Part shown: positions 1-64,000 of the stretch, in pieces | Numbering within the stretch: the first letter of the stretch is position 1 | Layout of the letters: each line of letters starts with the position of its first letter | Origin: Carboxylicivirga marina | Lineage (GTDB): Bacteria; Bacteroidota; Bacteroidia; Bacteroidales; Marinilabiliaceae | Assembly (NCBI RefSeq): GCF_016612505.1 | Contig: NZ_JAENRR010000024.1 | Location: forward strand, 1-64,000 | Length of the DNA: 64,000 bases | Reading direction: 5' to 3' | The notes under the pieces: generated by a model | The model's database searches: none | What the model was told of the DNA's origin: nothing | The model's input: the letters and a program-made list of their open reading frames with translations, nothing else | Made by a program: the position numbers and the translations under genes

Positions 1-136
1 GAATGCTTAAAAGCCATTAGTTATTCACATTTATTGTTGATAACTAATGACTTATGATGTTGTTAAGGATTAACTAATTAATGTTGTACAACATGAAATC
101 CTGATTTTGACTTACGCGAAGCCATTTTAAAAGCAC
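1..136. other. Non-coding edge downstream of the SusCD operon
   Basis: No open reading frame or structured element that I recognise lies here. It is AT-rich and lies beyond the terminator that closes the minus-strand operon, so it is spacer leading to whatever gene lies left of the window. Confidence 0.4.
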
Positions 137-160
137 AAAAAAAGGAGCCCGAAGGCTCCT
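137..160 (-). terminator. Intrinsic terminator of the sigma-FecR-SusC-SusD unit
   Basis: Read on the minus strand, a 7-bp stem (AGGAGCC pairing with GGCTCCT) closes a TTCG tetraloop and is followed at once by a run of seven T. It starts 28 bases past the susD stop codon, which is the expected place. Confidence 0.85.
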
Positions 161-188
161 ATATTTGTTTCGATATAATGAATGGCAT

Positions 189-2087
189 TTACTTGCTTAT
201 CCACATTTTAGTTGAGATGAAGTTATCACCAGCATTACCATATGCTTTTTGACGCTCCATAGCTTCATTAATATTAGTTGTGTTATTAATACGCTCGCGA
301 TCAGGGTAATCTAATCGACGAGGACGAACACCACCCGTTACACCACCATTATGATACGGCGTTGAGAAGAAGGCATCTGGTGTTTGCTCAACACCTGGTA
401 TAGCATCTTTAATGTCATCCCACTTATACTCTGGTAACTCAATATTAGTATCGTATGAAATTCCAGTTGGTGTAACTGCCAATTCAGTCCTGTTCCATAA
501 AGCAAAAGCTTCGTAGCCATTTAAAAATAATGACTTCCAACGTTCTAACTGAATAGTTTCCTCTGTTGCCACACCTAAATTAGCAATGTAATCCGCAGCC
601 ATATCTTCATATGCTCGTGTATCACCCGTTGTTTCTTCATACTTTTTAATATATGCTGATGGTGAGTTATTGTCGTATAAAGCAGGATATTTAGCAATAC
701 TCAACTCAACAGCCTTAGCTAAGTTGGTGGCAGCATTACCTGGCACAGCCCAACCCTTTGCAGCCGCTTCAGCTAAAATAAAATATGACTCATCGGCACC
801 ATAAACAATGGTTGGAGCCGTACGTGAACCTACTGTTTCAGGGTTTACAGCACATAATGTGCGGTATTGTGCATACTCAGCATCATAAGTGTAAGTATAA
901 AGAACATTATCACCATCCTTCACTTCTACTTCGTTACCCAGATTACCACCTGTCACAAACCAATCGGTGAATACATTTACGCCTTCCACCTTCATCAATC
1001 CACGAACTGAGAAAGACTCATCACCTCCACCTTTTTCAGGATTGAAAACAACAGGTTTCCAGGCTTCACCAGGCCGTGCTGCTTCTTCAAAAGGATTAAA
1101 ATGTGTTTGACCAGTCCATGCCTTAAAACCATCCTGGTTAATAACCTGGCAGGCTGTATAAAACAAACGTGGGTCTTCATTTTGCTGTGCCAAACGTAAA
1201 TACTCTTCACCTACAAAAGCATAAGCAAATCCACCAACCTGACCGTTAATAGCCGATCCAGAACCATTTTCATGAATACCCCATGGACCACCAACAGTTG
1301 AATGATTAACCATTGCCGAGTTATCATTTGTATAGTTAGTGATGAAACCAGCACTATGAGCAGCGGCTTCTTCAACTACTGTTTTTGCCCAAGCAGCATC
1401 TGCCGATGATGCACGCATACCAATACGTAATAAAACAGAGTTAGCTAATCGTGCCCATGCCTCTTTTTGCTCGGCAGCATCTAAATGACCAAATATAATG
1501 TCATAACGGCCACCAAACACTTCACCGTCATCAGATAATAATGTATTTCTGGCATCTTGCAATTTAGCTACCATCCCTTTGTACACATCTTCCTGACTGT
1601 CGTAAGCAGGATAAAATAAAAGATCATTGTAACCGGCACCAGCATCTGTATAAGGGATATCTCCATACATATCTGTTAAGCGCTGAAAACCTAATTGCAG
1701 CATGATGTTGGTTTGCGCAATTTTAACGGTATTAACGTCATCTGTATTATCTCCCTCCAGTGTACGAAGCATGTCGAATCCATCTTTCATAACATTGGTA
1801 TAAACAGCTGTCCATTTCGCCTCAGTGAAACCATCAGCCAAACCAAAAGCTTGTCCATTACGGTATCCACATTGAGTGATTCCTGCTATTGGACCTGTCA
1901 TGATTAAGTTGCCACGCCACTCTTCATGTCCGTTACCAGCATACATCAACTGTATTTTTCCAAATTGAAAACCTGGCTCTAACTCCTCAACCCTGTTCGG
2001 GTTGTCATTAATTGAATCGAAATCATCTGTACAGGCAGTTGTCATTAAAATACCTGCAATGAATAATAATATATTTAGCTTTTTCAT
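189..2087 (-). CDS. SusD/RagB-family outer-membrane nutrient-binding lipoprotein
   Basis: Surface lipoprotein that acts as a lid and ligand-capture subunit for the SusC transporter encoded just upstream. The N-terminus is a lipoprotein signal, with a hydrophobic stretch ending in TTAC and Cys19 as the predicted lipidated residue, followed by acidic residues typical of surface export. At 632 residues it fits the SusD-like family; the closing region GNAGDNFISTKMWISK is typical of the SusD-like_2 branch. Five bases separate it from susC, so the two are co-transcribed. The ligand cannot be read from sequence: no glycoside hydrolase or peptidase sits in the same operon. Family call is secure, substrate unknown. 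Confidence 0.9.
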   Translation of the reverse strand: MKKLNILLFIAGILMTTACTDDFDSINDNPNRVEELEPGFQFGKIQLMYAGNGHEEWRGNLIMTGPIAGITQCGYRNGQAFGLADGFTEAKWTAVYTNVMKDGFDMLRTLEGDNTDDVNTVKIAQTNIMLQLGFQRLTDMYGDIPYTDAGAGYNDLLFYPAYDSQEDVYKGMVAKLQDARNTLLSDDGEVFGGRYDIIFGHLDAAEQKEAWARLANSVLLRIGMRASSADAAWAKTVVEEAAAHSAGFITNYTNDNSAMVNHSTVGGPWGIHENGSGSAINGQVGGFAYAFVGEEYLRLAQQNEDPRLFYTACQVINQDGFKAWTGQTHFNPFEEAARPGEAWKPVVFNPEKGGGDESFSVRGLMKVEGVNVFTDWFVTGGNLGNEVEVKDGDNVLYTYTYDAEYAQYRTLCAVNPETVGSRTAPTIVYGADESYFILAEAAAKGWAVPGNAATNLAKAVELSIAKYPALYDNNSPSAYIKKYEETTGDTRAYEDMAADYIANLGVATEETIQLERWKSLFLNGYEAFALWNRTELAVTPTGISYDTNIELPEYKWDDIKDAIPGVEQTPDAFFSTPYHNGGVTGGVRPRRLDYPDRERINNTTNINEAMERQKAYGNAGDNFISTKMWISK

Positions 2088-2092
2088 GCTTA

Positions 2093-5000
2093 TTAAAATT
2101 TCAGATTTAAGTTGAAACCAAAGCTAGCTGGTAAGGCCATGTTACCATACTCAATACCTTGTCCTCCATTGCTAATTGAGAAAGTTGACTGAGGATCGAT
2201 ATTATCTGTTGAACGGTATAAGTAACCTAAGTTCTTACCGAATATACCAATACTAGCGCTCTTAAAATATTTAGAATCTTTAAACAAGTGACCTGGCAAA
2301 CGGTAGGCTACGCTTAATTCGCGCAGAGATACATACGATGCATCGTAAACAAACATGTCATCGATACTGGCCAATGCACCATAATAATCTTCAGGACGAG
2401 CAGTAGTACCCTGACCTTCTAATTCAGCCGGGAACCATTCCTGACCAGCTACATAATCTTCTCTTCCTATAGTTGCTTCGTGCTTACCTAATGAATAAGC
2501 CGATGCTTCGGTAGCTGAGTACACCTCTCCACCAAACTTAGAATCAAGTAATAAGTTCAATGTGAAACTTTTGTAGTTGAATATATTGCTCCATCCTAAC
2601 ATAACCGGATGATAAGCACAACCTAAGGCAGAATAATCATTGGTAGCTTGTGGTAAACCATTATCACTTAAAACGATTTTACCTTCATCATCACGCACCA
2701 TGGTTCTTCCCATAATGGTTCCGTACTCTTCACCCACTGCAGCAATCACATTTACACCGGCGCCACTCATCAGGTTTAGCTGTGTTACACCATCAGCCAA
2801 TTCTTTTACCTCATTAATGTTGTAAGAGAAATTAAACGATGTGTTCCAAGAGAAATTTGCACTACGATAAGGTGTAGCATATAATACCACTTCCCATCCT
2901 TTATTCTGAATAGAACCTGAGTTAACGATAGCCCTGTTATAGCCTGAAGTATTTGAAATATCAATTGGCATAATCTGATCTTCGGCAGTCGAGTTGTAAT
3001 AGGTAACATCTAAGCCTAAACGATTATTTAGGAATTTCAAGTCAGCTCCTACTTCATAGGATGTCATGATAGATGGCTTTAAAGCGGCATTAGGTACCAC
3101 ATCGCCATCAGTACCTCCAACAACAATATTACCACCCCAACCTGGATGTGCATTATCATCTAACTTATATTGTAGAGCCAATTGGTATGGGTCTGTATCC
3201 GAACCAACCTGTGCAACCGAGGCTCTTACTTTAGCAAAAGTCATCCATTGTGGTAAATCAACCACTTCAGATACAATAAATGAAGTACTTACGGATGGAT
3301 AAAAATAAGAGTTGTTATTTGACGGCAAAGTTGAAGACCAGTCATTACGCGCTGATAAATCGACATACAACATGCTGGCGTAACGCAATTGAGCAGTACT
3401 ATATACTGAGTTGATGCGCTTACGGCTATAACCAATCTGCTGTGTATTATTTGACCCAAAACCCGGACGTTGTAAGCCTGGATCTGAGAAACTATCAGAG
3501 AAAATGGCTAAGCTTTCGTACTCTCTGTCCATACGAGAGGCACCAGCATTAACAGTAATGCCAAACTTATCATTAAAGTTTCGATCGTAATTTAATATAA
3601 AATCGTAGTTTGACTCTACCTCGTCAGCCTTCATCATATTAGCACGACCACCTTCGTAATAAGGCGTACCAATTGGATAGATAGATTCGTTGGCAAAGAA
3701 TGTCATATCGCTACCTGCACGCACCTGAGCATTTAAATGGTCAGTAATATGAAGCTTGGCATTAACCAATGACATTACACGCTTTTTGCGGTAGTTGTGC
3801 TTGATTTCGTTGGTTGTCCAGTAGATGTTGCTGTTACCATTAACACCTAAGCCAACAGGCATTCCTGTAACCGAATCTTTGTAATCTTTTAAATCATCCA
3901 ACGACACATTGTTTGGTACACCTAACAACTGCGATGTTGGGTTAAAAGGTGTTGCTCCCATCATCGCATTTTGCGAATCTTCATCAGTGTAAGCGATTTT
4001 AGCATTAATTTCTAAACGGTCATTAAATGTCTTAGTTCCACCTGACACGTTAAAAGTATTACGATCATATGATGTTCCAGGAACCAAACCATTATTGGTC
4101 GTATTGGAGTATGATAAACGTAAATTGGCATCTTCAGTATTGTGATTAACAGCCACAGAGTTCGTCCATGTCATACCGGTATCGAAGAAATCACGTTCGT
4201 TATCGTGGAAAACATAGTCACGCTGGTCGCCACGGTAATTAACATAGCTGGCAACATCATTATACTTTGCACCCCACATTGAAGTCTGGTCGCGACCTGC
4301 ATCGATGCTTTGAGGAGCCTGGCCGTTGATGCCCTGTCCGTAAACTTCTTGCCAATTCGAATAAATTCGAGCACGGTCGAAAGTCATGTTTGAATTAAAG
4401 TCAACACTTGTTCCCTTGTCGCCTTTACCTGTTTTAGTTGTTACCAAAACAACCCCGTTAATAGCACGAGAACCATATAAAGCAGTTGCAGCAGGACCTT
4501 TCAACACTGAAATATTTTCGATATCATCGGCCGCAATACCTGATAAACCATTACCAGAATCGATACCACCGTTATCTGAATCATCAGCATTTGAAAACTG
4601 TGTATTTGAAATTGGTACTCCATCAACTACATAAAGTGGCTCGTTTGAACCAGACAGAACAGCTGCACCACGAATAATTACAGACGAGGAACCACCAGCA
4701 CCCTGTGACGACGTATTAATTTGAACACCAGCCATGCGACCAGAAAGTGCTCCCATTGGGTTGGCATCTTTCATGTTTTCAAAAGCCTCTTCACCAACAT
4801 CAACTGCTGAATAACCAAGTGCTTTCTTTTCGCGTTTGATACCAAGAGCAGTTACGACGACTTCATCAACATTCATGACATCTTCCTGCATCGTAACATT
4901 ATATGATACTCCTGAGGCGATAGTAATTTCTTGCGTAGCAAAACCGATGAAGGAGTATACGATAACACCATTAGCCGGTGCTTCAAACGTGAATTGACCA

Positions 5001-5491
5001 TCTAAATTAGTGATGGTACCGGTAGTTGTTCCTTTAACCGAAACATTTACACCGGGTATTCCCATTCCGAACTGATCTACTACTGTACCTGTAATCTGAA
5101 CTTTATCCTCCTGCGTATTAGCAACAGTCTCTGGCTCATCTGCTACAATAACAACCTGATTGTCGTATACTTTGAAATCCGCATCTTCAAGTACTTCATT
5201 CAATACATTTTCAACACTTTCATTGCTAACATTAACCGAAACCAATTGACTAACATCAACCAATGCTTCATTGTAAACAAACACCATGTTACTTTGCTCT
5301 TCAATAGCAATTAGAAGCTCATGAAGCGTTACATCCTTAAAATTTAGATTTACCTTTTGTTCTTTCAATCGGCTCGATGCCACAACATCGTTCGAACCCA
5401 AAATCATAATAAGGCAGGTTAAAACACCTGCTTTAAGCAAATTTCTGGTTCTTTCCGAGAAGAAGGATTTCCATTTCCCAGTGAAATTCAT
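2093..5491 (-). CDS. SusC/RagA-family TonB-dependent transporter with signalling domain
   Basis: Outer-membrane TonB-dependent receptor of 1132 residues that imports a ligand together with the SusD lipoprotein. After an N-terminal signal region (about 1-40) comes an STN (secretin/TonB short N-terminal) domain at roughly 47-118, then a carboxypeptidase-regulatory-like beta domain at 131-190, then a TonB-box-like DEVVVTALG segment, the plug (about 220-335) and a 22-strand-type barrel ending in phenylalanine. The STN domain is the piece that contacts FecR-type anti-sigma factors in trans-envelope signalling, and a FecR gene and ECF sigma gene lie directly upstream on the same strand. Imports probably induce their own operon. 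Substrate is not predictable. Confidence 0.95.
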   Translation of the reverse strand: MNFTGKWKSFFSERTRNLLKAGVLTCLIMILGSNDVVASSRLKEQKVNLNFKDVTLHELLIAIEEQSNMVFVYNEALVDVSQLVSVNVSNESVENVLNEVLEDADFKVYDNQVVIVADEPETVANTQEDKVQITGTVVDQFGMGIPGVNVSVKGTTTGTITNLDGQFTFEAPANGVIVYSFIGFATQEITIASGVSYNVTMQEDVMNVDEVVVTALGIKREKKALGYSAVDVGEEAFENMKDANPMGALSGRMAGVQINTSSQGAGGSSSVIIRGAAVLSGSNEPLYVVDGVPISNTQFSNADDSDNGGIDSGNGLSGIAADDIENISVLKGPAATALYGSRAINGVVLVTTKTGKGDKGTSVDFNSNMTFDRARIYSNWQEVYGQGINGQAPQSIDAGRDQTSMWGAKYNDVASYVNYRGDQRDYVFHDNERDFFDTGMTWTNSVAVNHNTEDANLRLSYSNTTNNGLVPGTSYDRNTFNVSGGTKTFNDRLEINAKIAYTDEDSQNAMMGATPFNPTSQLLGVPNNVSLDDLKDYKDSVTGMPVGLGVNGNSNIYWTTNEIKHNYRKKRVMSLVNAKLHITDHLNAQVRAGSDMTFFANESIYPIGTPYYEGGRANMMKADEVESNYDFILNYDRNFNDKFGITVNAGASRMDREYESLAIFSDSFSDPGLQRPGFGSNNTQQIGYSRKRINSVYSTAQLRYASMLYVDLSARNDWSSTLPSNNNSYFYPSVSTSFIVSEVVDLPQWMTFAKVRASVAQVGSDTDPYQLALQYKLDDNAHPGWGGNIVVGGTDGDVVPNAALKPSIMTSYEVGADLKFLNNRLGLDVTYYNSTAEDQIMPIDISNTSGYNRAIVNSGSIQNKGWEVVLYATPYRSANFSWNTSFNFSYNINEVKELADGVTQLNLMSGAGVNVIAAVGEEYGTIMGRTMVRDDEGKIVLSDNGLPQATNDYSALGCAYHPVMLGWSNIFNYKSFTLNLLLDSKFGGEVYSATEASAYSLGKHEATIGREDYVAGQEWFPAELEGQGTTARPEDYYGALASIDDMFVYDASYVSLRELSVAYRLPGHLFKDSKYFKSASIGIFGKNLGYLYRSTDNIDPQSTFSISNGGQGIEYGNMALPASFGFNLNLKF

Positions 5492-5530
5492 AAATTAGTA
5501 ATTTAATTAAGTGATTAAAAAAAAGATTTG

Positions 5531-5561
5531 AAGGGTGTGTTTTTTGACGGAGCGCACCCTT
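5531..5561 (-). terminator. Possible weak attenuator/terminator between fecR and susC
   Basis: A 7-bp inverted repeat (AAGGGTG and CACCCTT) with a 17-base loop lies in the 78-base gap between fecR and susC. On the minus strand a T-rich stretch follows only after a few bases, so termination would be partial at best. It could set the ratio of regulator to transporter transcripts. Confidence 0.35.
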
Positions 5562-5569
5562 TTTTACTT

Positions 5570-6745
5570 TTATTCCTGTTTATAAAAACTGACTTGATTA
5601 TTCTCAATACGATAGCCCATTCCCGATAAATCACACAAAGCTTTACAAACCCGCTCGGCATCAGTATCGAGCATTAGCTTTCCGCTTAGTTGAATATGCA
5701 TTTCCAATAGCTCGTTGCTAATTGTAATATCACAATTATAATAGTGTTCTATTTGGTAAATTAAAGTCCGAAGATTATTCTTCTCAAGTGTTAAAAAACC
5801 ATTCTTCCAGGAGGTATATATAGACGTATTTACCTGCTGTATAATTATTTGCCCTTCATTATTTGCAAACGAACATTTTTCACCTGGCTTAAGGATGATA
5901 CTTTCCTTATTGAATAAAGCATTTTCATCCACTTTCAACGAACCATCAACAAGCACAGCCGAATGTATTGGGCTATGATCGTAAGAACGGATATTAAATG
6001 AGGTACCTAACACCGTGTAAGTTAGCTTATCAGTTAATACTCTGAATGGCTGAGATTCACTATGTGTTACTTCAAAAAAGCCCTCACCAAGTAGCATAAC
6101 ATCTCTGTGGTCTTTGTTGTTAAAATGATTAGGAAACACCAACTGACTACCTGCATTTAACCATACTTTTGTGCCGTCAGCAAGTATTAATTTAGCTGTT
6201 TTACCATAAGGCACTTGAATTTGATTAAGTTGACTCTGAGCCGCTGTCTCCCCCTTTGTTTTAACGATTTGATTCTTTTCAACAATAAATTGTTCGCCAT
6301 CCTTATCGGCTTCAACGGTAGCATGCTGTTCATTTAAAGTGAATTGTTGACCATCAGCCAAGTTTAACACAGTGTTATCACCTTCTGGCTCATTAGTACT
6401 TAGCATCGATGAATATTTGTTATTAGCAGCACTAAAGATCTGCATTGTCACAACCATAACAATGGCAATAGAGGCCGCGACAGAAGCAAATCCCAATAAT
6501 CGGCGCGACTTAAAACTTGCCTTATTATTTAGTTCAAACTTATTAGCAAATCGCTCCCATTCATCATTAACATCCATCTCCGCTTGCTTTTCAATGTCTG
6601 ACTTTAATTTTTCAAACAAAGCCTTATTGCCATGGTCTGCTTTTAACCAGTCACCCAATTCAGCAATTTCATTAACTGAAGCTGCTCCGTATACATAGCG
6701 CTTGACAAGTCCTTTGATGTATTGATTTGTTTCTTTCATCTTCAT
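5570..6745 (-). CDS. FecR-family anti-sigma factor
   Basis: Inner-membrane anti-sigma regulator that holds the neighbouring ECF sigma factor inactive until the SusC receptor signals ligand binding. A cytoplasmic N-terminal part (about 1-80) precedes one membrane segment near residues 85-105 (SVAASIAIVMVVTMQIF), then the periplasmic FecR domain (about 175-275) with the PYGKTAKLILADGTKVWLN core, and a C-terminal DUF4974 domain (from about 310). I place the start at the ATG at 6745 because the longer frame opens with TTG and has no better upstream signal; 6739 is also possible. Length is normal for Bacteroidota FecR proteins. It lies 80 bases downstream of the sigma gene. Confidence 0.92.
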   Translation of the reverse strand: MKMKETNQYIKGLVKRYVYGAASVNEIAELGDWLKADHGNKALFEKLKSDIEKQAEMDVNDEWERFANKFELNNKASFKSRRLLGFASVAASIAIVMVVTMQIFSAANNKYSSMLSTNEPEGDNTVLNLADGQQFTLNEQHATVEADKDGEQFIVEKNQIVKTKGETAAQSQLNQIQVPYGKTAKLILADGTKVWLNAGSQLVFPNHFNNKDHRDVMLLGEGFFEVTHSESQPFRVLTDKLTYTVLGTSFNIRSYDHSPIHSAVLVDGSLKVDENALFNKESIILKPGEKCSFANNEGQIIIQQVNTSIYTSWKNGFLTLEKNNLRTLIYQIEHYYNCDITISNELLEMHIQLSGKLMLDTDAERVCKALCDLSGMGYRIENNQVSFYKQE

Positions 6746-6825
6746 CTCTTCCACTTCTACTACAATCAACTTTTAATACCCCCACCCTTTTTCAATAAAA
6801 AAATTACTTTTTTTACTCAAATGAA

Positions 6826-7413
6826 TTAGGGCAACAGTGTTAAAATAAAGATGGCGGTTTTCAGATGCTTAAGTTTTGCACGCAAGGCTTTATTTGCCAT
6901 GGTAATATGTCGCTCAACTCCTTTTGTAGTAATGTCTAATTGTTGAGCTATTTCGTTATGCGTTTGTCCTTCTATTTTTGATAATTTATATACCTCTTTA
7001 CGTTTTTGAGGCAGTTCATCAATGGCTTTTGATATTTGGGAGTACACATAAAAGGTATCGGAATCAGATGTCTCCAAATTAAAATCCTCCCGATACACCG
7101 TATCAATCGAATCATAATTTTTGGCAAACTCGATGAACTTATCCTTTACCTTACTATGTTTAATGGCATTCAGGCATTGATTTCGAATGGCTCGATACAG
7201 TAGGCCACCGATTGATTGTTCAACATTAATAGAAGCACGTTTATTCCACAAGTTTATAAATGCATCCTGAACAACATCTTCAGCTTCATCAGATTGACTG
7301 AGAAACAATGTTGCATAATTATGAAGACGCTTATAATTTGTTTTATAAAAATCCTGAAATACTTCAAGATTTCCACATTTTATTTTTTGGGCAATCACGC
7401 TTTCGGGCACCAT
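6826..7413 (-). CDS. RNA polymerase ECF sigma-70 factor
   Basis: Extracytoplasmic-function sigma factor of 195 residues. Region 2 is at about 25-95 (the DEAEDVVQDAFINLWNKR stretch is the region 2.2-2.4 signature) and region 4 at about 130-185, with the helix-turn-helix around the KIEGQTHNEIAQQLDI segment. It is the Bacteroidota family-1 type that pairs with FecR. First gene of the sigma-FecR-SusC-SusD array, so it probably drives the susCD promoter once released by FecR. The upstream region carries two copies of a 9-base repeat (see 7497-7525). Confidence 0.95.
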   Translation of the reverse strand: MVPESVIAQKIKCGNLEVFQDFYKTNYKRLHNYATLFLSQSDEAEDVVQDAFINLWNKRASINVEQSIGGLLYRAIRNQCLNAIKHSKVKDKFIEFAKNYDSIDTVYREDFNLETSDSDTFYVYSQISKAIDELPQKRKEVYKLSKIEGQTHNEIAQQLDITTKGVERHITMANKALRAKLKHLKTAIFILTLLP

Positions 7414-7805
7414 ACAACTTAGGATTAAAGATGTAATTGTTAGCTGTGTTTTTCAATGATGGTGAAAGTAGATTTTACTGCTTGGCTGCACAATGGACAA
7501 ATGTTCAGCTAGGTATACAAATGTTACCACTCCTCATACTCAACTAAAATACTGACACTTACAAACCACTCCGTGCAGGACAATTATCATTTTTTAACTT
7601 TTTTGAGAATGATTAAAACCGTTTACTATTCAAAATCACCCTTTAATCCGATCCGCTTATGAAGTCACGTTGATTATACAATGGCATTTACCATTGTAGT
7701 TTTTAAATTACGCTTAAAGCATATATTAAAATACAATTGGTTTAACATCAGTAAAAGTATAATAAAAGCCTGGTACCTTTTCTATTGCCGGTTTTGTAAC
7801 AGCAC
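7414..7805. other. Intergenic region upstream of the ECF sigma gene
   Basis: About 390 bases without a supportable gene on either strand. It must hold the promoter of the sigma gene, which reads leftwards. The only clear sequence structure I see is the direct repeat at 7497-7525. No perfect TAnnTTTG octamer faces the sigma gene here. Confidence 0.5.
7497..7525 (-). repeat. Pair of 9-base direct repeats upstream of sigma gene
   Basis: ACAAATGTT occurs at 7497-7505 and again at 7517-7525, 20 bases apart start to start, about two turns of the helix. On the coding (minus) strand this reads AACATTTGT twice, each one mismatch from the TAnnTTTG promoter octamer. They may be regulator half-sites or overlapping promoter elements; function is inference. 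Confidence 0.45.
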
Positions 7806-7831
7806 AAAAAAGCCCCTCTGTTGAGAGGGGC
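7806..7831 (-). terminator. Intrinsic terminator after pdxA
   Basis: On the minus strand GCCCCTCT and AGAGGGGC form an 8-bp stem around a 4-base loop, followed by six T. It lies about 30 bases past the pdxA stop codon and closes the long 7.8-16.9 kb operon array. Confidence 0.9.
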
Positions 7832-7862
7832 AATATCTAATTAACAAACATATTCAAGCAAT

Positions 7863-8927
7863 CTAATCTTTTTGTTCCAGTTCATTTATATCGTATGATT
7901 TCAATGGATTCTTCGACAAATTAATATTCATCTTACGATTACGACAAACATCAACGGCCAGATAAACAGCCTCTTTAAATGAATCGGCATTAGCCTTATC
8001 TTGCCCTGCAATTTCAAAAGCAGTTCCATGATCGGGCGATGTACGAATAAAAGGTAAACCTGCCGTAAAATTAACGCCTTTAGAAAAGGTTAATGTTTTA
8101 AATGGTGCTAATCCCTGGTCGTGATACATGGCCAAAATAGCATCGAAGTTTTTAAATTGCTCACTCCCGAATAAACCATCAGCAGGATAAGGTCCTAAGG
8201 CCATTATACCTTCTTCTTTGGCTTTACTCAGTGTTGGAATAATTATATCCTTCTCTTCTGAGCCAATCACGCCACCATCACCGGCATGTGGATTAAGTCC
8301 CAGTACTGCAATTCGTGGTTTACGAATAGAAAAATCCTGCTGCAAACTATGATTTAGTGCACGAAGCTTTTTCATGATGCTTTCTTCGGTAATTTTCGAA
8401 ACCACATCTTTCATTGGAACATGCCCCGCAACAACACCAACTTTCATATGATCAGATACCATTAACATCAATGCTTCACCTTCTCCAGCAGCCTGATGTA
8501 AGTATTCGGTATGACCCGGAAAGCTAAATGTCTCTGACTGAATATTCTCCTTATTGATTGGAGCAGTAACCAGTACATCTATTCTTCCTTCTTTTAAATC
8601 CTTAACTGCCATTTCTAAGGCCTTAAATGCTGAGTCTCCGCCAATACTTGTTGATTTGCCTAACTCCACACGGATATTATCATCCAGACAGTTAATTATA
8701 TTGACACGTTTAGTATGTGCATCCTTCACACTGTTGATGCTATTTAAACTAAAGTTGCCAATATTAAGCGCTTTTCGGTGATAAGCTGCCACCTTTGATG
8801 AACCATAAATAATTGGCACAAATGATTCAAAAATACGGGCATCGGCCAATGTTTTAAAAATAACCTCGTAACCAATACCGTTAATATCACCGTGGGTGAT
8901 TCCCACTTTTATTTTTTCTTCGCTCAT
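7863..8927 (-). CDS. pdxA: 4-hydroxythreonine-4-phosphate dehydrogenase
   Basis: NAD-dependent, metal-requiring oxidation of 4-phosphohydroxy-L-threonine in the DXP-dependent pyridoxal 5'-phosphate pathway; the product is condensed with deoxyxylulose phosphate by PdxJ. Hallmarks visible are the N-terminal GITHGDINGIGYEVI, the PGHTE metal-site histidine segment, AMYHDQG and the C-terminal TSPDHGTAFEIAG. At 354 residues it has family length. It is last in a run of minus-strand genes, 71 bases after the leucyl aminopeptidase gene, and is followed by a terminator. Cytoplasmic. Confidence 0.96.
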   Translation of the reverse strand: MSEEKIKVGITHGDINGIGYEVIFKTLADARIFESFVPIIYGSSKVAAYHRKALNIGNFSLNSINSVKDAHTKRVNIINCLDDNIRVELGKSTSIGGDSAFKALEMAVKDLKEGRIDVLVTAPINKENIQSETFSFPGHTEYLHQAAGEGEALMLMVSDHMKVGVVAGHVPMKDVVSKITEESIMKKLRALNHSLQQDFSIRKPRIAVLGLNPHAGDGGVIGSEEKDIIIPTLSKAKEEGIMALGPYPADGLFGSEQFKNFDAILAMYHDQGLAPFKTLTFSKGVNFTAGLPFIRTSPDHGTAFEIAGQDKANADSFKEAVYLAVDVCRNRKMNINLSKNPLKSYDINELEQKD

Positions 8928-8998
8928 AAGCTCATTTTTTCTGACTACACAAAGTGTAAATCAGTATTTGTGCACTAAAATTAATATAAATTACCAAA

Positions 8999-10435
8999 TT
9001 AGCACTTGTTCTTCAAAAACGCATATAACATTCGCACACCAACACCGGAAGCACCCGAGCCACGATAACTATCGTCTTTCTTCACAAAAGCTGGTCCGGC
9101 AATGTCTAAATGAATCCAGGGGCTATCGACAAAGTGACTCAAAAACTTACCTGCTGTAATGGCACCTGCCTCACGAGCTCCAAGATTTTTAATATCAGCT
9201 ATATCAGACTTTATCATATCTCCATATTCATCCCAAAAGGGGAATTGCACCACACGTTCATATACACAGTCACCAGCTTCATGTAATTGCTGAAATACTT
9301 CATCGGATGCCGTTCCCATGCCAACCGTAGCATATTGCCCTAGTGCCATCACAGCACTACCGGTTAAGGTAGCTAAATCAATGACCAATTCGGGTTCGTA
9401 ATTTTTTGAATAAGAGAGTGCATCAGCTAATATCAATCGACCTTCAGCATCAGTATTTAATACCTCAACTGTTTTACCATTATGCATTGTTAAAATATCG
9501 CCTGGTACAATCGCATTTCCACCTGGTCGGTTATCAGTAGCTGGAATCAGGCCAACTACGTGCATTGGCAATTTATTTGAAGCAACAGCAACCATTGCTC
9601 CAACTACCGATGCAGCACCTCCCATATCAGCTTTCATATCATCCAAACTTCCCGGAGGAGTTTTTAGGTTAATGCCTCCAGTATCAAACACGACTCCTTT
9701 ACCTACCAGAACAACTGGCTTTTCATTGATCGTACTTTCTGGTTTCCATTCCAGAATATGAAATGCCGGAGGATCAACACTACCTTTATTAACACCCAAT
9801 AAGCCACCAAACTTTAATGATTCAAGTTTCGCTTTATTAAATATATCAACATCAAAGCCATGTATGGCTCCTAATTCACTAATACGATCGGATAATTCCT
9901 CAACATCAAGTGTTGAGACCGGCTCATTAACCAAATCACGCGTAATAAATACAGCATTGGTTAATCGGCGTAACTCATCCAAATCACCTTGGTTAATTGC
10001 AGCAGAAGCGACCCAAATTGATAATTCCTTTACTTGCTCTTCATCAGCATCTGTTTTGTATTTATCAAATGCATATGATGACAATGCTACACCTTCATTT
10101 AGAGCTAGCATTGCTGCTTTATCACCTATCAAATCATAGATACATACACCAGATTGTTTATCTTTTTTAAGGCTAGAATAAATTGTTGCTCCATCCTTTC
10201 TTAATGCTTCATACCCTTTATTATTATACTCATCATCAGCTACTACACGCACATAATAAACAATGTTGTAGTTCTGAATGGTAATTAACTTTTCCTTCGC
10301 CTCAACCCTCGATTCTACATAAGCCAAAGCCTCATTATTAAAGCCAAAATCTTTGAGTAAGCTTGTCTCTTTGACCAGAAAAATATTACGAACACCTTCA
10401 GGGCGTTCACCTGTGTGCTTTATAGATAATTGCAT
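8999..10435 (-). CDS. pepA: Leucyl aminopeptidase, M17 family
   Basis: Cytoplasmic dinuclear-zinc aminopeptidase that removes N-terminal residues from peptides. The C-terminal catalytic domain (about 165-478) shows VGKGVVFDTGGINLK with the metal-binding Lys and Asp, DMKADMGGAA, and the signature NTDAEGRLILADAL with the catalytic Arg. The N-terminal M17 domain is shorter and more divergent, as in many Bacteroidota. I take the ATG at 10435 (MQLSIKH) because the slightly longer reading begins with TTG. It sits directly after a small conserved gene and probably shares its transcript; it fits the peptide-use theme of the window. Confidence 0.95.
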   Translation of the reverse strand: MQLSIKHTGERPEGVRNIFLVKETSLLKDFGFNNEALAYVESRVEAKEKLITIQNYNIVYYVRVVADDEYNNKGYEALRKDGATIYSSLKKDKQSGVCIYDLIGDKAAMLALNEGVALSSYAFDKYKTDADEEQVKELSIWVASAAINQGDLDELRRLTNAVFITRDLVNEPVSTLDVEELSDRISELGAIHGFDVDIFNKAKLESLKFGGLLGVNKGSVDPPAFHILEWKPESTINEKPVVLVGKGVVFDTGGINLKTPPGSLDDMKADMGGAASVVGAMVAVASNKLPMHVVGLIPATDNRPGGNAIVPGDILTMHNGKTVEVLNTDAEGRLILADALSYSKNYEPELVIDLATLTGSAVMALGQYATVGMGTASDEVFQQLHEAGDCVYERVVQFPFWDEYGDMIKSDIADIKNLGAREAGAITAGKFLSHFVDSPWIHLDIAGPAFVKKDDSYRGSGASGVGVRMLYAFLKNKC

Positions 10436-10446
10436 AATTGTCAATT

Positions 10447-10851
10447 TTATTGGGTAAGCTCAGGGGCATCATCTTTTGATTCCTGACTCTGAGCTTTAAA
10501 ATATTCTCGTATCATTACCTTTTTCATCTCACGATGAATAATTAATTCGGTCAGTGCATCTTCATAACTAACATCTCCCATTTCACGTTGATAAACAGCC
10601 ACCTGTGTTTCTGTAACATCAATGCGATATAAAAAGTTGAGAAACTGAGAGTAATGCTCTCCCATTATATCCATAATGTGCATCTTCATTTGCTTAAAAA
10701 CCTCATCATAGAAACCATCAACATCACCAGAAAAGCTTACTTCAAAACCAAACTCAGCAAAGTCTTTGATTATTTGAGCTGCAGCCTTCCTAATTAAATC
10801 CTCTCTAGAGCATGCCTGCCTTAGTGCTTCACTGTTCAATTGCGGCATCAT
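10447..10851 (-). CDS. Conserved hypothetical protein, 134 aa
   Basis: I do not recognise a named domain. It is a small acidic, mostly helical cytoplasmic protein without signal peptide or membrane segment; the middle (residues 40-105) is rich in Phe, Met and charged residues, and the C-terminus is a short polar tail. Position is informative: three bases follow the DUF4837 gene and eleven precede the pepA ATG, so it is translated as part of the same operon. It may be a lineage-specific partner of the flanking genes, but no function can be assigned. Confidence 0.8.
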   Translation of the reverse strand: MMPQLNSEALRQACSREDLIRKAAAQIIKDFAEFGFEVSFSGDVDGFYDEVFKQMKMHIMDIMGEHYSQFLNFLYRIDVTETQVAVYQREMGDVSYEDALTELIIHREMKKVMIREYFKAQSQESKDDAPELTQ

Positions 10852-10854
10852 AAG

Positions 10855-11841
10855 CTATTGAAATTTTAAGGTATACATTAAGGCTTCCATCTGTCGAACC
10901 TTATCTCGTTTATCAGGTTTTTCAGGCGAATACACAAAACCATCGGTTATCACCACTCTATTATTCTTCTTATCATGATGAGCTTGCAAAATAAATGGTC
11001 CGCCCATCAAATCATTCTGCACTTTCCATAAGCCTCTGATTTCGACTACATCATTTCCATTAATAGTGGCTTGCTTATAAATAACAGGAAACTGATGTTC
11101 GGTGGTCATAAAAGACCCCTCAGAAGGACCCGGCACATTTTTATGCAGTATAGAATCGCGCTTATTTAAAAGGTATTCTTTAGAAAAAGTTCCTTCGCCT
11201 ATATACGGAAATTCGTAAACAAACATGCCTTGAAATCCCCATTCGGCAGCTTCATTCATCCAGATAAATGAAGCTGTTGACTTATTATTACTCAAGCTGG
11301 CAGGAACAGATAAGCGAACATTAAAAGTTGAATCAACACCTTTAACCAACTCGTCACTTGGAAATTTCTTATAAGATGCAATGTAACGATCACGCTCTGC
11401 CTTATTGAAAAAGCTTAGTATCTTCATCTGATGCTCATCTACCAATTTCTTTAGTCCGGCAGTATCTTTCGCTGTGATACCAACTACTGCTTGCGGTCGT
11501 GCCCATCGATCTTTGTAATATTTAACGCTCTCTTCATTAACATCAGAAGCGATATTTACATAAACCACATTTCTAATGGTTTTCATAAAATTGGTGAAAG
11601 AGCGATGCGGGGCAACACTCATTTTAAAATGTGGTTCTGCCTGCGGCAAACCAAGATACGTTTCGCGCAATAATGATTGTAACTCTTCGCCTCCCGGTGA
11701 TTTTTTAATTTTATCGTCCATAACCACCAGCATCTCGCCAGCTTTACCACCAACATTGGGTTTATAACCTGTGCTTTTATCTTTACAGGCAAAGCTTAGC
11801 ATTAGCACTAAGGTCAGAAGATAATATTTTGAGTACTTCAT
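10855..11841 (-). CDS. DUF4837 family lipoprotein
   Basis: Predicted lipoprotein of 328 residues. The N-terminal signal ends in the lipobox LSFAC with Cys19, and the mature part starts with the conserved GKAGEMLVVMDD segment typical of DUF4837, a family restricted to Bacteroidota and of unknown role. The rest alternates beta-rich blocks. Placed between a lytic transglycosylase gene (36 bases upstream) and a small gene (3 bases downstream), so an envelope function is plausible but is inferred only from location and export. Confidence 0.88.
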   Translation of the reverse strand: MKYSKYYLLTLVLMLSFACKDKSTGYKPNVGGKAGEMLVVMDDKIKKSPGGEELQSLLRETYLGLPQAEPHFKMSVAPHRSFTNFMKTIRNVVYVNIASDVNEESVKYYKDRWARPQAVVGITAKDTAGLKKLVDEHQMKILSFFNKAERDRYIASYKKFPSDELVKGVDSTFNVRLSVPASLSNNKSTASFIWMNEAAEWGFQGMFVYEFPYIGEGTFSKEYLLNKRDSILHKNVPGPSEGSFMTTEHQFPVIYKQATINGNDVVEIRGLWKVQNDLMGGPFILQAHHDKKNNRVVITDGFVYSPEKPDKRDKVRQMEALMYTLKFQ

Positions 11842-11877
11842 AAGAATATGATTTGATTACTGATTTACTAAATTAAT

Positions 11878-13077
11878 TCATCGACAACTATAGTATCGCG
11901 GCATTTTTAAAACCGGCTTCTCGTGATGATTTTCCTTTGTTACAAAAAAGTACTTTTCTTTTTTTACGGGTCGCCAAACAAGCAAACGCTGGTCGATATA
12001 TAAATTCCGATTTGGTAAATTATTCCAATGCATGATGTCACTGATTCGACATTCATTATCGATGGCAATTTTGTGAAAGAACTCACCTTTACTAACAACA
12101 TGAACAAAACTGGAGCGATTAGATTTATCACCAACTGGAAGTGAGCGACTAACTGGTGGCATTGCTTTTTTCAGGTTTTTTTCTGCTCTCACAAAATGGA
12201 TAACACCATTTTTGGGAAGAAATACACACACAGCCTTATCTGTTACCGGAATATATGATTTTGTATACGATGGGTTTAACCATTCGATGACTTCCAAAGG
12301 GGTTTGAGAAGCCTGATGAATCTGTTCAAAAGTTAATGATTGATGAATATATACAGTGTCTACTTCTTTAAAGCTTAATGGCGCGGGGTTTACTTTGACA
12401 TCATGACGTTTATAATTGTTCATCACATAATTAACCGCTATAAAAGCCGGGACATAACTCTGTACTGCCTGAGGTAAATATGGTTGAAGTTCCCAAAAAT
12501 TGGTTTTACCTCCAGAGCGTTCAATAGCTTTTTGTACAACGCCAATACCTCCATTATAGGCGGCCAATGCCAGTTGCCAATCATTCAGATTATTATGCAG
12601 ATACTTTAGATAGCGACAAGCTGCTTCAGTACTTTTTACCGGGTCACATCGTTCATCGACATAATTATCGACTTTTAGATCAAACATGCGTGAAGCATGA
12701 TATAAAAACTGCCACAAGCCCATCGCACCCGAGCTCGATTTAGCCTTAGGTTCCAAAGCCGACTCTACAATGGCCAGATATTTTAATTCAACAGGTAAAT
12801 CATATTTCACCAGATATTCTTCAAATAAAGGGAAATAGTAATCGGCCCGACCAATAATATTCGATAAATGCTCTCTGCGTTTAATGGTATACACATCTAT
12901 ATATGCCTGAACCTTGGGATTATAATCCAGCTTAACGATTGTGCTTTTATCTAACTCATTCAAGCGACTTTCATACATCCAGGCAGGATAATGCGGATAA
13001 TCAGCATCGCCGACACCTATGGCACTAAGCCCATTACTTACAAATAGAATGACAATAACCAGTAGCAATCGCAACAT
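11878..13077 (-). CDS. Lytic murein transglycosylase, MltD-like, with LysM
   Basis: Periplasmic enzyme that cleaves peptidoglycan glycan strands to 1,6-anhydro ends. A signal peptide (MLRLLLVIVILFVSNGLSA) leads to an SLT (GEWL) domain at about 85-215: LAIVESAL carries the catalytic Glu, followed by SGAMGLWQF and the AAYNGG motif. A single LysM-like peptidoglycan-binding repeat is near the C-terminus (about 325-375, VSKGEFFHKIA to IDQRLLVWRP). I choose the ATG at 13077 because it gives a clean signal peptide and has AAAGGAAAA about 10 bases upstream; an earlier ATG at 13131 would add 18 residues of unsuitable N-terminus. Gene lies 95 bases after tatA. Confidence 0.92.
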   Translation of the reverse strand: MLRLLLVIVILFVSNGLSAIGVGDADYPHYPAWMYESRLNELDKSTIVKLDYNPKVQAYIDVYTIKRREHLSNIIGRADYYFPLFEEYLVKYDLPVELKYLAIVESALEPKAKSSSGAMGLWQFLYHASRMFDLKVDNYVDERCDPVKSTEAACRYLKYLHNNLNDWQLALAAYNGGIGVVQKAIERSGGKTNFWELQPYLPQAVQSYVPAFIAVNYVMNNYKRHDVKVNPAPLSFKEVDTVYIHQSLTFEQIHQASQTPLEVIEWLNPSYTKSYIPVTDKAVCVFLPKNGVIHFVRAEKNLKKAMPPVSRSLPVGDKSNRSSFVHVVSKGEFFHKIAIDNECRISDIMHWNNLPNRNLYIDQRLLVWRPVKKEKYFFVTKENHHEKPVLKMPRYYSCR

Positions 13078-13172
13078 CGAATCAGTATTTTCCTTTTGAG
13101 CACTTTGAATATACCAAAGGCCAATCCTCATGGAGGGTCGGCCTTCGAAATATTTATTTGATAATATCTTGC

Positions 13173-13385
13173 TTATTTAGAAGAATCGTCGATGGCCTCA
13201 TCTTTATCGCCATCCGACTTTTTTTCATCTTCGTTTCGTGCCTTTTTGAACTCTTTCATTCCCTGGCCCAAACCTTTCATTAACTCGGGAATTTTACGAC
13301 CTCCGAATAAGAGTAATAAAGCCAATATAATAAGAATCCATTCTGGTCCGCCGGGCAAAGCCCATAATATTACGTAACTGTTCAT
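13173..13385 (-). CDS. tatA: Sec-independent translocase subunit TatA/TatE
   Basis: Small membrane protein of 70 residues forming the pore-like element of the twin-arginine export system for folded proteins. One transmembrane helix (about 12-28, [17 protein letters not shown]) is followed by the conserved [22 protein letters not shown] amphipathic region in two parts and a charged acidic/basic tail. No tatB or tatC is in view, and Bacteroidota commonly scatter these genes. It sits 38 bases downstream of rseP and shares its strand, consistent with an envelope-biogenesis operon. Confidence 0.93.
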
Positions 13386-13423
13386 ATCGTGTTCATTTTA
13401 TTATACAAATTTAATAAACTCCC

Positions 13424-14743
13424 TTATTTAAAGAAAGCTTTAAAGATATCATTTCCATTGGCAAACAATAGAAGCCCTAATAATAATATCATTCCGGTTA
13501 TTTGAGCGTACTCCATAAACTTATCACCAGGCTTACGTCCTGTTACCATTTCGTATAAAAGGAATAAGACATGACCACCGTCTAAAGCCGGGATTGGCAA
13601 GATATTCATAAATGCCAAAATCATTGATATCAATGCTGTATTTGACCAAAACACATACCAGTTCCAGGTTGAAGGAAATAGTTTACCCATGGCTCCGAAA
13701 CCACCAACTTGCTTAGCGCCTTCTTTGGTGAAAATTAAGCGTAGTTGCTTCACATAGCCTACCAAAATATTTACGCCTTTAGAAATACCCTTTGGGCAAG
13801 CTTCCCAAAAACCATATTTATGCCTTTGGATATCAACATAATTTTCGGCCGACACTAAATAAAATCCAATTTTACCAGACTTTGGCACAGTCAGGTTTAG
13901 GGTCATTAAGGTGGTATCGCGGTACACACCTAACTGAATTTCCTTTTCGATATTCGCACCCAATGACGTTGTAAAATCGTTATAAAAGGCTGCTGATTCA
14001 CCATTAATACTCACAATACTATCACCAACTAACAAACCGGCTTCATCTGCACTAGACCCTTTCATGGTTTCCTGTACAACCACCGGGTATCTTACGTCAG
14101 CAAAACCTCGTACTTCGGCAGAAATCATTCGCTGATCATAACCTTCTGGTATTTCTAAATAGATGGTTTCATTACCACGCTGAACGGTTAATTGCTTAGC
14201 ATTTTCAAGCAATATAAATCGGGCAATATCACCACTTTCTTCAACTTGATGATCATCAACTTTTAAAACGACATCACCATCCTGCAAACCAATTTCATTC
14301 GCTACTTCGTGATAATACAAACCGTGCTTGGCTGATTGAACCGGAATATATTGTTCGCCCCAGGTATATAGCACCATCCAATATATAAAGAAGGCTGTTA
14401 TGAAGTTAACCAAAACACCACCAACCATAATCAGTAGGCGTTGCCATGCTGGCTTAGCACGAAACTCCCAAGGTTCTGCTGGTTGTGCCATCGCTTCTTT
14501 ATCCATTGATTCGTCAATCATACCGGATATCTTCACATATCCTCCTAAAGGCAACCAACCAACTCCATACTCTGTTTCACCTTTTTTATATTTAAATAAA
14601 GTAAACCACGGGTTAAAGAATAAATAAAACTTCTCTACTCGTGTTTTAAATAATCGGGCAAAAAAGAAATGACCAAATTCATGCAGTATTACCAATAATG
14701 ATAAGCTTAGCAACAGCTGCACTGTTTTTATAAAAATCTCCAT
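13424..14743 (-). CDS. rseP: Intramembrane site-2 protease RseP
   Basis: Zinc metalloprotease of the M50 family that cuts membrane-spanning anti-sigma factors and signal-peptide remnants. The active site HEFGH (His21, Glu22, His25) sits in the first transmembrane helix, and the third zinc ligand is in the C-terminal NILPIPALDGGHV motif. Two PDZ-like regions occupy about 120-280 between helices. At 439 residues it has family length. FecR-type anti-sigma factors such as the one at 5570-6745 are known RseP clients in other bacteria, so a functional link is plausible. A perfect TAnnTTTG octamer 28-35 bases upstream suggests its own promoter. Confidence 0.95.
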   Translation of the reverse strand: MEIFIKTVQLLLSLSLLVILHEFGHFFFARLFKTRVEKFYLFFNPWFTLFKYKKGETEYGVGWLPLGGYVKISGMIDESMDKEAMAQPAEPWEFRAKPAWQRLLIMVGGVLVNFITAFFIYWMVLYTWGEQYIPVQSAKHGLYYHEVANEIGLQDGDVVLKVDDHQVEESGDIARFILLENAKQLTVQRGNETIYLEIPEGYDQRMISAEVRGFADVRYPVVVQETMKGSSADEAGLLVGDSIVSINGESAAFYNDFTTSLGANIEKEIQLGVYRDTTLMTLNLTVPKSGKIGFYLVSAENYVDIQRHKYGFWEACPKGISKGVNILVGYVKQLRLIFTKEGAKQVGGFGAMGKLFPSTWNWYVFWSNTALISMILAFMNILPIPALDGGHVLFLLYEMVTGRKPGDKFMEYAQITGMILLLGLLLFANGNDIFKAFFK

Positions 14744-14770
14744 TAATTGTTATTTTTCTTAATTAAGCAA

Positions 14771-14778
14771 CAAATATA
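14771..14778 (-). promoter_or_regulatory. Candidate -7 box for rseP
   Basis: TATATTTG on the minus strand matches the Bacteroidota -7 consensus TAnnTTTG exactly and lies 28 bases before the rseP ATG. The -33 region (CCTG at 18 bases spacing) is a poor match to TTTG. Confidence 0.45.
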
Positions 14779-14882
14779 TTCTTTTCAAGCTAATTACAGG
14801 TTGATATATCTTCTGTGTTATTCTATTCTTTATCCAACACTCCTAATAAACACCTAAAAGCTCTAAAAGATTAGTTGCAATC

Positions 14883-16040
14883 TTATTTATTTTGAATAAT
14901 TTCTGATGCAATTTGACGTGCTTCATTGTTAGTTTGAATATAATCATCCAAACTAGGCTGATTGATTATTGAAGCTTTCATCATGGTACGTTCAATAACA
15001 TCCGACATTTCAATAAAGCCAATTTTTTGCTTTAAGAATCCATCAACGGCTATTTCATTAGCTGCGTTTAGAATACAAGGCATGTTGCCACCTTTACCCA
15101 TAGCCTGATATGCCAGGTCTAGATTTCTAAATACTTTAACATCTGCCTTTTCGAAAGTCAGCTCCGGATAGTCCATAAAGTTAAAACGTGGAAAATCAGC
15201 TTTCGAACGTTTTGGAAACGTCATAGCATATTGAATGGGTATGCGCATATCAGGCAAGCCTAACTGTGCCTTAATTGAACCATCTTCAAATTGCACCAAT
15301 GAATGTACGATTGATTGCGGATGCACCACCACATCAATATCTTTAGGCTTTACATTAAACAGCCAGCGTGCTTCGATAGCTTCAAGCCCTTTATTCATCA
15401 TTGAAGCGCTATCAATAGTAATTTTATCACCCATTGTCCAATTAGGATGATTTAGTGCCTGACAGCGAGTTACTTTACGCAGAAAATCTAGTTTCTTACC
15501 TCTGAATGGGCCTCCTGATGCCGTTAAATACAACTTCTCAATAGGGTTATGAAACTCGCCCGCTAAACATTGAAAAATGGCCGAATGCTCAGAGTCAACT
15601 GGCAAAATACTTACTTTGTTTTCATGGGCCAGCCTGGTAATGATATCACCTGCGACCACAAGTGTTTCTTTGTTGGCCAATGCTATATGCTTACCTGCTT
15701 CAATGGCATTAATGGTTGGTATCAAACCTGCAAAACCAACCATGGCTGTCAGAACAATATCAATGGTGCTTATTTGCACCACCTGAGCTATGGCATCACT
15801 ACCTGCGTAAACCTTTACATCGGTATTATCCAAGCCATTGCATAGCTGTTGGTATTTATCTTTATTACCTATAACAACTGTATTTGGATCATACTTTAGT
15901 GCTTGTTCAATAAGCAACTCTACATTATTATTGGCTGTAATAACTTCTACTTGAAATTCGTCGGGGTGGGCATCAACAACCTCAAGTGCTTGCGTTCCAA
16001 TCGAACCTGTTGAACCCAGTATTGCTATTCTTTTTGACAT
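14883..16040 (-). CDS. dxr: 1-deoxy-D-xylulose-5-phosphate reductoisomerase
   Basis: NADPH-dependent conversion of DXP to 2-C-methyl-D-erythritol 4-phosphate, the committed step of the MEP isoprenoid route. The Rossmann motif GSTGSIGTQALEV opens the protein; the catalytic metal and substrate segments DSEHSAIFQC, ASGGPFRG and NHPNWTMGDKITIDSASMMNK are all intact. Length of 385 residues is normal. It starts 26 bases after the M23 peptidase gene and is followed by rseP, a gene order (dxr then rseP) seen in many bacteria. Cytoplasmic. Confidence 0.97.
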   Translation of the reverse strand: MSKRIAILGSTGSIGTQALEVVDAHPDEFQVEVITANNNVELLIEQALKYDPNTVVIGNKDKYQQLCNGLDNTDVKVYAGSDAIAQVVQISTIDIVLTAMVGFAGLIPTINAIEAGKHIALANKETLVVAGDIITRLAHENKVSILPVDSEHSAIFQCLAGEFHNPIEKLYLTASGGPFRGKKLDFLRKVTRCQALNHPNWTMGDKITIDSASMMNKGLEAIEARWLFNVKPKDIDVVVHPQSIVHSLVQFEDGSIKAQLGLPDMRIPIQYAMTFPKRSKADFPRFNFMDYPELTFEKADVKVFRNLDLAYQAMGKGGNMPCILNAANEIAVDGFLKQKIGFIEMSDVIERTMMKASIINQPSLDDYIQTNNEARQIASEIIQNK

Positions 16041-16066
16041 TAAATTGTATCTGTTGTGTATTATAA

Positions 16067-16948
16067 TTACTCAAACGACATGTACTGCTCTGAATCTAAA
16101 GGCACACCATTATACCATAATTCGAAATGCAAATGCGGTCCGGTGGTTAACTCGCCTGAATTACCAACGTTGGCAATTGCTTCGCCAGCTTGTACTTTAT
16201 CACCCATGCTTTTGAGCAAACTTTCGTTGTGTTTATATAAGGAGATTAAATTATTGGAGTGTTGGACTTGAATTACATAACCTGTTTCTACGGTCCAACC
16301 CGTGAAAATAACCGTGCCATCCAATACGGCACTAACACGACTTCCTGGCTTGGCTACAATATCAACCCCATAATGCCCTTGTGTTTCTCCAAACTTATTT
16401 ACCACCACACCTTTTAATGGCGTAAACAGGAAACTATGTTCTAACTCAAACTTTTTACTTTTATTATCAAATACAGCGAGATTAAACTTCTCTTCTTTCT
16501 CAACCTGCTCTCTAAAAAGTGAATCTTCTTCTGACTTTTTAAAGACAACCTGGTTATTTGTTTCTTCTCCCTCGGCGTCTTTTGCATCTTCAGGTAATGC
16601 ACCATCAGGCACTTCACCTGACATAATTGCTCGAAAATCATTGAAAAAACGATCACGACGCTCTATCTCTAAGATTAAACTATCGACTCGTTGCGAATTT
16701 TGAATAATTAAGCGACGCTGGTGTCCATCAGGATATCCCGGAATGTACTCTCGCAGACCGGTAAAAGCAATTAAAAAAATCACCATTACAACCAACATAA
16801 TAAGACTAACTCCAACAATAGTAAACACATTCAACCGGGATAAACGCATCCCAAAAACCTCCTCGTAAGTCTGCTCATTAAATATTGCCAGCCTATATTT
16901 ATGCCTTAGTTTTTCTACTAATTTCTTACCTTTTTCTTCTTTCGCCAT
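16067..16948 (-). CDS. M23 family (LytM-type) peptidase, membrane anchored
   Basis: Predicted murein endopeptidase of 293 residues with a single N-terminal membrane anchor (about 42-66) facing the periplasm, a coiled, acidic linker (about 80-165) and a C-terminal LytM domain. The zinc ligands are visible in HYGVDI (His and Asp) and in HLHFELW (HxH), so it is likely active, unlike many degenerate LytM regulators. Cytoplasmic N-terminus is charged. First gene of the dxr-rseP-tatA array, with a perfect TACCTTTG box just upstream. Confidence 0.93.
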   Translation of the reverse strand: MAKEEKGKKLVEKLRHKYRLAIFNEQTYEEVFGMRLSRLNVFTIVGVSLIMLVVMVIFLIAFTGLREYIPGYPDGHQRRLIIQNSQRVDSLILEIERRDRFFNDFRAIMSGEVPDGALPEDAKDAEGEETNNQVVFKKSEEDSLFREQVEKEEKFNLAVFDNKSKKFELEHSFLFTPLKGVVVNKFGETQGHYGVDIVAKPGSRVSAVLDGTVIFTGWTVETGYVIQVQHSNNLISLYKHNESLLKSMGDKVQAGEAIANVGNSGELTTGPHLHFELWYNGVPLDSEQYMSFE

Positions 16949-16968
16949 TGCTTAAAATTCAATTGAAG

Positions 16969-16976
16969 CAAAGGTA
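16969..16976 (-). promoter_or_regulatory. Candidate -7 box for the M23-dxr operon
   Basis: TACCTTTG on the minus strand fits TAnnTTTG exactly, 21 bases before the M23 ATG, giving a leader of roughly 15 bases. No convincing TTTG is present at the -33 position. Confidence 0.45.
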
Positions 16977-17336
16977 AAAAAAGTCATTAGAATACATTAA
17001 GAACTACACTAAAACGATTATTGCCCAATTTTAAGATTCTCAAATGCGATGACAATTATCATAGATTTGGCGCACACTAGCAAAAACACCACTAAACACT
17101 AATACAGTGCGCATTAAGTAACTTCCCAACAAAACCATTGGTAATTCATCATCAAAAAAGTGACGTTTATGGAAGCACTTTTTTTTCACCATCGCTAATA
17201 TTAGATTAAACCTATAAAATCGTCGACTAATGGAATACACTATAAATCCTTTGGCAAACATAAACTACTCATCTACTTTTATAGCGGAAAACAACACACC
17301 CGGACGGTACAGGATCAAAACTAAAAGGAAAGAGAC
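16977..17336. other. Intergenic region between divergent genes
   Basis: About 360 bases separate the M23 gene (leftwards) from a small plus-strand gene. A 73-codon minus-strand frame at 17040-17261 exists but lacks family-like features and I do not accept it. A good ribosome-binding sequence, AAAAGGAAAGAG, lies just before the plus-strand ATG at 17337. Confidence 0.5.
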
Positions 17337-17552
17337 ATGATTATTAAATTAATTACAGCGCTTGGGGAAATTCGCATGCATAACAAAGTAGCCGGGATCG
17401 ACTTCCCCCGAAAAAATGAACTACAGGTATCATTTAAAGACACCTTTGCAGACTTAGTGATTCCCATTTCACCTGACATGGATCATCAATTATTGGTTGG
17501 GATATTTTACAATTACCTCAATCATCCCAAAAGCAAGCTTGCAATAGCATAA
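17337..17552 (+). CDS. Small protein of unknown function, 71 aa
   Basis: No family recognised. The protein is soluble, with no signal peptide or membrane helix, and reads like a short beta/alpha fold with a PISPDMDHQLL segment in the second half. Support for a real gene comes from a purine-rich ribosome-binding site (AAAGGAAAGAG, 3 bases before ATG), stand-alone position, and a very strong terminator 20 bases after the stop codon. Function cannot be inferred. Confidence 0.65.
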   Translation: MIIKLITALGEIRMHNKVAGIDFPRKNELQVSFKDTFADLVIPISPDMDHQLLVGIFYNYLNHPKSKLAIA

Positions 17553-17572
17553 TAATTAAAGCACCATACTAA

Positions 17573-17614
17573 AACTGCAGAATCTTAACACATTAGATTC
17601 TGCAGTTTTTTTTT
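17573..17614 (+). terminator. Strong intrinsic terminator after the 71-aa gene
   Basis: A perfect 13-bp stem (17573-17585 with 17595-17607, core CTGCAGAATCT) closes a 9-base loop and is followed by nine T. It isolates the small gene from the gamma-glutamyltransferase gene that follows on the same strand. Confidence 0.92.
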
Positions 17615-17651
17615 AATTTTAAGCTTGCTTAATAAACGAAACACTAAAGAC

Positions 17652-19334
17652 ATGAAAAAAATATCTATCCTACTTTTAATTCTTATTGGCATAATAAGTA
17701 ATGCTCAAGACAGAGTCACCGGATTAAACCATGCCACACGTAGCGAAGTAATTGCGCAAAACGGAATGGCTTGTACAAGTCAACCTTTAGCAACACAGGT
17801 AGCTATAGATATATTAAAAGAAGGAGGTAATGCAATTGATGCTGCTATTGCGGCTAATGCAACTTTAGGTTTAATGGAACCTACAGGCTGCGGTGTAGGC
17901 GGCGACTTATTTGCCATTGTATGGGATGCCAAAAGCAAACAACTGTATGGTTTAAATGGCAGTGGCCGTTCGCCAAAGTCTTTAACTATTGACTATTTCA
18001 ATCAACAGAAGCTAAATAAGATTCCATCATACGGTCCACTGCCGGTTAGTGTACCCGGCTGTGTTGACGCCTGGTTTGAATTACACGAACGTTTTGGATT
18101 ACTGAAAATGAAAAAGATTCTAAGCCCAGCGATTCACTATGCTGAAAATGGATTTCCTTTAAGTGAGTTAATTGCACATTATTGGGGACGTTCTGTTGAA
18201 TTCCACAGTAAGTATCCTAATGTGACAGACACATACACAATAAATGGCAAGGCACCTGAAAAAGGTGACATATTTAAAAATCCATATCTGGCCGAAACAT
18301 ACCGACAACTAGCTAAACAAGGGAAAGAATATTTTTACAAAGGAGAAATTGCACAAACAATTACTCAATTTATTAAAGAACAGGGTGGTTTCATTGAAAT
18401 GACTGATATGGTTGAACATTACTCTCAATGGGTTCAGCCGGTTTCCGTTAACTACCGAGGTTACGATATTTGGGAACTACCACCTAACGGACAAGGCATT
18501 ACTGCTCTTCAAATGCTGAACATCTTAAAAGGTTTTGAATTTGAGAAGTATGAATACGGGACACCTCGCCACATTCATCTGGTTACTGAAGCTAAAAAGC
18601 TTGCATTTGAAGACAGGGCTAAATACTACGCCGATATGGACATGCAGGATGTTCCCGTTGATGAACTGCTATCGGAAGGTTATGCCGTTCAAAGAAGACA
18701 GCTTATCAACACCAACAAGGCAGGCAAATACGATGCTGGCACAATCAGTAATGGCGAAACTATTTACCTTACAGTGGCCGATAAATGGGGCAATATGGTA
18801 TCGCTTATTCAAAGTAACTATCGAGGCATGGGCTCAGGTATGGTGCCGCCAAAATTAGGTTTTATGCTACAAAATCGTGGCGAACTCTTTTCATTGAATA
18901 AAGACGATGCCAATGCACTAGAACCTGGCAAGCGACCATTCCATACCATCATACCGGCATTTGTCACCAAGGAAGGAGCCCCAGTAATGAGCTTTGGCGT
19001 GATGGGTGGCGATTTTCAACCTCAAGGACATGTTCAGGTTATAATGAACATTCTTGATTTTGGCATGAACATACAGGAAGCAGGCGATGCTCCTCGCTTT
19101 AGCCATGCCGGCTCATCATCTCCTACCGGGATAAAAGCTAACAATAAAGGTCAGGTAAATATAGAAACTGGCTTTAGCGATGAAACAATATTAGGACTTA
19201 CCAAAATGGGGCACAAAGTAGGCTTTAGTCCGGGTGGTTATGGTGGTTATCAAGCCATATGGTATGACAAAAAAAGAAAAATTTACATTGGTGCCTCTGA
19301 AAGCAGAAAAGATGGAATGGCCGCAGGCTATTAA
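17652..19334 (+). CDS. ggt: Gamma-glutamyltransferase (glutathione hydrolase)
   Basis: Periplasmic N-terminal nucleophile hydrolase that removes gamma-glutamyl groups from glutathione and similar compounds, made as a 560-residue precursor that cuts itself in two. A signal peptide (MKKISILLLILIGIISNAQ) supports the ATG at 17652; a longer frame adds nine residues that would spoil it. The large-subunit part carries GGNAIDAAIAA and GCGVGGD. The predicted nucleophile is Thr370 in GETIYLTVAD, followed by GNMVSLIQSNY. The motif deviates from the classic TTHxSVVD, so specificity may differ from the E. coli enzyme. Single gene between two terminator-like structures. Confidence 0.92.
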   Translation: MKKISILLLILIGIISNAQDRVTGLNHATRSEVIAQNGMACTSQPLATQVAIDILKEGGNAIDAAIAANATLGLMEPTGCGVGGDLFAIVWDAKSKQLYGLNGSGRSPKSLTIDYFNQQKLNKIPSYGPLPVSVPGCVDAWFELHERFGLLKMKKILSPAIHYAENGFPLSELIAHYWGRSVEFHSKYPNVTDTYTINGKAPEKGDIFKNPYLAETYRQLAKQGKEYFYKGEIAQTITQFIKEQGGFIEMTDMVEHYSQWVQPVSVNYRGYDIWELPPNGQGITALQMLNILKGFEFEKYEYGTPRHIHLVTEAKKLAFEDRAKYYADMDMQDVPVDELLSEGYAVQRRQLINTNKAGKYDAGTISNGETIYLTVADKWGNMVSLIQSNYRGMGSGMVPPKLGFMLQNRGELFSLNKDDANALEPGKRPFHTIIPAFVTKEGAPVMSFGVMGGDFQPQGHVQVIMNILDFGMNIQEAGDAPRFSHAGSSSPTGIKANNKGQVNIETGFSDETILGLTKMGHKVGFSPGGYGGYQAIWYDKKRKIYIGASESRKDGMAAGY

Positions 19335-19388
19335 AACAATTGCGTGACAAGGACACTTATCATCCCCAAATCTATTCACAGGCAATAA

Positions 19389-19414
19389 GTCGACTTCAAA
19401 CTACAAAAGTCGAC
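19389..19414 (+). repeat. Inverted repeat after ggt
   Basis: GTCGACTT and AAGTCGAC form an 8-bp stem with a 10-base loop between ggt and the kinase gene. No T tract follows immediately, so it is either a weak terminator or a binding site for a dimeric regulator. Confidence 0.35.
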
Positions 19415-19485
19415 CATTTGTCAAAAAAAGTTTAGTGCCTACATGTTTTTAAGTATTTTAAAATGCTCATAACTAGCAGGACGAT

Positions 19486-20871
19486 ATGAATTGGAAAAAC
19501 CTATTCACAAGAAACAATACAATACTTAGTCGATTCAAACGTGTTGAATCGACTATTTATGATATAGTAACTCCTATTAACCGACATATTGGTCAACAAT
19601 ATTTCGAAACGGTATCATTACAACTCTGCAAATTAATTGAAGCCGACTATGTTATTATCGGCAGATACTCGGCTCAAGACAATAGCGTTGAATCAATTTC
19701 ATTTTCAGATAAGAAGAAAAAACTACCGAATATAAGATACAGCCTTGAATACACTCCATGTGACAATGTAATTGGTAAAAACACCTGTCGTATTACATCG
19801 GGTGCATGGGAAAAATTTCCGAGCGACAGTTTTTTGGTTGAAAAGAAAATTGAAGGGTATATTGGTATTCCATTATTTAATTCAGGCTACCAGCCAAATG
19901 GCATTTTTATTGCTTTGTTTAAGAATCCAATTGCTCAGGCAGAAGTCATTGAATCATTAGTGTATTTGTTTACACCACGCATGAGCAGTGAAATCGAACA
20001 TAAAAAAGCGAAAGAAGAACTTAATCTTAGAAACAAAGAACTTGAAATAACACACTTAGAACTCAAGAATAAGAATAACGAACTCGACATTTCATTACAG
20101 AAACTAAATGATGCTCAAAAGAAATCGAAAGAAAACGATCATTTAAAATCAACATTTCTTGCAAACCTGAGTCACGAGATACGTACCCCGATGAACGTTA
20201 TTCTTGGTTTTTCGGAATTATTACGAACTGAGTCATTAAGCCCGGAAGAGAAAGATGAATATATTGGTATCATTAACCTCAACGGCCTCCAGCTGTTAAA
20301 GGTTATGGATAACCTGATTGACATTTCTAAATTACAGACACGTTTAATTCAAGAAGGCCCCAAATTATTCAACCTCAATGAGCTGTTGGAAAATATGCTA
20401 AAGCATTATATGCGTGAAGTGAAACTCATGCAAAAACCATTGACACTGTATCTTGAAAAAGGCCTGAAAGAGTATCACGATCAGATAATTACAGACCAAC
20501 AGGGTTTACTTAAAGTACTAAACCACTTGCTTGACAATGCGGTGAAATTCACGATGGAAGGCTGGATAAAATTTGGCTATACCATAGCTGACGATCGTCT
20601 GTTCTTTTTCGTAAAAGACACTGGTATTGGAATCCCGGAAGGTAAAGAAGAGGTCATCTTTGATATGTTCAGACAAGTATCAACAACACATACTCGCGAA
20701 TTTGGAGGAAATGGACTTGGGCTGGCCATATCGCAGAAATATATCGACACCTTAGGTGGTGAAATATGGTTAGATAAATCTTATGAAGGTGGTGCACATT
20801 TCTGTTTTACCATCCCCTTTGAAAAAACGCATAAAATAAGTGGTGAAATACCGAAGTCAAGTTTGATGTAA
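19486..20871 (+). CDS. Cytoplasmic GAF-type sensor histidine kinase
   Basis: Sensor kinase of 461 residues with no membrane segment or receiver domain. A GAF-like ligand/redox domain (about 25-165) is followed by a long coiled coil (about 175-222), a HisKA dimerisation domain with the phospho-acceptor His230 in SHEIRTP, and a HATPase domain with the N box (LLDNAVKF), DTGIGIP and GGNGLGLAI. Such kinases sense cytoplasmic signals. No response regulator gene is next to it: its stop codon abuts that of the convergent alanine dehydrogenase gene, so its partner is elsewhere. Confidence 0.93.
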   Translation: MNWKNLFTRNNTILSRFKRVESTIYDIVTPINRHIGQQYFETVSLQLCKLIEADYVIIGRYSAQDNSVESISFSDKKKKLPNIRYSLEYTPCDNVIGKNTCRITSGAWEKFPSDSFLVEKKIEGYIGIPLFNSGYQPNGIFIALFKNPIAQAEVIESLVYLFTPRMSSEIEHKKAKEELNLRNKELEITHLELKNKNNELDISLQKLNDAQKKSKENDHLKSTFLANLSHEIRTPMNVILGFSELLRTESLSPEEKDEYIGIINLNGLQLLKVMDNLIDISKLQTRLIQEGPKLFNLNELLENMLKHYMREVKLMQKPLTLYLEKGLKEYHDQIITDQQGLLKVLNHLLDNAVKFTMEGWIKFGYTIADDRLFFFVKDTGIGIPEGKEEVIFDMFRQVSTTHTREFGGNGLGLAISQKYIDTLGGEIWLDKSYEGGAHFCFTIPFEKTHKISGEIPKSSLM

Positions 20872-22095
20872 TTAAAAGGCTGCCATCAACAAACCAATAT
20901 CTTTATAAGGAATATTAAAATGACGACCAATATGACTATTGGTTAAGATTCCTTTATACAGGTACATTCCATTGCTTAAACCCACATCTTCTTTAATCAA
21001 ATGATGAACACCTCCGGCTTCTCCCAATCGCAAAACAATTGGCGCAAAAATATTACTTAACGCAATCGAAGAGGTACGAGAAACACGTGAGGCAATATTT
21101 GGCACGCAGTAATGAATAACGCCATGCTTAGTAAATACCGGATGATCAAAATCAGTGCACTTACTTGATTCAAAACAGCCACCCTGATCCATGCTCAAAT
21201 CAATAATAATTGAGCCCTTTTTCATTTGAGCAACCTGATCTTCTGTTACCATAAATGATCGTCCCGTGTGTAAATACCTCAAACTTCCTAAAACAGCATC
21301 AGCACTCTGCAAAGCTTTTGTAAGTGCTTGAGGATGCAAAACTGAGGTAAAAATTCTTTGTCCGATATTACGTTCAAGCTCCCGCAAACGATGATATGAA
21401 TTATCAAATACTTTTACAGAAGCTCCAAGGCCCAAAGCTGCTTTAGCTGCAAATTCCCCTGCTGTACCAGCTCCCAGAATAACCAAATCAGATGGTGAAA
21501 TGCCTGTAACGCCACCTAATAGTACACCTTTACCGCTATGTGCTTTACTCAAGTACTCACTGGCTATCATTACTGATGCGGTTCCTTCAATTTCACTCAT
21601 GCTTCGAATAACCGGATAACAACCATTATCATCCTTCAGTAATTCAAAAGCAATGGCATTCAAACGTCTATCGAGCATTCGCTGAATAGACTCGCGCGAT
21701 TGCCTGTACAAATTAAGCAGTGAAATAACTAATTGATTTGGCTCCAAAACATCAACCTCTTCTTCGGTTAATGCCGAAACCTTGAGAACAATATCGGCTT
21801 TCAGAACAGCCGATTTTCCTTTAACTATTTGAGCTCCGCACTCGGCAAAATCTTTATCAAAATAATGTGCTTTATCGCCAGCTCCAGACTCGAATATCAC
21901 ATTGTGTCCATTGGCCACTAAAAGCTCGACTCCTTGCGGTGTTAGAGCAACCCTATTTTCAAATCGTGATGTTTCCTTGGGGATTCCAACCGATAGTTTT
22001 TTCTTACGTCGCCCTATTTCCAACATCTCTTCTTGGGGAAGCAAAGTCGCTTGTCCCAAAGGAAAATAAGAAGTTTTGTCGCTCATCATAGCCAT
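20872..22095 (-). CDS. ald: Alanine dehydrogenase
   Basis: NAD-dependent oxidative deamination of L-alanine to pyruvate and ammonia, cytoplasmic. The N-terminal half has the conserved GIPKETSRFENRVALTP start with Lys and Arg of the substrate site; the NAD-binding Rossmann segment is LVILGAGTAGEFAAKAALGLGA. The later IIDLSMDQGGCFE and VPNIASRVSRTSS segments are typical of the Ald/transhydrogenase-alpha family. At 407 residues it is longer than the 370 of classic Ald by an N-terminal extension common in Bacteroidota. Follows tsaE by 58 bases and ends exactly against the convergent kinase gene. Confidence 0.9.
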   Translation of the reverse strand: MAMMSDKTSYFPLGQATLLPQEEMLEIGRRKKKLSVGIPKETSRFENRVALTPQGVELLVANGHNVIFESGAGDKAHYFDKDFAECGAQIVKGKSAVLKADIVLKVSALTEEEVDVLEPNQLVISLLNLYRQSRESIQRMLDRRLNAIAFELLKDDNGCYPVIRSMSEIEGTASVMIASEYLSKAHSGKGVLLGGVTGISPSDLVILGAGTAGEFAAKAALGLGASVKVFDNSYHRLRELERNIGQRIFTSVLHPQALTKALQSADAVLGSLRYLHTGRSFMVTEDQVAQMKKGSIIIDLSMDQGGCFESSKCTDFDHPVFTKHGVIHYCVPNIASRVSRTSSIALSNIFAPIVLRLGEAGGVHHLIKEDVGLSNGMYLYKGILTNSHIGRHFNIPYKDIGLLMAAF

Positions 22096-22153
22096 TTAGT
22101 TACCTATATTTCAAAGCATCAAGATAACAAAAAATGCACAATAAAGGAATTTA

Positions 22154-22579
22154 TCATTTCTTCTGAACAGTAATCATACGACGACCATCACTTAATTCTT
22201 CAAGCGTTAATTCGAGTCGTCCGGGAGGCAAAAGTGAAGCAATTTTTTCAGGCCATTCAATCATACTGTAGTGTCCTGAATATAAATAATCTTCATATCC
22301 CATATCATAAGCTTCTTCTTCTTCTTTCAATCTATAAAAATCGAAGTGATAAACGATTTTATCCTCTGGCGTATGATACTCGTTTACAATGGCGAAACTG
22401 GGGCTATTAACTGTATCTTCAACCTTTAACTGCTCGCATAATGCCTTTACAAAGGTCGTTTTACCAACTCCCATAGGTCCGTAAAAAGCCAATACACGTT
22501 CTTCATTATATTTAGATAAAAAATCTGCCGCTACAGCATTAATATTATCTAACGAATCGATATAAAAAGTATCCATCAT
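22154..22579 (-). CDS. tsaE: tRNA t6A biosynthesis ATPase TsaE
   Basis: P-loop ATPase that drives the TsaB-TsaD complex during synthesis of threonylcarbamoyl-adenosine at tRNA position 37. Walker A is GPMGVGKTTF; SPSFAIVNEY and the HFDFYRL motif are family hallmarks, and YSMIEWPE is the Walker-B-like segment. I take the ATG at 22579, giving 141 residues: the longer reading begins with TTG and overlaps the promoter octamer at 22598-22605. Upstream of and co-directional with ald. Confidence 0.94.
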   Translation of the reverse strand: MMDTFYIDSLDNINAVAADFLSKYNEERVLAFYGPMGVGKTTFVKALCEQLKVEDTVNSPSFAIVNEYHTPEDKIVYHFDFYRLKEEEEAYDMGYEDYLYSGHYSMIEWPEKIASLLPPGRLELTLEELSDGRRMITVQKK

Positions 22580-22597
22580 CCAAATATTTATAGAATG

Positions 22598-22628
22598 CAA
22601 AAATAATTGAAGTGTTTAAAATAGCAAT
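22598..22628 (-). promoter_or_regulatory. Candidate promoter of tsaE-ald
   Basis: On the minus strand ATTG, 19 bases, then TATTTTTG: the -7 octamer is an exact TAnnTTTG and the -33 differs from TTTG by one base with the ideal spacing. The box ends 18 bases before the chosen ATG. Confidence 0.6.
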
Positions 22629-22656
22629 ACTATAACTGCGCTTTAATCATACTGAT

Positions 22657-22812
22657 TCAGCGAACCGTTATTTTACTTTCCATCAAGGCTTTTTTAACAA
22701 ACTCAACATCATCTTTACGAACATGCATCAATTCAATAATCACCTCCATCATCAAATTTCAAGGATAAGTCGTTACCAATGCTTTTATCTCACTAAAACT
22801 GACATTACCCAT
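22657..22812 (-). pseudogene. Short broken ORF with one in-frame TGA
   Basis: On the minus strand an ATG at 22812 opens a 17-codon frame (MGNVSFSEIKALVTTYP), meets a TGA at 22759-22761, and the same frame continues for 33 more sense codons (NLMMEVIIELMHV onward) to a stop at 22657. Both halves look protein-like, with helical amphipathic composition, and the frame stays open upstream to about 22857. I read it as a decayed gene fragment; a recoded TGA cannot be excluded but nothing else supports it. No family recognised. Confidence 0.4.
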
Positions 22813-22848
22813 TTTTACACATTTAAGATTTTTCACATGTGAAAACTG

Positions 22849-22890
22849 GGCCAAAATTTAAGGAAGTATTATAAATTAATACTTTTGGCC
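22849..22890. repeat. Nested inverted repeat
   Basis: Outer arms GGCCAA (22849-22854) and TTGGCC (22885-22890) enclose an inner perfect 8-bp stem, AAGTATTA (22864-22871) with TAATACTT (22877-22884), around the loop TAAAT. No T tract flanks either side, so this is not an ordinary terminator. It could be a remnant of a small mobile element or a regulator site. Confidence 0.55.
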
Positions 22891-22979
22891 TTGCAACTCA
22901 CACTTTGAGAATTACTTACGATCCTTGGTTAGTTTTATCAAAGAATACGATAAACGTGCACATGTTTATGGGCTATTGT

Positions 22980-23010
22980 TTTAACGCTGCTAAAAAAGTT
23001 AATAACTTTA
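22980..23010 (+). promoter_or_regulatory. Candidate promoter of the B1 beta-lactamase gene
   Basis: TTTA, 19 bases, then TAACTTTA: each element differs by one base from the Bacteroidota consensus TTTG-N19-TAnnTTTG. The spacing is ideal and the leader to the ATG at 23046 would be about 30 bases. Confidence 0.4.
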
Positions 23011-23045
23011 CAGATAAGCTAGTAAATCAATAACAAGAAATTATC

Positions 23046-23801
23046 ATGAAAGCATTAGCAATAACTTTCATTTTTTCGATGTTTCTATTCACCAATACAG
23101 AGGCACAATCGGACACTATCGTAATAAATAAGGATCTTCAGCTCATTCATCTGCAAGATTCAGTATTTGTACACATCTCATGGGTTGACTCTAAAAAGTG
23201 GGGACGTTTTTCCAACAATGGATTGCTAATAATTAAAAATGGAGAAGCGGTAATGGTTGACACGCCGATGAGCAACGAGCAAACCAAAGAAATTTGCGAC
23301 TACCTCAACATAGTATGGGAAGTAAAAGTCAGAGCACTAATTGCAGGTCATTTTCATGAAGATTGCATTGGCGGCCTTGAGTATCTGCAAAGTATTGGTG
23401 CTAAATCCCTGGCTAGTAATTTAACCATTGCCAAGTGTCAGGAAGAAGGGCTTCCTGTTCCTTCAATTGGTTTTGATAAAGAGTATGATTGCTTATTTAA
23501 TGAGCTTCCCATTGAATTCAGGTTTTTTGGTGCAGGTCATTCATTTGACAATATTACAATTTGGTTGCCTCAACAGAAAATCCTTTTTGGCGGATGCCTT
23601 GTAAAAGCGGCTCATGCAAGAAACCTTGGTAACCTGTCTCACGCTGTAGTTGATGATTGGGATGTTACCATTGAAAAAGTTCAGTATGCATACCCTGAAG
23701 TAGTTATGGTAATACCAGGACATGGAGCAATTGGCAAATCCGACTTGTTAAGTCATACCATTCAATTAGTTAAAACTTATCGAACACAAAATACCAATTA
23801 A
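23046..23801 (+). CDS. Subclass B1 metallo-beta-lactamase
   Basis: Predicted periplasmic zinc hydrolase of 251 residues that opens beta-lactam rings, including carbapenems in characterised relatives. Signal peptide at 1-20 (ending TNTEA). Both B1 zinc sites are complete: His102, His104, Asp106 in GHFHEDCIGGL; His165 in GAGHSFDNI; Cys184 in FGGCLVK; His226 in IPGHG. Lys187 and Asn196 match the B1 substrate-binding Lys and Asn. These features separate it from glyoxalase- or RNase-type MBL-fold proteins. It overlaps the DUF1697 start by one base (TAATG). Neighbours are unrelated housekeeping genes, with no integron or insertion sequence, so it looks like a resident chromosomal gene. Actual activity is untested. 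Confidence 0.93.
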   Translation: MKALAITFIFSMFLFTNTEAQSDTIVINKDLQLIHLQDSVFVHISWVDSKKWGRFSNNGLLIIKNGEAVMVDTPMSNEQTKEICDYLNIVWEVKVRALIAGHFHEDCIGGLEYLQSIGAKSLASNLTIAKCQEEGLPVPSIGFDKEYDCLFNELPIEFRFFGAGHSFDNITIWLPQQKILFGGCLVKAAHARNLGNLSHAVVDDWDVTIEKVQYAYPEVVMVIPGHGAIGKSDLLSHTIQLVKTYRTQNTN

Positions 23802-24337
23802 TGAGTCAATACATTTCTATATTGCGAGGCATCAACGTTAGTGGCAAGCGTAAAATTTTGATGAAAGACCTAAAACAATCCCTTGAAAAAATCGGCTTAA
23901 CAGATGTGAGAACGTATATTCAGAGTGGCAACATTGTTTTTAAAAGTGTCAACTACAATGCAAATCAATTAGAAGTCTTATTGTGCAACTCTATAAAAGA
24001 AACATTTGGGCATGATGTACCTGTCATCGTTCTAAGTGATAAAGAATGGAGGAAAATGATCGAGTGCAATCCTTTCATTAAGGAGGATATAAACCACCTT
24101 CATATAACATTATTACAATCTGTACCAGAAAAGAAATCTATCGAACAATTAATGCAAGTTACAGCTATTCAAGAAGATAAAATCGAGGTAATAGGTAAGA
24201 GTGTTTATATGCTTATTAAAAGACCTTACCACTATACAAAACTAACAAATAGAGTTTTTGAAAGATGTCTTAAAACCAAAGCCTCCACCCGCAATTGGAA
24301 AACCGCACTCAAAATCAATGAGCTATTAGATAAATAA
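23801..24337 (+). CDS. DUF1697 family protein
   Basis: Cytoplasmic protein of 178 residues opening with the family signature YISILRGINVSGKRKILMKD, followed by TYIQSGNIVF, a hallmark of DUF1697. The family folds as two ferredoxin-like halves and is often horizontally transmitted; no biochemical role is established. Its ATG shares an A with the stop codon of the metallo-beta-lactamase gene, so translation is probably coupled. Whether the pairing has meaning or simply reflects joint acquisition is unknown. Confidence 0.92.
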   Translation: MSQYISILRGINVSGKRKILMKDLKQSLEKIGLTDVRTYIQSGNIVFKSVNYNANQLEVLLCNSIKETFGHDVPVIVLSDKEWRKMIECNPFIKEDINHLHITLLQSVPEKKSIEQLMQVTAIQEDKIEVIGKSVYMLIKRPYHYTKLTNRVFERCLKTKASTRNWKTALKINELLDK

Positions 24338-24463
24338 TTATCACTACATTTCAATACAATTTCCTCAACTACCTATAATTCTTCTATTTATTCATCAAAT
24401 TACAAATAAGAATAATCTTTTTTTTAAGTAATTTGTTCGATTATTAGTTCCAAACCTATTTCT

Positions 24464-25609
24464 ATGACTAAAAATACGAAAGCACCAGATAACAATGAAA
24501 CCGATCAGACTATAGCCACCGAAGTATCTGATGGCAATTCAAATCATAAAAGTGTTATTTGGGCTACGCGAATTGTATTCCTGTTAGCAATACTCATATT
24601 CATATGGTACTTAGTGGCCGATCGAAGAACGCCATATACCGATCAGGCAAGAATAACAGAGCTTATCATCCCTATCACACCCCGCGTTAGCGGATATATT
24701 ACTGATGTAAACATTAAACTCAACAGCACTGTTGCCAGTAATGATTTACTATTTAAAATTGATAAAGAACCATTTCAGTTAGCTATTCAAAAAGCCAAAG
24801 CTAACCTGGATAATATCACCCAGCAAATTGGAGCTCAGGATGCTGGCATTGAAGCAAGTGCAAGTAGTGTTGGCATTGCCAAAGCACAATTAGACAGGGC
24901 GCAGCGTAATTACGACCGAACGCAACGCATCATCAAAAAGAATCCAGCGGCCGTTTCGCAAGCTGACATTGACCGTGTTGAAACGTCATTGGAACAAGCA
25001 AAAGAGAAGCTATCATCGGCAAATGCTAACCTAAAGAAAGCCAAAGAACAATTAGGCGTTATCGGACCTGAAAACCCACAATTACGCTTAGCCATCGCGG
25101 AACTGGAAAAAGCACAGCTTGAATTGACCTATACCAATATCTATGCTTCAGATGCCGGCTATATTGAAAGTTTTAATATCGATAAAGGATACTACGCAGC
25201 GGCCGGTAAGCCTTTGGCTACCTTGGTTTCGAAAAATGATGTTTGGATACAGGCTGATTTTAGAGAAAATAGCCTTAGCCATATGAAAGTTGGGAATAAT
25301 GTGAAATTTATACTTGATATAGCTCCTGGCAAAATCTTTAAAGGAAAAGTAAGAAGCATCGGTTTTGGTGTTGATGCCGGAAATACGGTCAATAAAGGTG
25401 GATTGCCAGTTATAAAAAGCACAAGTACATGGTTAAGGGATTCACAACGTTTCCCAGTGATTATTGAGTTTGAAGATGAAGAAGCTATCACGATATGCCG
25501 GGCTGGCGGACAAGCAGATGTAGTTGTATACGCCAGTAATAGCTGGTTCTTAAATACAATTGCAAACTTTCGCATTTGGATAAATACATATCTGTCATAT
25601 GTCAGATAG
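24464..25609 (+). CDS. HlyD/EmrA-type membrane fusion protein
   Basis: Periplasmic adaptor of 381 residues for a tripartite efflux pump. A short cytoplasmic N-terminus precedes one membrane helix (about 32-50), then the biotinyl-lipoyl-like half-motif near residues 65-100 (ITPRVSGYITDVNIKLN), a long coiled-coil hairpin (about 105-215), the second lipoyl half and a beta-barrel domain. Architecture matches EmrA/AaeA adaptors. It overlaps the DUF2955 gene by 11 bases, so all three efflux genes are translated together. Confidence 0.93.
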   Translation: MTKNTKAPDNNETDQTIATEVSDGNSNHKSVIWATRIVFLLAILIFIWYLVADRRTPYTDQARITELIIPITPRVSGYITDVNIKLNSTVASNDLLFKIDKEPFQLAIQKAKANLDNITQQIGAQDAGIEASASSVGIAKAQLDRAQRNYDRTQRIIKKNPAAVSQADIDRVETSLEQAKEKLSSANANLKKAKEQLGVIGPENPQLRLAIAELEKAQLELTYTNIYASDAGYIESFNIDKGYYAAAGKPLATLVSKNDVWIQADFRENSLSHMKVGNNVKFILDIAPGKIFKGKVRSIGFGVDAGNTVNKGGLPVIKSTSTWLRDSQRFPVIIEFEDEEAITICRAGGQADVVVYASNSWFLNTIANFRIWINTYLSYVR

Positions 25610-26654
25610 ACAATTAGCATATAAGCCAAAAGAAATACGGCAAAAGGGCATATTTCGCTATGCTGTGGGCTCAACCCTAATTATGGGTATCGCCATGACT
25701 TATGCCTGGAACTTATCATTTATCACCCCCATTTTAGCACTCTCTTTTATTGGTCCTGATGCCAAATGCCCAAGTGCTAAAACAGGTATATCATTTGTAT
25801 TGCTCATATCTATTACCACGTTTTTAGGCTTTGTTGTTTCGAAGTATTTTATCGATAAACAAGCAGTTTTTATATTAATCATTGGCCTTTCACTATTCTA
25901 CATTTTTTATTCTGAGAAATTGAAAGGTCCGGTTAAGACATTTATGCTCATCTCCTTATTATTAATGCCCGTATTAAGCATGCAGCACATTGCGGTGGCT
26001 TATATGTTTAATGTGTATTTTATTATAGGGGCCGTTATTACCATACTTTTAGTCTGGGTAGTGTACTTGATATTACCTGACAAAACCGAGCATGCAAAAG
26101 ACATTGAAGTCGCTAATAAAAAAAACAACAGTGCCAATAATGAATCATTAGATAAAGCCATTCAAACGTCATTTGTTGTATTCCCCATAGTGCTATTATT
26201 TTTCTATTTCGGATGGAGTGGCAGCCTGATTATACTGATGTTTGTAGGCTTACTATCGATGAACCCGAGCTTTAACGCAAAAGCTGGCTTCGTTCTTATT
26301 GTAGGAAATCTGACCGGTGGCGTATTGGCCATTATTGCGTATGAAATCCTAACATTAGTGCCTCACTTTACCTTCTTTATTTTGTTAACCCTTGGTATTG
26401 GGTTATTAATGGCAAAACAAGTATTCTCTGGCAATAAAACAGCCCCTCTATACGGAATGGCTTATTCAACATTCTTACTTATCATTGGGCAGGCAACCAC
26501 GAGTACCAGCGACGCTGGCGAAAAAGTGTGGATACGCGTAATTCAAATAATGATTGCTGTTCTATATGTGGTTATAGCGCTTAATGTATATGATGCTTTT
26601 AAGGTGTACTATCAGAATAGAAAGAAAAAGAATCCATCATTCAAAAACAATTAA
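25599..26654 (+). CDS. DUF2955 integral membrane protein, FUSC-like pump subunit
   Basis: Inner-membrane protein of 351 residues with about ten hydrophobic segments in two clusters, split by a polar loop (about 165-185) rich in Asn and Lys. The LSFIGPDAKCPSAKTG segment is the DUF2955 signature; this family resembles the aromatic-acid/fusaric-acid exporters (FUSC superfamily). Encoded between an HlyD adaptor and a NodT outer-membrane channel with overlaps at both ends, it is the likely inner-membrane pump of the tripartite system. The exported substrate is unknown. Confidence 0.88.
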   Translation: MSDRQLAYKPKEIRQKGIFRYAVGSTLIMGIAMTYAWNLSFITPILALSFIGPDAKCPSAKTGISFVLLISITTFLGFVVSKYFIDKQAVFILIIGLSLFYIFYSEKLKGPVKTFMLISLLLMPVLSMQHIAVAYMFNVYFIIGAVITILLVWVVYLILPDKTEHAKDIEVANKKNNSANNESLDKAIQTSFVVFPIVLLFFYFGWSGSLIILMFVGLLSMNPSFNAKAGFVLIVGNLTGGVLAIIAYEILTLVPHFTFFILLTLGIGLLMAKQVFSGNKTAPLYGMAYSTFLLIIGQATTSTSDAGEKVWIRVIQIMIAVLYVVIALNVYDAFKVYYQNRKKKNPSFKNN

Positions 26655-28024
26655 TGAAGAAAATCTTAATCATATTCATTCTTTCATCAACCGTTTTTAC
26701 TGCTTGTAAATTAGGTCCGGACTTTCAAGAACCAGAATACAATGCAGCTAAAGCATATCGTTTTAGTGGCGATGAAATCAGACAGGTAGTGAATCAGCAA
26801 TGGTGGGAAGTATTTGATGATCCTACATTAGACTCTCTCATTAGCAAGGCCCTTACTAACAATCAGGATGTACTGATAGCTGCTGTTCGATTAGAAGCTG
26901 CGCGAACGAATATCGGTTATACTAAAGCCGACCAGTTGCCGTCATTCAAATATGGTGTTGGCGCGAATGGCTCTGGCCTATCCGGAAATAATCAATCTGG
27001 ATTTCATGCTTACCCCGAATTAACATGGGAAATTGGCTTTTGGGGCAAATATCGACGAATGAATGAAGCCGCACAGGCCGATTACCTGGCTACCAAATAT
27101 GCAGCGCAAACAGTTGAAATAAGCCTAGTTTCGGCGATAGCTTCAACATACTATGCTATACTAGCTTTTAAAGATCAATTATATATCGCCACCAATACCC
27201 TCGCCTCACGAGATAGTGGACTTATTATAATGCGCGATAAATATGAGGGCGGTTTAATCTCAAAAATGGATATGAATCAAGCGCAAATCCAACGCGATAT
27301 TGCCGCAACCGTGGTACCGAACTATAAAAGAGCTATTGCCACCAATGAAAATACCTTAAGTATACTATTAGGCCAACAACCTTATGATATAATTACTGGC
27401 ACTCCATTTCACGAACAAAGCTATATTTTAGATATTCCTGAAGGCATCCCCTCGGAACTAATTGAACGTCGGCCTGATGTACAAACGCAAGAAGCAGTAT
27501 TGCATTCTAAGACTGCAAAAATTGGCATAGCTGAAGCTTTACGTTGGCCATCTTTTAATTTAACTGGTATGTTAGGCACAGCAAGTTCTGATTTAACGGA
27601 CTTCAACACAATGGGTTTAACATGGTCAGCAGGTGGAAATTTACTAGGTCCTATCTTTCAGTTTGGAAAAAATAAAGATAGGGTAACACTTGCCGAAAAA
27701 GATGCTGAGCTAGCATATCTGCAGTACGAGCAATCAGCACTCAATGCCTTTAGAGAGGTAGAAGATGCTTTGATCAAGATTTCGAGCTATAAAGAAGAAC
27801 TTGTGGCTCAGGAATCAAGAACCAACGCAGCCGTTGAATCTGAAGAACTCGCGTTTATTCGCTACAACGAAGGCTCAACAACCTATCTTGAAGTATTAGA
27901 ACAACAGCGCCAGGCTTTTTCAGCTCAACTTGACATACTTACCAACCGGCTTAATCTAATAAATTCGTATATTTTACTTTACAAAGCCCTTGGTGGCGGA
28001 TGGAATACCAATGAAAATCAATAA
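26654..28024 (+). CDS. NodT-family outer-membrane efflux lipoprotein
   Basis: TolC-like outer-membrane channel of 456 residues. The lipobox FTAC gives Cys17 as lipidated residue, followed by the KLGPDFQEPEY start typical of NodT/OprM proteins. Two OEP repeats occupy about 60-250 and 275-450; SYLVLEQQR-like ending (TTYLEVLEQQRQAF) is the second repeat signature. Its ATG overlaps the DUF2955 stop by one base (TAATG). Together with that gene and the HlyD gene it completes a trans-envelope efflux pump. Confidence 0.94.
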   Translation: MKKILIIFILSSTVFTACKLGPDFQEPEYNAAKAYRFSGDEIRQVVNQQWWEVFDDPTLDSLISKALTNNQDVLIAAVRLEAARTNIGYTKADQLPSFKYGVGANGSGLSGNNQSGFHAYPELTWEIGFWGKYRRMNEAAQADYLATKYAAQTVEISLVSAIASTYYAILAFKDQLYIATNTLASRDSGLIIMRDKYEGGLISKMDMNQAQIQRDIAATVVPNYKRAIATNENTLSILLGQQPYDIITGTPFHEQSYILDIPEGIPSELIERRPDVQTQEAVLHSKTAKIGIAEALRWPSFNLTGMLGTASSDLTDFNTMGLTWSAGGNLLGPIFQFGKNKDRVTLAEKDAELAYLQYEQSALNAFREVEDALIKISSYKEELVAQESRTNAAVESEELAFIRYNEGSTTYLEVLEQQRQAFSAQLDILTNRLNLINSYILLYKALGGGWNTNENQ

Positions 28025-28042
28025 TAACCTAATATAATTGAC

Positions 28043-29110
28043 ATGGAAAACGATAAAAAAAATAATGAAGTATTTATGCAACGAGCGGTCGGTGCTTCAT
28101 TACGAATTAGTTTTATTGCACTACTTTTTATTCTTAGCTATTGGGTGCTTAAACCATTTTTAGCACCAGTTTTGTGGGGTGTAATATTTGCAGTTGGCAT
28201 ATACCCAATTCATCAAAAATTATCCAAATGGTTTGGCAACCGAGAGAAACTTGCAGCTATTGTTATTTCACTGATAGGAGTGGCCATAATCGTTGTCCCT
28301 ATTGTTATGTTTACCAATTCAACAGTCGATTCAGTAAGCAAAACAGTAGAAGGTATCCATAGCGGCACTTTTAAAATTAGTCCGCCTGACGAGTCGGTAA
28401 AAGATTGGGCGTTAATAGGGAATAAAGTACACGAACTATGGACGGAGGCAGCGAATAACCTCACCCTTTTGATAAAGAAATATGAAACTCAATTAAGAGA
28501 TTTAGCTCCTAAATTAACTTCAATGATTGCAGGCATGGTTGGAAGCATATTAATGTTTATCATTTCAATTGTGATAGCAGGTGCACTACTGCTTTTTGCC
28601 AAACCAGGGAAGGTTCTGGCCGATAAAATATTCAGAACATTTGTAGGCGAAAAAGGAAATGACTTTACAATCTTGTCAATTTCCACAATCAGAAGTGTCG
28701 TTCAAGGCGTTATTGGTATTGCCGCCATTCAAACCATCTTCTTAAGCATCGGGCTATTTCTAATTGGCATGCCTGCTGCAGGTGTATTCTCTATAATCAT
28801 TTTGATATTGGCTATTGTGCAGTTACCTCCAACTTTGGTAATGATACCTCTGATTATATATGCCTTTAGTTATGCAGGAACGACACCGGCTATCATCTTT
28901 GCCGTTTGGTCAATTTTCTGGAGTCTGGCCGACACCTTCCTCAAGCCATTGATGTTAGGAAAAGGTGTGGATGTGCCTATGCTCGTCATCTTATTAGGTG
29001 CAATTGGCGGTATGATACTTGGCGGACCGGTTGGGCTGTTTGTTGGTTCAGTTGTATTAGCCTTATCCTATAAAATATTAATGGCCATGCTTGAAGACAG
29101 TGATGCATAA
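28043..29110 (+). CDS. AI-2E family transporter (YdiK/PerM type)
   Basis: Integral membrane protein of 355 residues with seven to eight helices. The early pair (about 20-75), a soluble loop (about 95-150) and the C-terminal cluster with the PxxGPxxx-like LGGPVGLFVGSVVLA segment match the AI-2E permease family, members of which export small molecules or exchange ions. It follows the efflux operon by 18 bases and is closed by a bidirectional terminator, so it may be co-expressed with the pump. Substrate is unknown; the AI-2 name is historical and should not be read as function. Confidence 0.9.
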   Translation: MENDKKNNEVFMQRAVGASLRISFIALLFILSYWVLKPFLAPVLWGVIFAVGIYPIHQKLSKWFGNREKLAAIVISLIGVAIIVVPIVMFTNSTVDSVSKTVEGIHSGTFKISPPDESVKDWALIGNKVHELWTEAANNLTLLIKKYETQLRDLAPKLTSMIAGMVGSILMFIISIVIAGALLLFAKPGKVLADKIFRTFVGEKGNDFTILSISTIRSVVQGVIGIAAIQTIFLSIGLFLIGMPAAGVFSIIILILAIVQLPPTLVMIPLIIYAFSYAGTTPAIIFAVWSIFWSLADTFLKPLMLGKGVDVPMLVILLGAIGGMILGGPVGLFVGSVVLALSYKILMAMLEDSDA

Positions 29111-29114
29111 AATA

Positions 29115-29146
29115 AAAGCCGGAAATACATGTGCATTTCCGGCTTT
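29115..29146. terminator. Bidirectional terminator between convergent genes
   Basis: AAAGCCGGAAAT and ATTTCCGGCTTT form a perfect 12-bp stem with an 8-base loop, placed 4 bases after the AI-2E gene and 9 bases before the end of nifU on the other strand. A and T runs on the arms let it serve both directions. Confidence 0.85.
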
Positions 29147-29155
29147 GTTTATATC

Positions 29156-29404
29156 TTAATTGTCAACTGCTATAACTTCAACAATTTGAGGAACCGTTTT
29201 CTTAACCACCATTTCAACTCCACCTTTTAGCGTTTGCATGCTTAAAGGGCAACCGTCGCATGACCCTTCAAGGCGCACTTTCACGATATAATCATCTGTC
29301 ACCTCAACAAGGCTAATGTCACCGCCATCGCCTTTAAGATATGGCCGAATCTCTTCCAATGCAGTTTCTACCTGCTGAATGATTTGCTCTTTATTCTCTC
29401 CCAT
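29156..29404 (-). CDS. NifU C-terminal domain Fe-S scaffold/carrier
   Basis: 82-residue protein made only of the NifU C-terminal (Nfu) domain, which binds or hands on iron-sulfur clusters. The cluster-binding CxxC is in GSCDGCPLSMQTLKGGVE. It follows mrp by 10 bases, pairing two Fe-S maturation factors in one transcript. No NifU N-terminal scaffold domain is attached. Confidence 0.95.
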   Translation of the reverse strand: MGENKEQIIQQVETALEEIRPYLKGDGGDISLVEVTDDYIVKVRLEGSCDGCPLSMQTLKGGVEMVVKKTVPQIVEVIAVDN

Positions 29405-29414
29405 AACTTAAGTT

Positions 29415-30521
29415 TTATTTCTTTATTTCAACAACCTTTGTATCTGGCATTGTTCGGTTACGTAATTCAACTCGCTCAACAACCTTCTGTGCTAAATCGG
29501 CAAAAGCCAAGCCTGTAAGCGAACTATCGTTCAAGGCTGCTGGCTCACCGGCATCTCCACCTTCCCTGATACTTTGCACCAATGGAATTTGACCAAGCAT
29601 AGGTATCCCCATCTTGTTAGCTAATTTACTTCCTCCGTCTTTTCCAAAAATGTAATATTTATTCTCAGGCAATTCGGCAGGTGTAAACCAGGCCATATTC
29701 TCAACCAAGCCTAACACCGGCACCTGAATATTTTTACTTTGGAACATACTCACACCTTTTACTGCATCAGCCAGTGCCACATTTTGAGGAGTAGAAACAA
29801 TTACAGCCCCTGTAATACTGATAGTTTGTACAATTGTAAGGTGTATATCACTGGTGCCCGGAGGTAGGTCGATAAGAAGATAATCCAGCTCACCCCAGTT
29901 ACCATCATTTATTAACTGTTTGATAGCATTAGTAGCCATGGCCCCTCTCCAGATAAGTGCATCATCAGGATTAACAAAGTAGCCAATGCTTAGCATTTTA
30001 ACACCGTATTTTTCAACCGGCAGAATCCTGTCTTTTCCATCTATCTTCTCAAGAACCGGACGAGCATCCTCGGTTTGAAACATAATTGGCACTGAAGGCC
30101 CAAAGATATCTGCATCGAGTAAGCCCACTGAGTATCCTGCCTTGGCCAAGGCAACAGCAAGATTAGATGTTACTGTAGATTTACCAACACCACCTTTTCC
30201 TGAAGCAACGGCTATCACATTCTTAACATCTGGCAAAGCCTTCACTTCAACTGGCTTTGGCTTTGGCTTTATCTTAACGAAAATATTTCCTTCAATCTCG
30301 GCTGCTTCATCAACATAGGTTTTAATGGCCTGAACACATGCTTTTTTTAATGAACCAACCATTGGGTCATTAGCCCTGTCAAATAACAAGCTAAAACTGA
30401 TTCGTTTACCATCTATTCGCAAATCGTCTTCAACCATACCAAGCGATACGATATCTTTTCCTTTGCCAGGGTGCTCAACATGTTTGAGAGCATCCATTAT
30501 GAGATTAGGATAGTACTCCAT
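29415..30521 (-). CDS. Mrp/ApbC-type P-loop Fe-S carrier ATPase
   Basis: 368-residue protein with an N-terminal MIP18 (DUF59) domain (about 1-90) and a C-terminal ParA/MinD-type ATPase: deviant Walker A SGKGGVGKST, LDADIFGPSV and LIDLPPGTSD are clear. Family members carry Fe-S clusters to apoproteins. The usual CxxC after the ENM motif is absent here; the region reads ENMAWFTPAELPENKYYIFGK, which I remember as common in Bacteroidota. First gene of the mrp-nifU pair, with its own promoter octamer just past a terminator. Confidence 0.94.
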   Translation of the reverse strand: MEYYPNLIMDALKHVEHPGKGKDIVSLGMVEDDLRIDGKRISFSLLFDRANDPMVGSLKKACVQAIKTYVDEAAEIEGNIFVKIKPKPKPVEVKALPDVKNVIAVASGKGGVGKSTVTSNLAVALAKAGYSVGLLDADIFGPSVPIMFQTEDARPVLEKIDGKDRILPVEKYGVKMLSIGYFVNPDDALIWRGAMATNAIKQLINDGNWGELDYLLIDLPPGTSDIHLTIVQTISITGAVIVSTPQNVALADAVKGVSMFQSKNIQVPVLGLVENMAWFTPAELPENKYYIFGKDGGSKLANKMGIPMLGQIPLVQSIREGGDAGEPAALNDSSLTGLAFADLAQKVVERVELRNRTMPDTKVVEIKK

Positions 30522-30556
30522 TCTTATCTTTATTTAAACCTTGTAAAAATTAGACC

Positions 30557-30564
30557 CAAAGGTA
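30557..30564 (-). promoter_or_regulatory. Candidate -7 box for mrp-nifU
   Basis: TACCTTTG on the minus strand fits TAnnTTTG exactly, 35 bases before the mrp ATG. It directly follows the terminator of the upstream operon, so transcription stops and restarts within about 30 bases. No good -33 element, because the terminator stem occupies that position. Confidence 0.5.
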
Positions 30565-30592
30565 TAAAAAAAAGAGAAACTCACTTTCTCTT
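30565..30592 (-). terminator. Intrinsic terminator of the holB-ricT-gldH-trmB-MGMT operon
   Basis: On the minus strand an 8-bp stem AAGAGAAA/TTTCTCTT with a 5-base loop is followed by a run of eight T. It begins 22 bases after the stop codon of the alkyltransferase-like gene. Confidence 0.8.
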
Positions 30593-30613
30593 CTAATCTT
30601 TATTACATATGCT

Positions 30614-30952
30614 TTACAGCAATTCTTCCGATGGATTCCAAAAGACCTCACTGAAGTTCATAATTTGATTACCTTCAACAATAACCCCTTCATTTTCCAG
30701 TAATTCTTTCATGGTTTCACCACCCGGGAAATGATGCTTTCCAGTTAGCAAACCTTTGCTATTAACAACCCGATGAGCAGGTATATACTTATTCCAACTA
30801 CTGCATTTATTCATGGCCCAACCCACCATACGCGCACCTCGATAGCTGCCAATATAATTGGCAATGGCTCCATAACTGGTAACCCGACCATGCGGAATCA
30901 ACTCAGCCACCTGGTAAACACGTTCAAAAAAATCTGTTCCTGTTTTGGGCAT
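30614..30952 (-). CDS. MGMT-family alkyltransferase-like protein lacking the reactive Cys
   Basis: 112-residue protein corresponding to the C-terminal DNA-binding domain of O6-methylguanine-DNA methyltransferase. The helix-turn-helix and Arg finger region (PHGRVTSYGAIANYIG), the Asn hinge region and the GLLTGKHHFPGG segment are present, but the active site, PCHRV in true enzymes, reads PAHRVV. It therefore cannot accept an alkyl group and belongs with alkyltransferase-like (ATL) proteins, which flag bulky O6-alkylguanine for nucleotide excision repair; most ATLs have Trp at this place. Two bases separate it from trmB. Confidence 0.9.
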   Translation of the reverse strand: MPKTGTDFFERVYQVAELIPHGRVTSYGAIANYIGSYRGARMVGWAMNKCSSWNKYIPAHRVVNSKGLLTGKHHFPGGETMKELLENEGVIVEGNQIMNFSEVFWNPSEELL

Positions 30953-30954
30953 AA

Positions 30955-31743
30955 TTATTTACCCTTTTTGCGTGATAATGGATTATTAATAATAGAATCT
31001 TTCTCTTTAACAACTCCACGTCCTGCACTATGGTACTCATCAAATTCTATTTCGATATCGGGCTCAATCCATTGTTCTCTGTTTTCCAGATGAAATTTGA
31101 GGTATTTGATTGATAAACCATGCTTAATCCATTTTGATTCATAATGCGTTTGAATCGACAAAATCTCATCGTCATAACCCGAACCATACAAGTCATTTTC
31201 AGCAACTTCTACTTTAAAACCATTTTCCTTCACCATCTCCGATGTATAGGTGTACAAAAAGTTAGAATCGGTTTTAAGGTGCATCAAGCCATCTAGCTTC
31301 AGGAACTGACGATACATTTGTAGAAAACGCGTGGATGACAAACGCTTATTCACCTTTTTCATTTGAGGATCCGGGAATGTCAGCCAGATCTCTTCGACTT
31401 CATTTTCAGCAAAAAATGCGGTGATAAATTCTATTCGGGTTCGAACAAAAGCCACATTTTTTAAACCTTTATTCTTGGCATCAGTGGCACCACGATGCAT
31501 GCGCGCGCCTTTTATATCAACACCTATGAAATTCTTATCAGGAAACAACTCAGCCAATCCAACAGTATACTCACCTTTTCCGCAACCCAACTCTAACACT
31601 ATTGGGTTTTCATTATTAAAAAAGCGTTGGTGCCATTTTCCTTTTTGATGAAACGGCTCTCCCTTTAAATCGCTAAAATCAGCTTCAAACACATGATCAT
31701 ATGTTGCCATTTCGACAAACTTTTTCAGCTTATTCTTTCCCAC
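30955..31743 (-). CDS. trmB: tRNA (guanine46-N7)-methyltransferase
   Basis: SAM-dependent methylation of G46 in the tRNA variable loop. SAM-binding motif [15 protein letters not shown], the [12 protein letters not shown] segment and the family signature [17 protein letters not shown] are all intact. At 262 residues it is a little longer than the usual 210-240, with a basic C-terminal tail. It lies five bases after gldH and two before the MGMT-like gene, in the same transcript. Confidence 0.95.
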
Positions 31744-31748
31744 TTCTA

Positions 31749-32240
31749 TTATTCTTTTAAAGCTTCAGCTCCTTCTATTCGCAATCCTATATTGTGTATT
31801 CCCTTTAACTCTTCATCACGCATACCTTGCACTATTCGGAAAGTGTATTGACCTGTTTCGGCAAATTTAACGTTGCGCTGATAGGGAACTTTTACATGGT
31901 ACAAACTCCCCCAACCTGTTCCTAACCAGCGACCTGTTTCATCGGCTAAAATACAATCAACTTTATCTTGCATTTTATTCCCAGACGGGCTAATTACATC
32001 TACGAATAACCACAGGTTACTATTGGGATAATTGGAATAATTACGAACATTAAGTACTACATCAAAGGCCTGTTCAGCACTTTGGATATCAACCTTAAAA
32101 ACAGCCATTGAATCCATATTCCAACCGCCATCTGGAATGGTAACATATTGGTCGAATACAACATTTTTATCGCAGCTACTAAAAGCAATTAGAGCGATAA
32201 GTACGACACCAATAAAACTATTCTTTCTTATTTTGCCCAT
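31749..32240 (-). CDS. gldH: Gliding motility lipoprotein GldH
   Basis: Lipoprotein of 163 residues; GldH is needed for gliding in Flavobacterium johnsoniae but is retained in many non-gliding Bacteroidota. The signal ends in the lipobox AFSSC with Cys23, followed by a beta-rich domain starting [17 protein letters not shown]. The true start is the ATG at 32240: the longer reading in this frame only mirrors the ricT coding sequence. That start lies inside the end of ricT (23-base overlap), so translation is likely coupled. Gene order holB-ricT-gldH supports the call. Confidence 0.88.
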
Positions 32241-33513
32241 CGCCTCCCTGTTGTTTGCGTTGATTGTTTGGTCGATACCTTCTTTTTGACTTGTTATAAG
32301 GTTTTTTCTCCCCTGTCGGTTGGTTGCCGGATTGTTTCCGGTCATTCCGGTCATTATTCCTTTTATCATTTGGTTTATTACCACCTGATTTGCTTTCTGT
32401 TTTTTGTCCGCCTCCAGTTCTTCGCTTATTTGGTCGACGCTTCTTCTTTTTCTGCTCATCAAAACGTGTAAGACTTTCCTGGCCTATTACGTTATCATAA
32501 GTTGGCTCAGAAACCAACATTTTAGATACTTCGTTAGCCAACTTATCAACCTTCTTACCTTTACGATTCAAACGGATGACTTCCTTAACCCGATCAACTG
32601 AAACAGAAATAACTCCAGCCGGAAAATCCTTGCTGGTGCTGTACCACATGGTGCGCGAGAATATATCCGTTTTAAAGTGGTAATAACTACCATCAACAGT
32701 TTCAAGTACAATGTTGGTCTTTGGAAAATCCTGCTGTGCATCAACATACGCATCTAATTCGTAGTTCAAACAACATTTTAGCTTACCACACTGTCCGGCC
32801 AGCTTTTGCGGGTTTAATGATATTTCCTGATATCGCGCTGCATTTGTTGTAACCGATACGAAATTTGTCATCCAGGTTGAGCAGCACAATTCACGTCCAC
32901 ATGGTCCAATACCTCCGATACGTCCGGCTTCCTGACGAGCACCAATCTGTCGCATTTCAATACGTACGCGAAAGCTTTCGGCCAATACTTTAATTAACTG
33001 ACGGAAATCGACGCGTTCATCGGCGATATAATAAAAAATGGCTTTCGTTTTATCACCCTGATACTCTACATCGCCAATTTTCATATTGAGGTTCAGTCGC
33101 TCAGCAATTCGTCGCGACTCCAACATCGTTTCATGTTCTAAGTTGCGGGCTTCATCCCACTTTTCAACATCAGCCGGTTTCGCTTTTCGATAGACACGTT
33201 TAAACTCGAAAGTCTCGAGATTGATATTGTGCTTTTTCATTTGCAACAGCACCAATTCTCCGGTTAAAGTCACCGTACCAATATCATGACCAGGTGAAGC
33301 CTCAACTGCTACCACATCGCCCTTTTCAATTCTCAGCCCGTTGCTATTCCTGAAATAGCCTTTTCGCGTGTTTTTAAACTGAATTTCAACAACATCAGTA
33401 CTATTGACGCTATCAGGTAAATCATCGAGCCAGTCGTAAACGTTAAGTTTACCACAGCGACTGCTACATCCTGAACACCCTTTTTTTTCTGTATCTTGTA
33501 TAATTTCTTCCAT
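32218..33513 (-). CDS. ricT: RicT/PSP1-domain protein
   Basis: 431-residue cytoplasmic protein with the PSP1 C-terminal domain (about 45-280), including the cysteine-rich IGPCGRELCCSTWM and GQCGKLKCCLNYE segments that in the Bacillus RicT protein take part in Fe-S-dependent RNA-processing complexes. An N-terminal CSGCSSRCGK cluster adds further metal ligands. The last 100 residues are a low-complexity Lys/Arg/Asn/Gly tail, probably disordered and RNA-binding. It lies 42 bases after holB, as in many genomes where the two are neighbours. Confidence 0.93.
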   Translation of the reverse strand: MEEIIQDTEKKGCSGCSSRCGKLNVYDWLDDLPDSVNSTDVVEIQFKNTRKGYFRNSNGLRIEKGDVVAVEASPGHDIGTVTLTGELVLLQMKKHNINLETFEFKRVYRKAKPADVEKWDEARNLEHETMLESRRIAERLNLNMKIGDVEYQGDKTKAIFYYIADERVDFRQLIKVLAESFRVRIEMRQIGARQEAGRIGGIGPCGRELCCSTWMTNFVSVTTNAARYQEISLNPQKLAGQCGKLKCCLNYELDAYVDAQQDFPKTNIVLETVDGSYYHFKTDIFSRTMWYSTSKDFPAGVISVSVDRVKEVIRLNRKGKKVDKLANEVSKMLVSEPTYDNVIGQESLTRFDEQKKKKRRPNKRRTGGGQKTESKSGGNKPNDKRNNDRNDRKQSGNQPTGEKKPYNKSKRRYRPNNQRKQQGGDGQNKKE

Positions 33514-33555
33514 AAAAAAAATAAATAAAAGGCTCTACGGCCTTGAGAACTTGCC

Positions 33556-34677
33556 CTATTGCTTAAGCAACATGATTATTTTCAGGCATAAGTCCATTAA
33601 TATAATACGAGCATTCCCATTTTGTTCAAGATGAGAATGTGCCAAACTAAATTCCTCACTTAATTGTAAAATATTACCATCGTTTATAAACGGTGAAAAT
33701 CGTGTTGAGAAATTCTCTTCTTCAGGTGTAAGATACAATAATTCCTCTTCCTGAATGTTCATCATGAAATTTTCGCGAACCAAACGTAGTGCGAATTCGA
33801 AAAAATTCTTTTGTCTTTCTTTTGATTGCCTGTTCATATCGTCGCACCAGTCAATTAACTCAAACAATTTACGACCATACGCTAAGCGCATCATATTTAC
33901 AAACTTATCAAAAAAGTAAGCGCGTTCTTCGCCTTGCCCTACAATTTCTTTGGCTGCCACATAATTACCAACCGAGAGCTTGGCAAAACGTTCACATTCT
34001 TCCTGACTTAAATCGTACTCTTTTTTTAAAGCTTGAGCAATGTGGGTGATTTCAAGTGCTGAAATATTTAAGCGCTGAGCACGACTTTGTATGGTACCTA
34101 AGATTTCATTTGGGTCATCTGAAACTAATAAAAAAACAGTTCCAACAGGTGGTTCCTCAAGCAGCTTTAACAACTTATTAGCAGCTGCCACATGCATTTT
34201 CTCAGGCAACCAAATGATCATCACTTTATATTTAGCTTCAAAAGTCTTTAGGCTTAGTTTTTTAATAATCCCCTGGCTTTCCTGGCTATAGATTAACCCT
34301 TGCTTATCAGCATCTAAAAAATTAAACCATTGGTGAATATTAAAATAGGGCTCATTTAAAACAAACTGTCGCCATTCACTCAGGTACGAATCACTCACCG
34401 GATTTTTGTGTTTAGTGCTTTTAACAACCGGAAACACAAAATGCAAATCGGGATGAATAAGTTTGGCATATTTAACACACGATGCACATTCACCACACGA
34501 ATCATCTCCTTGCCTGTTTAAACAATTTAAATATTGAGCAAAAGCCAATGCCAAATTAACCTTACCTACCCCTTCGGGCCCACAAAATAATTGTGCATGA
34601 CTTACACGGTTTTCCTTAACCATGTTTACCAGATGTTGCTTGATTCTCTCGTGTCCTATTACCTCGTTAAACTTCAT
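33556..34677 (-). CDS. holB: DNA polymerase III delta-prime-type subunit
   Basis: Clamp-loader subunit of 373 residues. The AAA+ fold is visible with a modified P-loop GPEGVGKVNLALAF, in which the Thr/Ser that contacts Mg-ATP is Val, consistent with the non-hydrolysing delta-prime role. A zinc module with four cysteines (CLNRQGDDSCGECASC) follows, then LLKLLEEPPVGTVFLL with the sensor region. Start ATG is supported by an exact TATCTTTG box 25 bases upstream. First gene of the operon ending at the terminator near 30.57 kb. Confidence 0.93.
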   Translation of the reverse strand: MKFNEVIGHERIKQHLVNMVKENRVSHAQLFCGPEGVGKVNLALAFAQYLNCLNRQGDDSCGECASCVKYAKLIHPDLHFVFPVVKSTKHKNPVSDSYLSEWRQFVLNEPYFNIHQWFNFLDADKQGLIYSQESQGIIKKLSLKTFEAKYKVMIIWLPEKMHVAAANKLLKLLEEPPVGTVFLLVSDDPNEILGTIQSRAQRLNISALEITHIAQALKKEYDLSQEECERFAKLSVGNYVAAKEIVGQGEERAYFFDKFVNMMRLAYGRKLFELIDWCDDMNRQSKERQKNFFEFALRLVRENFMMNIQEEELLYLTPEEENFSTRFSPFINDGNILQLSEEFSLAHSHLEQNGNARIILMDLCLKIIMLLKQ

Positions 34678-34701
34678 GAAGCTTGCTAAAATTCAAGTCA
34701 T

Positions 34702-34709
34702 CAAAGATA
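34702..34709 (-). promoter_or_regulatory. Candidate -7 box for holB operon
   Basis: TATCTTTG on the minus strand matches TAnnTTTG exactly and lies 25 bases before the holB ATG. The -33 region is not convincing. It faces away from the candidate box of the divergent radical SAM gene. Confidence 0.45.
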
Positions 34710-34823
34710 GCAATTTAGTTGATTGTGGAAAATCGGCTTCAACCTTTAATAATGCCTCCCAACTAGCTCAAACATTAGTTCCATGACTTACATCAGCTTA
34801 GTTATTTGTTAGCCATATTCCAT

Positions 34824-34831
34824 TACCTTTG
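34824..34831 (+). promoter_or_regulatory. Candidate -7 box for the radical SAM gene
   Basis: TACCTTTG fits TAnnTTTG exactly, 15 bases before the ATG at 34847. A TTTG lies 15 bases upstream, a little closer than the ideal 19. Confidence 0.45.
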
Positions 34832-34846
34832 CAAAAAAAATTAAGC

Positions 34847-35626
34847 ATGTCTACGTTTTTGTTTGATGAAATAGTATTTGGGCCAGTTAACAGCCGCCGT
34901 TTAGGCGTATCACTTGGAATGAACCTATTACCAATTAACCGAAAAATCTGTTCGTTCGACTGTATATATTGCGAATGTGGATTAAATGGTGAATTGGGTG
35001 ATAAAAGTGGCTCAATGCCATCGCGAGATGAAGTTAAAGAGGCGCTCAAAAACAAATTAGAAAGCATGCTTAAAGATGGCTTAAAACCTGATGTAATTAC
35101 ATTCGCCGGTAACGGAGAGCCAACACTTCACCCAGACTTTGCAGGTGTAATTGACGACACCATTGAGCTAAGAAATAAGTATTGTACGAATGCCCGCATT
35201 GCTGTTCTATCAAATGCATCGCGCCTTCATAAACCGGCTGTATTTGAGGCTTTATTAAAAATTGATGATAATATTCAAAAGCTGGATTCTGGCTTAAAGG
35301 AAACCATCGTGCGATTGGACCAACCCAACTACCCATTTGATTTGAATCAAACCATTGACCAACTTTGTGCATTTAATGGAGAATTGATTATTCAAACCAT
35401 GTTTGTAGCTGGTGAGCTTAATGGTAGGGTTATTGACAATACAACAGAAGAAGACATTCAATCTTGGCTGAGGGCACTTGATAAAATCAAACCAAGCAAA
35501 GTCATGATTTACACTATTGAGCGCGACACGCCCTACAATTCTTTAAAGAAAGTTCCACTGGAAGAATTGAATAAAATCGCACAACTGGCAAAGAATAAAG
35601 GCTTCAACATTTCTGTTTCTGGTTAA
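34847..35626 (+). CDS. Radical SAM protein
   Basis: Radical SAM enzyme of 259 residues. The [4Fe-4S] motif is C-x3-C-x2-C in CSFDCIYC, after an N-terminal VFGPVNSRRLGVSLG segment characteristic of a family of single-domain radical SAM proteins in Bacteroidales. SAM-binding GNGEPTLHPDF follows. No auxiliary cluster domain is obvious, though a second C lies just after the motif. Reaction and substrate unknown. The start is the ATG at 34847; six extra codons upstream would begin with TTG inside the promoter octamer. Confidence 0.88.
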   Translation: MSTFLFDEIVFGPVNSRRLGVSLGMNLLPINRKICSFDCIYCECGLNGELGDKSGSMPSRDEVKEALKNKLESMLKDGLKPDVITFAGNGEPTLHPDFAGVIDDTIELRNKYCTNARIAVLSNASRLHKPAVFEALLKIDDNIQKLDSGLKETIVRLDQPNYPFDLNQTIDQLCAFNGELIIQTMFVAGELNGRVIDNTTEEDIQSWLRALDKIKPSKVMIYTIERDTPYNSLKKVPLEELNKIAQLAKNKGFNISVSG

Positions 35627-35651
35627 TACATAGCAGCTTCATTCATTATCT

Positions 35652-35659
35652 TATATTTG
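35652..35659 (+). promoter_or_regulatory. Candidate -7 box just before the glycosyltransferase start
   Basis: TATATTTG matches TAnnTTTG exactly and ends four bases before the GTG at 35664. If used, transcription would begin at or next to the start codon, giving a leaderless message. Confidence 0.4.
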
Positions 35660-35663
35660 TATT

Positions 35664-36746
35664 GTGAGTGAAGCAACAGCACATCGACGAATATTAGTAA
35701 GCCCACTTAACTGGGGCTTAGGGCACGCAACACGTTTGGTTCCCATTGTTGATGCCTTGCTCAAACAGGGGCATTATGTGATCTTGGCTGGTGAATCGCC
35801 TTCAATAGACATTTTAAAAGATACTTTTCCAAAGCTTGACACGTGTAATTTGCCTGGCTTTAATGTTCGGCTATCAAAAAGCTCTCATCAATGGTTTCGC
35901 TTGTTATTACAAACCAATAAACTATTGAAGGCAAGCAGGGAGGAACACAAAAAACTACAATCATTAATTAGAAAACACCAAATAAACCTTGTTATTTCAG
36001 ATAATCGATATGGCCTTTACCATCCTACGACTGCATCTGTAATTATCACGCATCAAACACAACCATATCTGGGTCGATTATGGGCACCACTAAGACCATT
36101 ATCTAATTGGATAAGCAGAATACTGATAAATCGATTTGACGAATGTTGGATTCCAGATACACAAAGCAAGAATAACCTAACTGGCACACTATCAAGAACC
36201 ATTCATCAAAACACAAGATTCATTGGCATCTGCTCACGGCTTTCAATCAACAGTCCAGATACGAACATAAAAGGTGCAGATGTACTAGTCATGTTATCCG
36301 GACCCGAACCACAACGAACACAGCTAGAAGACATTATCATCACTCAATTTGAGGACAGCAATACAAAAGTGACGATACTCAGCGGTCAGCCCAATAAAGA
36401 ATCAAAACAAATTGGCAACATTACTATTCTTCCTCATTGCGAAGCAAACGTTCAACTAAAGCTCATCAAGCATTCGAAACACATTGTTTGTCGCTCAGGT
36501 TACTCGACACTAATGGATTTATTCTTCTGTCAAAAACATGCGCTGTTAGTTCCTACCCCAGGTCAATTTGAGCAAGAATACCTGGCAAAAAGAGCATCTG
36601 AACATCATAACTTTCAGCACATAAGCCAATCCAACCTAAAAAAGACACCTCTGTTTCAGTTGTTTCCGAATTTTAATAAAACATCAATCAGTCGTCAACA
36701 GACATTTAGGCTACCACAACTACCCGCTGATAAAGTAAATAGTTAA
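35664..36746 (+). CDS. MurG-like (GT28-type) glycosyltransferase
   Basis: 360-residue GT-B fold protein. The N-terminal half opens with ILVSPLNWGLGHATRLVPIV, the nucleotide-sugar transferase type glycine-rich loop with GHATR as in MurG-related enzymes; the C-terminal half has LVMLSGPEPQRTQLE and the acceptor/donor loop CRSGYSTLMDLFFCQKHALLVPTPGQFEQEYLA in pieces that match the GT28 C-terminal domain. Cytoplasmic or membrane-associated; substrate unknown, probably a lipid or cell-surface glycan. GTG is taken as start since no in-frame ATG precedes the conserved loop. Confidence 0.85.
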   Translation: MSEATAHRRILVSPLNWGLGHATRLVPIVDALLKQGHYVILAGESPSIDILKDTFPKLDTCNLPGFNVRLSKSSHQWFRLLLQTNKLLKASREEHKKLQSLIRKHQINLVISDNRYGLYHPTTASVIITHQTQPYLGRLWAPLRPLSNWISRILINRFDECWIPDTQSKNNLTGTLSRTIHQNTRFIGICSRLSINSPDTNIKGADVLVMLSGPEPQRTQLEDIIITQFEDSNTKVTILSGQPNKESKQIGNITILPHCEANVQLKLIKHSKHIVCRSGYSTLMDLFFCQKHALLVPTPGQFEQEYLAKRASEHHNFQHISQSNLKKTPLFQLFPNFNKTSISRQQTFRLPQLPADKVNS

Positions 36747-36930
36747 GTTCAGACCTCATTATTATCTGTTCATCATCTCAAAATATCATCTCATCAAGAA
36801 AAATGTAACCTTTAGGGCTTATGTCAGTATTAATATCAGGAATTGCATTTGCGGATTTACAATGCATCAAAGGCAATTGCTAACTAAACCCAACTCTTAC
36901 TATAACATGTAAGACATTACGATATTAATA

Positions 36931-37383
36931 ATGACAACGCTAATTATCACAACATTCGCACTATTGGCCTTTGGCCTTTGGTTTTGGAAAAGAGGTTTAT
37001 CTCTTTTGGCTGAGAAAAATGCAGCTAAAGAGCTGGAAAAAACACTATTTCCGAATGGAGATACCGAAAAACACGCAATTTTAGATTCATTGTGTCAAAT
37101 CACGAAAGATAAATACAGTAAGGAACTTTTATTAGACTATTTTCTAAAAATAAAAGGCTTGCAAGTAGTTAACATGTATGATCCGGTTAACTTCTGGACC
37201 CGTAAGTTCCTAATGAGTCCAACAAAGCTTAAACTTAACTATTTTGAACAGGTTAAGTTTTACGAAAGCTTTTTAAACTTTCCTGAAGCTTCGGCCAGGA
37301 TAATGACACCGACAACTGAGGATAACGATTATATCACATCCGAATCAAATGGGGGCTTCTTTAAAAAAAAGCAGTTGGCATAG
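36931..37383 (+). CDS. Membrane-anchored hypothetical protein, 150 aa
   Basis: No family recognised. One N-terminal membrane helix (about 2-19) is followed by a basic turn (WKRG) and a helical cytoplasmic domain of roughly 100 residues containing LLLDYFLKIKGLQV and FWTRKFLMSPTKLKLNYFEQ; the tail is polar and ends with a lysine cluster. It stands alone on the plus strand and has its own terminator. A real gene is supported by composition and the terminator; the role is unknown. Confidence 0.72.
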   Translation: MTTLIITTFALLAFGLWFWKRGLSLLAEKNAAKELEKTLFPNGDTEKHAILDSLCQITKDKYSKELLLDYFLKIKGLQVVNMYDPVNFWTRKFLMSPTKLKLNYFEQVKFYESFLNFPEASARIMTPTTEDNDYITSESNGGFFKKKQLA

Positions 37384-37438
37384 CCAGCAAAATTAAAAGG
37401 GGCAAGCGGACAACAACCTATGCTTGTCAGGAAAGAAG

Positions 37439-37466
37439 AACGGGAAGCCAATGGCTTCCCGTTTTT
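37439..37466 (+). terminator. Intrinsic terminator after the 150-aa gene
   Basis: AACGGGAAGCC and GGCTTCCCGTT form a perfect 11-bp stem with a 3-base loop, followed by a T tract. It lies between convergent genes and could serve both, since the opposite strand also reads A-free into T-rich sequence only weakly. Confidence 0.9.
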
Positions 37467-37491
37467 AGTACCATCTAATAACTTGAAAACT

Positions 37492-38379
37492 TTACTTTAA
37501 CTGAAAAGTACTGGTTCCGATATTAAAGCCATCAACAAAAACATCAACGGTATAAGTTCCGGTTAACAACTCTCCATCGGCTGCTGTATAAAACACACAA
37601 ATATCAACATCATCACCACCGTATTCAAACTCACGATTGGCCGAATAGTTAATTTCCTGCTCTTCGTAAGTGAATACATTTTCTTTTGAAGAAATCAGTA
37701 ACACCTCGTCAGGACGCTGAATACGCACATACACCTTTTTCACACCAATGGGTGCTGTTACATTTTTAAGTATCGTGCAACACATTCTTATCTTCGCAAC
37801 GCTTCGTGCCTTTTTGGTAGTCTTGCCTTTAGAATTCAGACCAGCAAGCTCAATATTTCGTGTTTCCAATTGCGATGCAATCTCAACTTGCTTATCAACT
37901 TTCTTCTTTTCCTCTTCCAGCACTTTGTACGATTGAGCTATTTCATCGTGCCGCTTTCGATATTTGATATTTTCTTGAGTCAACTCCTCATTCCGTCTAT
38001 TAAGTGAGTCTATTTGTACAACAAAATTGCGCATAACACCTCGCAAAGTTGTTAACTCCTTTTTATACTCTCTTATTTTTCGTGCATTGGTTGCCTTTAC
38101 GGTCTTAATTTCCTCAATCAAATGCGTAATCTTCTCACGCTCTTGTTCCAGCATTAAGTTCAAGGTATCATTATTACTATGCAGCGAATCATAGTCAAAA
38201 GCTAAATCCTGAAACTCTTCGGTCAACAGAAATTTCTCCTCTGTCATCTCTTCAACTACCGCCCTGTACTCTTGTCGATTACTCAAAAAGAGGTATAAGA
38301 TAACGGCTATCACAATTACAGCAACACCACCAATAATGTACGCTAATTTATTCGATGATGATTTATTTGTATTTTCCAT
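37492..38379 (-). CDS. Membrane-anchored coiled-coil protein, 295 aa
   Basis: No named family recognised. One membrane helix near the N-terminus (about 13-30, AYIIGGVAVIVIAVILYLFL), then a long coiled coil (about 38-180) with heptad-like Leu/Ile and Glu/Lys, then a C-terminal beta domain (about 195-295) that includes an MCCTILKN segment and ends FQLK. The topology, anchor plus periplasmic rod plus beta head, suggests an envelope scaffold or lever, but this is inference. Convergent with the 150-aa gene, divergent from the Ig-like lipoprotein gene. Confidence 0.78.
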   Translation of the reverse strand: MENTNKSSSNKLAYIIGGVAVIVIAVILYLFLSNRQEYRAVVEEMTEEKFLLTEEFQDLAFDYDSLHSNNDTLNLMLEQEREKITHLIEEIKTVKATNARKIREYKKELTTLRGVMRNFVVQIDSLNRRNEELTQENIKYRKRHDEIAQSYKVLEEEKKKVDKQVEIASQLETRNIELAGLNSKGKTTKKARSVAKIRMCCTILKNVTAPIGVKKVYVRIQRPDEVLLISSKENVFTYEEQEINYSANREFEYGGDDVDICVFYTAADGELLTGTYTVDVFVDGFNIGTSTFQLK

Positions 38380-38642
38380 AATTTACAGTCTACTTTTGGG
38401 TCTGAACGCAAAGTTATTATTTTTTAACCGGCTTGCAATGAGCTTTCGATATCGATTGATTCTTACCAAAGATCATGCTAAAATAAATAATTACATAGCC
38501 GTAAAAATTAGTACTTTAATAGAATAATAGTAACATCTTAAGCAAAGACGATGTTCAGTAGATGCTATGGTGCTCCTTATTATTGAATGTGTTAAATAAA
38601 AATAACTAATCACTTCAAACTAAAAACTAACAAACTATTATT

Positions 38643-38650
38643 TAAATTTG
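38643..38650 (+). promoter_or_regulatory. Candidate -7 box for the Ig-like lipoprotein gene
   Basis: TAAATTTG matches TAnnTTTG exactly. Its last base is the first base of an in-frame GTG, so if this is the promoter the GTG cannot be the start codon. No TTTG is at the ideal -33 position. Confidence 0.4.
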
Positions 38651-38673
38651 TGAAGAATCTAAATGTAGCCGTT

Positions 38674-40500
38674 TTGAAGAAAAAAATATTTCAACTAGCC
38701 ATAATCGTTGCTATCTCACAATTATTCTGGTACTGCGCCAATGTAGGAATGCCTACCGGAGGTTTAAAAGACGAAACTCCTCCTGTTGTAATTAAATCAA
38801 TACCCGAAGCCAATGCTCTCAACTATCAAAAGAAAACTGTATACATCGAATTTGACGAATTAATTCAGCTCAAAGATTACCGTTCAAAATTTATTGTTTC
38901 TCCTCCCGTAAATGAACAACCCGTGGTTGAGGCCAGAGGAAACAGGCTGATGGTAACTTTTGAAGAAGATCTGCAAGCCAATACAACCTATACCCTTGAC
39001 TTTGCCGATGCCATTGCAGATAATAATGAAGGTAATATTTTGGAGAATTATTCTTTCTCATTTTCAACTGGTGAGTACATCGATTCACTGCAAGTATCAG
39101 GTAATTTATACGATGCCGATGATTTATCCCCATCCGAAGGGGTATTAATATACCTGCACAATAATTTGACCGACACAGCCATTCAAACACTGGTACCCAT
39201 TCGAATGGCCAAAACGAATTCCTTAGGACGCTTCAATATTCGCAATGTAAGCCCTGGCCAATACCGGATATATGCATTAGACGATGCCAACCGTAATAAT
39301 AAGTTTGACCAGCCAGGCGAAGCTATGGCATGGTCTGATATAATTATTGAACCCGCATTTGAATACCGCACTTTTGCTGATACCATTCGTATCGATTCGC
39401 TAGAAACGGATTCCGTCCATTATTATGAGAAGTTAGTGTATACTCCTGACAGCTTTAAACTTTTTAAGTTTCAACACGACTACAAGGAACAATACCTTGT
39501 TTCGGAAGAACGTAAGGAGCGCGCTAAACTAACTTATTATTTTAATCGCCCACTTGAGGAAGATGCCAAATTGGTTTTGACAGGTCAGGAAGATTTGAAA
39601 GATGTATTCTTGATGGATCGTTCTTTGAATAATGACACTGTTACTTTTTGGGTACAAGACAGTACCTATTACAATCAGGATTCTCTGTCGATATCTTTGA
39701 GCTACATGATGAGAGACTCATTAAAGAATCCTTACCTAAAAACAGACACCATTGCGATGTACTTTTTTGAGGTAAAAGAAAAAAAGAAAAAGAAACGTAA
39801 GAAGGATGATGAACCAGAGCCAATTCCAACAATTCGCTTGAAAAACACAAAAAACAAACTAGACGTTTTTTCTCAATTCAACTTCTCACTACCCGCTCCA
39901 GCTACAGAATTCAAAACCGATGCTATTACGTTTTACAACCACAAAGATACAATACCTGAGGAGCAAGAATTTGAGTTTATTCACAACGAACAAGCCATTC
40001 TTAACTACACCATCAAAAGCAATTGGGAACCCGGCGTAAAATATGAAATGATTATTGATTCAGCTGCCATTGCCGATATTTACGGATTAAACAGTGATTC
40101 AATTAACGTTCAATTCAATGTCAAATCATTGGATAGTTACGGGACGATACTTGTTGATATAGAAAACCATCAAAGTGACTGGTTGGTTCAACTCATCAAT
40201 CGAAAAGACATTATTATCCAGCAAAAATACATACGTCAAAAGTCAGGCAAAATAGGTTTCCGATACATTAATCCCGGAGAATATATGTTACGTATCGTTG
40301 TTGATGAAAATAAAAATGGAGAATGGGATAGCGGTAATTATTACGAACGTACGCAACCAGAAAAGCTCTTTTACTATCCAATGAAACTGAATATTCGTAA
40401 AAACTGGGATCATATAATACCAGAGCCATGGGATCCCCAAACATTTAATGTCGATCTGTTTTCAAAGCAATTTCGTAAACCAAAGAAAAAAGAAGAATAA
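38674..40500 (+). CDS. Ig-like (Big_5/SbsA type) domain lipoprotein
   Basis: Secreted lipoprotein of about 608 residues. The N-terminus from the TTG at 38674 reads as a textbook lipoprotein signal, KKKIFQLAIIVAISQLFWYC, and the mature part begins ANVGMPTGG. An Ig-like bacterial domain (about 30-125, DETPPVVIKSIPE onward) is followed by beta-sandwich repeats, a run of Lys/Arg near 372-382, and a C-terminal carboxypeptidase-like fold. I prefer TTG because the alternative GTG at 38650 overlaps a promoter octamer; the latter would add eight residues. Bacteroidota-specific, function unknown. Its stop overlaps the next ATG (TAATG). Confidence 0.82.
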   Translation: MKKKIFQLAIIVAISQLFWYCANVGMPTGGLKDETPPVVIKSIPEANALNYQKKTVYIEFDELIQLKDYRSKFIVSPPVNEQPVVEARGNRLMVTFEEDLQANTTYTLDFADAIADNNEGNILENYSFSFSTGEYIDSLQVSGNLYDADDLSPSEGVLIYLHNNLTDTAIQTLVPIRMAKTNSLGRFNIRNVSPGQYRIYALDDANRNNKFDQPGEAMAWSDIIIEPAFEYRTFADTIRIDSLETDSVHYYEKLVYTPDSFKLFKFQHDYKEQYLVSEERKERAKLTYYFNRPLEEDAKLVLTGQEDLKDVFLMDRSLNNDTVTFWVQDSTYYNQDSLSISLSYMMRDSLKNPYLKTDTIAMYFFEVKEKKKKKRKKDDEPEPIPTIRLKNTKNKLDVFSQFNFSLPAPATEFKTDAITFYNHKDTIPEEQEFEFIHNEQAILNYTIKSNWEPGVKYEMIIDSAAIADIYGLNSDSINVQFNVKSLDSYGTILVDIENHQSDWLVQLINRKDIIIQQKYIRQKSGKIGFRYINPGEYMLRIVVDENKNGEWDSGNYYERTQPEKLFYYPMKLNIRKNWDHIIPEPWDPQTFNVDLFSKQFRKPKKKEE

Positions 40501-40811
40501 TGTCAGTACTGCTTAACTTTGCTATGTTCCCAACAGACAAGGGAGATAGCGTTAGTCAATATGTGAGTCAGATAATTAAACACATAAAAGAAAGTGGTGT
40601 TAGTTATAAACTAAACCCAATGGGCACCACTGTTGAAACAGATACAATGGAAGAAGCTCTTAAAATAGTGCAGGAGAGCTATGATATTCTTGAACCTGTA
40701 TCTAATAGAGTTTATTGCTCAATAAACATTGATGCTCAAAAAAATAAGGGCGAGCGCATAAGCAGCAAAATCGCTTCTATTGAAGCAAAAATTGGAGACG
40801 TCAATAAATAA
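40500..40811 (+). CDS. MTH1187 family thiamine-binding protein
   Basis: 103-residue cytoplasmic protein of the YkoF/MTH1187 (DUF77) family; structures in this family show thiamine-sized ligands bound between ferredoxin-like protomers. Signature segments are the opening LLNFAMFPTDKGDSVSQYV and GVSYKLNPMGTTVE. It starts within the stop codon of the Ig-like lipoprotein gene, so it is translated from the same message although the two proteins act in different compartments. Confidence 0.9.
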   Translation: MSVLLNFAMFPTDKGDSVSQYVSQIIKHIKESGVSYKLNPMGTTVETDTMEEALKIVQESYDILEPVSNRVYCSINIDAQKNKGERISSKIASIEAKIGDVNK

Positions 40812-40874
40812 ACTATTTTCTTGATTGACTTCAGGGCATTGTTTTTGAATGAGCAGTGCCTTTAATATGAACTT

Positions 40875-41684
40875 ATGCACAAGATTCTCTCAGCCTTAAT
40901 TTGCCTGACCGTTAGTTTCCAACTCAGTGCTCAATGTAACGACATAAATACAGCCTTTTCTGCCGGCGAAGTAGTAAAATACCATGCCTATTACAACTGG
41001 GGATTCATCTGGTTGAATGCTGGCCAGGTATCATTTACTGTTGAATCAGCTACACATGACAAGCAACCCGCGTATCATTTAAAAGCACATGGAGCCACTT
41101 ACCCATCGTACGACATTTTATTTAAAGTGCGCGACACATTTGAAACAGTGGTAGACACCTTACACCTTGAACCCTATAAATTTAAGCGCGTCACCAATGA
41201 AGGAAGCTACCATGCCAATTACCTCTATCAATTTGACAGGAGTAAACGTCAGATAAAAGCAAACATACAAAAGGAAAAAGAAGAAGCCCGTGACACTGTT
41301 CTAAGTTGGACAGATTGCTCTTTCGACCTACTCACCATGGTGTATAAAGCGCGTAATATTGACTATTCGAAATACGCTTTTGATGAAAAAATTCCCATTA
41401 GCATGGTGGTTGATGGAGAAATTCACGATATCTACATTCGCTATCTGGGCAAAGAAACCATTAAAAACAGGGATGGACGCAAATTCAACTGCCTGAAATT
41501 CTCGCCATTGTTGGTTGAGGGTACAATATTTAAAAGTGGTGAAGACATGACTGTTTGGGTAACCGATGATGCCAATCGTATCCCCATCATTGTTGAGGCT
41601 AAGATTTTGATAGGTTCGGTCAAAGCTGTTTTTATAGATGCGATAAATACGCGCTACCCAATGACGGCTGAAATTAAAAAGTAA
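40875..41684 (+). CDS. DUF3108 family exported protein
   Basis: 269-residue protein with a signal peptide (MHKILSALICLTVSFQLSA) followed by a beta-rich domain of the DUF3108 family; FSAGEVVKYHAYYNWGFIWLNAG is the characteristic start of the mature domain. The family is periplasmic or outer-membrane associated and of unknown function. The last 11 bases overlap the end of the convergent HAD phosphatase gene. Confidence 0.9.
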   Translation: MHKILSALICLTVSFQLSAQCNDINTAFSAGEVVKYHAYYNWGFIWLNAGQVSFTVESATHDKQPAYHLKAHGATYPSYDILFKVRDTFETVVDTLHLEPYKFKRVTNEGSYHANYLYQFDRSKRQIKANIQKEKEEARDTVLSWTDCSFDLLTMVYKARNIDYSKYAFDEKIPISMVVDGEIHDIYIRYLGKETIKNRDGRKFNCLKFSPLLVEGTIFKSGEDMTVWVTDDANRIPIIVEAKILIGSVKAVFIDAINTRYPMTAEIKK

Positions 41685-42483
41685 AACGTTGAAACCAGTC
41701 GGCTAGCGGTGCCTGCTGTATTGCAACCAGATTTACAAACTTTGCTTTTAATTCATCAGGCGCATTGGCGACCACGTAGGCACCAGCAAAAGCATTGAGC
41801 ATATCCAAGTCGTTGTAATCATTGCCAACAACAGAAACATCGGCTGCATTAACACGCTCAAGTTTACACACCTCTAATACACCATTTGCTTTTGACACCA
41901 ACGGATTAAAGCATTCCATCCAAATACTCACACCATCAATTGGTGATGTAGCCCTCACAACTTTTACACCCGATATTTCTTTTTTGATAGCATCAAAGAT
42001 GTTCATATCAGGCACAAATGCTAAAGTCTGAGTATAATCAAGCTGAGGAACACTCCCATTAATCACTTCGGCATGAGGCTGATTAAACTCAAGGTAACGA
42101 TCAAAATCAGGATGAACATCATCACCTTCCGGATGAAAAAACAAATGATTTTCAGGTATTGGATGATGCAGTGTATATTCAACATGAAACTTTTTAAACA
42201 CCTCTACAACCGCTTTGGTCTTTTCAAAACCTAGATGACATGTCGACAATAACTGCTTGGTTTTCCAACAATAAATGCCTGCTCCTGAAGAAAACACCAG
42301 GTAATCAATTGGAAAATCGTCTGGTAAAACCCGAAAAGCCGATTGTAAAGTTCGCCCGGTTGCAACGACCCGGACATAATCTTTACCACCCAAGTGTTTC
42401 AACACATTAATATCTTCACTATTGAACTTCTCGCCTCGTGCCAGTATGGTGCCATCAAGATCGGTTGCCAGCAGTTTTGTCAT
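41674..42483 (-). CDS. HAD-superfamily phosphatase, Cof type
   Basis: Cytoplasmic phosphatase of 269 residues. Motif I is DLDGTI near the N-terminus with the nucleophile Asp8, motif II is VVATGRT, and the C-terminal VVGNDYNDLDML gives motif IV with the metal-binding Asp residues. The C2-type cap between them places it with sugar-phosphate or flavin-mononucleotide phosphatases of the Cof group. Substrate not predictable. It lies one base after metA on the same strand. Confidence 0.92.
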   Translation of the reverse strand: MTKLLATDLDGTILARGEKFNSEDINVLKHLGGKDYVRVVATGRTLQSAFRVLPDDFPIDYLVFSSGAGIYCWKTKQLLSTCHLGFEKTKAVVEVFKKFHVEYTLHHPIPENHLFFHPEGDDVHPDFDRYLEFNQPHAEVINGSVPQLDYTQTLAFVPDMNIFDAIKKEISGVKVVRATSPIDGVSIWMECFNPLVSKANGVLEVCKLERVNAADVSVVGNDYNDLDMLNAFAGAYVVANAPDELKAKFVNLVAIQQAPLADWFQRFTF

Positions 42484-42484
42484 A

Positions 42485-43402
42485 TTACTGAATTTGTTCG
42501 AGTTGATACGGTGTTGCCTGATAAACGTAATAATTCAACCAGTTCGAATAAAGCAAACTGGCATGACTACGCCATAGTACCATTGGTTCATTCTCCGGAT
42601 TATCATCAGGAAAATAATTGGCCGGAATTTCCATATCAAGTCCTTTGGCTATGTCGCGCACATACTCTTCCTTCAATGTAGATGCATCATATTCAGAGTG
42701 TCCTGTGACAAATATTTGTCGTCTGTCTTTAGACATCACCATGTAAATACCCGCCTTTTCTGATTTTGACAATAAGATTAAATCAGAATGCGCTTCAATT
42801 TCTTCTTCTTTCACCTCGGTATAGCGCGAATGTGGTGCATGATACAAATCATTAAAACCGCGCATCAAAGGCTCTTCAGTCTCCTCAACGGTGTGCTTAA
42901 AAATACCAAACATCTTTTTTTCAAGTTGGTATTTATTAATACCATAATGATGATATAATCCGGCTTGGGCTCCCCAGCAGATATGAAAAGTGCTCGTGAC
43001 ATTTTCCTTGCTCCAATCCATAATCTCTGTTAGTTCGGGCCAATAATTGACCTGCTCAAAGTCCAGCAACTCAACAGGTGCTCCGGTAATTATCATACCA
43101 TCATACTTATTGGTTCGTACCTCATCAAACACTTTATAAAAAGCAAAAAGATGTTCTCGGGGTGTATTTTTTGACACATGACTCGACGTCATTAAGAAAT
43201 CAACCTCAACCTGTAACGGACTGTTTGACAAGGCCCTTAATAAATGTGTTTCAGTTGCAATCTTAAGAGGCATCAGGTTTAAAATTAATATTCTAAGCGG
43301 TCGAATATCTTGATGCATAGCACGCGTTTCGCCTATAACGAAAACATTTTCGTTCTCAAGCACATGACGCGCCGGCAGAGCATCAGGTATTTTAATTGGC
43401 AT
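42485..43402 (-). CDS. metA: Homoserine O-acyltransferase MetA, predicted acetyl-CoA type
   Basis: Activates homoserine for methionine synthesis. The catalytic set is complete at family numbering: Cys142 in [10 protein letters not shown], His235 and Glu237 in TGHSEYD. Residue 111, which decides the acyl donor, is Glu ([10 protein letters not shown]); published work on MetA proteins links Glu111 with acetyl-CoA and Gly111 with succinyl-CoA, so this is predicted to be an acetyltransferase in spite of the usual name homoserine O-succinyltransferase. 305 residues, normal length. It follows a TetR regulator gene by 35 bases and is followed by the HAD gene. Confidence 0.95.
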
Positions 43403-43437
43403 ATGGTTGTTGTGTGGTGGTTAATGTTTTGCTTCTG

Positions 43438-44049
43438 TTATCGTTTTATAATACCAAAAAATAAAATATTTAAGATATTATCAATCTGCACTTTAAAATC
43501 ATCAAATTTATTAGACGATTGAAAAAGCGGGCCCTCCAATCCTTTTAATGCAATAGCAATGGCAACAGCTGCCATGTGTACATTCTTTACCTGGAAGCTA
43601 TCATCTTTCTGCCCTTCTTCCAGCATCTTGGTTAACAGCTGTGCTTCTTCGGCTTCTCCTTTGCCACGCAGTTTATCAAAGAAATCATACACTCCTAAGG
43701 CATCATCTTTAAGCACCTTCATATAATTCTCAAGCATATGAATGGTTTTCATGCGTGTGATAACGTATTCCTTAAATTTCTCCTTTGGATTTAACTCCGA
43801 ATCAACAACTTTATTCAACTCATTAAACAAGATATCCTTTTCGAGCTCAATCACAGCCTGAAAGATTTCTTCTTTATTTTTAAAATAATAATAAAGCGAG
43901 CTCTTACCTTTTCGCAAGGCATGAGCAATGTCTTCCATGGTTGTTTTCTTATATCCGAACTTGGCGAATAAATCCCTTGCTGCCTCAATAATGGCAACCC
44001 GCATCCCATCACTATTTGTTTCTGAAGGGTAAGCAACTCCTATAGTCAT
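43438..44049 (-). CDS. TetR/AcrR family transcriptional regulator
   Basis: 203-residue regulator with an N-terminal TetR helix-turn-helix (about 17-62: AARDLFAKFGYKKTTMEDIAHALRKGKSSLYYYFKNKEEIF is split across helices 1-4) and a helical C-terminal ligand domain. The ligand is unknown. It has a near-consensus promoter of its own and precedes metA and the HAD gene on the same strand, so it may be autoregulated and read through into metA. Confidence 0.93.
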   Translation of the reverse strand: MTIGVAYPSETNSDGMRVAIIEAARDLFAKFGYKKTTMEDIAHALRKGKSSLYYYFKNKEEIFQAVIELEKDILFNELNKVVDSELNPKEKFKEYVITRMKTIHMLENYMKVLKDDALGVYDFFDKLRGKGEAEEAQLLTKMLEEGQKDDSFQVKNVHMAAVAIAIALKGLEGPLFQSSNKFDDFKVQIDNILNILFFGIIKR

Positions 44050-44078
44050 CCCGATGTATTTTATTAATTACTCATCAA

Positions 44079-44108
44079 CAAAAATAGAAATACTTTTGCC
44101 TTATCAAA
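44079..44108 (-). promoter_or_regulatory. Near-consensus promoter of the tetR-metA-HAD genes
   Basis: On the minus strand TTTG, 18 bases, then TATTTTTG: both elements are exact Bacteroidota consensus and spacing is one base short of ideal. The start site would fall about 25 bases before the tetR ATG. This is the best complete promoter in the window. Confidence 0.7.
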
Positions 44109-44192
44109 ACAGCAAAACGATAGATTCTACAATTCAATTTCTGATACACCTCATTATCTGTACATTAAAAACCGCCGAACCATTTGGTCGAA

Positions 44193-46352
44193 TTACCCCT
44201 TTTCATTCACAAGAGCAAAATCTAGCTGTTTTTTCTCCAGGTTAGCATTGGCAATCACAATTTTTAATGCTTCCCCAAGCTGGTAAGTCCGGTTGTATTT
44301 CCTTCCCACCAGGCAATAATTTTCTTCATCAAAATGGTAAAAATCATCGTCCAAATCACGGATTGGAATCATCCCCTCGCACTTATTCTCAACTATTTCA
44401 ACATACAAACCCCATTCGGTAACACCTGAAATCACTCCATCAAACTCCTCACCCAGGTGGTCTTTCATAAACTCAACCTGCTTGTACTTAATAGAAGCTC
44501 GTTCAGCATCGGCAGCACGTTGCTCCATATCGGAACTGTGCTCACACATTTCTTCGTAGGTTTCTTCATTGACCGAACGACCACCATCGAGGTAACGCTG
44601 TAACAAACGATGAACCATCATATCGGGGTAACGACGTATTGGAGATGTAAAGTGCGAATAGTGTTTGAAAGCCAAACCGTAATGTCCAATATTATGGGTT
44701 GAATAAATGGCTTTGGCCATGGTACGAATGGCCAGTGTTTCAATCAGGTTTTGCTCACCCTTACCTTGCACATCGGTTAATAATCGATTGAGTGATGCAC
44801 TAACCGTTTCGGCACCTTTAGGTAAGGCCTCATAACCAAAGCGACGTACAAAAGATGCGAAGTTTTCAAACTTATCTGGATTTGGAACATCATGAATTCG
44901 GTAAACAAAGGTTTTGGCCTTTCCTTTACGTCCCTTATCCATCTCCTTATCTCCTATTAATTGTGCTACCTTTTTATTGGCAAGCAACATAAACTCTTCA
45001 ATAAGTTTATTGGCATCTTTCGATTCTTTAAAGAAAACACTGACGGGCTTTCCTTTATCGTCGATATTAAACTTCACTTCCACACGTTCAAAACCAACCG
45101 AACCTTCAGCAAATCGCTTATCTCGTAATTCTTTTGCCAAACGATCTAAGGTCAATATCTCCTCGGACAAATCACCTTTTCCTGTTTCAATCACCTCTTG
45201 AGCCTCTTCGTAGGTAAAACGGCGATCTGAATAAATCACCGTGCGCCCAAACCAGCTATTACGAATATTGGCATTATCATCCATCTCAAAAACAGCTGAG
45301 AAACAAAGTTTTTCTTCGTGTGGGCGAAGCGAGCAAATAAAGTTACTGAGTCGCTCGGGTAACATTGGCACCACCCTGTCGACCAAATAAACCGAAGTCG
45401 CACGCTCATAGGCTTCTTTCTCAAGCAATGTTTTAGGCTCTACATAATGTGTTACATCCGCAATATGAACCCCAACTTCCCAGTTGCCATTATCGAGTTT
45501 CTGAATGGATAATGCATCATCAAAATCTTTGGCATCAGCAGGATCTATCGTAAAAGTGGTAATCTTTCTAAAATCCCTTCGATTCTTAATCTCTTCTTCA
45601 GATATGGTGGCATCAATTGTTTCAGCCTCATCAATCACCTCTTGCGGGTAACGGTATGGCAAGTTAAACTCAGCCAATATGGCATGCATCTCGGCATGAT
45701 GGTCACCTGCATCACCCAATACATCAATAATTTCACCAATTGGATTCTTGGCTCTCTCGGGCCATTCAACAATGCGCGCAATAGCTTTTTGACCATCTTT
45801 CACACCATTCATGCCTTTGGCAGGAATAAATATATCATGCGACATCACTCTATCATCAACCACCAAAAAGCCCAAACCGCGCGACACCTGCATCACACCA
45901 ACAAACGAATCTCTTTTACGTTTCAAAATATCTATAATCTCACCTTCGGGCTGACGGTTTCGACGACGGGCATGCATAAACACTTTAACATGATCGCCAT
46001 TAAGGGCATGATTCATATTATTACGTGGTATAAATACATCACCTCCTTCAGTATCTTCATCTGGCACTACATAAGCAGAACCAGAAGCAGTCATATCTAC
46101 AATTCCTGTTATGGTTGAACCACGACTTAATAATTTATATTTTCCAGATGCTACTTCAGTCAGGTAACCTGACTCAAATAACTCTTTTAATAAAATCTGA
46201 ACCTTCTGTCTACCTGTTTTCTTTCTCACTTCCAGCAAGGCAGAGACTTGTTTGTAGTTAAATGTACGTTTTGGATTATTATAAAATAAACCTTGTATCA
46301 ATTGTTTTAGCGTATCTTTCTGAGACGGCTTTTTCTTTTTCTTCTTTACCAT
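44193..46352 (-). CDS. rnr: Ribonuclease R
   Basis: Processive 3'-5' exoribonuclease of 719 residues that degrades structured RNA. An N-terminal Lys-rich helix-turn-helix region (about 1-75) leads to cold-shock domains (about 85-220), the RNB catalytic domain with FTIDPADAKDFDDALS (Asp cluster that binds Mg) and HYGLAFKHYSHFTSPIRRYPD in sections, and a C-terminal S1 domain. I place the start at the ATG at 46352 (MVKKKKKK); a longer reading by 26 residues is less family-like. Stands alone with its own candidate promoter. Confidence 0.95.
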   Translation of the reverse strand: MVKKKKKKPSQKDTLKQLIQGLFYNNPKRTFNYKQVSALLEVRKKTGRQKVQILLKELFESGYLTEVASGKYKLLSRGSTITGIVDMTASGSAYVVPDEDTEGGDVFIPRNNMNHALNGDHVKVFMHARRRNRQPEGEIIDILKRKRDSFVGVMQVSRGLGFLVVDDRVMSHDIFIPAKGMNGVKDGQKAIARIVEWPERAKNPIGEIIDVLGDAGDHHAEMHAILAEFNLPYRYPQEVIDEAETIDATISEEEIKNRRDFRKITTFTIDPADAKDFDDALSIQKLDNGNWEVGVHIADVTHYVEPKTLLEKEAYERATSVYLVDRVVPMLPERLSNFICSLRPHEEKLCFSAVFEMDDNANIRNSWFGRTVIYSDRRFTYEEAQEVIETGKGDLSEEILTLDRLAKELRDKRFAEGSVGFERVEVKFNIDDKGKPVSVFFKESKDANKLIEEFMLLANKKVAQLIGDKEMDKGRKGKAKTFVYRIHDVPNPDKFENFASFVRRFGYEALPKGAETVSASLNRLLTDVQGKGEQNLIETLAIRTMAKAIYSTHNIGHYGLAFKHYSHFTSPIRRYPDMMVHRLLQRYLDGGRSVNEETYEEMCEHSSDMEQRAADAERASIKYKQVEFMKDHLGEEFDGVISGVTEWGLYVEIVENKCEGMIPIRDLDDDFYHFDEENYCLVGRKYNRTYQLGEALKIVIANANLEKKQLDFALVNEKG

Positions 46353-46449
46353 GTTATTTCTATTTAAGGTTAAGGGTTTTAATTCTTTTGAAAATATTGG
46401 GAATAATAGGCATATAGGCCAATGTAACACATTAATTACATTTTCAATC

Positions 46450-46457
46450 CAAAAGTA
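46450..46457 (-). promoter_or_regulatory. Candidate -7 box for rnr
   Basis: TACTTTTG on the minus strand is an exact TAnnTTTG, about 98 bases before the chosen rnr ATG. No clear -33 element. The long leader would leave room for regulation. Confidence 0.35.
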
Positions 46458-46561
46458 TAAAATAAATCTATCCGATTTAAGATAACCTTTTTACACAATT
46501 AACAGTATAAACAGTTCTATTGATGAATAACTATAGCAACTAAACACCCAATAATTTAGTA

Positions 46562-47377
46562 ATGCGAAACCTTTTTTTATTTATACACCTGACACTTGGG
46601 ATTACTTGTGCAGCTCAATCTTATAAACTTTATAAGGGAGACACAATTAATTACACCGACATCCATAACCATAAACAAGGCATATGGATTATGCTGAACA
46701 GTAGTGGTGACGAGATATTAGAACAAGGCTTATATGAATCCAATAAAAAAGACGGCTATTGGGTGAGCTATTATCCTGGTGGACAAGTGAAACACAAGAT
46801 CACTTATAAAAATGGAAAAGCCATTGGTCCGGCTGAATTCTATTACGAAAATGGCCTGATATCAGAACAAGGCATCTGGCACATCAACCATTGGAAAGGC
46901 AACTACAAATTCTACAATAAAAGCGGGCGCCTAGCCTATGATTGGAATTATGATGAATCGGGCAATCGAACCGGAACACAAAAGTATTACCACGATAATG
47001 GTACACTAAAATACACCGGCGAATGGAACGAAGGCAAAGCAACTGGTACCCTTAAAATATATGATGACCAAGGAAAATTAATCACCGAGAGAGTATATAA
47101 CAATGGAGAGTTTCAGGAAAACAAAGCTATTACAGAGTATATTACTACCGATGAAGTTGCACCACAGCAGACATTGACTGAACAAAAGCATTCTGAAACA
47201 TTTAAAGGAACAGGTAAGCACACCATTTACAACCTACATGGACTAGTAGAGAAGCAAGGCTTTTTTGTGAATGGCAAAATATTTACCGGTACGCATTGCT
47301 TCTATAACGAGGGTAAAGAAATAACTAAAGTTATCCACTACCAAAATGGAAATGTGGTTAAAACAGAAGAGTTTTAG
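46562..47377 (+). CDS. MORN-variant (YwqK-type) repeat protein, exported
   Basis: 271-residue protein with a signal peptide (about 1-20, ending TCAAQ). The body consists of about eight MORN-variant repeats of roughly 22 residues with the pattern YYxxGxxxxxxxYxxGKxxG, for example YYPGGQVKHKITYKNGKA and KYYHDNGTLKYTGEWNEGKA. Databases often call such proteins YwqK-family antitoxins, but nothing here indicates a toxin-antitoxin pair: no small partner gene is adjacent. Likely an extracytoplasmic scaffold of unknown role. Confidence 0.88.
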   Translation: MRNLFLFIHLTLGITCAAQSYKLYKGDTINYTDIHNHKQGIWIMLNSSGDEILEQGLYESNKKDGYWVSYYPGGQVKHKITYKNGKAIGPAEFYYENGLISEQGIWHINHWKGNYKFYNKSGRLAYDWNYDESGNRTGTQKYYHDNGTLKYTGEWNEGKATGTLKIYDDQGKLITERVYNNGEFQENKAITEYITTDEVAPQQTLTEQKHSETFKGTGKHTIYNLHGLVEKQGFFVNGKIFTGTHCFYNEGKEITKVIHYQNGNVVKTEEF

Positions 47378-47488
47378 GCGAAACTCACTGATGAATATTA
47401 GCTTCTTATGGTTAATCATCATTTGAGTTGATAAGTTTTTTGTAATTTAGCAGCTTGTTAAAAACACGACAATTACGTTTAAACAAGC

Positions 47489-48964
47489 ATGGACAACAAG
47501 TTATTTCTATACAATACCTTATCTCGAAAGAAAGAAGAGTTTCAGCCAATTAACCAGAATCACGTTGGTTTATATGTATGCGGCCCTACTGTATACGGCG
47601 ATCCTCACTTAGGACATACACGACCGGCAATTACCTTCGATATATTATTCAGATACCTGAAACACTTAGGTTTTAAAGTACGATATGTACGTAATATTAC
47701 TGACGTTGGCCATTTGGAAAGCGACGGTGATACCGGGGAAGATAAAATCGCTAAAAAAGCTCGTCTGGAAGAACTGGAGCCAATGGAAGTAGTGCAGCAC
47801 TACACCAATCGTTACCAGTCATATATGGATGAGTTGAATATTCAGAAGCCAAGTATTGAACCACGAGCATCCGGGCATATTATTGAACAGCTTGAGATCG
47901 TCGAAGACATTCTTTCAAAAGGCCTGGCCTATGAGAGTAATGGCTCAGTTTACTTCGATGTTGAGAAATACAATGAGAGCAATAATTACGGTGAACTTTC
48001 GGGCAGAAATATTGAAGACCTGTTAAGTACTACGCGTGAACTGGACGGCCAGACCGAAAAACGCAACAGCTTTGATTTTGCCCTTTGGAAAAAGGCAGCG
48101 CCAGAGCACATTATGCGTTGGCCTTCACGATTTAGCGATGGTTTTCCTGGTTGGCATTTAGAATGTTCAGCCATGAGTGCCAAGTACCTGGGCACTGAGT
48201 TCGATATTCATGGTGGTGGTATGGACTTATTATTCCCACACCACGAGTGTGAGATAGCGCAAAGCACCGTTTGCAATGGACACACACCTGCGCGCTATTG
48301 GATGCACAACAACATGATTACTATCGACGGGCAGAAAATGGGTAAGTCACTGGGCAACTTTATTACTTTAGAACAAATGTTCTCAGGTGAACATGATAAG
48401 TTGGAACAATCATACAGCCCTATGACTGTGCGCTTCTTTATTATGCAGGCACATTATCGCAGCACGCTCGATTTCTCTAACGAAGCCTTGCAAGCTTCAC
48501 AAAAAGGAATGGAACGATTACTGGAAGCTTTCACCAATCTGGATAAATTGGAAGCATCAGATAGCTCAAGCTTTAGCGTCAAAGAACTGTCTGACAAATG
48601 TTATGTAGCCCTTAACGATGATGTTAATACACCTATATTAATTGCTCACTTATTTGATGCCGTTAAGAATATCAACAGCATGTTGGCCGGCAAAGCTAGC
48701 CTGACATCTGCGGACCTTGATGTTTTAAAGCAACTTATGTCTGCCATGGTAATTGACATCCTTGGTTTATCGGTAAATATTGAGAATAATTCTGCAGGTA
48801 ACGATGAACTCCTCTCGGAATCCATTAACTTGCTTCTTAATTTAAGAGTGGATGCCAAAGCCAATAAAGATTGGGCAACAGCTGATAAAATCAGAAATGA
48901 GCTTCAGGCTTTAGGTGTTGAAATTAAAGATACAAAAGATGGCTTCGAATGGAGCGTAAAATAA
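47489..48964 (+). CDS. cysS: Cysteinyl-tRNA synthetase
   Basis: Class I aminoacyl-tRNA synthetase of 491 residues charging tRNA-Cys. The HIGH-equivalent is PHLGHTRPA after the zinc ligand VCGPTVYGD; the remaining zinc ligands are in [11 protein letters not shown] and [10 protein letters not shown]; the KMSKS equivalent is KMGKSLGN. C-terminal DALR-like anticodon domain from about 355. The M28 family gene follows after four bases, so the two are co-transcribed. Confidence 0.97.
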
Positions 48965-48968
48965 TACG

Positions 48969-49979
48969 ATGCATATGACATTGAAACATACAATAGCAGG
49001 TTTGGCAATAATTGCCAGCCTGCTTTTTTTTGGCTGTAACTCAGATAAAAGCAATAAAAAGCAGTCAACAACTCAGCGCAAATCACAAAAAGCAGCCACC
49101 CCGATCTTCAATGCCGATTCGGCCTATCAGTATATTGCCACACAGGTTAATTTTGGACCGCGCGTACCAAACACTGAAGAACATGCTGCTTGTGCAACAT
49201 ACCTTGCCAATGAGTTAAAGCGCTTTGGTGCCGATGTGATTGTTCAGGAAGCTGATGTAGTTGCTTTTGACGGTACGGTATTAAAGGCTAAAAACATCAT
49301 AGGGCAATATAATCTGGATAAGCCAAAGCGCGTGATGCTATGCGCACACTGGGACACGCGCCCATTTGCCGATTACGACAAAGATGCCAGCAAGCACAAC
49401 ACACCCATAGATGGTGCTAATGATGGAGCCAGCGGCGTAGGTGTGTTATTAGAAATTGCACGTCAAATCAATCAGGCACAACCAAACATCGGCATAGACA
49501 TTATCTTCTTTGATGCCGAAGATTACGGACAACCTATCCACCTCAATCTGGCACCCAAAGAAGACACCTGGTGTTTAGGCTCACAATACTGGGGTAAAAA
49601 TCCTCACACGCCTAACTATCGAGCTAAATATGGTATTTTGTTAGACATGGTAGGTGCACCTGATGCCTACTTCTTTAAGGAGCAACATTCAATGAGCTAT
49701 CAACCAGATTTGGTTAATCACATTTGGGATATTGCTCATAATCTGGGCTATGGCTACCACTTTAAAAAAGAAGCAGGTGGCTGGATTACCGATGACCATG
49801 TTTATGTGACCAACCTGCGCAACTTCCCTTGCATAGACATTATTCAGTACAACCCTGAAGCCCGACATGGATTTGGCGACTATTGGCACACACATGACGA
49901 CACCATGGATAACATCAATAAAAACACTTTAAAAGCAGTTGGGCAAACGGTATTGGAAGTAATTTATCGGGAAAATTAG
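48969..49979 (+). CDS. M28-fold lipoprotein, probable glutaminyl-peptide cyclotransferase
   Basis: Predicted lipoprotein of 336 residues (lipobox FFGC, Cys23). The M28 metal-site residues are recognisable: His127-x-Asp129, Asp152 in DGANDGASG, Glu184-Asp185 in FFDAEDYG, Asp226 in LLDMVGA and His307 in YWHTHDD. The WHTxDD motif and the early NFGPRVPNT segment resemble type II glutaminyl cyclases, including the Porphyromonas enzyme, more than aminopeptidases. It would convert N-terminal Gln of exported proteins to pyroglutamate. An aminopeptidase role remains possible. Directly downstream of cysS. Confidence 0.8.
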   Translation: MHMTLKHTIAGLAIIASLLFFGCNSDKSNKKQSTTQRKSQKAATPIFNADSAYQYIATQVNFGPRVPNTEEHAACATYLANELKRFGADVIVQEADVVAFDGTVLKAKNIIGQYNLDKPKRVMLCAHWDTRPFADYDKDASKHNTPIDGANDGASGVGVLLEIARQINQAQPNIGIDIIFFDAEDYGQPIHLNLAPKEDTWCLGSQYWGKNPHTPNYRAKYGILLDMVGAPDAYFFKEQHSMSYQPDLVNHIWDIAHNLGYGYHFKKEAGGWITDDHVYVTNLRNFPCIDIIQYNPEARHGFGDYWHTHDDTMDNINKNTLKAVGQTVLEVIYREN

Positions 49980-50000
49980 ATTTAAGAATATATGTAGAAC

Positions 50001-50088
50001 TCCCCCTCTCCCTTCAGGTTTCTCCCCAAGGGGAGAATTCTCACCTATGCAATCTTCCCCCTGGGGAAGTGCCAAAGGCGATGGGGGA
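50001..50088. repeat. Tandem-hairpin intergenic element
   Basis: Two adjacent 7-bp hairpins, TCTCCCC-AA-GGGGAGA (50021-50036) and CTTCCCC-CT-GGGGAAG (50054-50069), are bracketed by the outer arms TCCCCC (50001-50006) and GGGGGA (50083-50088). The GC-rich arms stand out in AT-rich DNA. The form resembles short palindromic repeats dispersed in some Bacteroidota genomes; only one copy lies in this window. No T tract, so not a plain terminator. Confidence 0.7.
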
Positions 50089-50117
50089 AATCAAAATCAT
50101 GCAATTTACTATATAAC

Positions 50118-50720
50118 ATGCTCCATTTATTACCATATTTAAACGAACAACTCACTGAAGCTGGTTGCGACGAGGCCGGTCGCGGTTGCCTGGCTGGTCC
50201 TGTAGTTGCTGCTGCTGTTATTTTGCCTAAAGATTTTAAGCATGAGCTATTAAACGATTCTAAGCAATTGACAGAAAAACAACGTCAGAAACTTCGTCCC
50301 ATTATTGAACAAGAAGCCATTGCCTGGGCTGTATCCTTTGTCAATCATCAGGAGATTGATGAAATCAACATTCTTAAAGCATCATATCTAGCCATGCACC
50401 GCAGTGTTGATCAATTAACAACAAAGCCAGAGCATTTATTAATTGATGGCAACCGCTTTATCCCCTACAAAGGAATTGAGCATACCTGCGTAGTTAAAGG
50501 TGATGGGAAGTATTTGTCTATAGCTGCTGCCAGTGTGTTGGCCAAAACCCACCGCGACGATTACATGGAAAAGATGCATGAGCAATACCCGCATTATGCC
50601 TGGGATAAAAACAAAGGCTACCCAACCAAAGCCCACCGGGCTGGCATCAAGGAACATGGCATTTCGCCCTTTCACCGCAAGACTTTCAGATTATTAGATG
50701 AGCAGATGAGCTTGTTTTAA
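50118..50720 (+). CDS. rnhB: Ribonuclease HII
   Basis: 200-residue enzyme that cleaves at ribonucleotides embedded in DNA. The DEDD-type active site is visible in [19 protein letters not shown] (Asp, Glu), LIDGN (Asp) and the later [13 protein letters not shown] (Asp). Family length and ending (FHRKTFRLL). The last four bases overlap the end of the convergent HU-like gene. Confidence 0.96.
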
Positions 50721-51103
50721 TCAACGCGCTTAAAGTGTGCTTTCTTAAGTTCCTTTTTAAGTTCTTTCCCTGCTCTAAACTGCACTTTAAGCTCTTTAAT
50801 ACTGCGCCATGTCACATCCTCTGGTTGGTCTTCACTATGGCTCGACAAATGCAAACTGATTGTCCCTAACTTGCCTAAATCAACCGATTGATTGTTTAAC
50901 AGAAAGTCAGGAATAATATCCGTAAGTGAGATAAGCGTACTATACACATCTGCTTTGGACAAGCCACTATTCCGTTGTATGATTTCTGAAATTTCATCAA
51001 GACTAACACGGCTTCGCTCACAAGCTCTGGCATTATAGGAAGGCTTGCCTGTTGTGCTTAATTTATTGGGTGGTTGCTTAATTACCTTGTACTTTATGGC
51101 CAT
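50717..51103 (-). CDS. HU/IHF-like DNA-binding protein (Bacteroidota type)
   Basis: 128-residue nucleoid-type protein. It follows the Bacteroidota HU-like plan: an N-terminal IKYKVIKQ strand, a helical dimerisation part (about 32-70, [27 protein letters not shown]), then [13 protein letters not shown] and a C-terminal arm region rich in Lys. Members are common next to diverse genes and their targets are unknown. A pair of 12-base repeats lies in its upstream region and may be its own operator. Confidence 0.88.
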
Positions 51104-51147
51104 ATCAAACTTCGTTTATGCGCAAACCTGCGGTTATTTCAATTCTT

Positions 51148-51203
51148 TTACTTAGGTAATAATACTTTTTTACGTATGTTAAATTACATTATTACTTAGG
51201 TAA
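51148..51203. promoter_or_regulatory. Operator-like pair of 12-base repeats upstream of the HU-like gene
   Basis: TTACTTAGGTAA occurs at 51148-51159 and 51192-51203, 44 bases apart start to start, about four helical turns. Each copy is nearly self-complementary, as expected for a dimer's site. Inside the pair, GTAATAAT (51156-51163) and ATTATTAC (51188-51195) form an inverted repeat. The stretch is 45-100 bases before the HU-like ATG. Confidence 0.55.
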
Positions 51204-51362
51204 AAGCAAGGAAACATACTTACATATCACCATAAACTAACTGTTCTTTAGTCATAAATCATGTTAATAATGAGAATTAATCCAAGGTTTTTGGGTTAAA
51301 AGATGAATAGGGATATAAAAAAACAGCAAACAGCCAGTTAAAACTTAAGTGATAAACTTAAT

Positions 51363-51662
51363 TTAGAAATAAAGCGAAAAACCAACATTAACAGCCAAAG
51401 CCTTAGCCAGTATTTTAGCTTTCTCGTCATCTCTACTAATAAATGTAGCTTTACCATATCCAAGCGTAATATCTATTGATGCAAAATCGTTTAGGAAGAT
51501 AGCGGCTCCACCTCCAATTTCCCAGGCAGTTGCTTTTGCTTTTGCTACCTCCTCATCATCTTCTTCTGTTGACGAACCAAATAAGTATGCAGCATACAAA
51601 TATGGCCTAAGGTGAGTAGTTCCACATTGTTTATTATAATGACTGCTAACATAGTTAAACAC
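51363..51662 (-). pseudogene. 5'-truncated copy of the neighbouring outer-membrane beta-barrel gene
   Basis: The last 80 or so residues align closely with the C-terminal half of the 193-residue barrel encoded at 51912-52493: shared blocks include KPYLxAAYxFGS, WEIGGGAAIFLN, ASxDxxLGYG, AT and ALAVNVGFSxYF. The signal peptide and first strands are missing; the frame opens only with a GTG in non-homologous sequence (FNYVSSHYNK). It is therefore probably a decayed tandem duplicate. The intact reading frame in the remaining half suggests recent truncation or continued use of the segment. Confidence 0.75.
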
Positions 51663-51861
51663 TTATTAACTCACAACAACCCTTTATCATTGCTTATGCA
51701 TAGTTGACACCCTATTAACTCTTTATTAAACCCTATCTTCCATTGATTAATCAAATAAACCCTCATAAAGTTTTTTGTTAATTATTTTCCACAAAACGTT
51801 AAGCTTTTAGTAGAGTTACATAATTGATATAAGCTTTTTAAGCATGTACATATTAGTTTAC

Positions 51862-51885
51862 AAAAAAACCGGCACGAGGCCGGTT
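51862..51885 (-). terminator. Intrinsic terminator after the barrel gene
   Basis: On the minus strand AACCGGC and GCCGGTT form a 7-bp stem with a 5-base loop followed by seven T, 26 bases past the stop codon of the outer-membrane beta-barrel gene. It separates the intact gene from its truncated copy. Confidence 0.85.
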
Positions 51886-51911
51886 ATCATGCTTTCAATT
51901 AACGAGTTCAA

Positions 51912-52493
51912 TTAAAAATAAAAAGAGAAACCAACATTGACAGCTAAACCTTTTACCTTGACTTTAAACTTGTCATCATCGTTACTGGTAAGTGTTGCAT
52001 TACCATACCCCAGGCTCATATCCAAAGAAGCAAATTCGTTTAAAAAGATAGCTGCTCCACCTCCTATTTCCCAAGAGCTCGCTTTTGCTTTTGCTTCATC
52101 AACATCATCATCCTCTTTCTGTGAACCAAAAAAATAGGCAGCCTGCAAATAAGGCTTGACACTACTTGAGCCACCAACATAATAGCGTGCAATCGGACCA
52201 ACTAACAGAGAGTTTGTGGTATAATCATCTTGTTTACTATTCTCAACATTCATTCCCAATCCTAAGGCAAAATCATCGGCCACAAAGTAGGCTATAGTTG
52301 GTGTTAAGTTAAAAGATGATAAATCCGAATCCCCCATTTCTTCGCCATCATACTCTAAGGTCATCGTTGTAGTGGTAAAACTCAAATCGCTTGAGCCTGA
52401 AAATACCCACTTACCCTTTTCTGTTTGAGCAAAAGAGCTCAGTGAAGCCATTGCTATTACAGCAATAATTGTTAAAATCTTTTTCATGTTCAT
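51912..52493 (-). CDS. Outer-membrane beta-barrel protein (OmpA/OmpX-like)
   Basis: 193-residue small porin-like protein. Signal peptide (MNMKKILTIIAVIAMASLSSFA) then alternating amphipathic strands predicting an eight-stranded barrel, with acidic loops (QKEDDDVDEAKAKA) and a terminal phenylalanine (VGFSFYF) required for BAM assembly. Function unknown. It is followed by a terminator and then by a truncated duplicate of itself. Confidence 0.88.
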   Translation of the reverse strand: MNMKKILTIIAVIAMASLSSFAQTEKGKWVFSGSSDLSFTTTTMTLEYDGEEMGDSDLSSFNLTPTIAYFVADDFALGLGMNVENSKQDDYTTNSLLVGPIARYYVGGSSSVKPYLQAAYFFGSQKEDDDVDEAKAKASSWEIGGGAAIFLNEFASLDMSLGYGNATLTSNDDDKFKVKVKGLAVNVGFSFYF

Positions 52494-52771
52494 TTTGTTA
52501 AATTTGTCAATAACTCTTTAAAGCTAATGATTTTAGCCTTAAAGAGATGCAGACGCATACTTTTTATCATTTTTTTCGGTTTAAGTGCACCCTGTTCTAC
52601 AACACACCTTTCATTCCACCAAAAATTATATCTTTGGCACTTTAAACAGAGATTATAAATTAATAGACTTTGTAAGTTGAACGAGCTTTGATTGTTGATA
52701 ACTGTCCCATTTACAATCATTCATAACAATTAAAATTTGTAAGCAACTTCAAATCTTAAAGTACGATTTTT

Positions 52772-54922
52772 ATGAGACGAATAGCAGCAATTTTGCTAGT
52801 AGCATGCATGGGTTTTACGCAATTTGCTAAGGCCGATGAAGGTATGTGGTTATTACCACTTATCAACAAATTGAATATTGAAAAAATGCAGGAAATGGGC
52901 TTTAAACTTTCAGCAGAGGAAGTTTACAGCATCAATAATAGCAGTTTAAAAGACGCCATCGTCATTTTCGGTCGCGGCTGTACAGGTGAGATGATTTCTG
53001 ACCAAGGTCTACTACTAACCAACCACCACTGCGGATATGGTAACATTCAGGAGTTAAGTTCGGTTGAACACAATTACCTGAAAGATGGTTTCTGGGCCAA
53101 AAGCTTAGAAGAAGAATTACCAGCCCCAGGTTTATCGGTTACTTTTTTAAAGTACATGACTGATGTAACAGAGACTGTAACAGCTGAACTTACTGATGAT
53201 ATGACCGAGCAGGAACGTGCTTTGAAAATCAAAGAGGTATCAGCTCAATTAGTTACAGAAGCTAAAGAAGGTAATGAATATCAGATAAGCGTTAAAGACT
53301 ATTTCGAAGGCAACCAGTTCTTTTTGATTGCTTACGAAAAATTCAATGATGTACGTTTTGTAGGCGCTCCTCCTTCATCAATTGGTAAATTTGGTTTTGA
53401 TACCGATAACTGGATGTGGCCTCGTCACACTGGTGACTTCAGCATGTTCCGTGTTTATTGCGGACCAGATGGCAAACCAGCTGAATACTCAAAAGACAAC
53501 AAGCCATATAAGCCAGCACACCATTTACCTGTATCATTAAAAGGCGTGCAGATGGATGACTATGCCATGACGGTTGGTTTCCCTGGAAGTACTGAGCGTT
53601 ACTTAACATCGTGGGGTATTGAAGAACGCATGGAAATCATCAACCAGGCTCGCATTACACCTCGTGGTGTTAAACAAGATATCTGGTTAGAAGACATGCG
53701 TGCCGACGAGAAGTTAAACATTCAGTATGCTACTAAATTCGCTCACAGTGCCAATTACTGGAAAAATTCAATTGGTATGAACCGAGGTCTGGAGGAATTA
53801 AACGTATTAGACCAAAAGCGTACTTTAGAAGATGAATTTACTGCGTGGGTAAATGCTAATGATAATCGCAAAGCAAAATATGGCAATGTATTATCTGAGC
53901 TAGAAAAATCATATAACAATCGTGCTGAATTTGTAAAAGCAACAGCATTCATTTCTGAATGTCAGCTACGAGGTGCTGAAGCATTTTACTTCGCGTATCG
54001 TGCTGGTGGTTTAGAAAAAGCACTTGAAGAAGGTGAACAGGAAGTCATTGACAAAGCAGTAGAATCGCTAAAAGCTGCTGGACGAAGCTTCTATAAAGAT
54101 TACAGTCCTAAAACAGACCGCAAAGTAATTGGTGCTTTATTAAAAATGTACAACGATGAAATTGATGCTAAATATCATCCTGCATTTTACGCAACCATCA
54201 ACAAGAAGTTCAAAGGTGATTTCCAGAAGTTTGCTGACTACATGTATAACAAGTCAGTATTTATGGATGAAGCACGTTTTAATGCTTTCCTTGAGAAACC
54301 TTCATTAAAAGTACTTCAGAAAGATTATGCCTACATCGGTGGTGTTTCTTCCATTGAAAAGTACCGCGAAATTAAAGGCATGGAAGCGGAGAGCGCTATA
54401 GCCATTGACAAGAATAACCGCTTGTTTATTGCCGGTTTATTTGAGATGCAGCCTGAAAAAGTATTCTATCCAGACGCTAACTTCACCATGCGCTTATCAT
54501 ATGGTAAGGTAGGCGATTACGAGCCAAAAGATGGTGTTGTATACAAGCATTATACAACTATTGAAGGAATCATGGAAAAAGAGGATCCGGATAACTTCGA
54601 ATTTGAAGTACCTGCTAAACTAAAAGAGCTTTGGAAAAACAAAGACTATGGGCAGTATGCTGACGAAGCAGGTTACATGCCTGTTTGTTTTACTTCAAAC
54701 AACGATATTACTGGTGGTAACAGCGGTAGCCCTGTTATCAATGCCGAAGGTCACTTGTTCGGATTAGCTTTTGATGGTAACTGGGAAGCTATGAGTGGTG
54801 ATATTGCTTTTGAAACAGAGCTTCAGAAGTGTATTAATGTTGACATACGTTACGTACTTTTCATCATCGACAAGTACGCTGGTGCCACTAACCTAATTGA
54901 AGAGATGACTTTGGTAAAGTAA
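52772..54922 (+). CDS. S46 dipeptidyl peptidase, DPP7 type
   Basis: Periplasmic serine dipeptidyl peptidase of 716 residues, chymotrypsin-like double barrel with an alpha-helical cap. Signal peptide at 1-21 (FAKA), then ADEGMWLLPL at the mature N-terminus as in S46 enzymes. The catalytic His is in LLTNHHCGYG and the nucleophile is Ser651 in TGGNSGSPV. The residue 18 positions after that serine is Gly (FDGNWEAM): Gly marks DPP7 with hydrophobic P1 preference, whereas Arg marks the acidic-specific DPP11. First of two tandem S46 genes; ends with its own terminator. Confidence 0.95.
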   Translation: MRRIAAILLVACMGFTQFAKADEGMWLLPLINKLNIEKMQEMGFKLSAEEVYSINNSSLKDAIVIFGRGCTGEMISDQGLLLTNHHCGYGNIQELSSVEHNYLKDGFWAKSLEEELPAPGLSVTFLKYMTDVTETVTAELTDDMTEQERALKIKEVSAQLVTEAKEGNEYQISVKDYFEGNQFFLIAYEKFNDVRFVGAPPSSIGKFGFDTDNWMWPRHTGDFSMFRVYCGPDGKPAEYSKDNKPYKPAHHLPVSLKGVQMDDYAMTVGFPGSTERYLTSWGIEERMEIINQARITPRGVKQDIWLEDMRADEKLNIQYATKFAHSANYWKNSIGMNRGLEELNVLDQKRTLEDEFTAWVNANDNRKAKYGNVLSELEKSYNNRAEFVKATAFISECQLRGAEAFYFAYRAGGLEKALEEGEQEVIDKAVESLKAAGRSFYKDYSPKTDRKVIGALLKMYNDEIDAKYHPAFYATINKKFKGDFQKFADYMYNKSVFMDEARFNAFLEKPSLKVLQKDYAYIGGVSSIEKYREIKGMEAESAIAIDKNNRLFIAGLFEMQPEKVFYPDANFTMRLSYGKVGDYEPKDGVVYKHYTTIEGIMEKEDPDNFEFEVPAKLKELWKNKDYGQYADEAGYMPVCFTSNNDITGGNSGSPVINAEGHLFGLAFDGNWEAMSGDIAFETELQKCINVDIRYVLFIIDKYAGATNLIEEMTLVK

Positions 54923-54945
54923 ATCAAAGCATTAGATAAGATATC

Positions 54946-54979
54946 AAGAGCTGTCAGTTAATTCTGGCGGCTCTTTTTT
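54946..54979 (+). terminator. Intrinsic terminator between the two S46 genes
   Basis: A 12-bp stem (54946-54957 with 54964-54975, two G-T wobbles) with a 6-base loop, followed by six T. It means the second peptidase gene needs its own promoter. Confidence 0.85.
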
Positions 54980-55066
54980 GTTAATTTTGTTTAAAATCAA
55001 GATAATTCATAGTAATCCCATTTATAATCTATTAGTTTCGTGCCTCTTGAATTATAGCTAACTAGA

Positions 55067-57223
55067 TTGATGCGCATACTAATAATCACCATAATTATAA
55101 TCATATGCTCGGCTGCTGCAAAGGCCGATGAAGGCATGTGGTTACCTTACCTGCTCAGCAATAAGCAAATTGAACAAATGCAGGAAAAAGGTTTGAAAAT
55201 TCCCTTCGAATCGATTTACAGTCATTCTAAACCATCATTAAAAGATGCCATTGTATCGCTCGATGATGGTGCCTGCACGGGAGAATTCATTAGTAACAAA
55301 GGATTATTATTAACAAATCACCACTGTGGCTATAACGAAATACAGCAACACAGCAGTGTAGAACACAATTTTTTGGCAGATGGCTTTTGGGCTAGTTCAC
55401 ATGCCGAAGAATTGGCTAACCCTGGCAAAACAGCTACACTGCTTATTGAAGCACACGATGTCACGTCGCAAATCAAGCAACAGGTACAAGGCAAGCTAGG
55501 TGGTAAACGACAAATCGCTGTTGATAGCCTCATTTCGATTATTGAGGCGGAAGCAGCAGAAAAGTACAAACTAGATGCTACCATAAAACCGCTCTTTAGT
55601 GGTAATACCTATATTTTGTTTTTGACACAAACCTTTCGCGATGTTCGATTGGTAGGAACACCACCTTCATCCATTGGTAAATTTGGTGGAGATACCGATA
55701 ACTGGATGTGGCCACGCCATACTGGTGATTTTAGTTTCTTTCGGGTATACTGTGCACCAGATGGCTCAGCAGCTGATTATTCACCTGAAAACATTCCCTT
55801 TACGCCAAAGATGCACTTAAAAATAAACGCACAAGGCATCGAAAAAGGTGATTATACAATGACATTGGGTTATCCGGGACATACACAACGCTACTTATCT
55901 TCATTTGGCATTAAAGAAATTAATGAGGTAATTAATCCCATTATTGCAGAGGTACGTGGCATTAAGCAGGACATTTGGTCAACCGCCATGCAAAGCTCAG
56001 AAACCATAAACATAAAATATGCGGCTAAATATTCCGAATCGAGTAACTATTGGAAATATGTGATTGGCCAAAATAAAGCACTTGATAAACTAAGCATTCT
56101 GGAACAGCGTCAGCAACGCGAAGAAAGTTTTAAGGAATGGTCAAGCGAAGATTCTGCTCGACACAACAAGTATAACAATACACTATCGGTTATTGAAGCA
56201 TCATACTTGCTTGGCAGTAAGCTAACACTGGCCGAAACAATCACACAGGAAACCATGCTGGAGGGACCAGAGATAGTAAAGTTTGCTTTGGAAATTAGCT
56301 CACTATTTATGGAGCTATTGGATAAAAAACCAGGTTCTGAAGAATACACCATACAATTGCAGGAAACAATTGCAAGTATTGAGCAATTACACAAAGACTT
56401 TGATGCATTGGTTGATAAAGCTGTTTTTGAAGCCATGCTAAGCTATTATCTGGATAATATGCCTGCAAAACTGAGACCTGAGACACAATCTTTATTAGGT
56501 AAAAAATACATGCTCGACATTAGTGCTTATACCATGCATTTGTATGAAAAAACGGCACTTACCAATACTAACAAACTAAAAAAACTGATTCAGGAAGGAG
56601 ACGAAGATGCCTTCTTTGAAGACCCGGCCATTGCCTTTTCGTACCAAATCTTATCTCATTTCTACCAGATGCTCGACATCCACGAAAAGCTAAATAGCCA
56701 ATACGAGGATGCACAAAGACTGCTGGTAGAAGGTTACATACAGCAAAACAGCGACAATAGCTTTTATCCGGATGCCAATAGCACCTTAAGGCTTTCATAT
56801 GGCAATATAGGTGACTACGAGCCCAAGGACGGTGTCAAGTATAAATACATGACTACGCTGACAGGTATCTTTGAAAAAGAAGATAACACACAACCTGACT
56901 TTACAGTACCCAATCAGCTAAAGCGACTTTATAAAAGCAAAGACTTTGGAAGCTATTCACTTCCGAATGGTAGAATGCCGGTTTGTTTTTTAACCAACAA
57001 TGACATTACAGGCGGAAACAGTGGCAGCCCTGTACTCAATGACAGTGGAGAACTTGTAGGCTTGGCCTTTGATGGCAACTGGGAAGCCATGACAAGTGAT
57101 TTAGCATATGAAGAGAAACTTCAGAAGTGCATCTGTGTAGATATTCGCTATGTTTTATTTATTGTTGATAAAATGGCCAATGCACAAAACCTGATTGAAG
57201 AGCTTGATTTTGCTCATCAATAA
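55067..57223 (+). CDS. Second S46 dipeptidyl peptidase, DPP7 type
   Basis: Paralogue of the preceding gene, 718 residues. Signal peptide (MRILIITIIIIICSAAAKA), mature start DEGMWLPYLL, catalytic His in LLTNHHCGYN, nucleophile Ser652 in TGGNSGSPV, and again Gly 18 residues on (AFDGNWEAM), predicting DPP7-like preference for hydrophobic or aliphatic P1. Similarity is highest in the two barrel halves and lowest in the cap (about 345-530), where it has many Ser and Thr. So the two copies may divide substrates by cap rather than S1 pocket. Confidence 0.95.
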   Translation: MMRILIITIIIIICSAAAKADEGMWLPYLLSNKQIEQMQEKGLKIPFESIYSHSKPSLKDAIVSLDDGACTGEFISNKGLLLTNHHCGYNEIQQHSSVEHNFLADGFWASSHAEELANPGKTATLLIEAHDVTSQIKQQVQGKLGGKRQIAVDSLISIIEAEAAEKYKLDATIKPLFSGNTYILFLTQTFRDVRLVGTPPSSIGKFGGDTDNWMWPRHTGDFSFFRVYCAPDGSAADYSPENIPFTPKMHLKINAQGIEKGDYTMTLGYPGHTQRYLSSFGIKEINEVINPIIAEVRGIKQDIWSTAMQSSETINIKYAAKYSESSNYWKYVIGQNKALDKLSILEQRQQREESFKEWSSEDSARHNKYNNTLSVIEASYLLGSKLTLAETITQETMLEGPEIVKFALEISSLFMELLDKKPGSEEYTIQLQETIASIEQLHKDFDALVDKAVFEAMLSYYLDNMPAKLRPETQSLLGKKYMLDISAYTMHLYEKTALTNTNKLKKLIQEGDEDAFFEDPAIAFSYQILSHFYQMLDIHEKLNSQYEDAQRLLVEGYIQQNSDNSFYPDANSTLRLSYGNIGDYEPKDGVKYKYMTTLTGIFEKEDNTQPDFTVPNQLKRLYKSKDFGSYSLPNGRMPVCFLTNNDITGGNSGSPVLNDSGELVGLAFDGNWEAMTSDLAYEEKLQKCICVDIRYVLFIVDKMANAQNLIEELDFAHQ

Positions 57224-57262
57224 CAAATTCGATTTATATTTACAGACATAAATGGAATTGAC

Positions 57263-57892
57263 ATGGCAAAAAACAAGTTTTATGTAGTATGGGTAGGTGC
57301 GAAACCGGGAATTTATAAAAGCTGGCCCGAATGTCAGGCTCAAATAAAAGGTTTTCCGGCTGCCAAATACAAGGGCTTCCCTTCGCTGCAAGAAGCTCAA
57401 AATGCCTACAGCAATGGTTTTTCCAGTCACATATCTTCTGCAACCAGAGGTAGTAAAACATCTTCAAGTAAACTAAACTCAAAAGCCAACATCATTAGCA
57501 ACAGCATTGCTGTTGATGCCGCCTGCAGTGGTAACCCAGGCGTAATGGAGTACCAGGGCGTGTTTACAAAGGATGGACGACAGTTATTTCATCAGAAGTT
57601 TCAATTAGGGACAAATAATATCGGTGAATTTCTGGCCTTGGTTCACGGCATCTCTTATCTTCAGAAAAACAATTTAAACATTCCAGTGTACTCCGACTCA
57701 AAGATTGCCATTGGTTGGGTGATGAAGAAGCAGTGCAAATCGAAGCTCGATGATACGCCAAAAACCAAACAGCTATTTGAATTGGTTAGACGGGCCGAAG
57801 ACTGGCTGAAGGCCAATCCGATTAAGGTTAAAATCCTAAAATGGGACACTAAAAACTGGGGCGAAATACCAGCCGATTTTGGACGTAAATAA
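57263..57892 (+). CDS. rnhA: Ribonuclease HI with viroplasmin-like N-terminal domain
   Basis: 209 residues. The N-terminal ~55 residues (KFYVVWVGAKPGIYKSWPECQ, then the GFPAAKYKGF segment) form the caulimovirus-viroplasmin (hybrid-binding) domain. The RNase H domain follows with active-site Asp in AVDAACSGNPG, Glu in GEFLALVHG and Asp in YSDSKIAIGW. It cuts RNA in RNA-DNA hybrids. The catalytic domain uses the short Bacteroidota form. Forty bases follow the second S46 gene. Confidence 0.92.
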   Translation: MAKNKFYVVWVGAKPGIYKSWPECQAQIKGFPAAKYKGFPSLQEAQNAYSNGFSSHISSATRGSKTSSSKLNSKANIISNSIAVDAACSGNPGVMEYQGVFTKDGRQLFHQKFQLGTNNIGEFLALVHGISYLQKNNLNIPVYSDSKIAIGWVMKKQCKSKLDDTPKTKQLFELVRRAEDWLKANPIKVKILKWDTKNWGEIPADFGRK

Positions 57893-57896
57893 AGCT

Positions 57897-59780
57897 TTAA
57901 TTAAGTGTCATATAGGGCACTTGAAATACTACGCGTGTTCCTTTTCGTCCATAAACCGATAAATCTTCTATTTTAAGAGTTACTGCCTCAGCATTTTCTC
58001 TATTATTTAGCAGATTCAGACGCTCCTTTGTCAGATCCATGGCTACTGATTTATGTGATTTACCAGTTTTCTTGTTTTTTTTCATTGAATTTCCAATGCC
58101 AATACCATTATCTTCAACCGAGAATTCTAATTTATCATCGCGTCGTTGCAATTGAACATGAATATAACTATCCTCCTCCGTTAAATGACCATGCTCAATG
58201 GCATTTTCTAAAAATGGCTGAGTCAACATTGGCGGTACAAGTACGGCATTTAACTCAATCTGCTCTTCAAAATCTATTTTGTAATTGATTTTATTATCGA
58301 ATCGCCGATTTTGAATACTCATGTATTTATCAAGAATTTCTTTTTCCTTCTTTAGTGTGATGTGTTCCTCCTGTGCATATTGTAGTATCAAGCGCATTAA
58401 TCCTGCAAAATCAGCTACAAAATCAATGGCATCCTCCTGATTATTTTCCATGATAATGCATTGAAGTGCCGACAAGGAGTTAAAAATAAAATGCGGGTTC
58501 ATCTGGGTGCGTAAGACTTTATGCTCCATGTTTAACTGACGCTGCTTTTCTCGTATTTTCAACACATACACCCATATCAGCACAATAATGGTTAATAACA
58601 GAAAAAACAAAGAAACACCCCACATAAACAAGCGATTACGCTCTGCTTTGGCCTGCATCACTACCAACTCATTTTTACTTTTCTCGGTGTGGTATTTTTT
58701 TTCGAGCTGAATGACTTTATCCAATTGCTTCTCATCAAAAATAGAATCACTCAAAGCGTAGTATTGCTCAAGCACCTCATTAGCTAATTTATACTCTTTT
58801 AACTCTTTATATACACTATATAATTCCTGTAGATTGTCACTTCTGACCTCCCTTAATCCTATTTTCTCATTGAGCTTTTCTGCTTTATTATAAGCACTAA
58901 GCGCCTCATTAACTTTTCCGTTCTTCAGATACACCTCACCTCTCATACTATAAGTGTGGACCAAACCAATATTATCATGCAATCGCGTAAACATCTCCAA
59001 ACTACGTTTAAAGTATTCATCAGCCCTAACGTATTGCTGTTGCAAACCAAATAATCGCCCCAAATTAGTAGAAACCTTAGCCATACCACTTTCATCGCCT
59101 AACTCTCTATAGGCCGCATAGGCTTTTTTATAATACTTAAAACCTGAATTGTAATCCTCTCGTCGAACAGCAATTACAGCCAAATTATTAGTAACAGCAG
59201 CTATCGAGGCATATGCCCCTAATTCTTCATACAAGGCCAATGCATTGTTATAATACTCATAAACCTGCTCGTAGCGCTCCCATTTACCATAAATAATACC
59301 CAAATTTTGATAGGACATGGCTATTCCTTCTTTATTACCAGCTTTTTTCTCGAGTTCAAGAGAATAATTATAGGCTACCAAAGCGCTGTCGAAATTAGAT
59401 TTGAGGTAATGAACCAATCCTATATTATTATACAAAACCGCGAATCTGGATGAATCATTACAGATTCTAAAATTTTGTAATGAATTCTGATAGGCCTTCA
59501 AAGAATTGTCGAGTTCTTGTCTGAAATAATACACTTCAGCCATAAAACTATGATAAAAGGCTTTTTGCTTAATTTCAGAAAAGGGACATCTTTCAAGATG
59601 CTCATTAGCCAGCTGTAGTACACTATCAATATTAGTCGGTACGTTGGCCATTAGTTCATTCATTCGAATAAGCCATTGGTCACTTTGGTCAGTCATCGAA
59701 TCCTGACTACAAAGGTTTTGGTTAACAAGCAGAATTAAAAAGGAGGCGATTAAGAGTCTAGTGGTAAACATATGCAACAT
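57897..59780 (-). CDS. TPR-containing LytS-type sensor histidine kinase
   Basis: Membrane sensor kinase of about 627 residues. An N-terminal signal (MFTTRLLIASFLILLVNQNLC) exports a periplasmic array of tetratricopeptide repeats (about 75-375); a transmembrane helix (about 395-420, RLFMWGVSLFFLLLTIIVLIWV) follows, then a coiled-coil linker, the HisKA_7TM/LytS-type His_kinase domain with phospho-acceptor His in NPHFIFNSL, and HATPase (DNGIGIG). Expected partner is a LytTR response regulator, but none is adjacent. I prefer starts near 59780; ATG at 59822 is possible. Confidence 0.92.
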   Translation of the reverse strand: MLHMFTTRLLIASFLILLVNQNLCSQDSMTDQSDQWLIRMNELMANVPTNIDSVLQLANEHLERCPFSEIKQKAFYHSFMAEVYYFRQELDNSLKAYQNSLQNFRICNDSSRFAVLYNNIGLVHYLKSNFDSALVAYNYSLELEKKAGNKEGIAMSYQNLGIIYGKWERYEQVYEYYNNALALYEELGAYASIAAVTNNLAVIAVRREDYNSGFKYYKKAYAAYRELGDESGMAKVSTNLGRLFGLQQQYVRADEYFKRSLEMFTRLHDNIGLVHTYSMRGEVYLKNGKVNEALSAYNKAEKLNEKIGLREVRSDNLQELYSVYKELKEYKLANEVLEQYYALSDSIFDEKQLDKVIQLEKKYHTEKSKNELVVMQAKAERNRLFMWGVSLFFLLLTIIVLIWVYVLKIREKQRQLNMEHKVLRTQMNPHFIFNSLSALQCIIMENNQEDAIDFVADFAGLMRLILQYAQEEHITLKKEKEILDKYMSIQNRRFDNKINYKIDFEEQIELNAVLVPPMLTQPFLENAIEHGHLTEEDSYIHVQLQRRDDKLEFSVEDNGIGIGNSMKKNKKTGKSHKSVAMDLTKERLNLLNNRENAEAVTLKIEDLSVYGRKGTRVVFQVPYMTLN

Positions 59781-59987
59781 ATAAATAATCAAATTTAACA
59801 CAATTTTTCGTTTGTCTGCCATATCATCAATACTCAAGTAAAAATCAACCCATTACCCTACATGAATAATTTTATCAGCTCAGTACAATAGTTAATCTTT
59901 TAAAAAGTCAGATATTTGCTTATAAATGACGCATTATTCGTGTCTTTTTAGTAAAATTACTTTTTAAAAGCCTAACACAACTATTGT

Positions 59988-61409
59988 TTGATGTCGTCAA
60001 ATCGAATCCATAAGATATTCCTGACATGCACAATACTATCAGTTTTTGCATTGTTCAATGTGCAAGTTAAGGCTCAATCAAGAGTGATTGGTGAGTTACC
60101 CGACTCGTCTGAAATACTTCAACAAATCTTCATATCTGACATCGAACTAGTTGACAGCCTGGTAAATAATGTAGATTCCTTAAAAAGCACCAGTAGCAGC
60201 TCATTAGCAGAAGTACTGTTCAACCCCGAAATACGACTAATACACGGCGATACCATTAAGCTTAAAACGGTTAAGGTTGATCAAGAACTCACCTTCATTG
60301 AGCGTGATTCAGCAAAAATAGTTGATATTCACCCTCAAGATTCACCAGATCATAAAGGATTTACGATTACTTCTGATGATGGCTCGGCCAAAATCACCTT
60401 TAAAGGTTCAATTCGATTAAACGGTGCCTATGATTTCAACGGACTGGCTCATCGCGATCATTTTCAAACATTTGAAATACCAGTTGGAACAGAAAAACAA
60501 GGTGCTCGTTTTTTTATGAGTGGAAACCAAACACGGTTTGGCTTTGAAGCATCCAAAAACACTGAACTAGGACCAATATCTATCCGCCTTGAAAGTGACT
60601 ATCTTGGCAATTCCAATTCCTATCGTATTCGACATGTATATGGTTCATTTATGGATGTCTTGGCAGGTCAAACATGGTCGGTTTTCGGAGACCCTACCTC
60701 TATCCCATGGACCGTTGATCTAGAAGGCCCTAACAGTTCGGTAAGCGAACGGACTGTACAAGTACGATATAGCCGGCTGATTAACCAAAATACAAGATGG
60801 ACCGTTTCGATGGAATCTCCTGAGTTAGATTTGATGGCTCCTGATAGCCTCGGAACCACTTTACAAGATTTCCCTGACATTGCAACGCGTTTTAAGCGCC
60901 TTACCAATTGGGGGCATATACAGCTATCGATGATTTTCAGAAGCCTGGCATATAACGTTGATCAATCTGGCTCATTGGGCTATGGAGCACTGTTGAGCGG
61001 ACGCTACGAGATCGCAAGCGACAAAAGAATTCTTTTTCAAGCAGTTGCAGGCTCCGGAATAGCCAGATACATCGGTTCTGTTACAGGCAATGGCTTAGAT
61101 ATAGCGTACAACCCTATTGAGGATGTATATGATCCCTTAGAGCTTTATGGTGGTTTTGTATCCTTTGGTATCGACTGGAGCGAAAAGATTTTTTCATACT
61201 TTACTCCAGGCTTAACCTACATGCCAGTACCCTATTATCAGCCTGATGATACCTTTAAATTTAGCAGCTATTTTTCGGGTAACATTTTCTGGAATGTTAT
61301 ACCTGGTGTAAGAGTTGGCGGCGAATATTCTTATGGTTCGAGAATAAACAAAGACAACCAACGTGGGATAGCTAATCGTCTTTCATTCATTTTCTATTAC
61401 GATTTCTAA
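59988..61409 (+). CDS. DcaP-like outer-membrane porin
   Basis: 473 residues. Signal peptide (about 1-30, FALFNVQVKA) then an N-terminal region (to about 130) with charged, non-barrel composition, followed by a porin barrel that opens GSIRLNGAYDFNGLAHRD and includes GARFFMSGNQTRFGFEAS and AGQTWSVFGDPTSIPWTVDLEGP, typical of DcaP family porins for dicarboxylates or other acidic solutes. The terminal strand ends in Phe. The sensor kinase gene is divergent. Its stop codon touches the next ATG. Confidence 0.87.
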   Translation: MMSSNRIHKIFLTCTILSVFALFNVQVKAQSRVIGELPDSSEILQQIFISDIELVDSLVNNVDSLKSTSSSSLAEVLFNPEIRLIHGDTIKLKTVKVDQELTFIERDSAKIVDIHPQDSPDHKGFTITSDDGSAKITFKGSIRLNGAYDFNGLAHRDHFQTFEIPVGTEKQGARFFMSGNQTRFGFEASKNTELGPISIRLESDYLGNSNSYRIRHVYGSFMDVLAGQTWSVFGDPTSIPWTVDLEGPNSSVSERTVQVRYSRLINQNTRWTVSMESPELDLMAPDSLGTTLQDFPDIATRFKRLTNWGHIQLSMIFRSLAYNVDQSGSLGYGALLSGRYEIASDKRILFQAVAGSGIARYIGSVTGNGLDIAYNPIEDVYDPLELYGGFVSFGIDWSEKIFSYFTPGLTYMPVPYYQPDDTFKFSSYFSGNIFWNVIPGVRVGGEYSYGSRINKDNQRGIANRLSFIFYYDF

Positions 61410-63011
61410 ATGTCCTGCTTCATTCCTTTAGTTGATCATCATGCTGATGAATTACCTCAGTATTTTACGAACCCTTTTGACTACAGACCTCACCCTCTTT
61501 GTATTGAGGCCAAAAATGCCATAAAAAAGCTATTACCAGACCCTGGAACGATGGCAAAAGGTAAAATGTATGGAGTACTCGTAGTTAAAAATAACGATAA
61601 TCAATTAGGGTTTCTGGTGTCATATTCTGGCAACGAAAAAGAAACCAATACATCTATTCCTTTTGTTCCGCAGGTATTTGACATTACTAATCCTGATGGT
61701 TTTTTCAGGCAAGAAGAAAAAGCTTTAACTCGATTAAACGACGAGATAAACGCCTTACTTCAATCCAAAACACTTTTGATGCTAAAGCACGAACTTGCTG
61801 AGAAGGAAAAAAAAGTAAAAATAGAAATTGCCAGCATTAAAACGCAAATAAAGCAATCTAAGGAAAAACGAGAGTTACTGCGAGATACAACGAATGACAC
61901 TTCAGTTTTAGCACAACTAATAAAAGAAAGCCAATCAGAAAAAAGTCGATTCAACGCACTTAAAAAGAAATGGAAGCTTGAGATAAAATCTATAGAAGAC
62001 AAATTAGATCATTTTAACAATCACATATCAGAACTAAAAAAAAGACGAAAAACTAAATCGGCACAGCTACAACAACGTTTGTTTAGTAGTTACATTTTTA
62101 ATAATGCTGAGGGAGAACATGCAAGTGCTTTAGAAATTTTCAACAAGCATGATTTAAAGATTCCTCCAGCTGGTGCTGGTGATTGTGCTGCTCCTAAACT
62201 ACTGCAATATGCGTACCTCAGTCAACTAAAACCACTAGCTATGTCCGAATTTTGGTGGGGACCGTCGCCAATAACCATTATTCGAAAGCAAGACTATTTC
62301 TATCCGGCCTGCAAAAGCAAATGTGAACCAATACTTGGCTTTATGCTGAAGGGGCTATCACTGCCATCCCCAGTTGAGAAACTAAATTCTGAGTCTATAA
62401 CTGTTCTCTTCGAAGATGATATGATCGCAGTTATTAATAAACCTGCTGGATTATTATCTGTCCCGGGTAAAGAAGAAAATAATTCCGTTTATCAACAGGC
62501 AAAAGAACTATTCCCTAATGCCAATGGACCGCTAATTGTACACCGTTTAGATATGTCTACATCAGGCATTATGCTTATTGCAAAAACGAAAATGGCACAC
62601 TCGATTTTGCAAAAACAGTTTCTGAAACAAACCATTAAAAAACAATATGTGGCACTTCTTGATGGTATTGTTAATGAAAATGAAGGCGTAATAGATTTGC
62701 CTCTACGAGTCGATTTAGACGATCGTCCAAAACAAATGGTTTGTAACGATTATGGAAAAAAAGCTATCTCCAGATGGAAGGTAATCGCACGAAACAAAAA
62801 CTTCACCCGCATTCATTTTTTTCCACAATCAGGCCGAACACATCAACTCAGGGTTCATGCTGCTCATCCACTCGGACTCAATACGCCCATTGTTGGCGAT
62901 CCCTTATATGGAATTAAGAAAGACAGATTACATCTTCATGCCGAACGCATTGAGTTTATCCATCCTGAAAGCAATCAGACTCTCGTTTTTGAATGCCCTG
63001 CCACCTTCTAA
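61410..63011 (+). CDS. RluA-family pseudouridine synthase with long N-terminal extension
   Basis: 533 residues. The C-terminal 220 hold an RluA synthase: LLSVPGKEE, the catalytic Asp in HRLDMSTSGIML, and the SGRTHQLRVHAAHPLG segment. The N-terminal 310 residues are unusual: a start containing NPFDYRPHPLC, a GVLVV beta region, a long coiled coil (about 120-225) and a conserved link (PPAGAGDCAAPKLLQYA, then YPACKSKCEPI) before the synthase. The extension occurs in a subset of RluA proteins in other phyla but has no assigned role. Probably modifies rRNA or tRNA. Confidence 0.9.
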   Translation: MSCFIPLVDHHADELPQYFTNPFDYRPHPLCIEAKNAIKKLLPDPGTMAKGKMYGVLVVKNNDNQLGFLVSYSGNEKETNTSIPFVPQVFDITNPDGFFRQEEKALTRLNDEINALLQSKTLLMLKHELAEKEKKVKIEIASIKTQIKQSKEKRELLRDTTNDTSVLAQLIKESQSEKSRFNALKKKWKLEIKSIEDKLDHFNNHISELKKRRKTKSAQLQQRLFSSYIFNNAEGEHASALEIFNKHDLKIPPAGAGDCAAPKLLQYAYLSQLKPLAMSEFWWGPSPITIIRKQDYFYPACKSKCEPILGFMLKGLSLPSPVEKLNSESITVLFEDDMIAVINKPAGLLSVPGKEENNSVYQQAKELFPNANGPLIVHRLDMSTSGIMLIAKTKMAHSILQKQFLKQTIKKQYVALLDGIVNENEGVIDLPLRVDLDDRPKQMVCNDYGKKAISRWKVIARNKNFTRIHFFPQSGRTHQLRVHAAHPLGLNTPIVGDPLYGIKKDRLHLHAERIEFIHPESNQTLVFECPATF

Positions 63012-63126
63012 TATGGACGTTAAAATCTGTTAGTTAATCTCTTACTTTGTTAATTTTAGAAACACACTACAAACCTTGGCATTGTTGTTGCCTGTTTCAT
63101 CCCGGTAAAAATTTAAATAAAAAGAT

Positions 63127-63270
63127 ATGAGCGAAAAGATGAAACACTTTGTGATGGCGTATGGTATTGAAATTCCGCAGGAAATTGATGAAAACCCATT
63201 TATTGGATTAAGTCGTGAAGAAGTTGATAAAATTAAAACGCAACTAAAGGCAGAGAATATATTCGTTTGA
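63127..63270 (+). CDS. Small acidic protein, 47 aa, unknown function
   Basis: The frame runs from ATG at 63127 to TGA at 63270 (MSEKMKHFVMAYGIEIPQEI at the start, ending KAENIFV). It reads as a short amphipathic helix-rich protein without signal peptide. Support: an AT-rich upstream spacer, clear coding composition, and a strong terminator 40 bases after the stop. Too short for domain assignment; no family recognised. Confidence 0.6.
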   Translation: MSEKMKHFVMAYGIEIPQEIDENPFIGLSREEVDKIKTQLKAENIFV

Positions 63271-63308
63271 TGCTACCTCTACAACTATACAGGAATACTT
63301 TCATATAC

Positions 63309-63340
63309 AAAAAAAGGATGCTACAGGCATCCTTTTTTTT
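63309..63340. terminator. Strong bidirectional terminator after the 47-aa gene
   Basis: GGATGC and GCATCC, extended by A and T runs to 13 bp, form a stem around a 5-base loop followed by eight T. Lies between the 47-aa gene and the end of ywbE on the other strand and can serve both. Confidence 0.9.
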
Positions 63341-63342
63341 AG

Positions 63343-63537
63343 CTAAAGCTTAATCATTTTAACTCTTCCTACCTGTCCGGTTTTCAGCTTACATTCAATC
63401 CCTTTTAGATGAAATCCAACTTCGTCTAAAATTTCCTGAACAACGCCGTGTGTTAAGGTTCCTGAACGTTCATCTTGTTTTTGAAGAATTGCAACCTTTG
63501 TCCCTTTTTTAATGTTTTTTCTCTCCCTTCCGTCCAT
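63343..63537 (-). CDS. YwbE family protein (DUF2196)
   Basis: 64-residue protein. The sequence DGRERKNIKKGTKVAIL and LTHGVVQEIL, ending with TGQVGRVKMI, matches the YwbE family, a KOW-like beta-barrel of unknown function found in Firmicutes and Bacteroidota. It probably binds nucleic acid or protein. A candidate TAnnTTTG box is 90 bases upstream; the shared terminator lies three bases after its stop. Confidence 0.88.
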   Translation of the reverse strand: MDGRERKNIKKGTKVAILQKQDERSGTLTHGVVQEILDEVGFHLKGIECKLKTGQVGRVKMIKL

Positions 63538-63626
63538 ATTTCCGGCTATTTTATTGTATTCTACTATTATTTAGGCAGTTGGCTAAATAGGTTATCCCAT
63601 TCTATAATTTCGACTCAAACGGCCTG

Positions 63627-63634
63627 CAAATATA
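63627..63634 (-). promoter_or_regulatory. Candidate -7 box for ywbE
   Basis: TATATTTG on the minus strand is an exact TAnnTTTG. A TTTG lies 23 bases upstream, slightly too far for ideal spacing. The leader to the ATG would be about 80 bases. Confidence 0.35.
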
Positions 63635-63791
63635 GAAATAACGGTGTATCTTTTAATCAAATTAACAGTTAAAATAACCAAACCAAAACACAATCGTTTC
63701 TGTTTGATTTTCTACCGATTAGAATATCATGACGAATACCTTAAACCTAAAAAGCAAAAGATATTTCATTATTTTAACATACGTTTTCATT

Positions 63792-64000
63792 ATGACTGTT
63801 CAATATTGTTCAGACTTACATCTTGAATTCGCAAGAAACAGTGACTTCATAATCGACAATCCGATAAAACCAATTGGAGATATTTTAATTCTTGCGGGAG
63901 ATATTACCTTTTGGGAGCACAGTTACCATAGCCACTCTTTTTTTGATGATGTTTCTGAGAAATTTGAATCAGTCTATTACGTTCCTGGCAATCATGAATT
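63792..64000 (+). CDS. Metallophosphoesterase, N-terminal fragment (runs off the window)
   Basis: The frame from ATG at 63792 stays open to the end of the window (69 codons plus two bases). It has the calcineurin-like phosphoesterase motifs in order: SDLHLEF (Asp and His metal ligands), LAGDITFW (GD metal-bridging Asp) and PGNHE (Asn and His). Substrate class cannot be told from this part. The 250 bases upstream have no other gene. Confidence 0.85.
   Translation, partial: MTVQYCSDLHLEFARNSDFIIDNPIKPIGDILILAGDITFWEHSYHSHSFFDDVSEKFESVYYVPGNHE

Follow-up and report, generated by a model that had tools for sequence, protein, structure and literature searches.

A predicted CcrA-like subclass B1 metallo-beta-lactamase gene in Carboxylicivirga marina

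CcrA (CfiA) of Bacteroides fragilis, together with 25 new families, constitutes group B1-3 of the subclass B1 metallo-beta-lactamases (MBLs), and the chromosomal hosts of this group are all Bacteroidetes, according to PMC5637372, in which families are delimited at 70% identity. The same paper reports B1 genes in 22.4% of Bacteroidetes and includes one plasmid gene, MYO-1, in group B1-3; its discussion assigns all mobile families except SPM to two Proteobacterial groups. MYO-1 and ECV-1 are environmental members of group B1-3, and NDM, VIM and IMP are further B1 enzymes with which the gene described here can be compared.

The window, that is, the whole 64,000-nucleotide stretch of DNA analysed, comes from a 5.65-Mb draft genome of Carboxylicivirga marina with 100% completeness and 0.89% contamination. 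Judged by its sequence, one gene in it is a real, complete CcrA-like subclass B1 enzyme gene and extends the known CcrA-type (B1-3) group by one member. This gene and its surroundings comprise the following features:

22154..22600, minus strand: tsaE, left border of a conserved interval (TIGR00150, 102.5 bits; present in 14 of 14 genus genomes)
23046..23801, plus strand: subclass B1 MBL gene, CcrA/CfiA-like, 251 aa (matches to NF033088 and PDB 1kr3/1znb)
23801..24337, plus strand: DUF1697 protein, 178 aa (PF08002, 136.5 bits)
24464..28024, plus strand: efflux set of an HlyD adaptor, a DUF2955 membrane protein and an OEP outer-membrane channel (Pfam)
29156..29404, minus strand: NifU-like domain protein, closing the conserved interval on the right (PF01106; synteny)

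The MBL reading frame runs uninterrupted from ATG to TAA, and its product scores 245.1 bits (E 5.9e-73) against the NCBIfam 'subclass B1' equivalog NF033088, whose curated cut-off is 200 bits; this score and E-value exclude a chance match. The protein matches 55 models, the 25 listed all being B1, and in Pfam the Lactamase_B superfamily is above cut-off and ODP under its own. The best solved structures are those of Bacteroides CcrA/CfiA (PDB 1kr3 and 1znb, E 8.5e-57), to whose sequences residues 24-246 align without gaps over 223 residues; an alpha-beta/beta-alpha fold is predicted from this alignment. An AlphaFold model made from 4 sequences had a mean pLDDT of 35.1. The first-pass annotation had called the gene a complete subclass B1 MBL, and the intact frame, the NF033088 score, the gapless CcrA alignment and the tree position described below all uphold that description. 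It is the single B1 gene above cut-off in the source genome, where the class A Beta-lactamase2 model found nothing at E 1e-5, whereas the same search was positive in 8 of 14 control genomes.

The signal peptide and active-site positions are located as follows:

23046..23105, plus strand: probable Sec signal peptide, residues 1-20, read by eye from the sequence
23214..23216, plus strand: N57, BBL position 69, a second-shell residue (Asn in 3 of 115 rows)
23349..23363, plus strand: HFHED motif with H102 and H104 (Zn1) and D106 (Zn2), equal to BBL H116, H118 and D120, kept in the CcrA alignment
23538..23540, plus strand: H165, BBL H196, Zn1 (by sequence position)
23595..23606, plus strand: C184 (BBL C221, Zn2) to K187 (BBL K224, substrate binding), by sequence position
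23631..23633, plus strand: N196, BBL N233 (N in 63 of 115 aligned B1 rows)
23721..23723, plus strand: H226, BBL H263, Zn2 (by sequence position)

BBL numbers were set through alignment with CfiA2 and NDM-1 and from PMC7443720, and residues were surveyed in 115 aligned rows, made up of 4 plasmid references and 111 B1 loci (the source genome's own included, and one locus below cut-off). The six zinc ligands (H102, H104, D106, H165, C184, H226) lie exactly where they had been placed at first reading, as do K187 and N196; the Zn1 set (H116, H118, H196) is complete and matches CcrA in the alignment, and the Zn2 set (D120, C221, H263) is likewise complete. Subclass B2 is marked by Asn116 and subclass B3 by the absence of Cys221; with His at BBL 116 and Cys at BBL 221, the MBL belongs to neither by this residue rule. 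All six ligands are present in 114 of the 115 rows. The second-shell residues D84, C121 and G262 are the same as in CfiA2, and Asn at BBL 69 is confined to the source genome and its relatives G013 and G010, the remaining rows carrying Ser (38), Cys (36), Ala (34), Gly (2), Thr (1) or Lys (1). The N-terminus (MKALAITFIFSMFLFTNTEA^Q), hydrophobic and without a lipobox cysteine when read by eye, looks like a Sec signal peptide and fits the one proposed earlier. The sole row with an altered ligand is a B1-like gene (L189, genome G692; 188 bits, below cut-off) in which Gly replaces the first zinc His; PMC5637372 describes the same replacement in two group B1-5 genes, one of them active.

Among described enzymes, CcrA/CfiA shares with the MBL the six zinc ligands, Cys121, Lys224, Asn233, Asp84 and Gly262 (as read from the CfiA2 row) in addition to the gapless structural match. 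Plasmid-borne CfiA2 is 36.8% identical to it across 96% of the protein and has Ser rather than Asn at BBL 69. Assignment to the CcrA/CfiA family proper was rejected, because this identity is below 70% and the CfiA model NF000322 yields 198.7 bits against a cut-off of 550 bits. The top-scoring named subfamily model is that of DYB family B1 (NF045731); identity as a DYB enzyme was also discarded, the score of 200.7 bits being far under the curated cut-off of 550. ECV-1 and MYO-1, compared by residues and outside the tree, share Cys121, Gly262 and Asp84 with the MBL; ECV-1 also shares Asn233, whereas MYO-1 has Tyr233, and both have Cys69 in place of Asn69. NDM, VIM and IMP carry an identical ligand set but are only 28-31% identical to the MBL and fall on the opposite side of a split supported at 98/92 in a tree that has no outgroup and in which IMP-1 forms a long branch.

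This tree, midpoint-rooted, comprises 57 rows: the window gene, its family and class relatives, CfiA2, IMP-1, VIM-1 and NDM-1 (one of 58 rows, G077 at L080, was removed, being only a 48-aa piece). The window MBL groups with G013 and G010 (support 100/96) inside an own-genus clade of eight rows (100/98), itself enclosed in a family clade of 22 rows (100/99). The latter joins another Bacteroidia clade and a set made up of CfiA2 and two relatives (including G027, from the same family as the source genome) in a 39-row group (98/92), outside which lie IMP-1, VIM-1 and NDM-1 along with 15 other Bacteroidia rows. The rows are all B1, and the tree gives a place within B1 only; there it sets the MBL in the group of CfiA2 and other Bacteroidia B1 rows, in agreement with the proposed subclass. 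The genus also includes G003 and G005, but neither is placed in the eight-row clade, so two B1 lineages exist within it. The nearest relatives in named genomes are from a Bacteroidales MAG (79%), Carboxylicivirga sp. A043 (73%) and Carboxylicivirga sp. M1479 (61%). Group B1-3 is defined by clustering with CcrA and by a Bacteroidota host, and the MBL has both properties, the match being made via CfiA2 and not via the sequences of PMC5637372 itself.

The gene very probably encodes a periplasmic di-zinc subclass B1 MBL of the Bacteroidota CcrA-like group, most likely protective against natural beta-lactams. By analogy with known B1 enzymes, the protein would be exported through its Sec signal peptide to the periplasm and would bind two zinc ions, one through H102, H104 and H165 and the other through D106, C184 and H226; a zinc-activated water would then open the beta-lactam ring, with K187 predicted to hold the substrate carboxylate. 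In ecological terms, the bacterium would most likely be shielded from natural beta-lactams. Carbapenem hydrolysis is likely, though not certain, because 5 of 8 B1-3 genes hydrolysed imipenem in Escherichia coli in PMC5637372. Table 3 of that source lists 18 of 21 genes as Carba NP positive, with only 5 of 8 in B1-3, to which all three negatives (designated G24, G65 and G69 there) belong. These three negatives among the eight B1-3 genes tested in E. coli lend some weight to the less probable, although not negligible, alternative that the product, while of the B1 family, hydrolyses carbapenems poorly or not at all and either is a weak or narrow beta-lactamase or hydrolyses some other small molecule, as the negative B1-3 members may do. 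The unusual Asn69 points in the same direction, as does the range of activities, from <5% to about 70% of that of NDM-1, given for three purified environmental enzymes in PMC7443720. Nevertheless, the first shell is complete, K224, N233 and D84 are all present, the match to CcrA extends over 223 residues without a gap, and the discussion of PMC5637372 notes that rare codons, contained in two of the three negatives, could account for those results. MYO-1 and ECV-1, whose Cys121 and Gly262 are as in the window MBL, were active according to PMC7443720. An active beta-lactamase is the reading preferred here, and the purifying selection read from its relatives (below) also favours it.

B1 genes above cut-off were found in 10 of 14 genomes of the genus, 24 of 71 of the family, 41 of 295 sampled from the class and 61 of 395 of the phylum, the source genome being counted at each level; a B1 gene is common in the phylum. 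Within the genus, the MBL occupies the tsaE-NifU interval in six genomes (G000, G007, G009, G010, G011 and G013). In G004 and G008, the pair formed by the MBL and DUF1697 genes adjoins a block that is found at 52.8-63 kb in the window and has peptidase S46 genes at its head, and G003 and G005 carry their own B1 lineage at another place, beside a 250-aa protein. No B1 match above cut-off was obtained in G001, G002, G006 and G012, the last of which has the tsaE-NifU interval with the MBL absent. The first-pass annotation had placed the gene between tsaE and an efflux operon; both do flank the region, but the DUF1697 gene comes first as the direct neighbour, between the MBL and efflux genes, and the efflux genes are beside the MBL in only two of the six same-interval genomes and absent there in four, for which reason they were rejected as a general MBL partner.

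A Pfam scan of 26 window proteins, one of them the MBL, found no transposase or integrase (the window has 52 listed ORFs of at least 110 aa), and no RNA family reached the gathering score within the 64-kb window. The integron integrase model TIGR02249 had matches in 58 of 71 family genomes, none above cut-off, and an integron origin was rejected on this basis. The matches listed end near model position 173-184 or start near 236-245. The integron-specific insert falls between these positions, and the matches are read as Xer-type recombinases lacking it. Among 72,556 plasmid records searched, 2,722 match the MBL, all at <60% identity; the best, CfiA2, resides on a Bacteroides plasmid typed as non-mobilizable.

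These data bear on whether the MBL is a recently acquired mobile resistance gene and not a resident of the genus, a view that is highly improbable, even though the B1 genes of the genus, present in 10 of 14 genomes, fall into two lineages and occupy three types of site, and the family includes a sister lineage that has entered another genus. Against such an origin stand the interval shared by six genomes, the lack of transposases and integrases among the scanned proteins and of integron-integrase matches above cut-off in the family, the absence of any plasmid record reaching 60% identity, and a G+C content (0.382) equal to that of the window (0.383). Furthermore, the window gene, G013 and G010 group together in the MBL trees (100/96; 89) and, weakly (60), in a two-gene housekeeping tree. 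The chromosomal setting is supported by the genus neighbourhoods, the tree and the G+C content. The earlier term 'intrinsic' is apt as regards the shared interval in 6 of 14 genus genomes and the 26 scanned proteins, but it does not extend to the four genomes with no B1 gene, the two with the pair elsewhere or the two with a separate lineage. Similarly, the suggestion that such enzymes are a source pool of mobile carbapenemases is weak for this branch, which lies with CfiA2 and away from VIM-1, NDM-1 and IMP-1, consistent with PMC5637372; in its favour are plasmid-borne MYO-1 and CfiA2 and the change of genera by the sister lineage.

Inheritance was examined with unrooted trees, one of the MBL from ten genomes and one of two housekeeping genes from fourteen. 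Support for the G013-G010 pair is 98 (MBL) and 92 (housekeeping), and for the window with this pair 89 and 60, several other branches being weak. Against G013 and G010, respectively, the window MBL shows 79% and 73% identity, compared with 92% and 90% for the neighbouring alanine dehydrogenase. The dN/dS ratio of the MBL was measurable in two of six pairs, at 0.132 (G011/G009) and 0.133 (G003/G005), and the other four, including all three with the window gene (dN 0.21-0.28), are saturated in dS. For alanine dehydrogenase the ratio is 0.012-0.035 in four of six pairs, three of which have dS near or above 2. These values are read as purifying selection on the MBL in relatives, with the protein changing faster than its alanine dehydrogenase neighbour, and the dN of the window-gene pairs with saturated dS points the same way.

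A sister B1 lineage occurs in three genera of the same family, at L190:1886-2692 (G025), L065:7296-8101 (G015) and L191:3245-4052 (G070). Its DNA is 86-90% identical across only 787-810 bp, and the flanking sequences compared are not similar. The G015 protein is 91.5% identical to that of G025 and 83.7% to that of G070, whereas the alanine dehydrogenases reach only 62.5% and 66.3%, implying a transfer of the gene to or from the G015 line; between G025 and G070 the two proteins give similar values (86.2% and 84.8%), and no transfer is inferred for that pair. In G025, the MBL gene lies on a 3.2-kb contig between two 484-bp direct repeats (L190:1135-1618 and 2693-3176, 94% identical), which match group II intron ends (Rfam RF00029), one above and one below the gathering score; a D1-D4-7 match is also above it. 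A repeat roughly 112 bp long next to the G015 gene was considered as an attC site or cassette end and not supported as such: it is restricted to its own genome (three copies, itself counted; none in four other genomes searched), and two copies folded as DNA give weak structures (z -1.88 and -0.85). Elsewhere, a plasmid of Hymenobacter sp. HDW8 (L129) matches the window MBL protein at 33% in two pieces annotated as short hypothetical proteins, and this stretch, left out of the comparisons, looks broken or frameshifted. One related genus (G034 at L067:8063-9319, G075, G076 and G077) has B1 genes in open frames of 422-454 codons, with an additional portion upstream of the MBL match in G034; these frames may represent an N-terminal fusion or merely an open upstream frame.

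The DUF1697 start codon and the MBL stop codon share one base (TAATG), and in all six of the ten genus carriers that have the pair the spacing is -4 to +6 bp, as counted from ORF-script starts. A second, far-off pair exists in G371 (L116:1426-2730), in which a same-strand DUF1697 gene lies 18 bp downstream of the B1 gene; this genome is a distant Bacteroidota, and its B1 gene belongs to a different clade. Both arrangements would be expected if the two genes formed one translationally coupled functional unit, the MBL not being a stand-alone resistance gene, and it is conceivable, albeit quite doubtful, that such a unit moved jointly within Carboxylicivirga and arose again in the distant Bacteroidota of G371. 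The coupling itself is scarcely more than a slim prospect, given that DUF1697 adjoins only 7 of 111 B1 loci (six of the genus, the window included, and G371) and that, in the other four genus carriers, it is elsewhere in three and was not found in G010. Moreover, the linked copies are 42-49% identical, the G011/G009 pair excepted, and no clade uniting them is supported in a tree that is weak throughout except for that pair, which leaves long-term co-inheritance with the MBL without support. Among open-licence papers, none co-mentions Carboxylicivirga with lactamase or metallo-beta-lactamase; metallo-beta-lactamase and DUF1697 are co-mentioned in one paper, whose title concerns Pantoea plasmids.

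The practical weight of the finding is small, as the MBL showed no sign of mobility and NDM, VIM and IMP are not its near relatives. Should the coupled unit prove true, the role of DUF1697 would be linked to beta-lactam stress. With about 37% identity to CfiA2, the MBL adds a genus-level branch to the Bacteroidota CcrA group.
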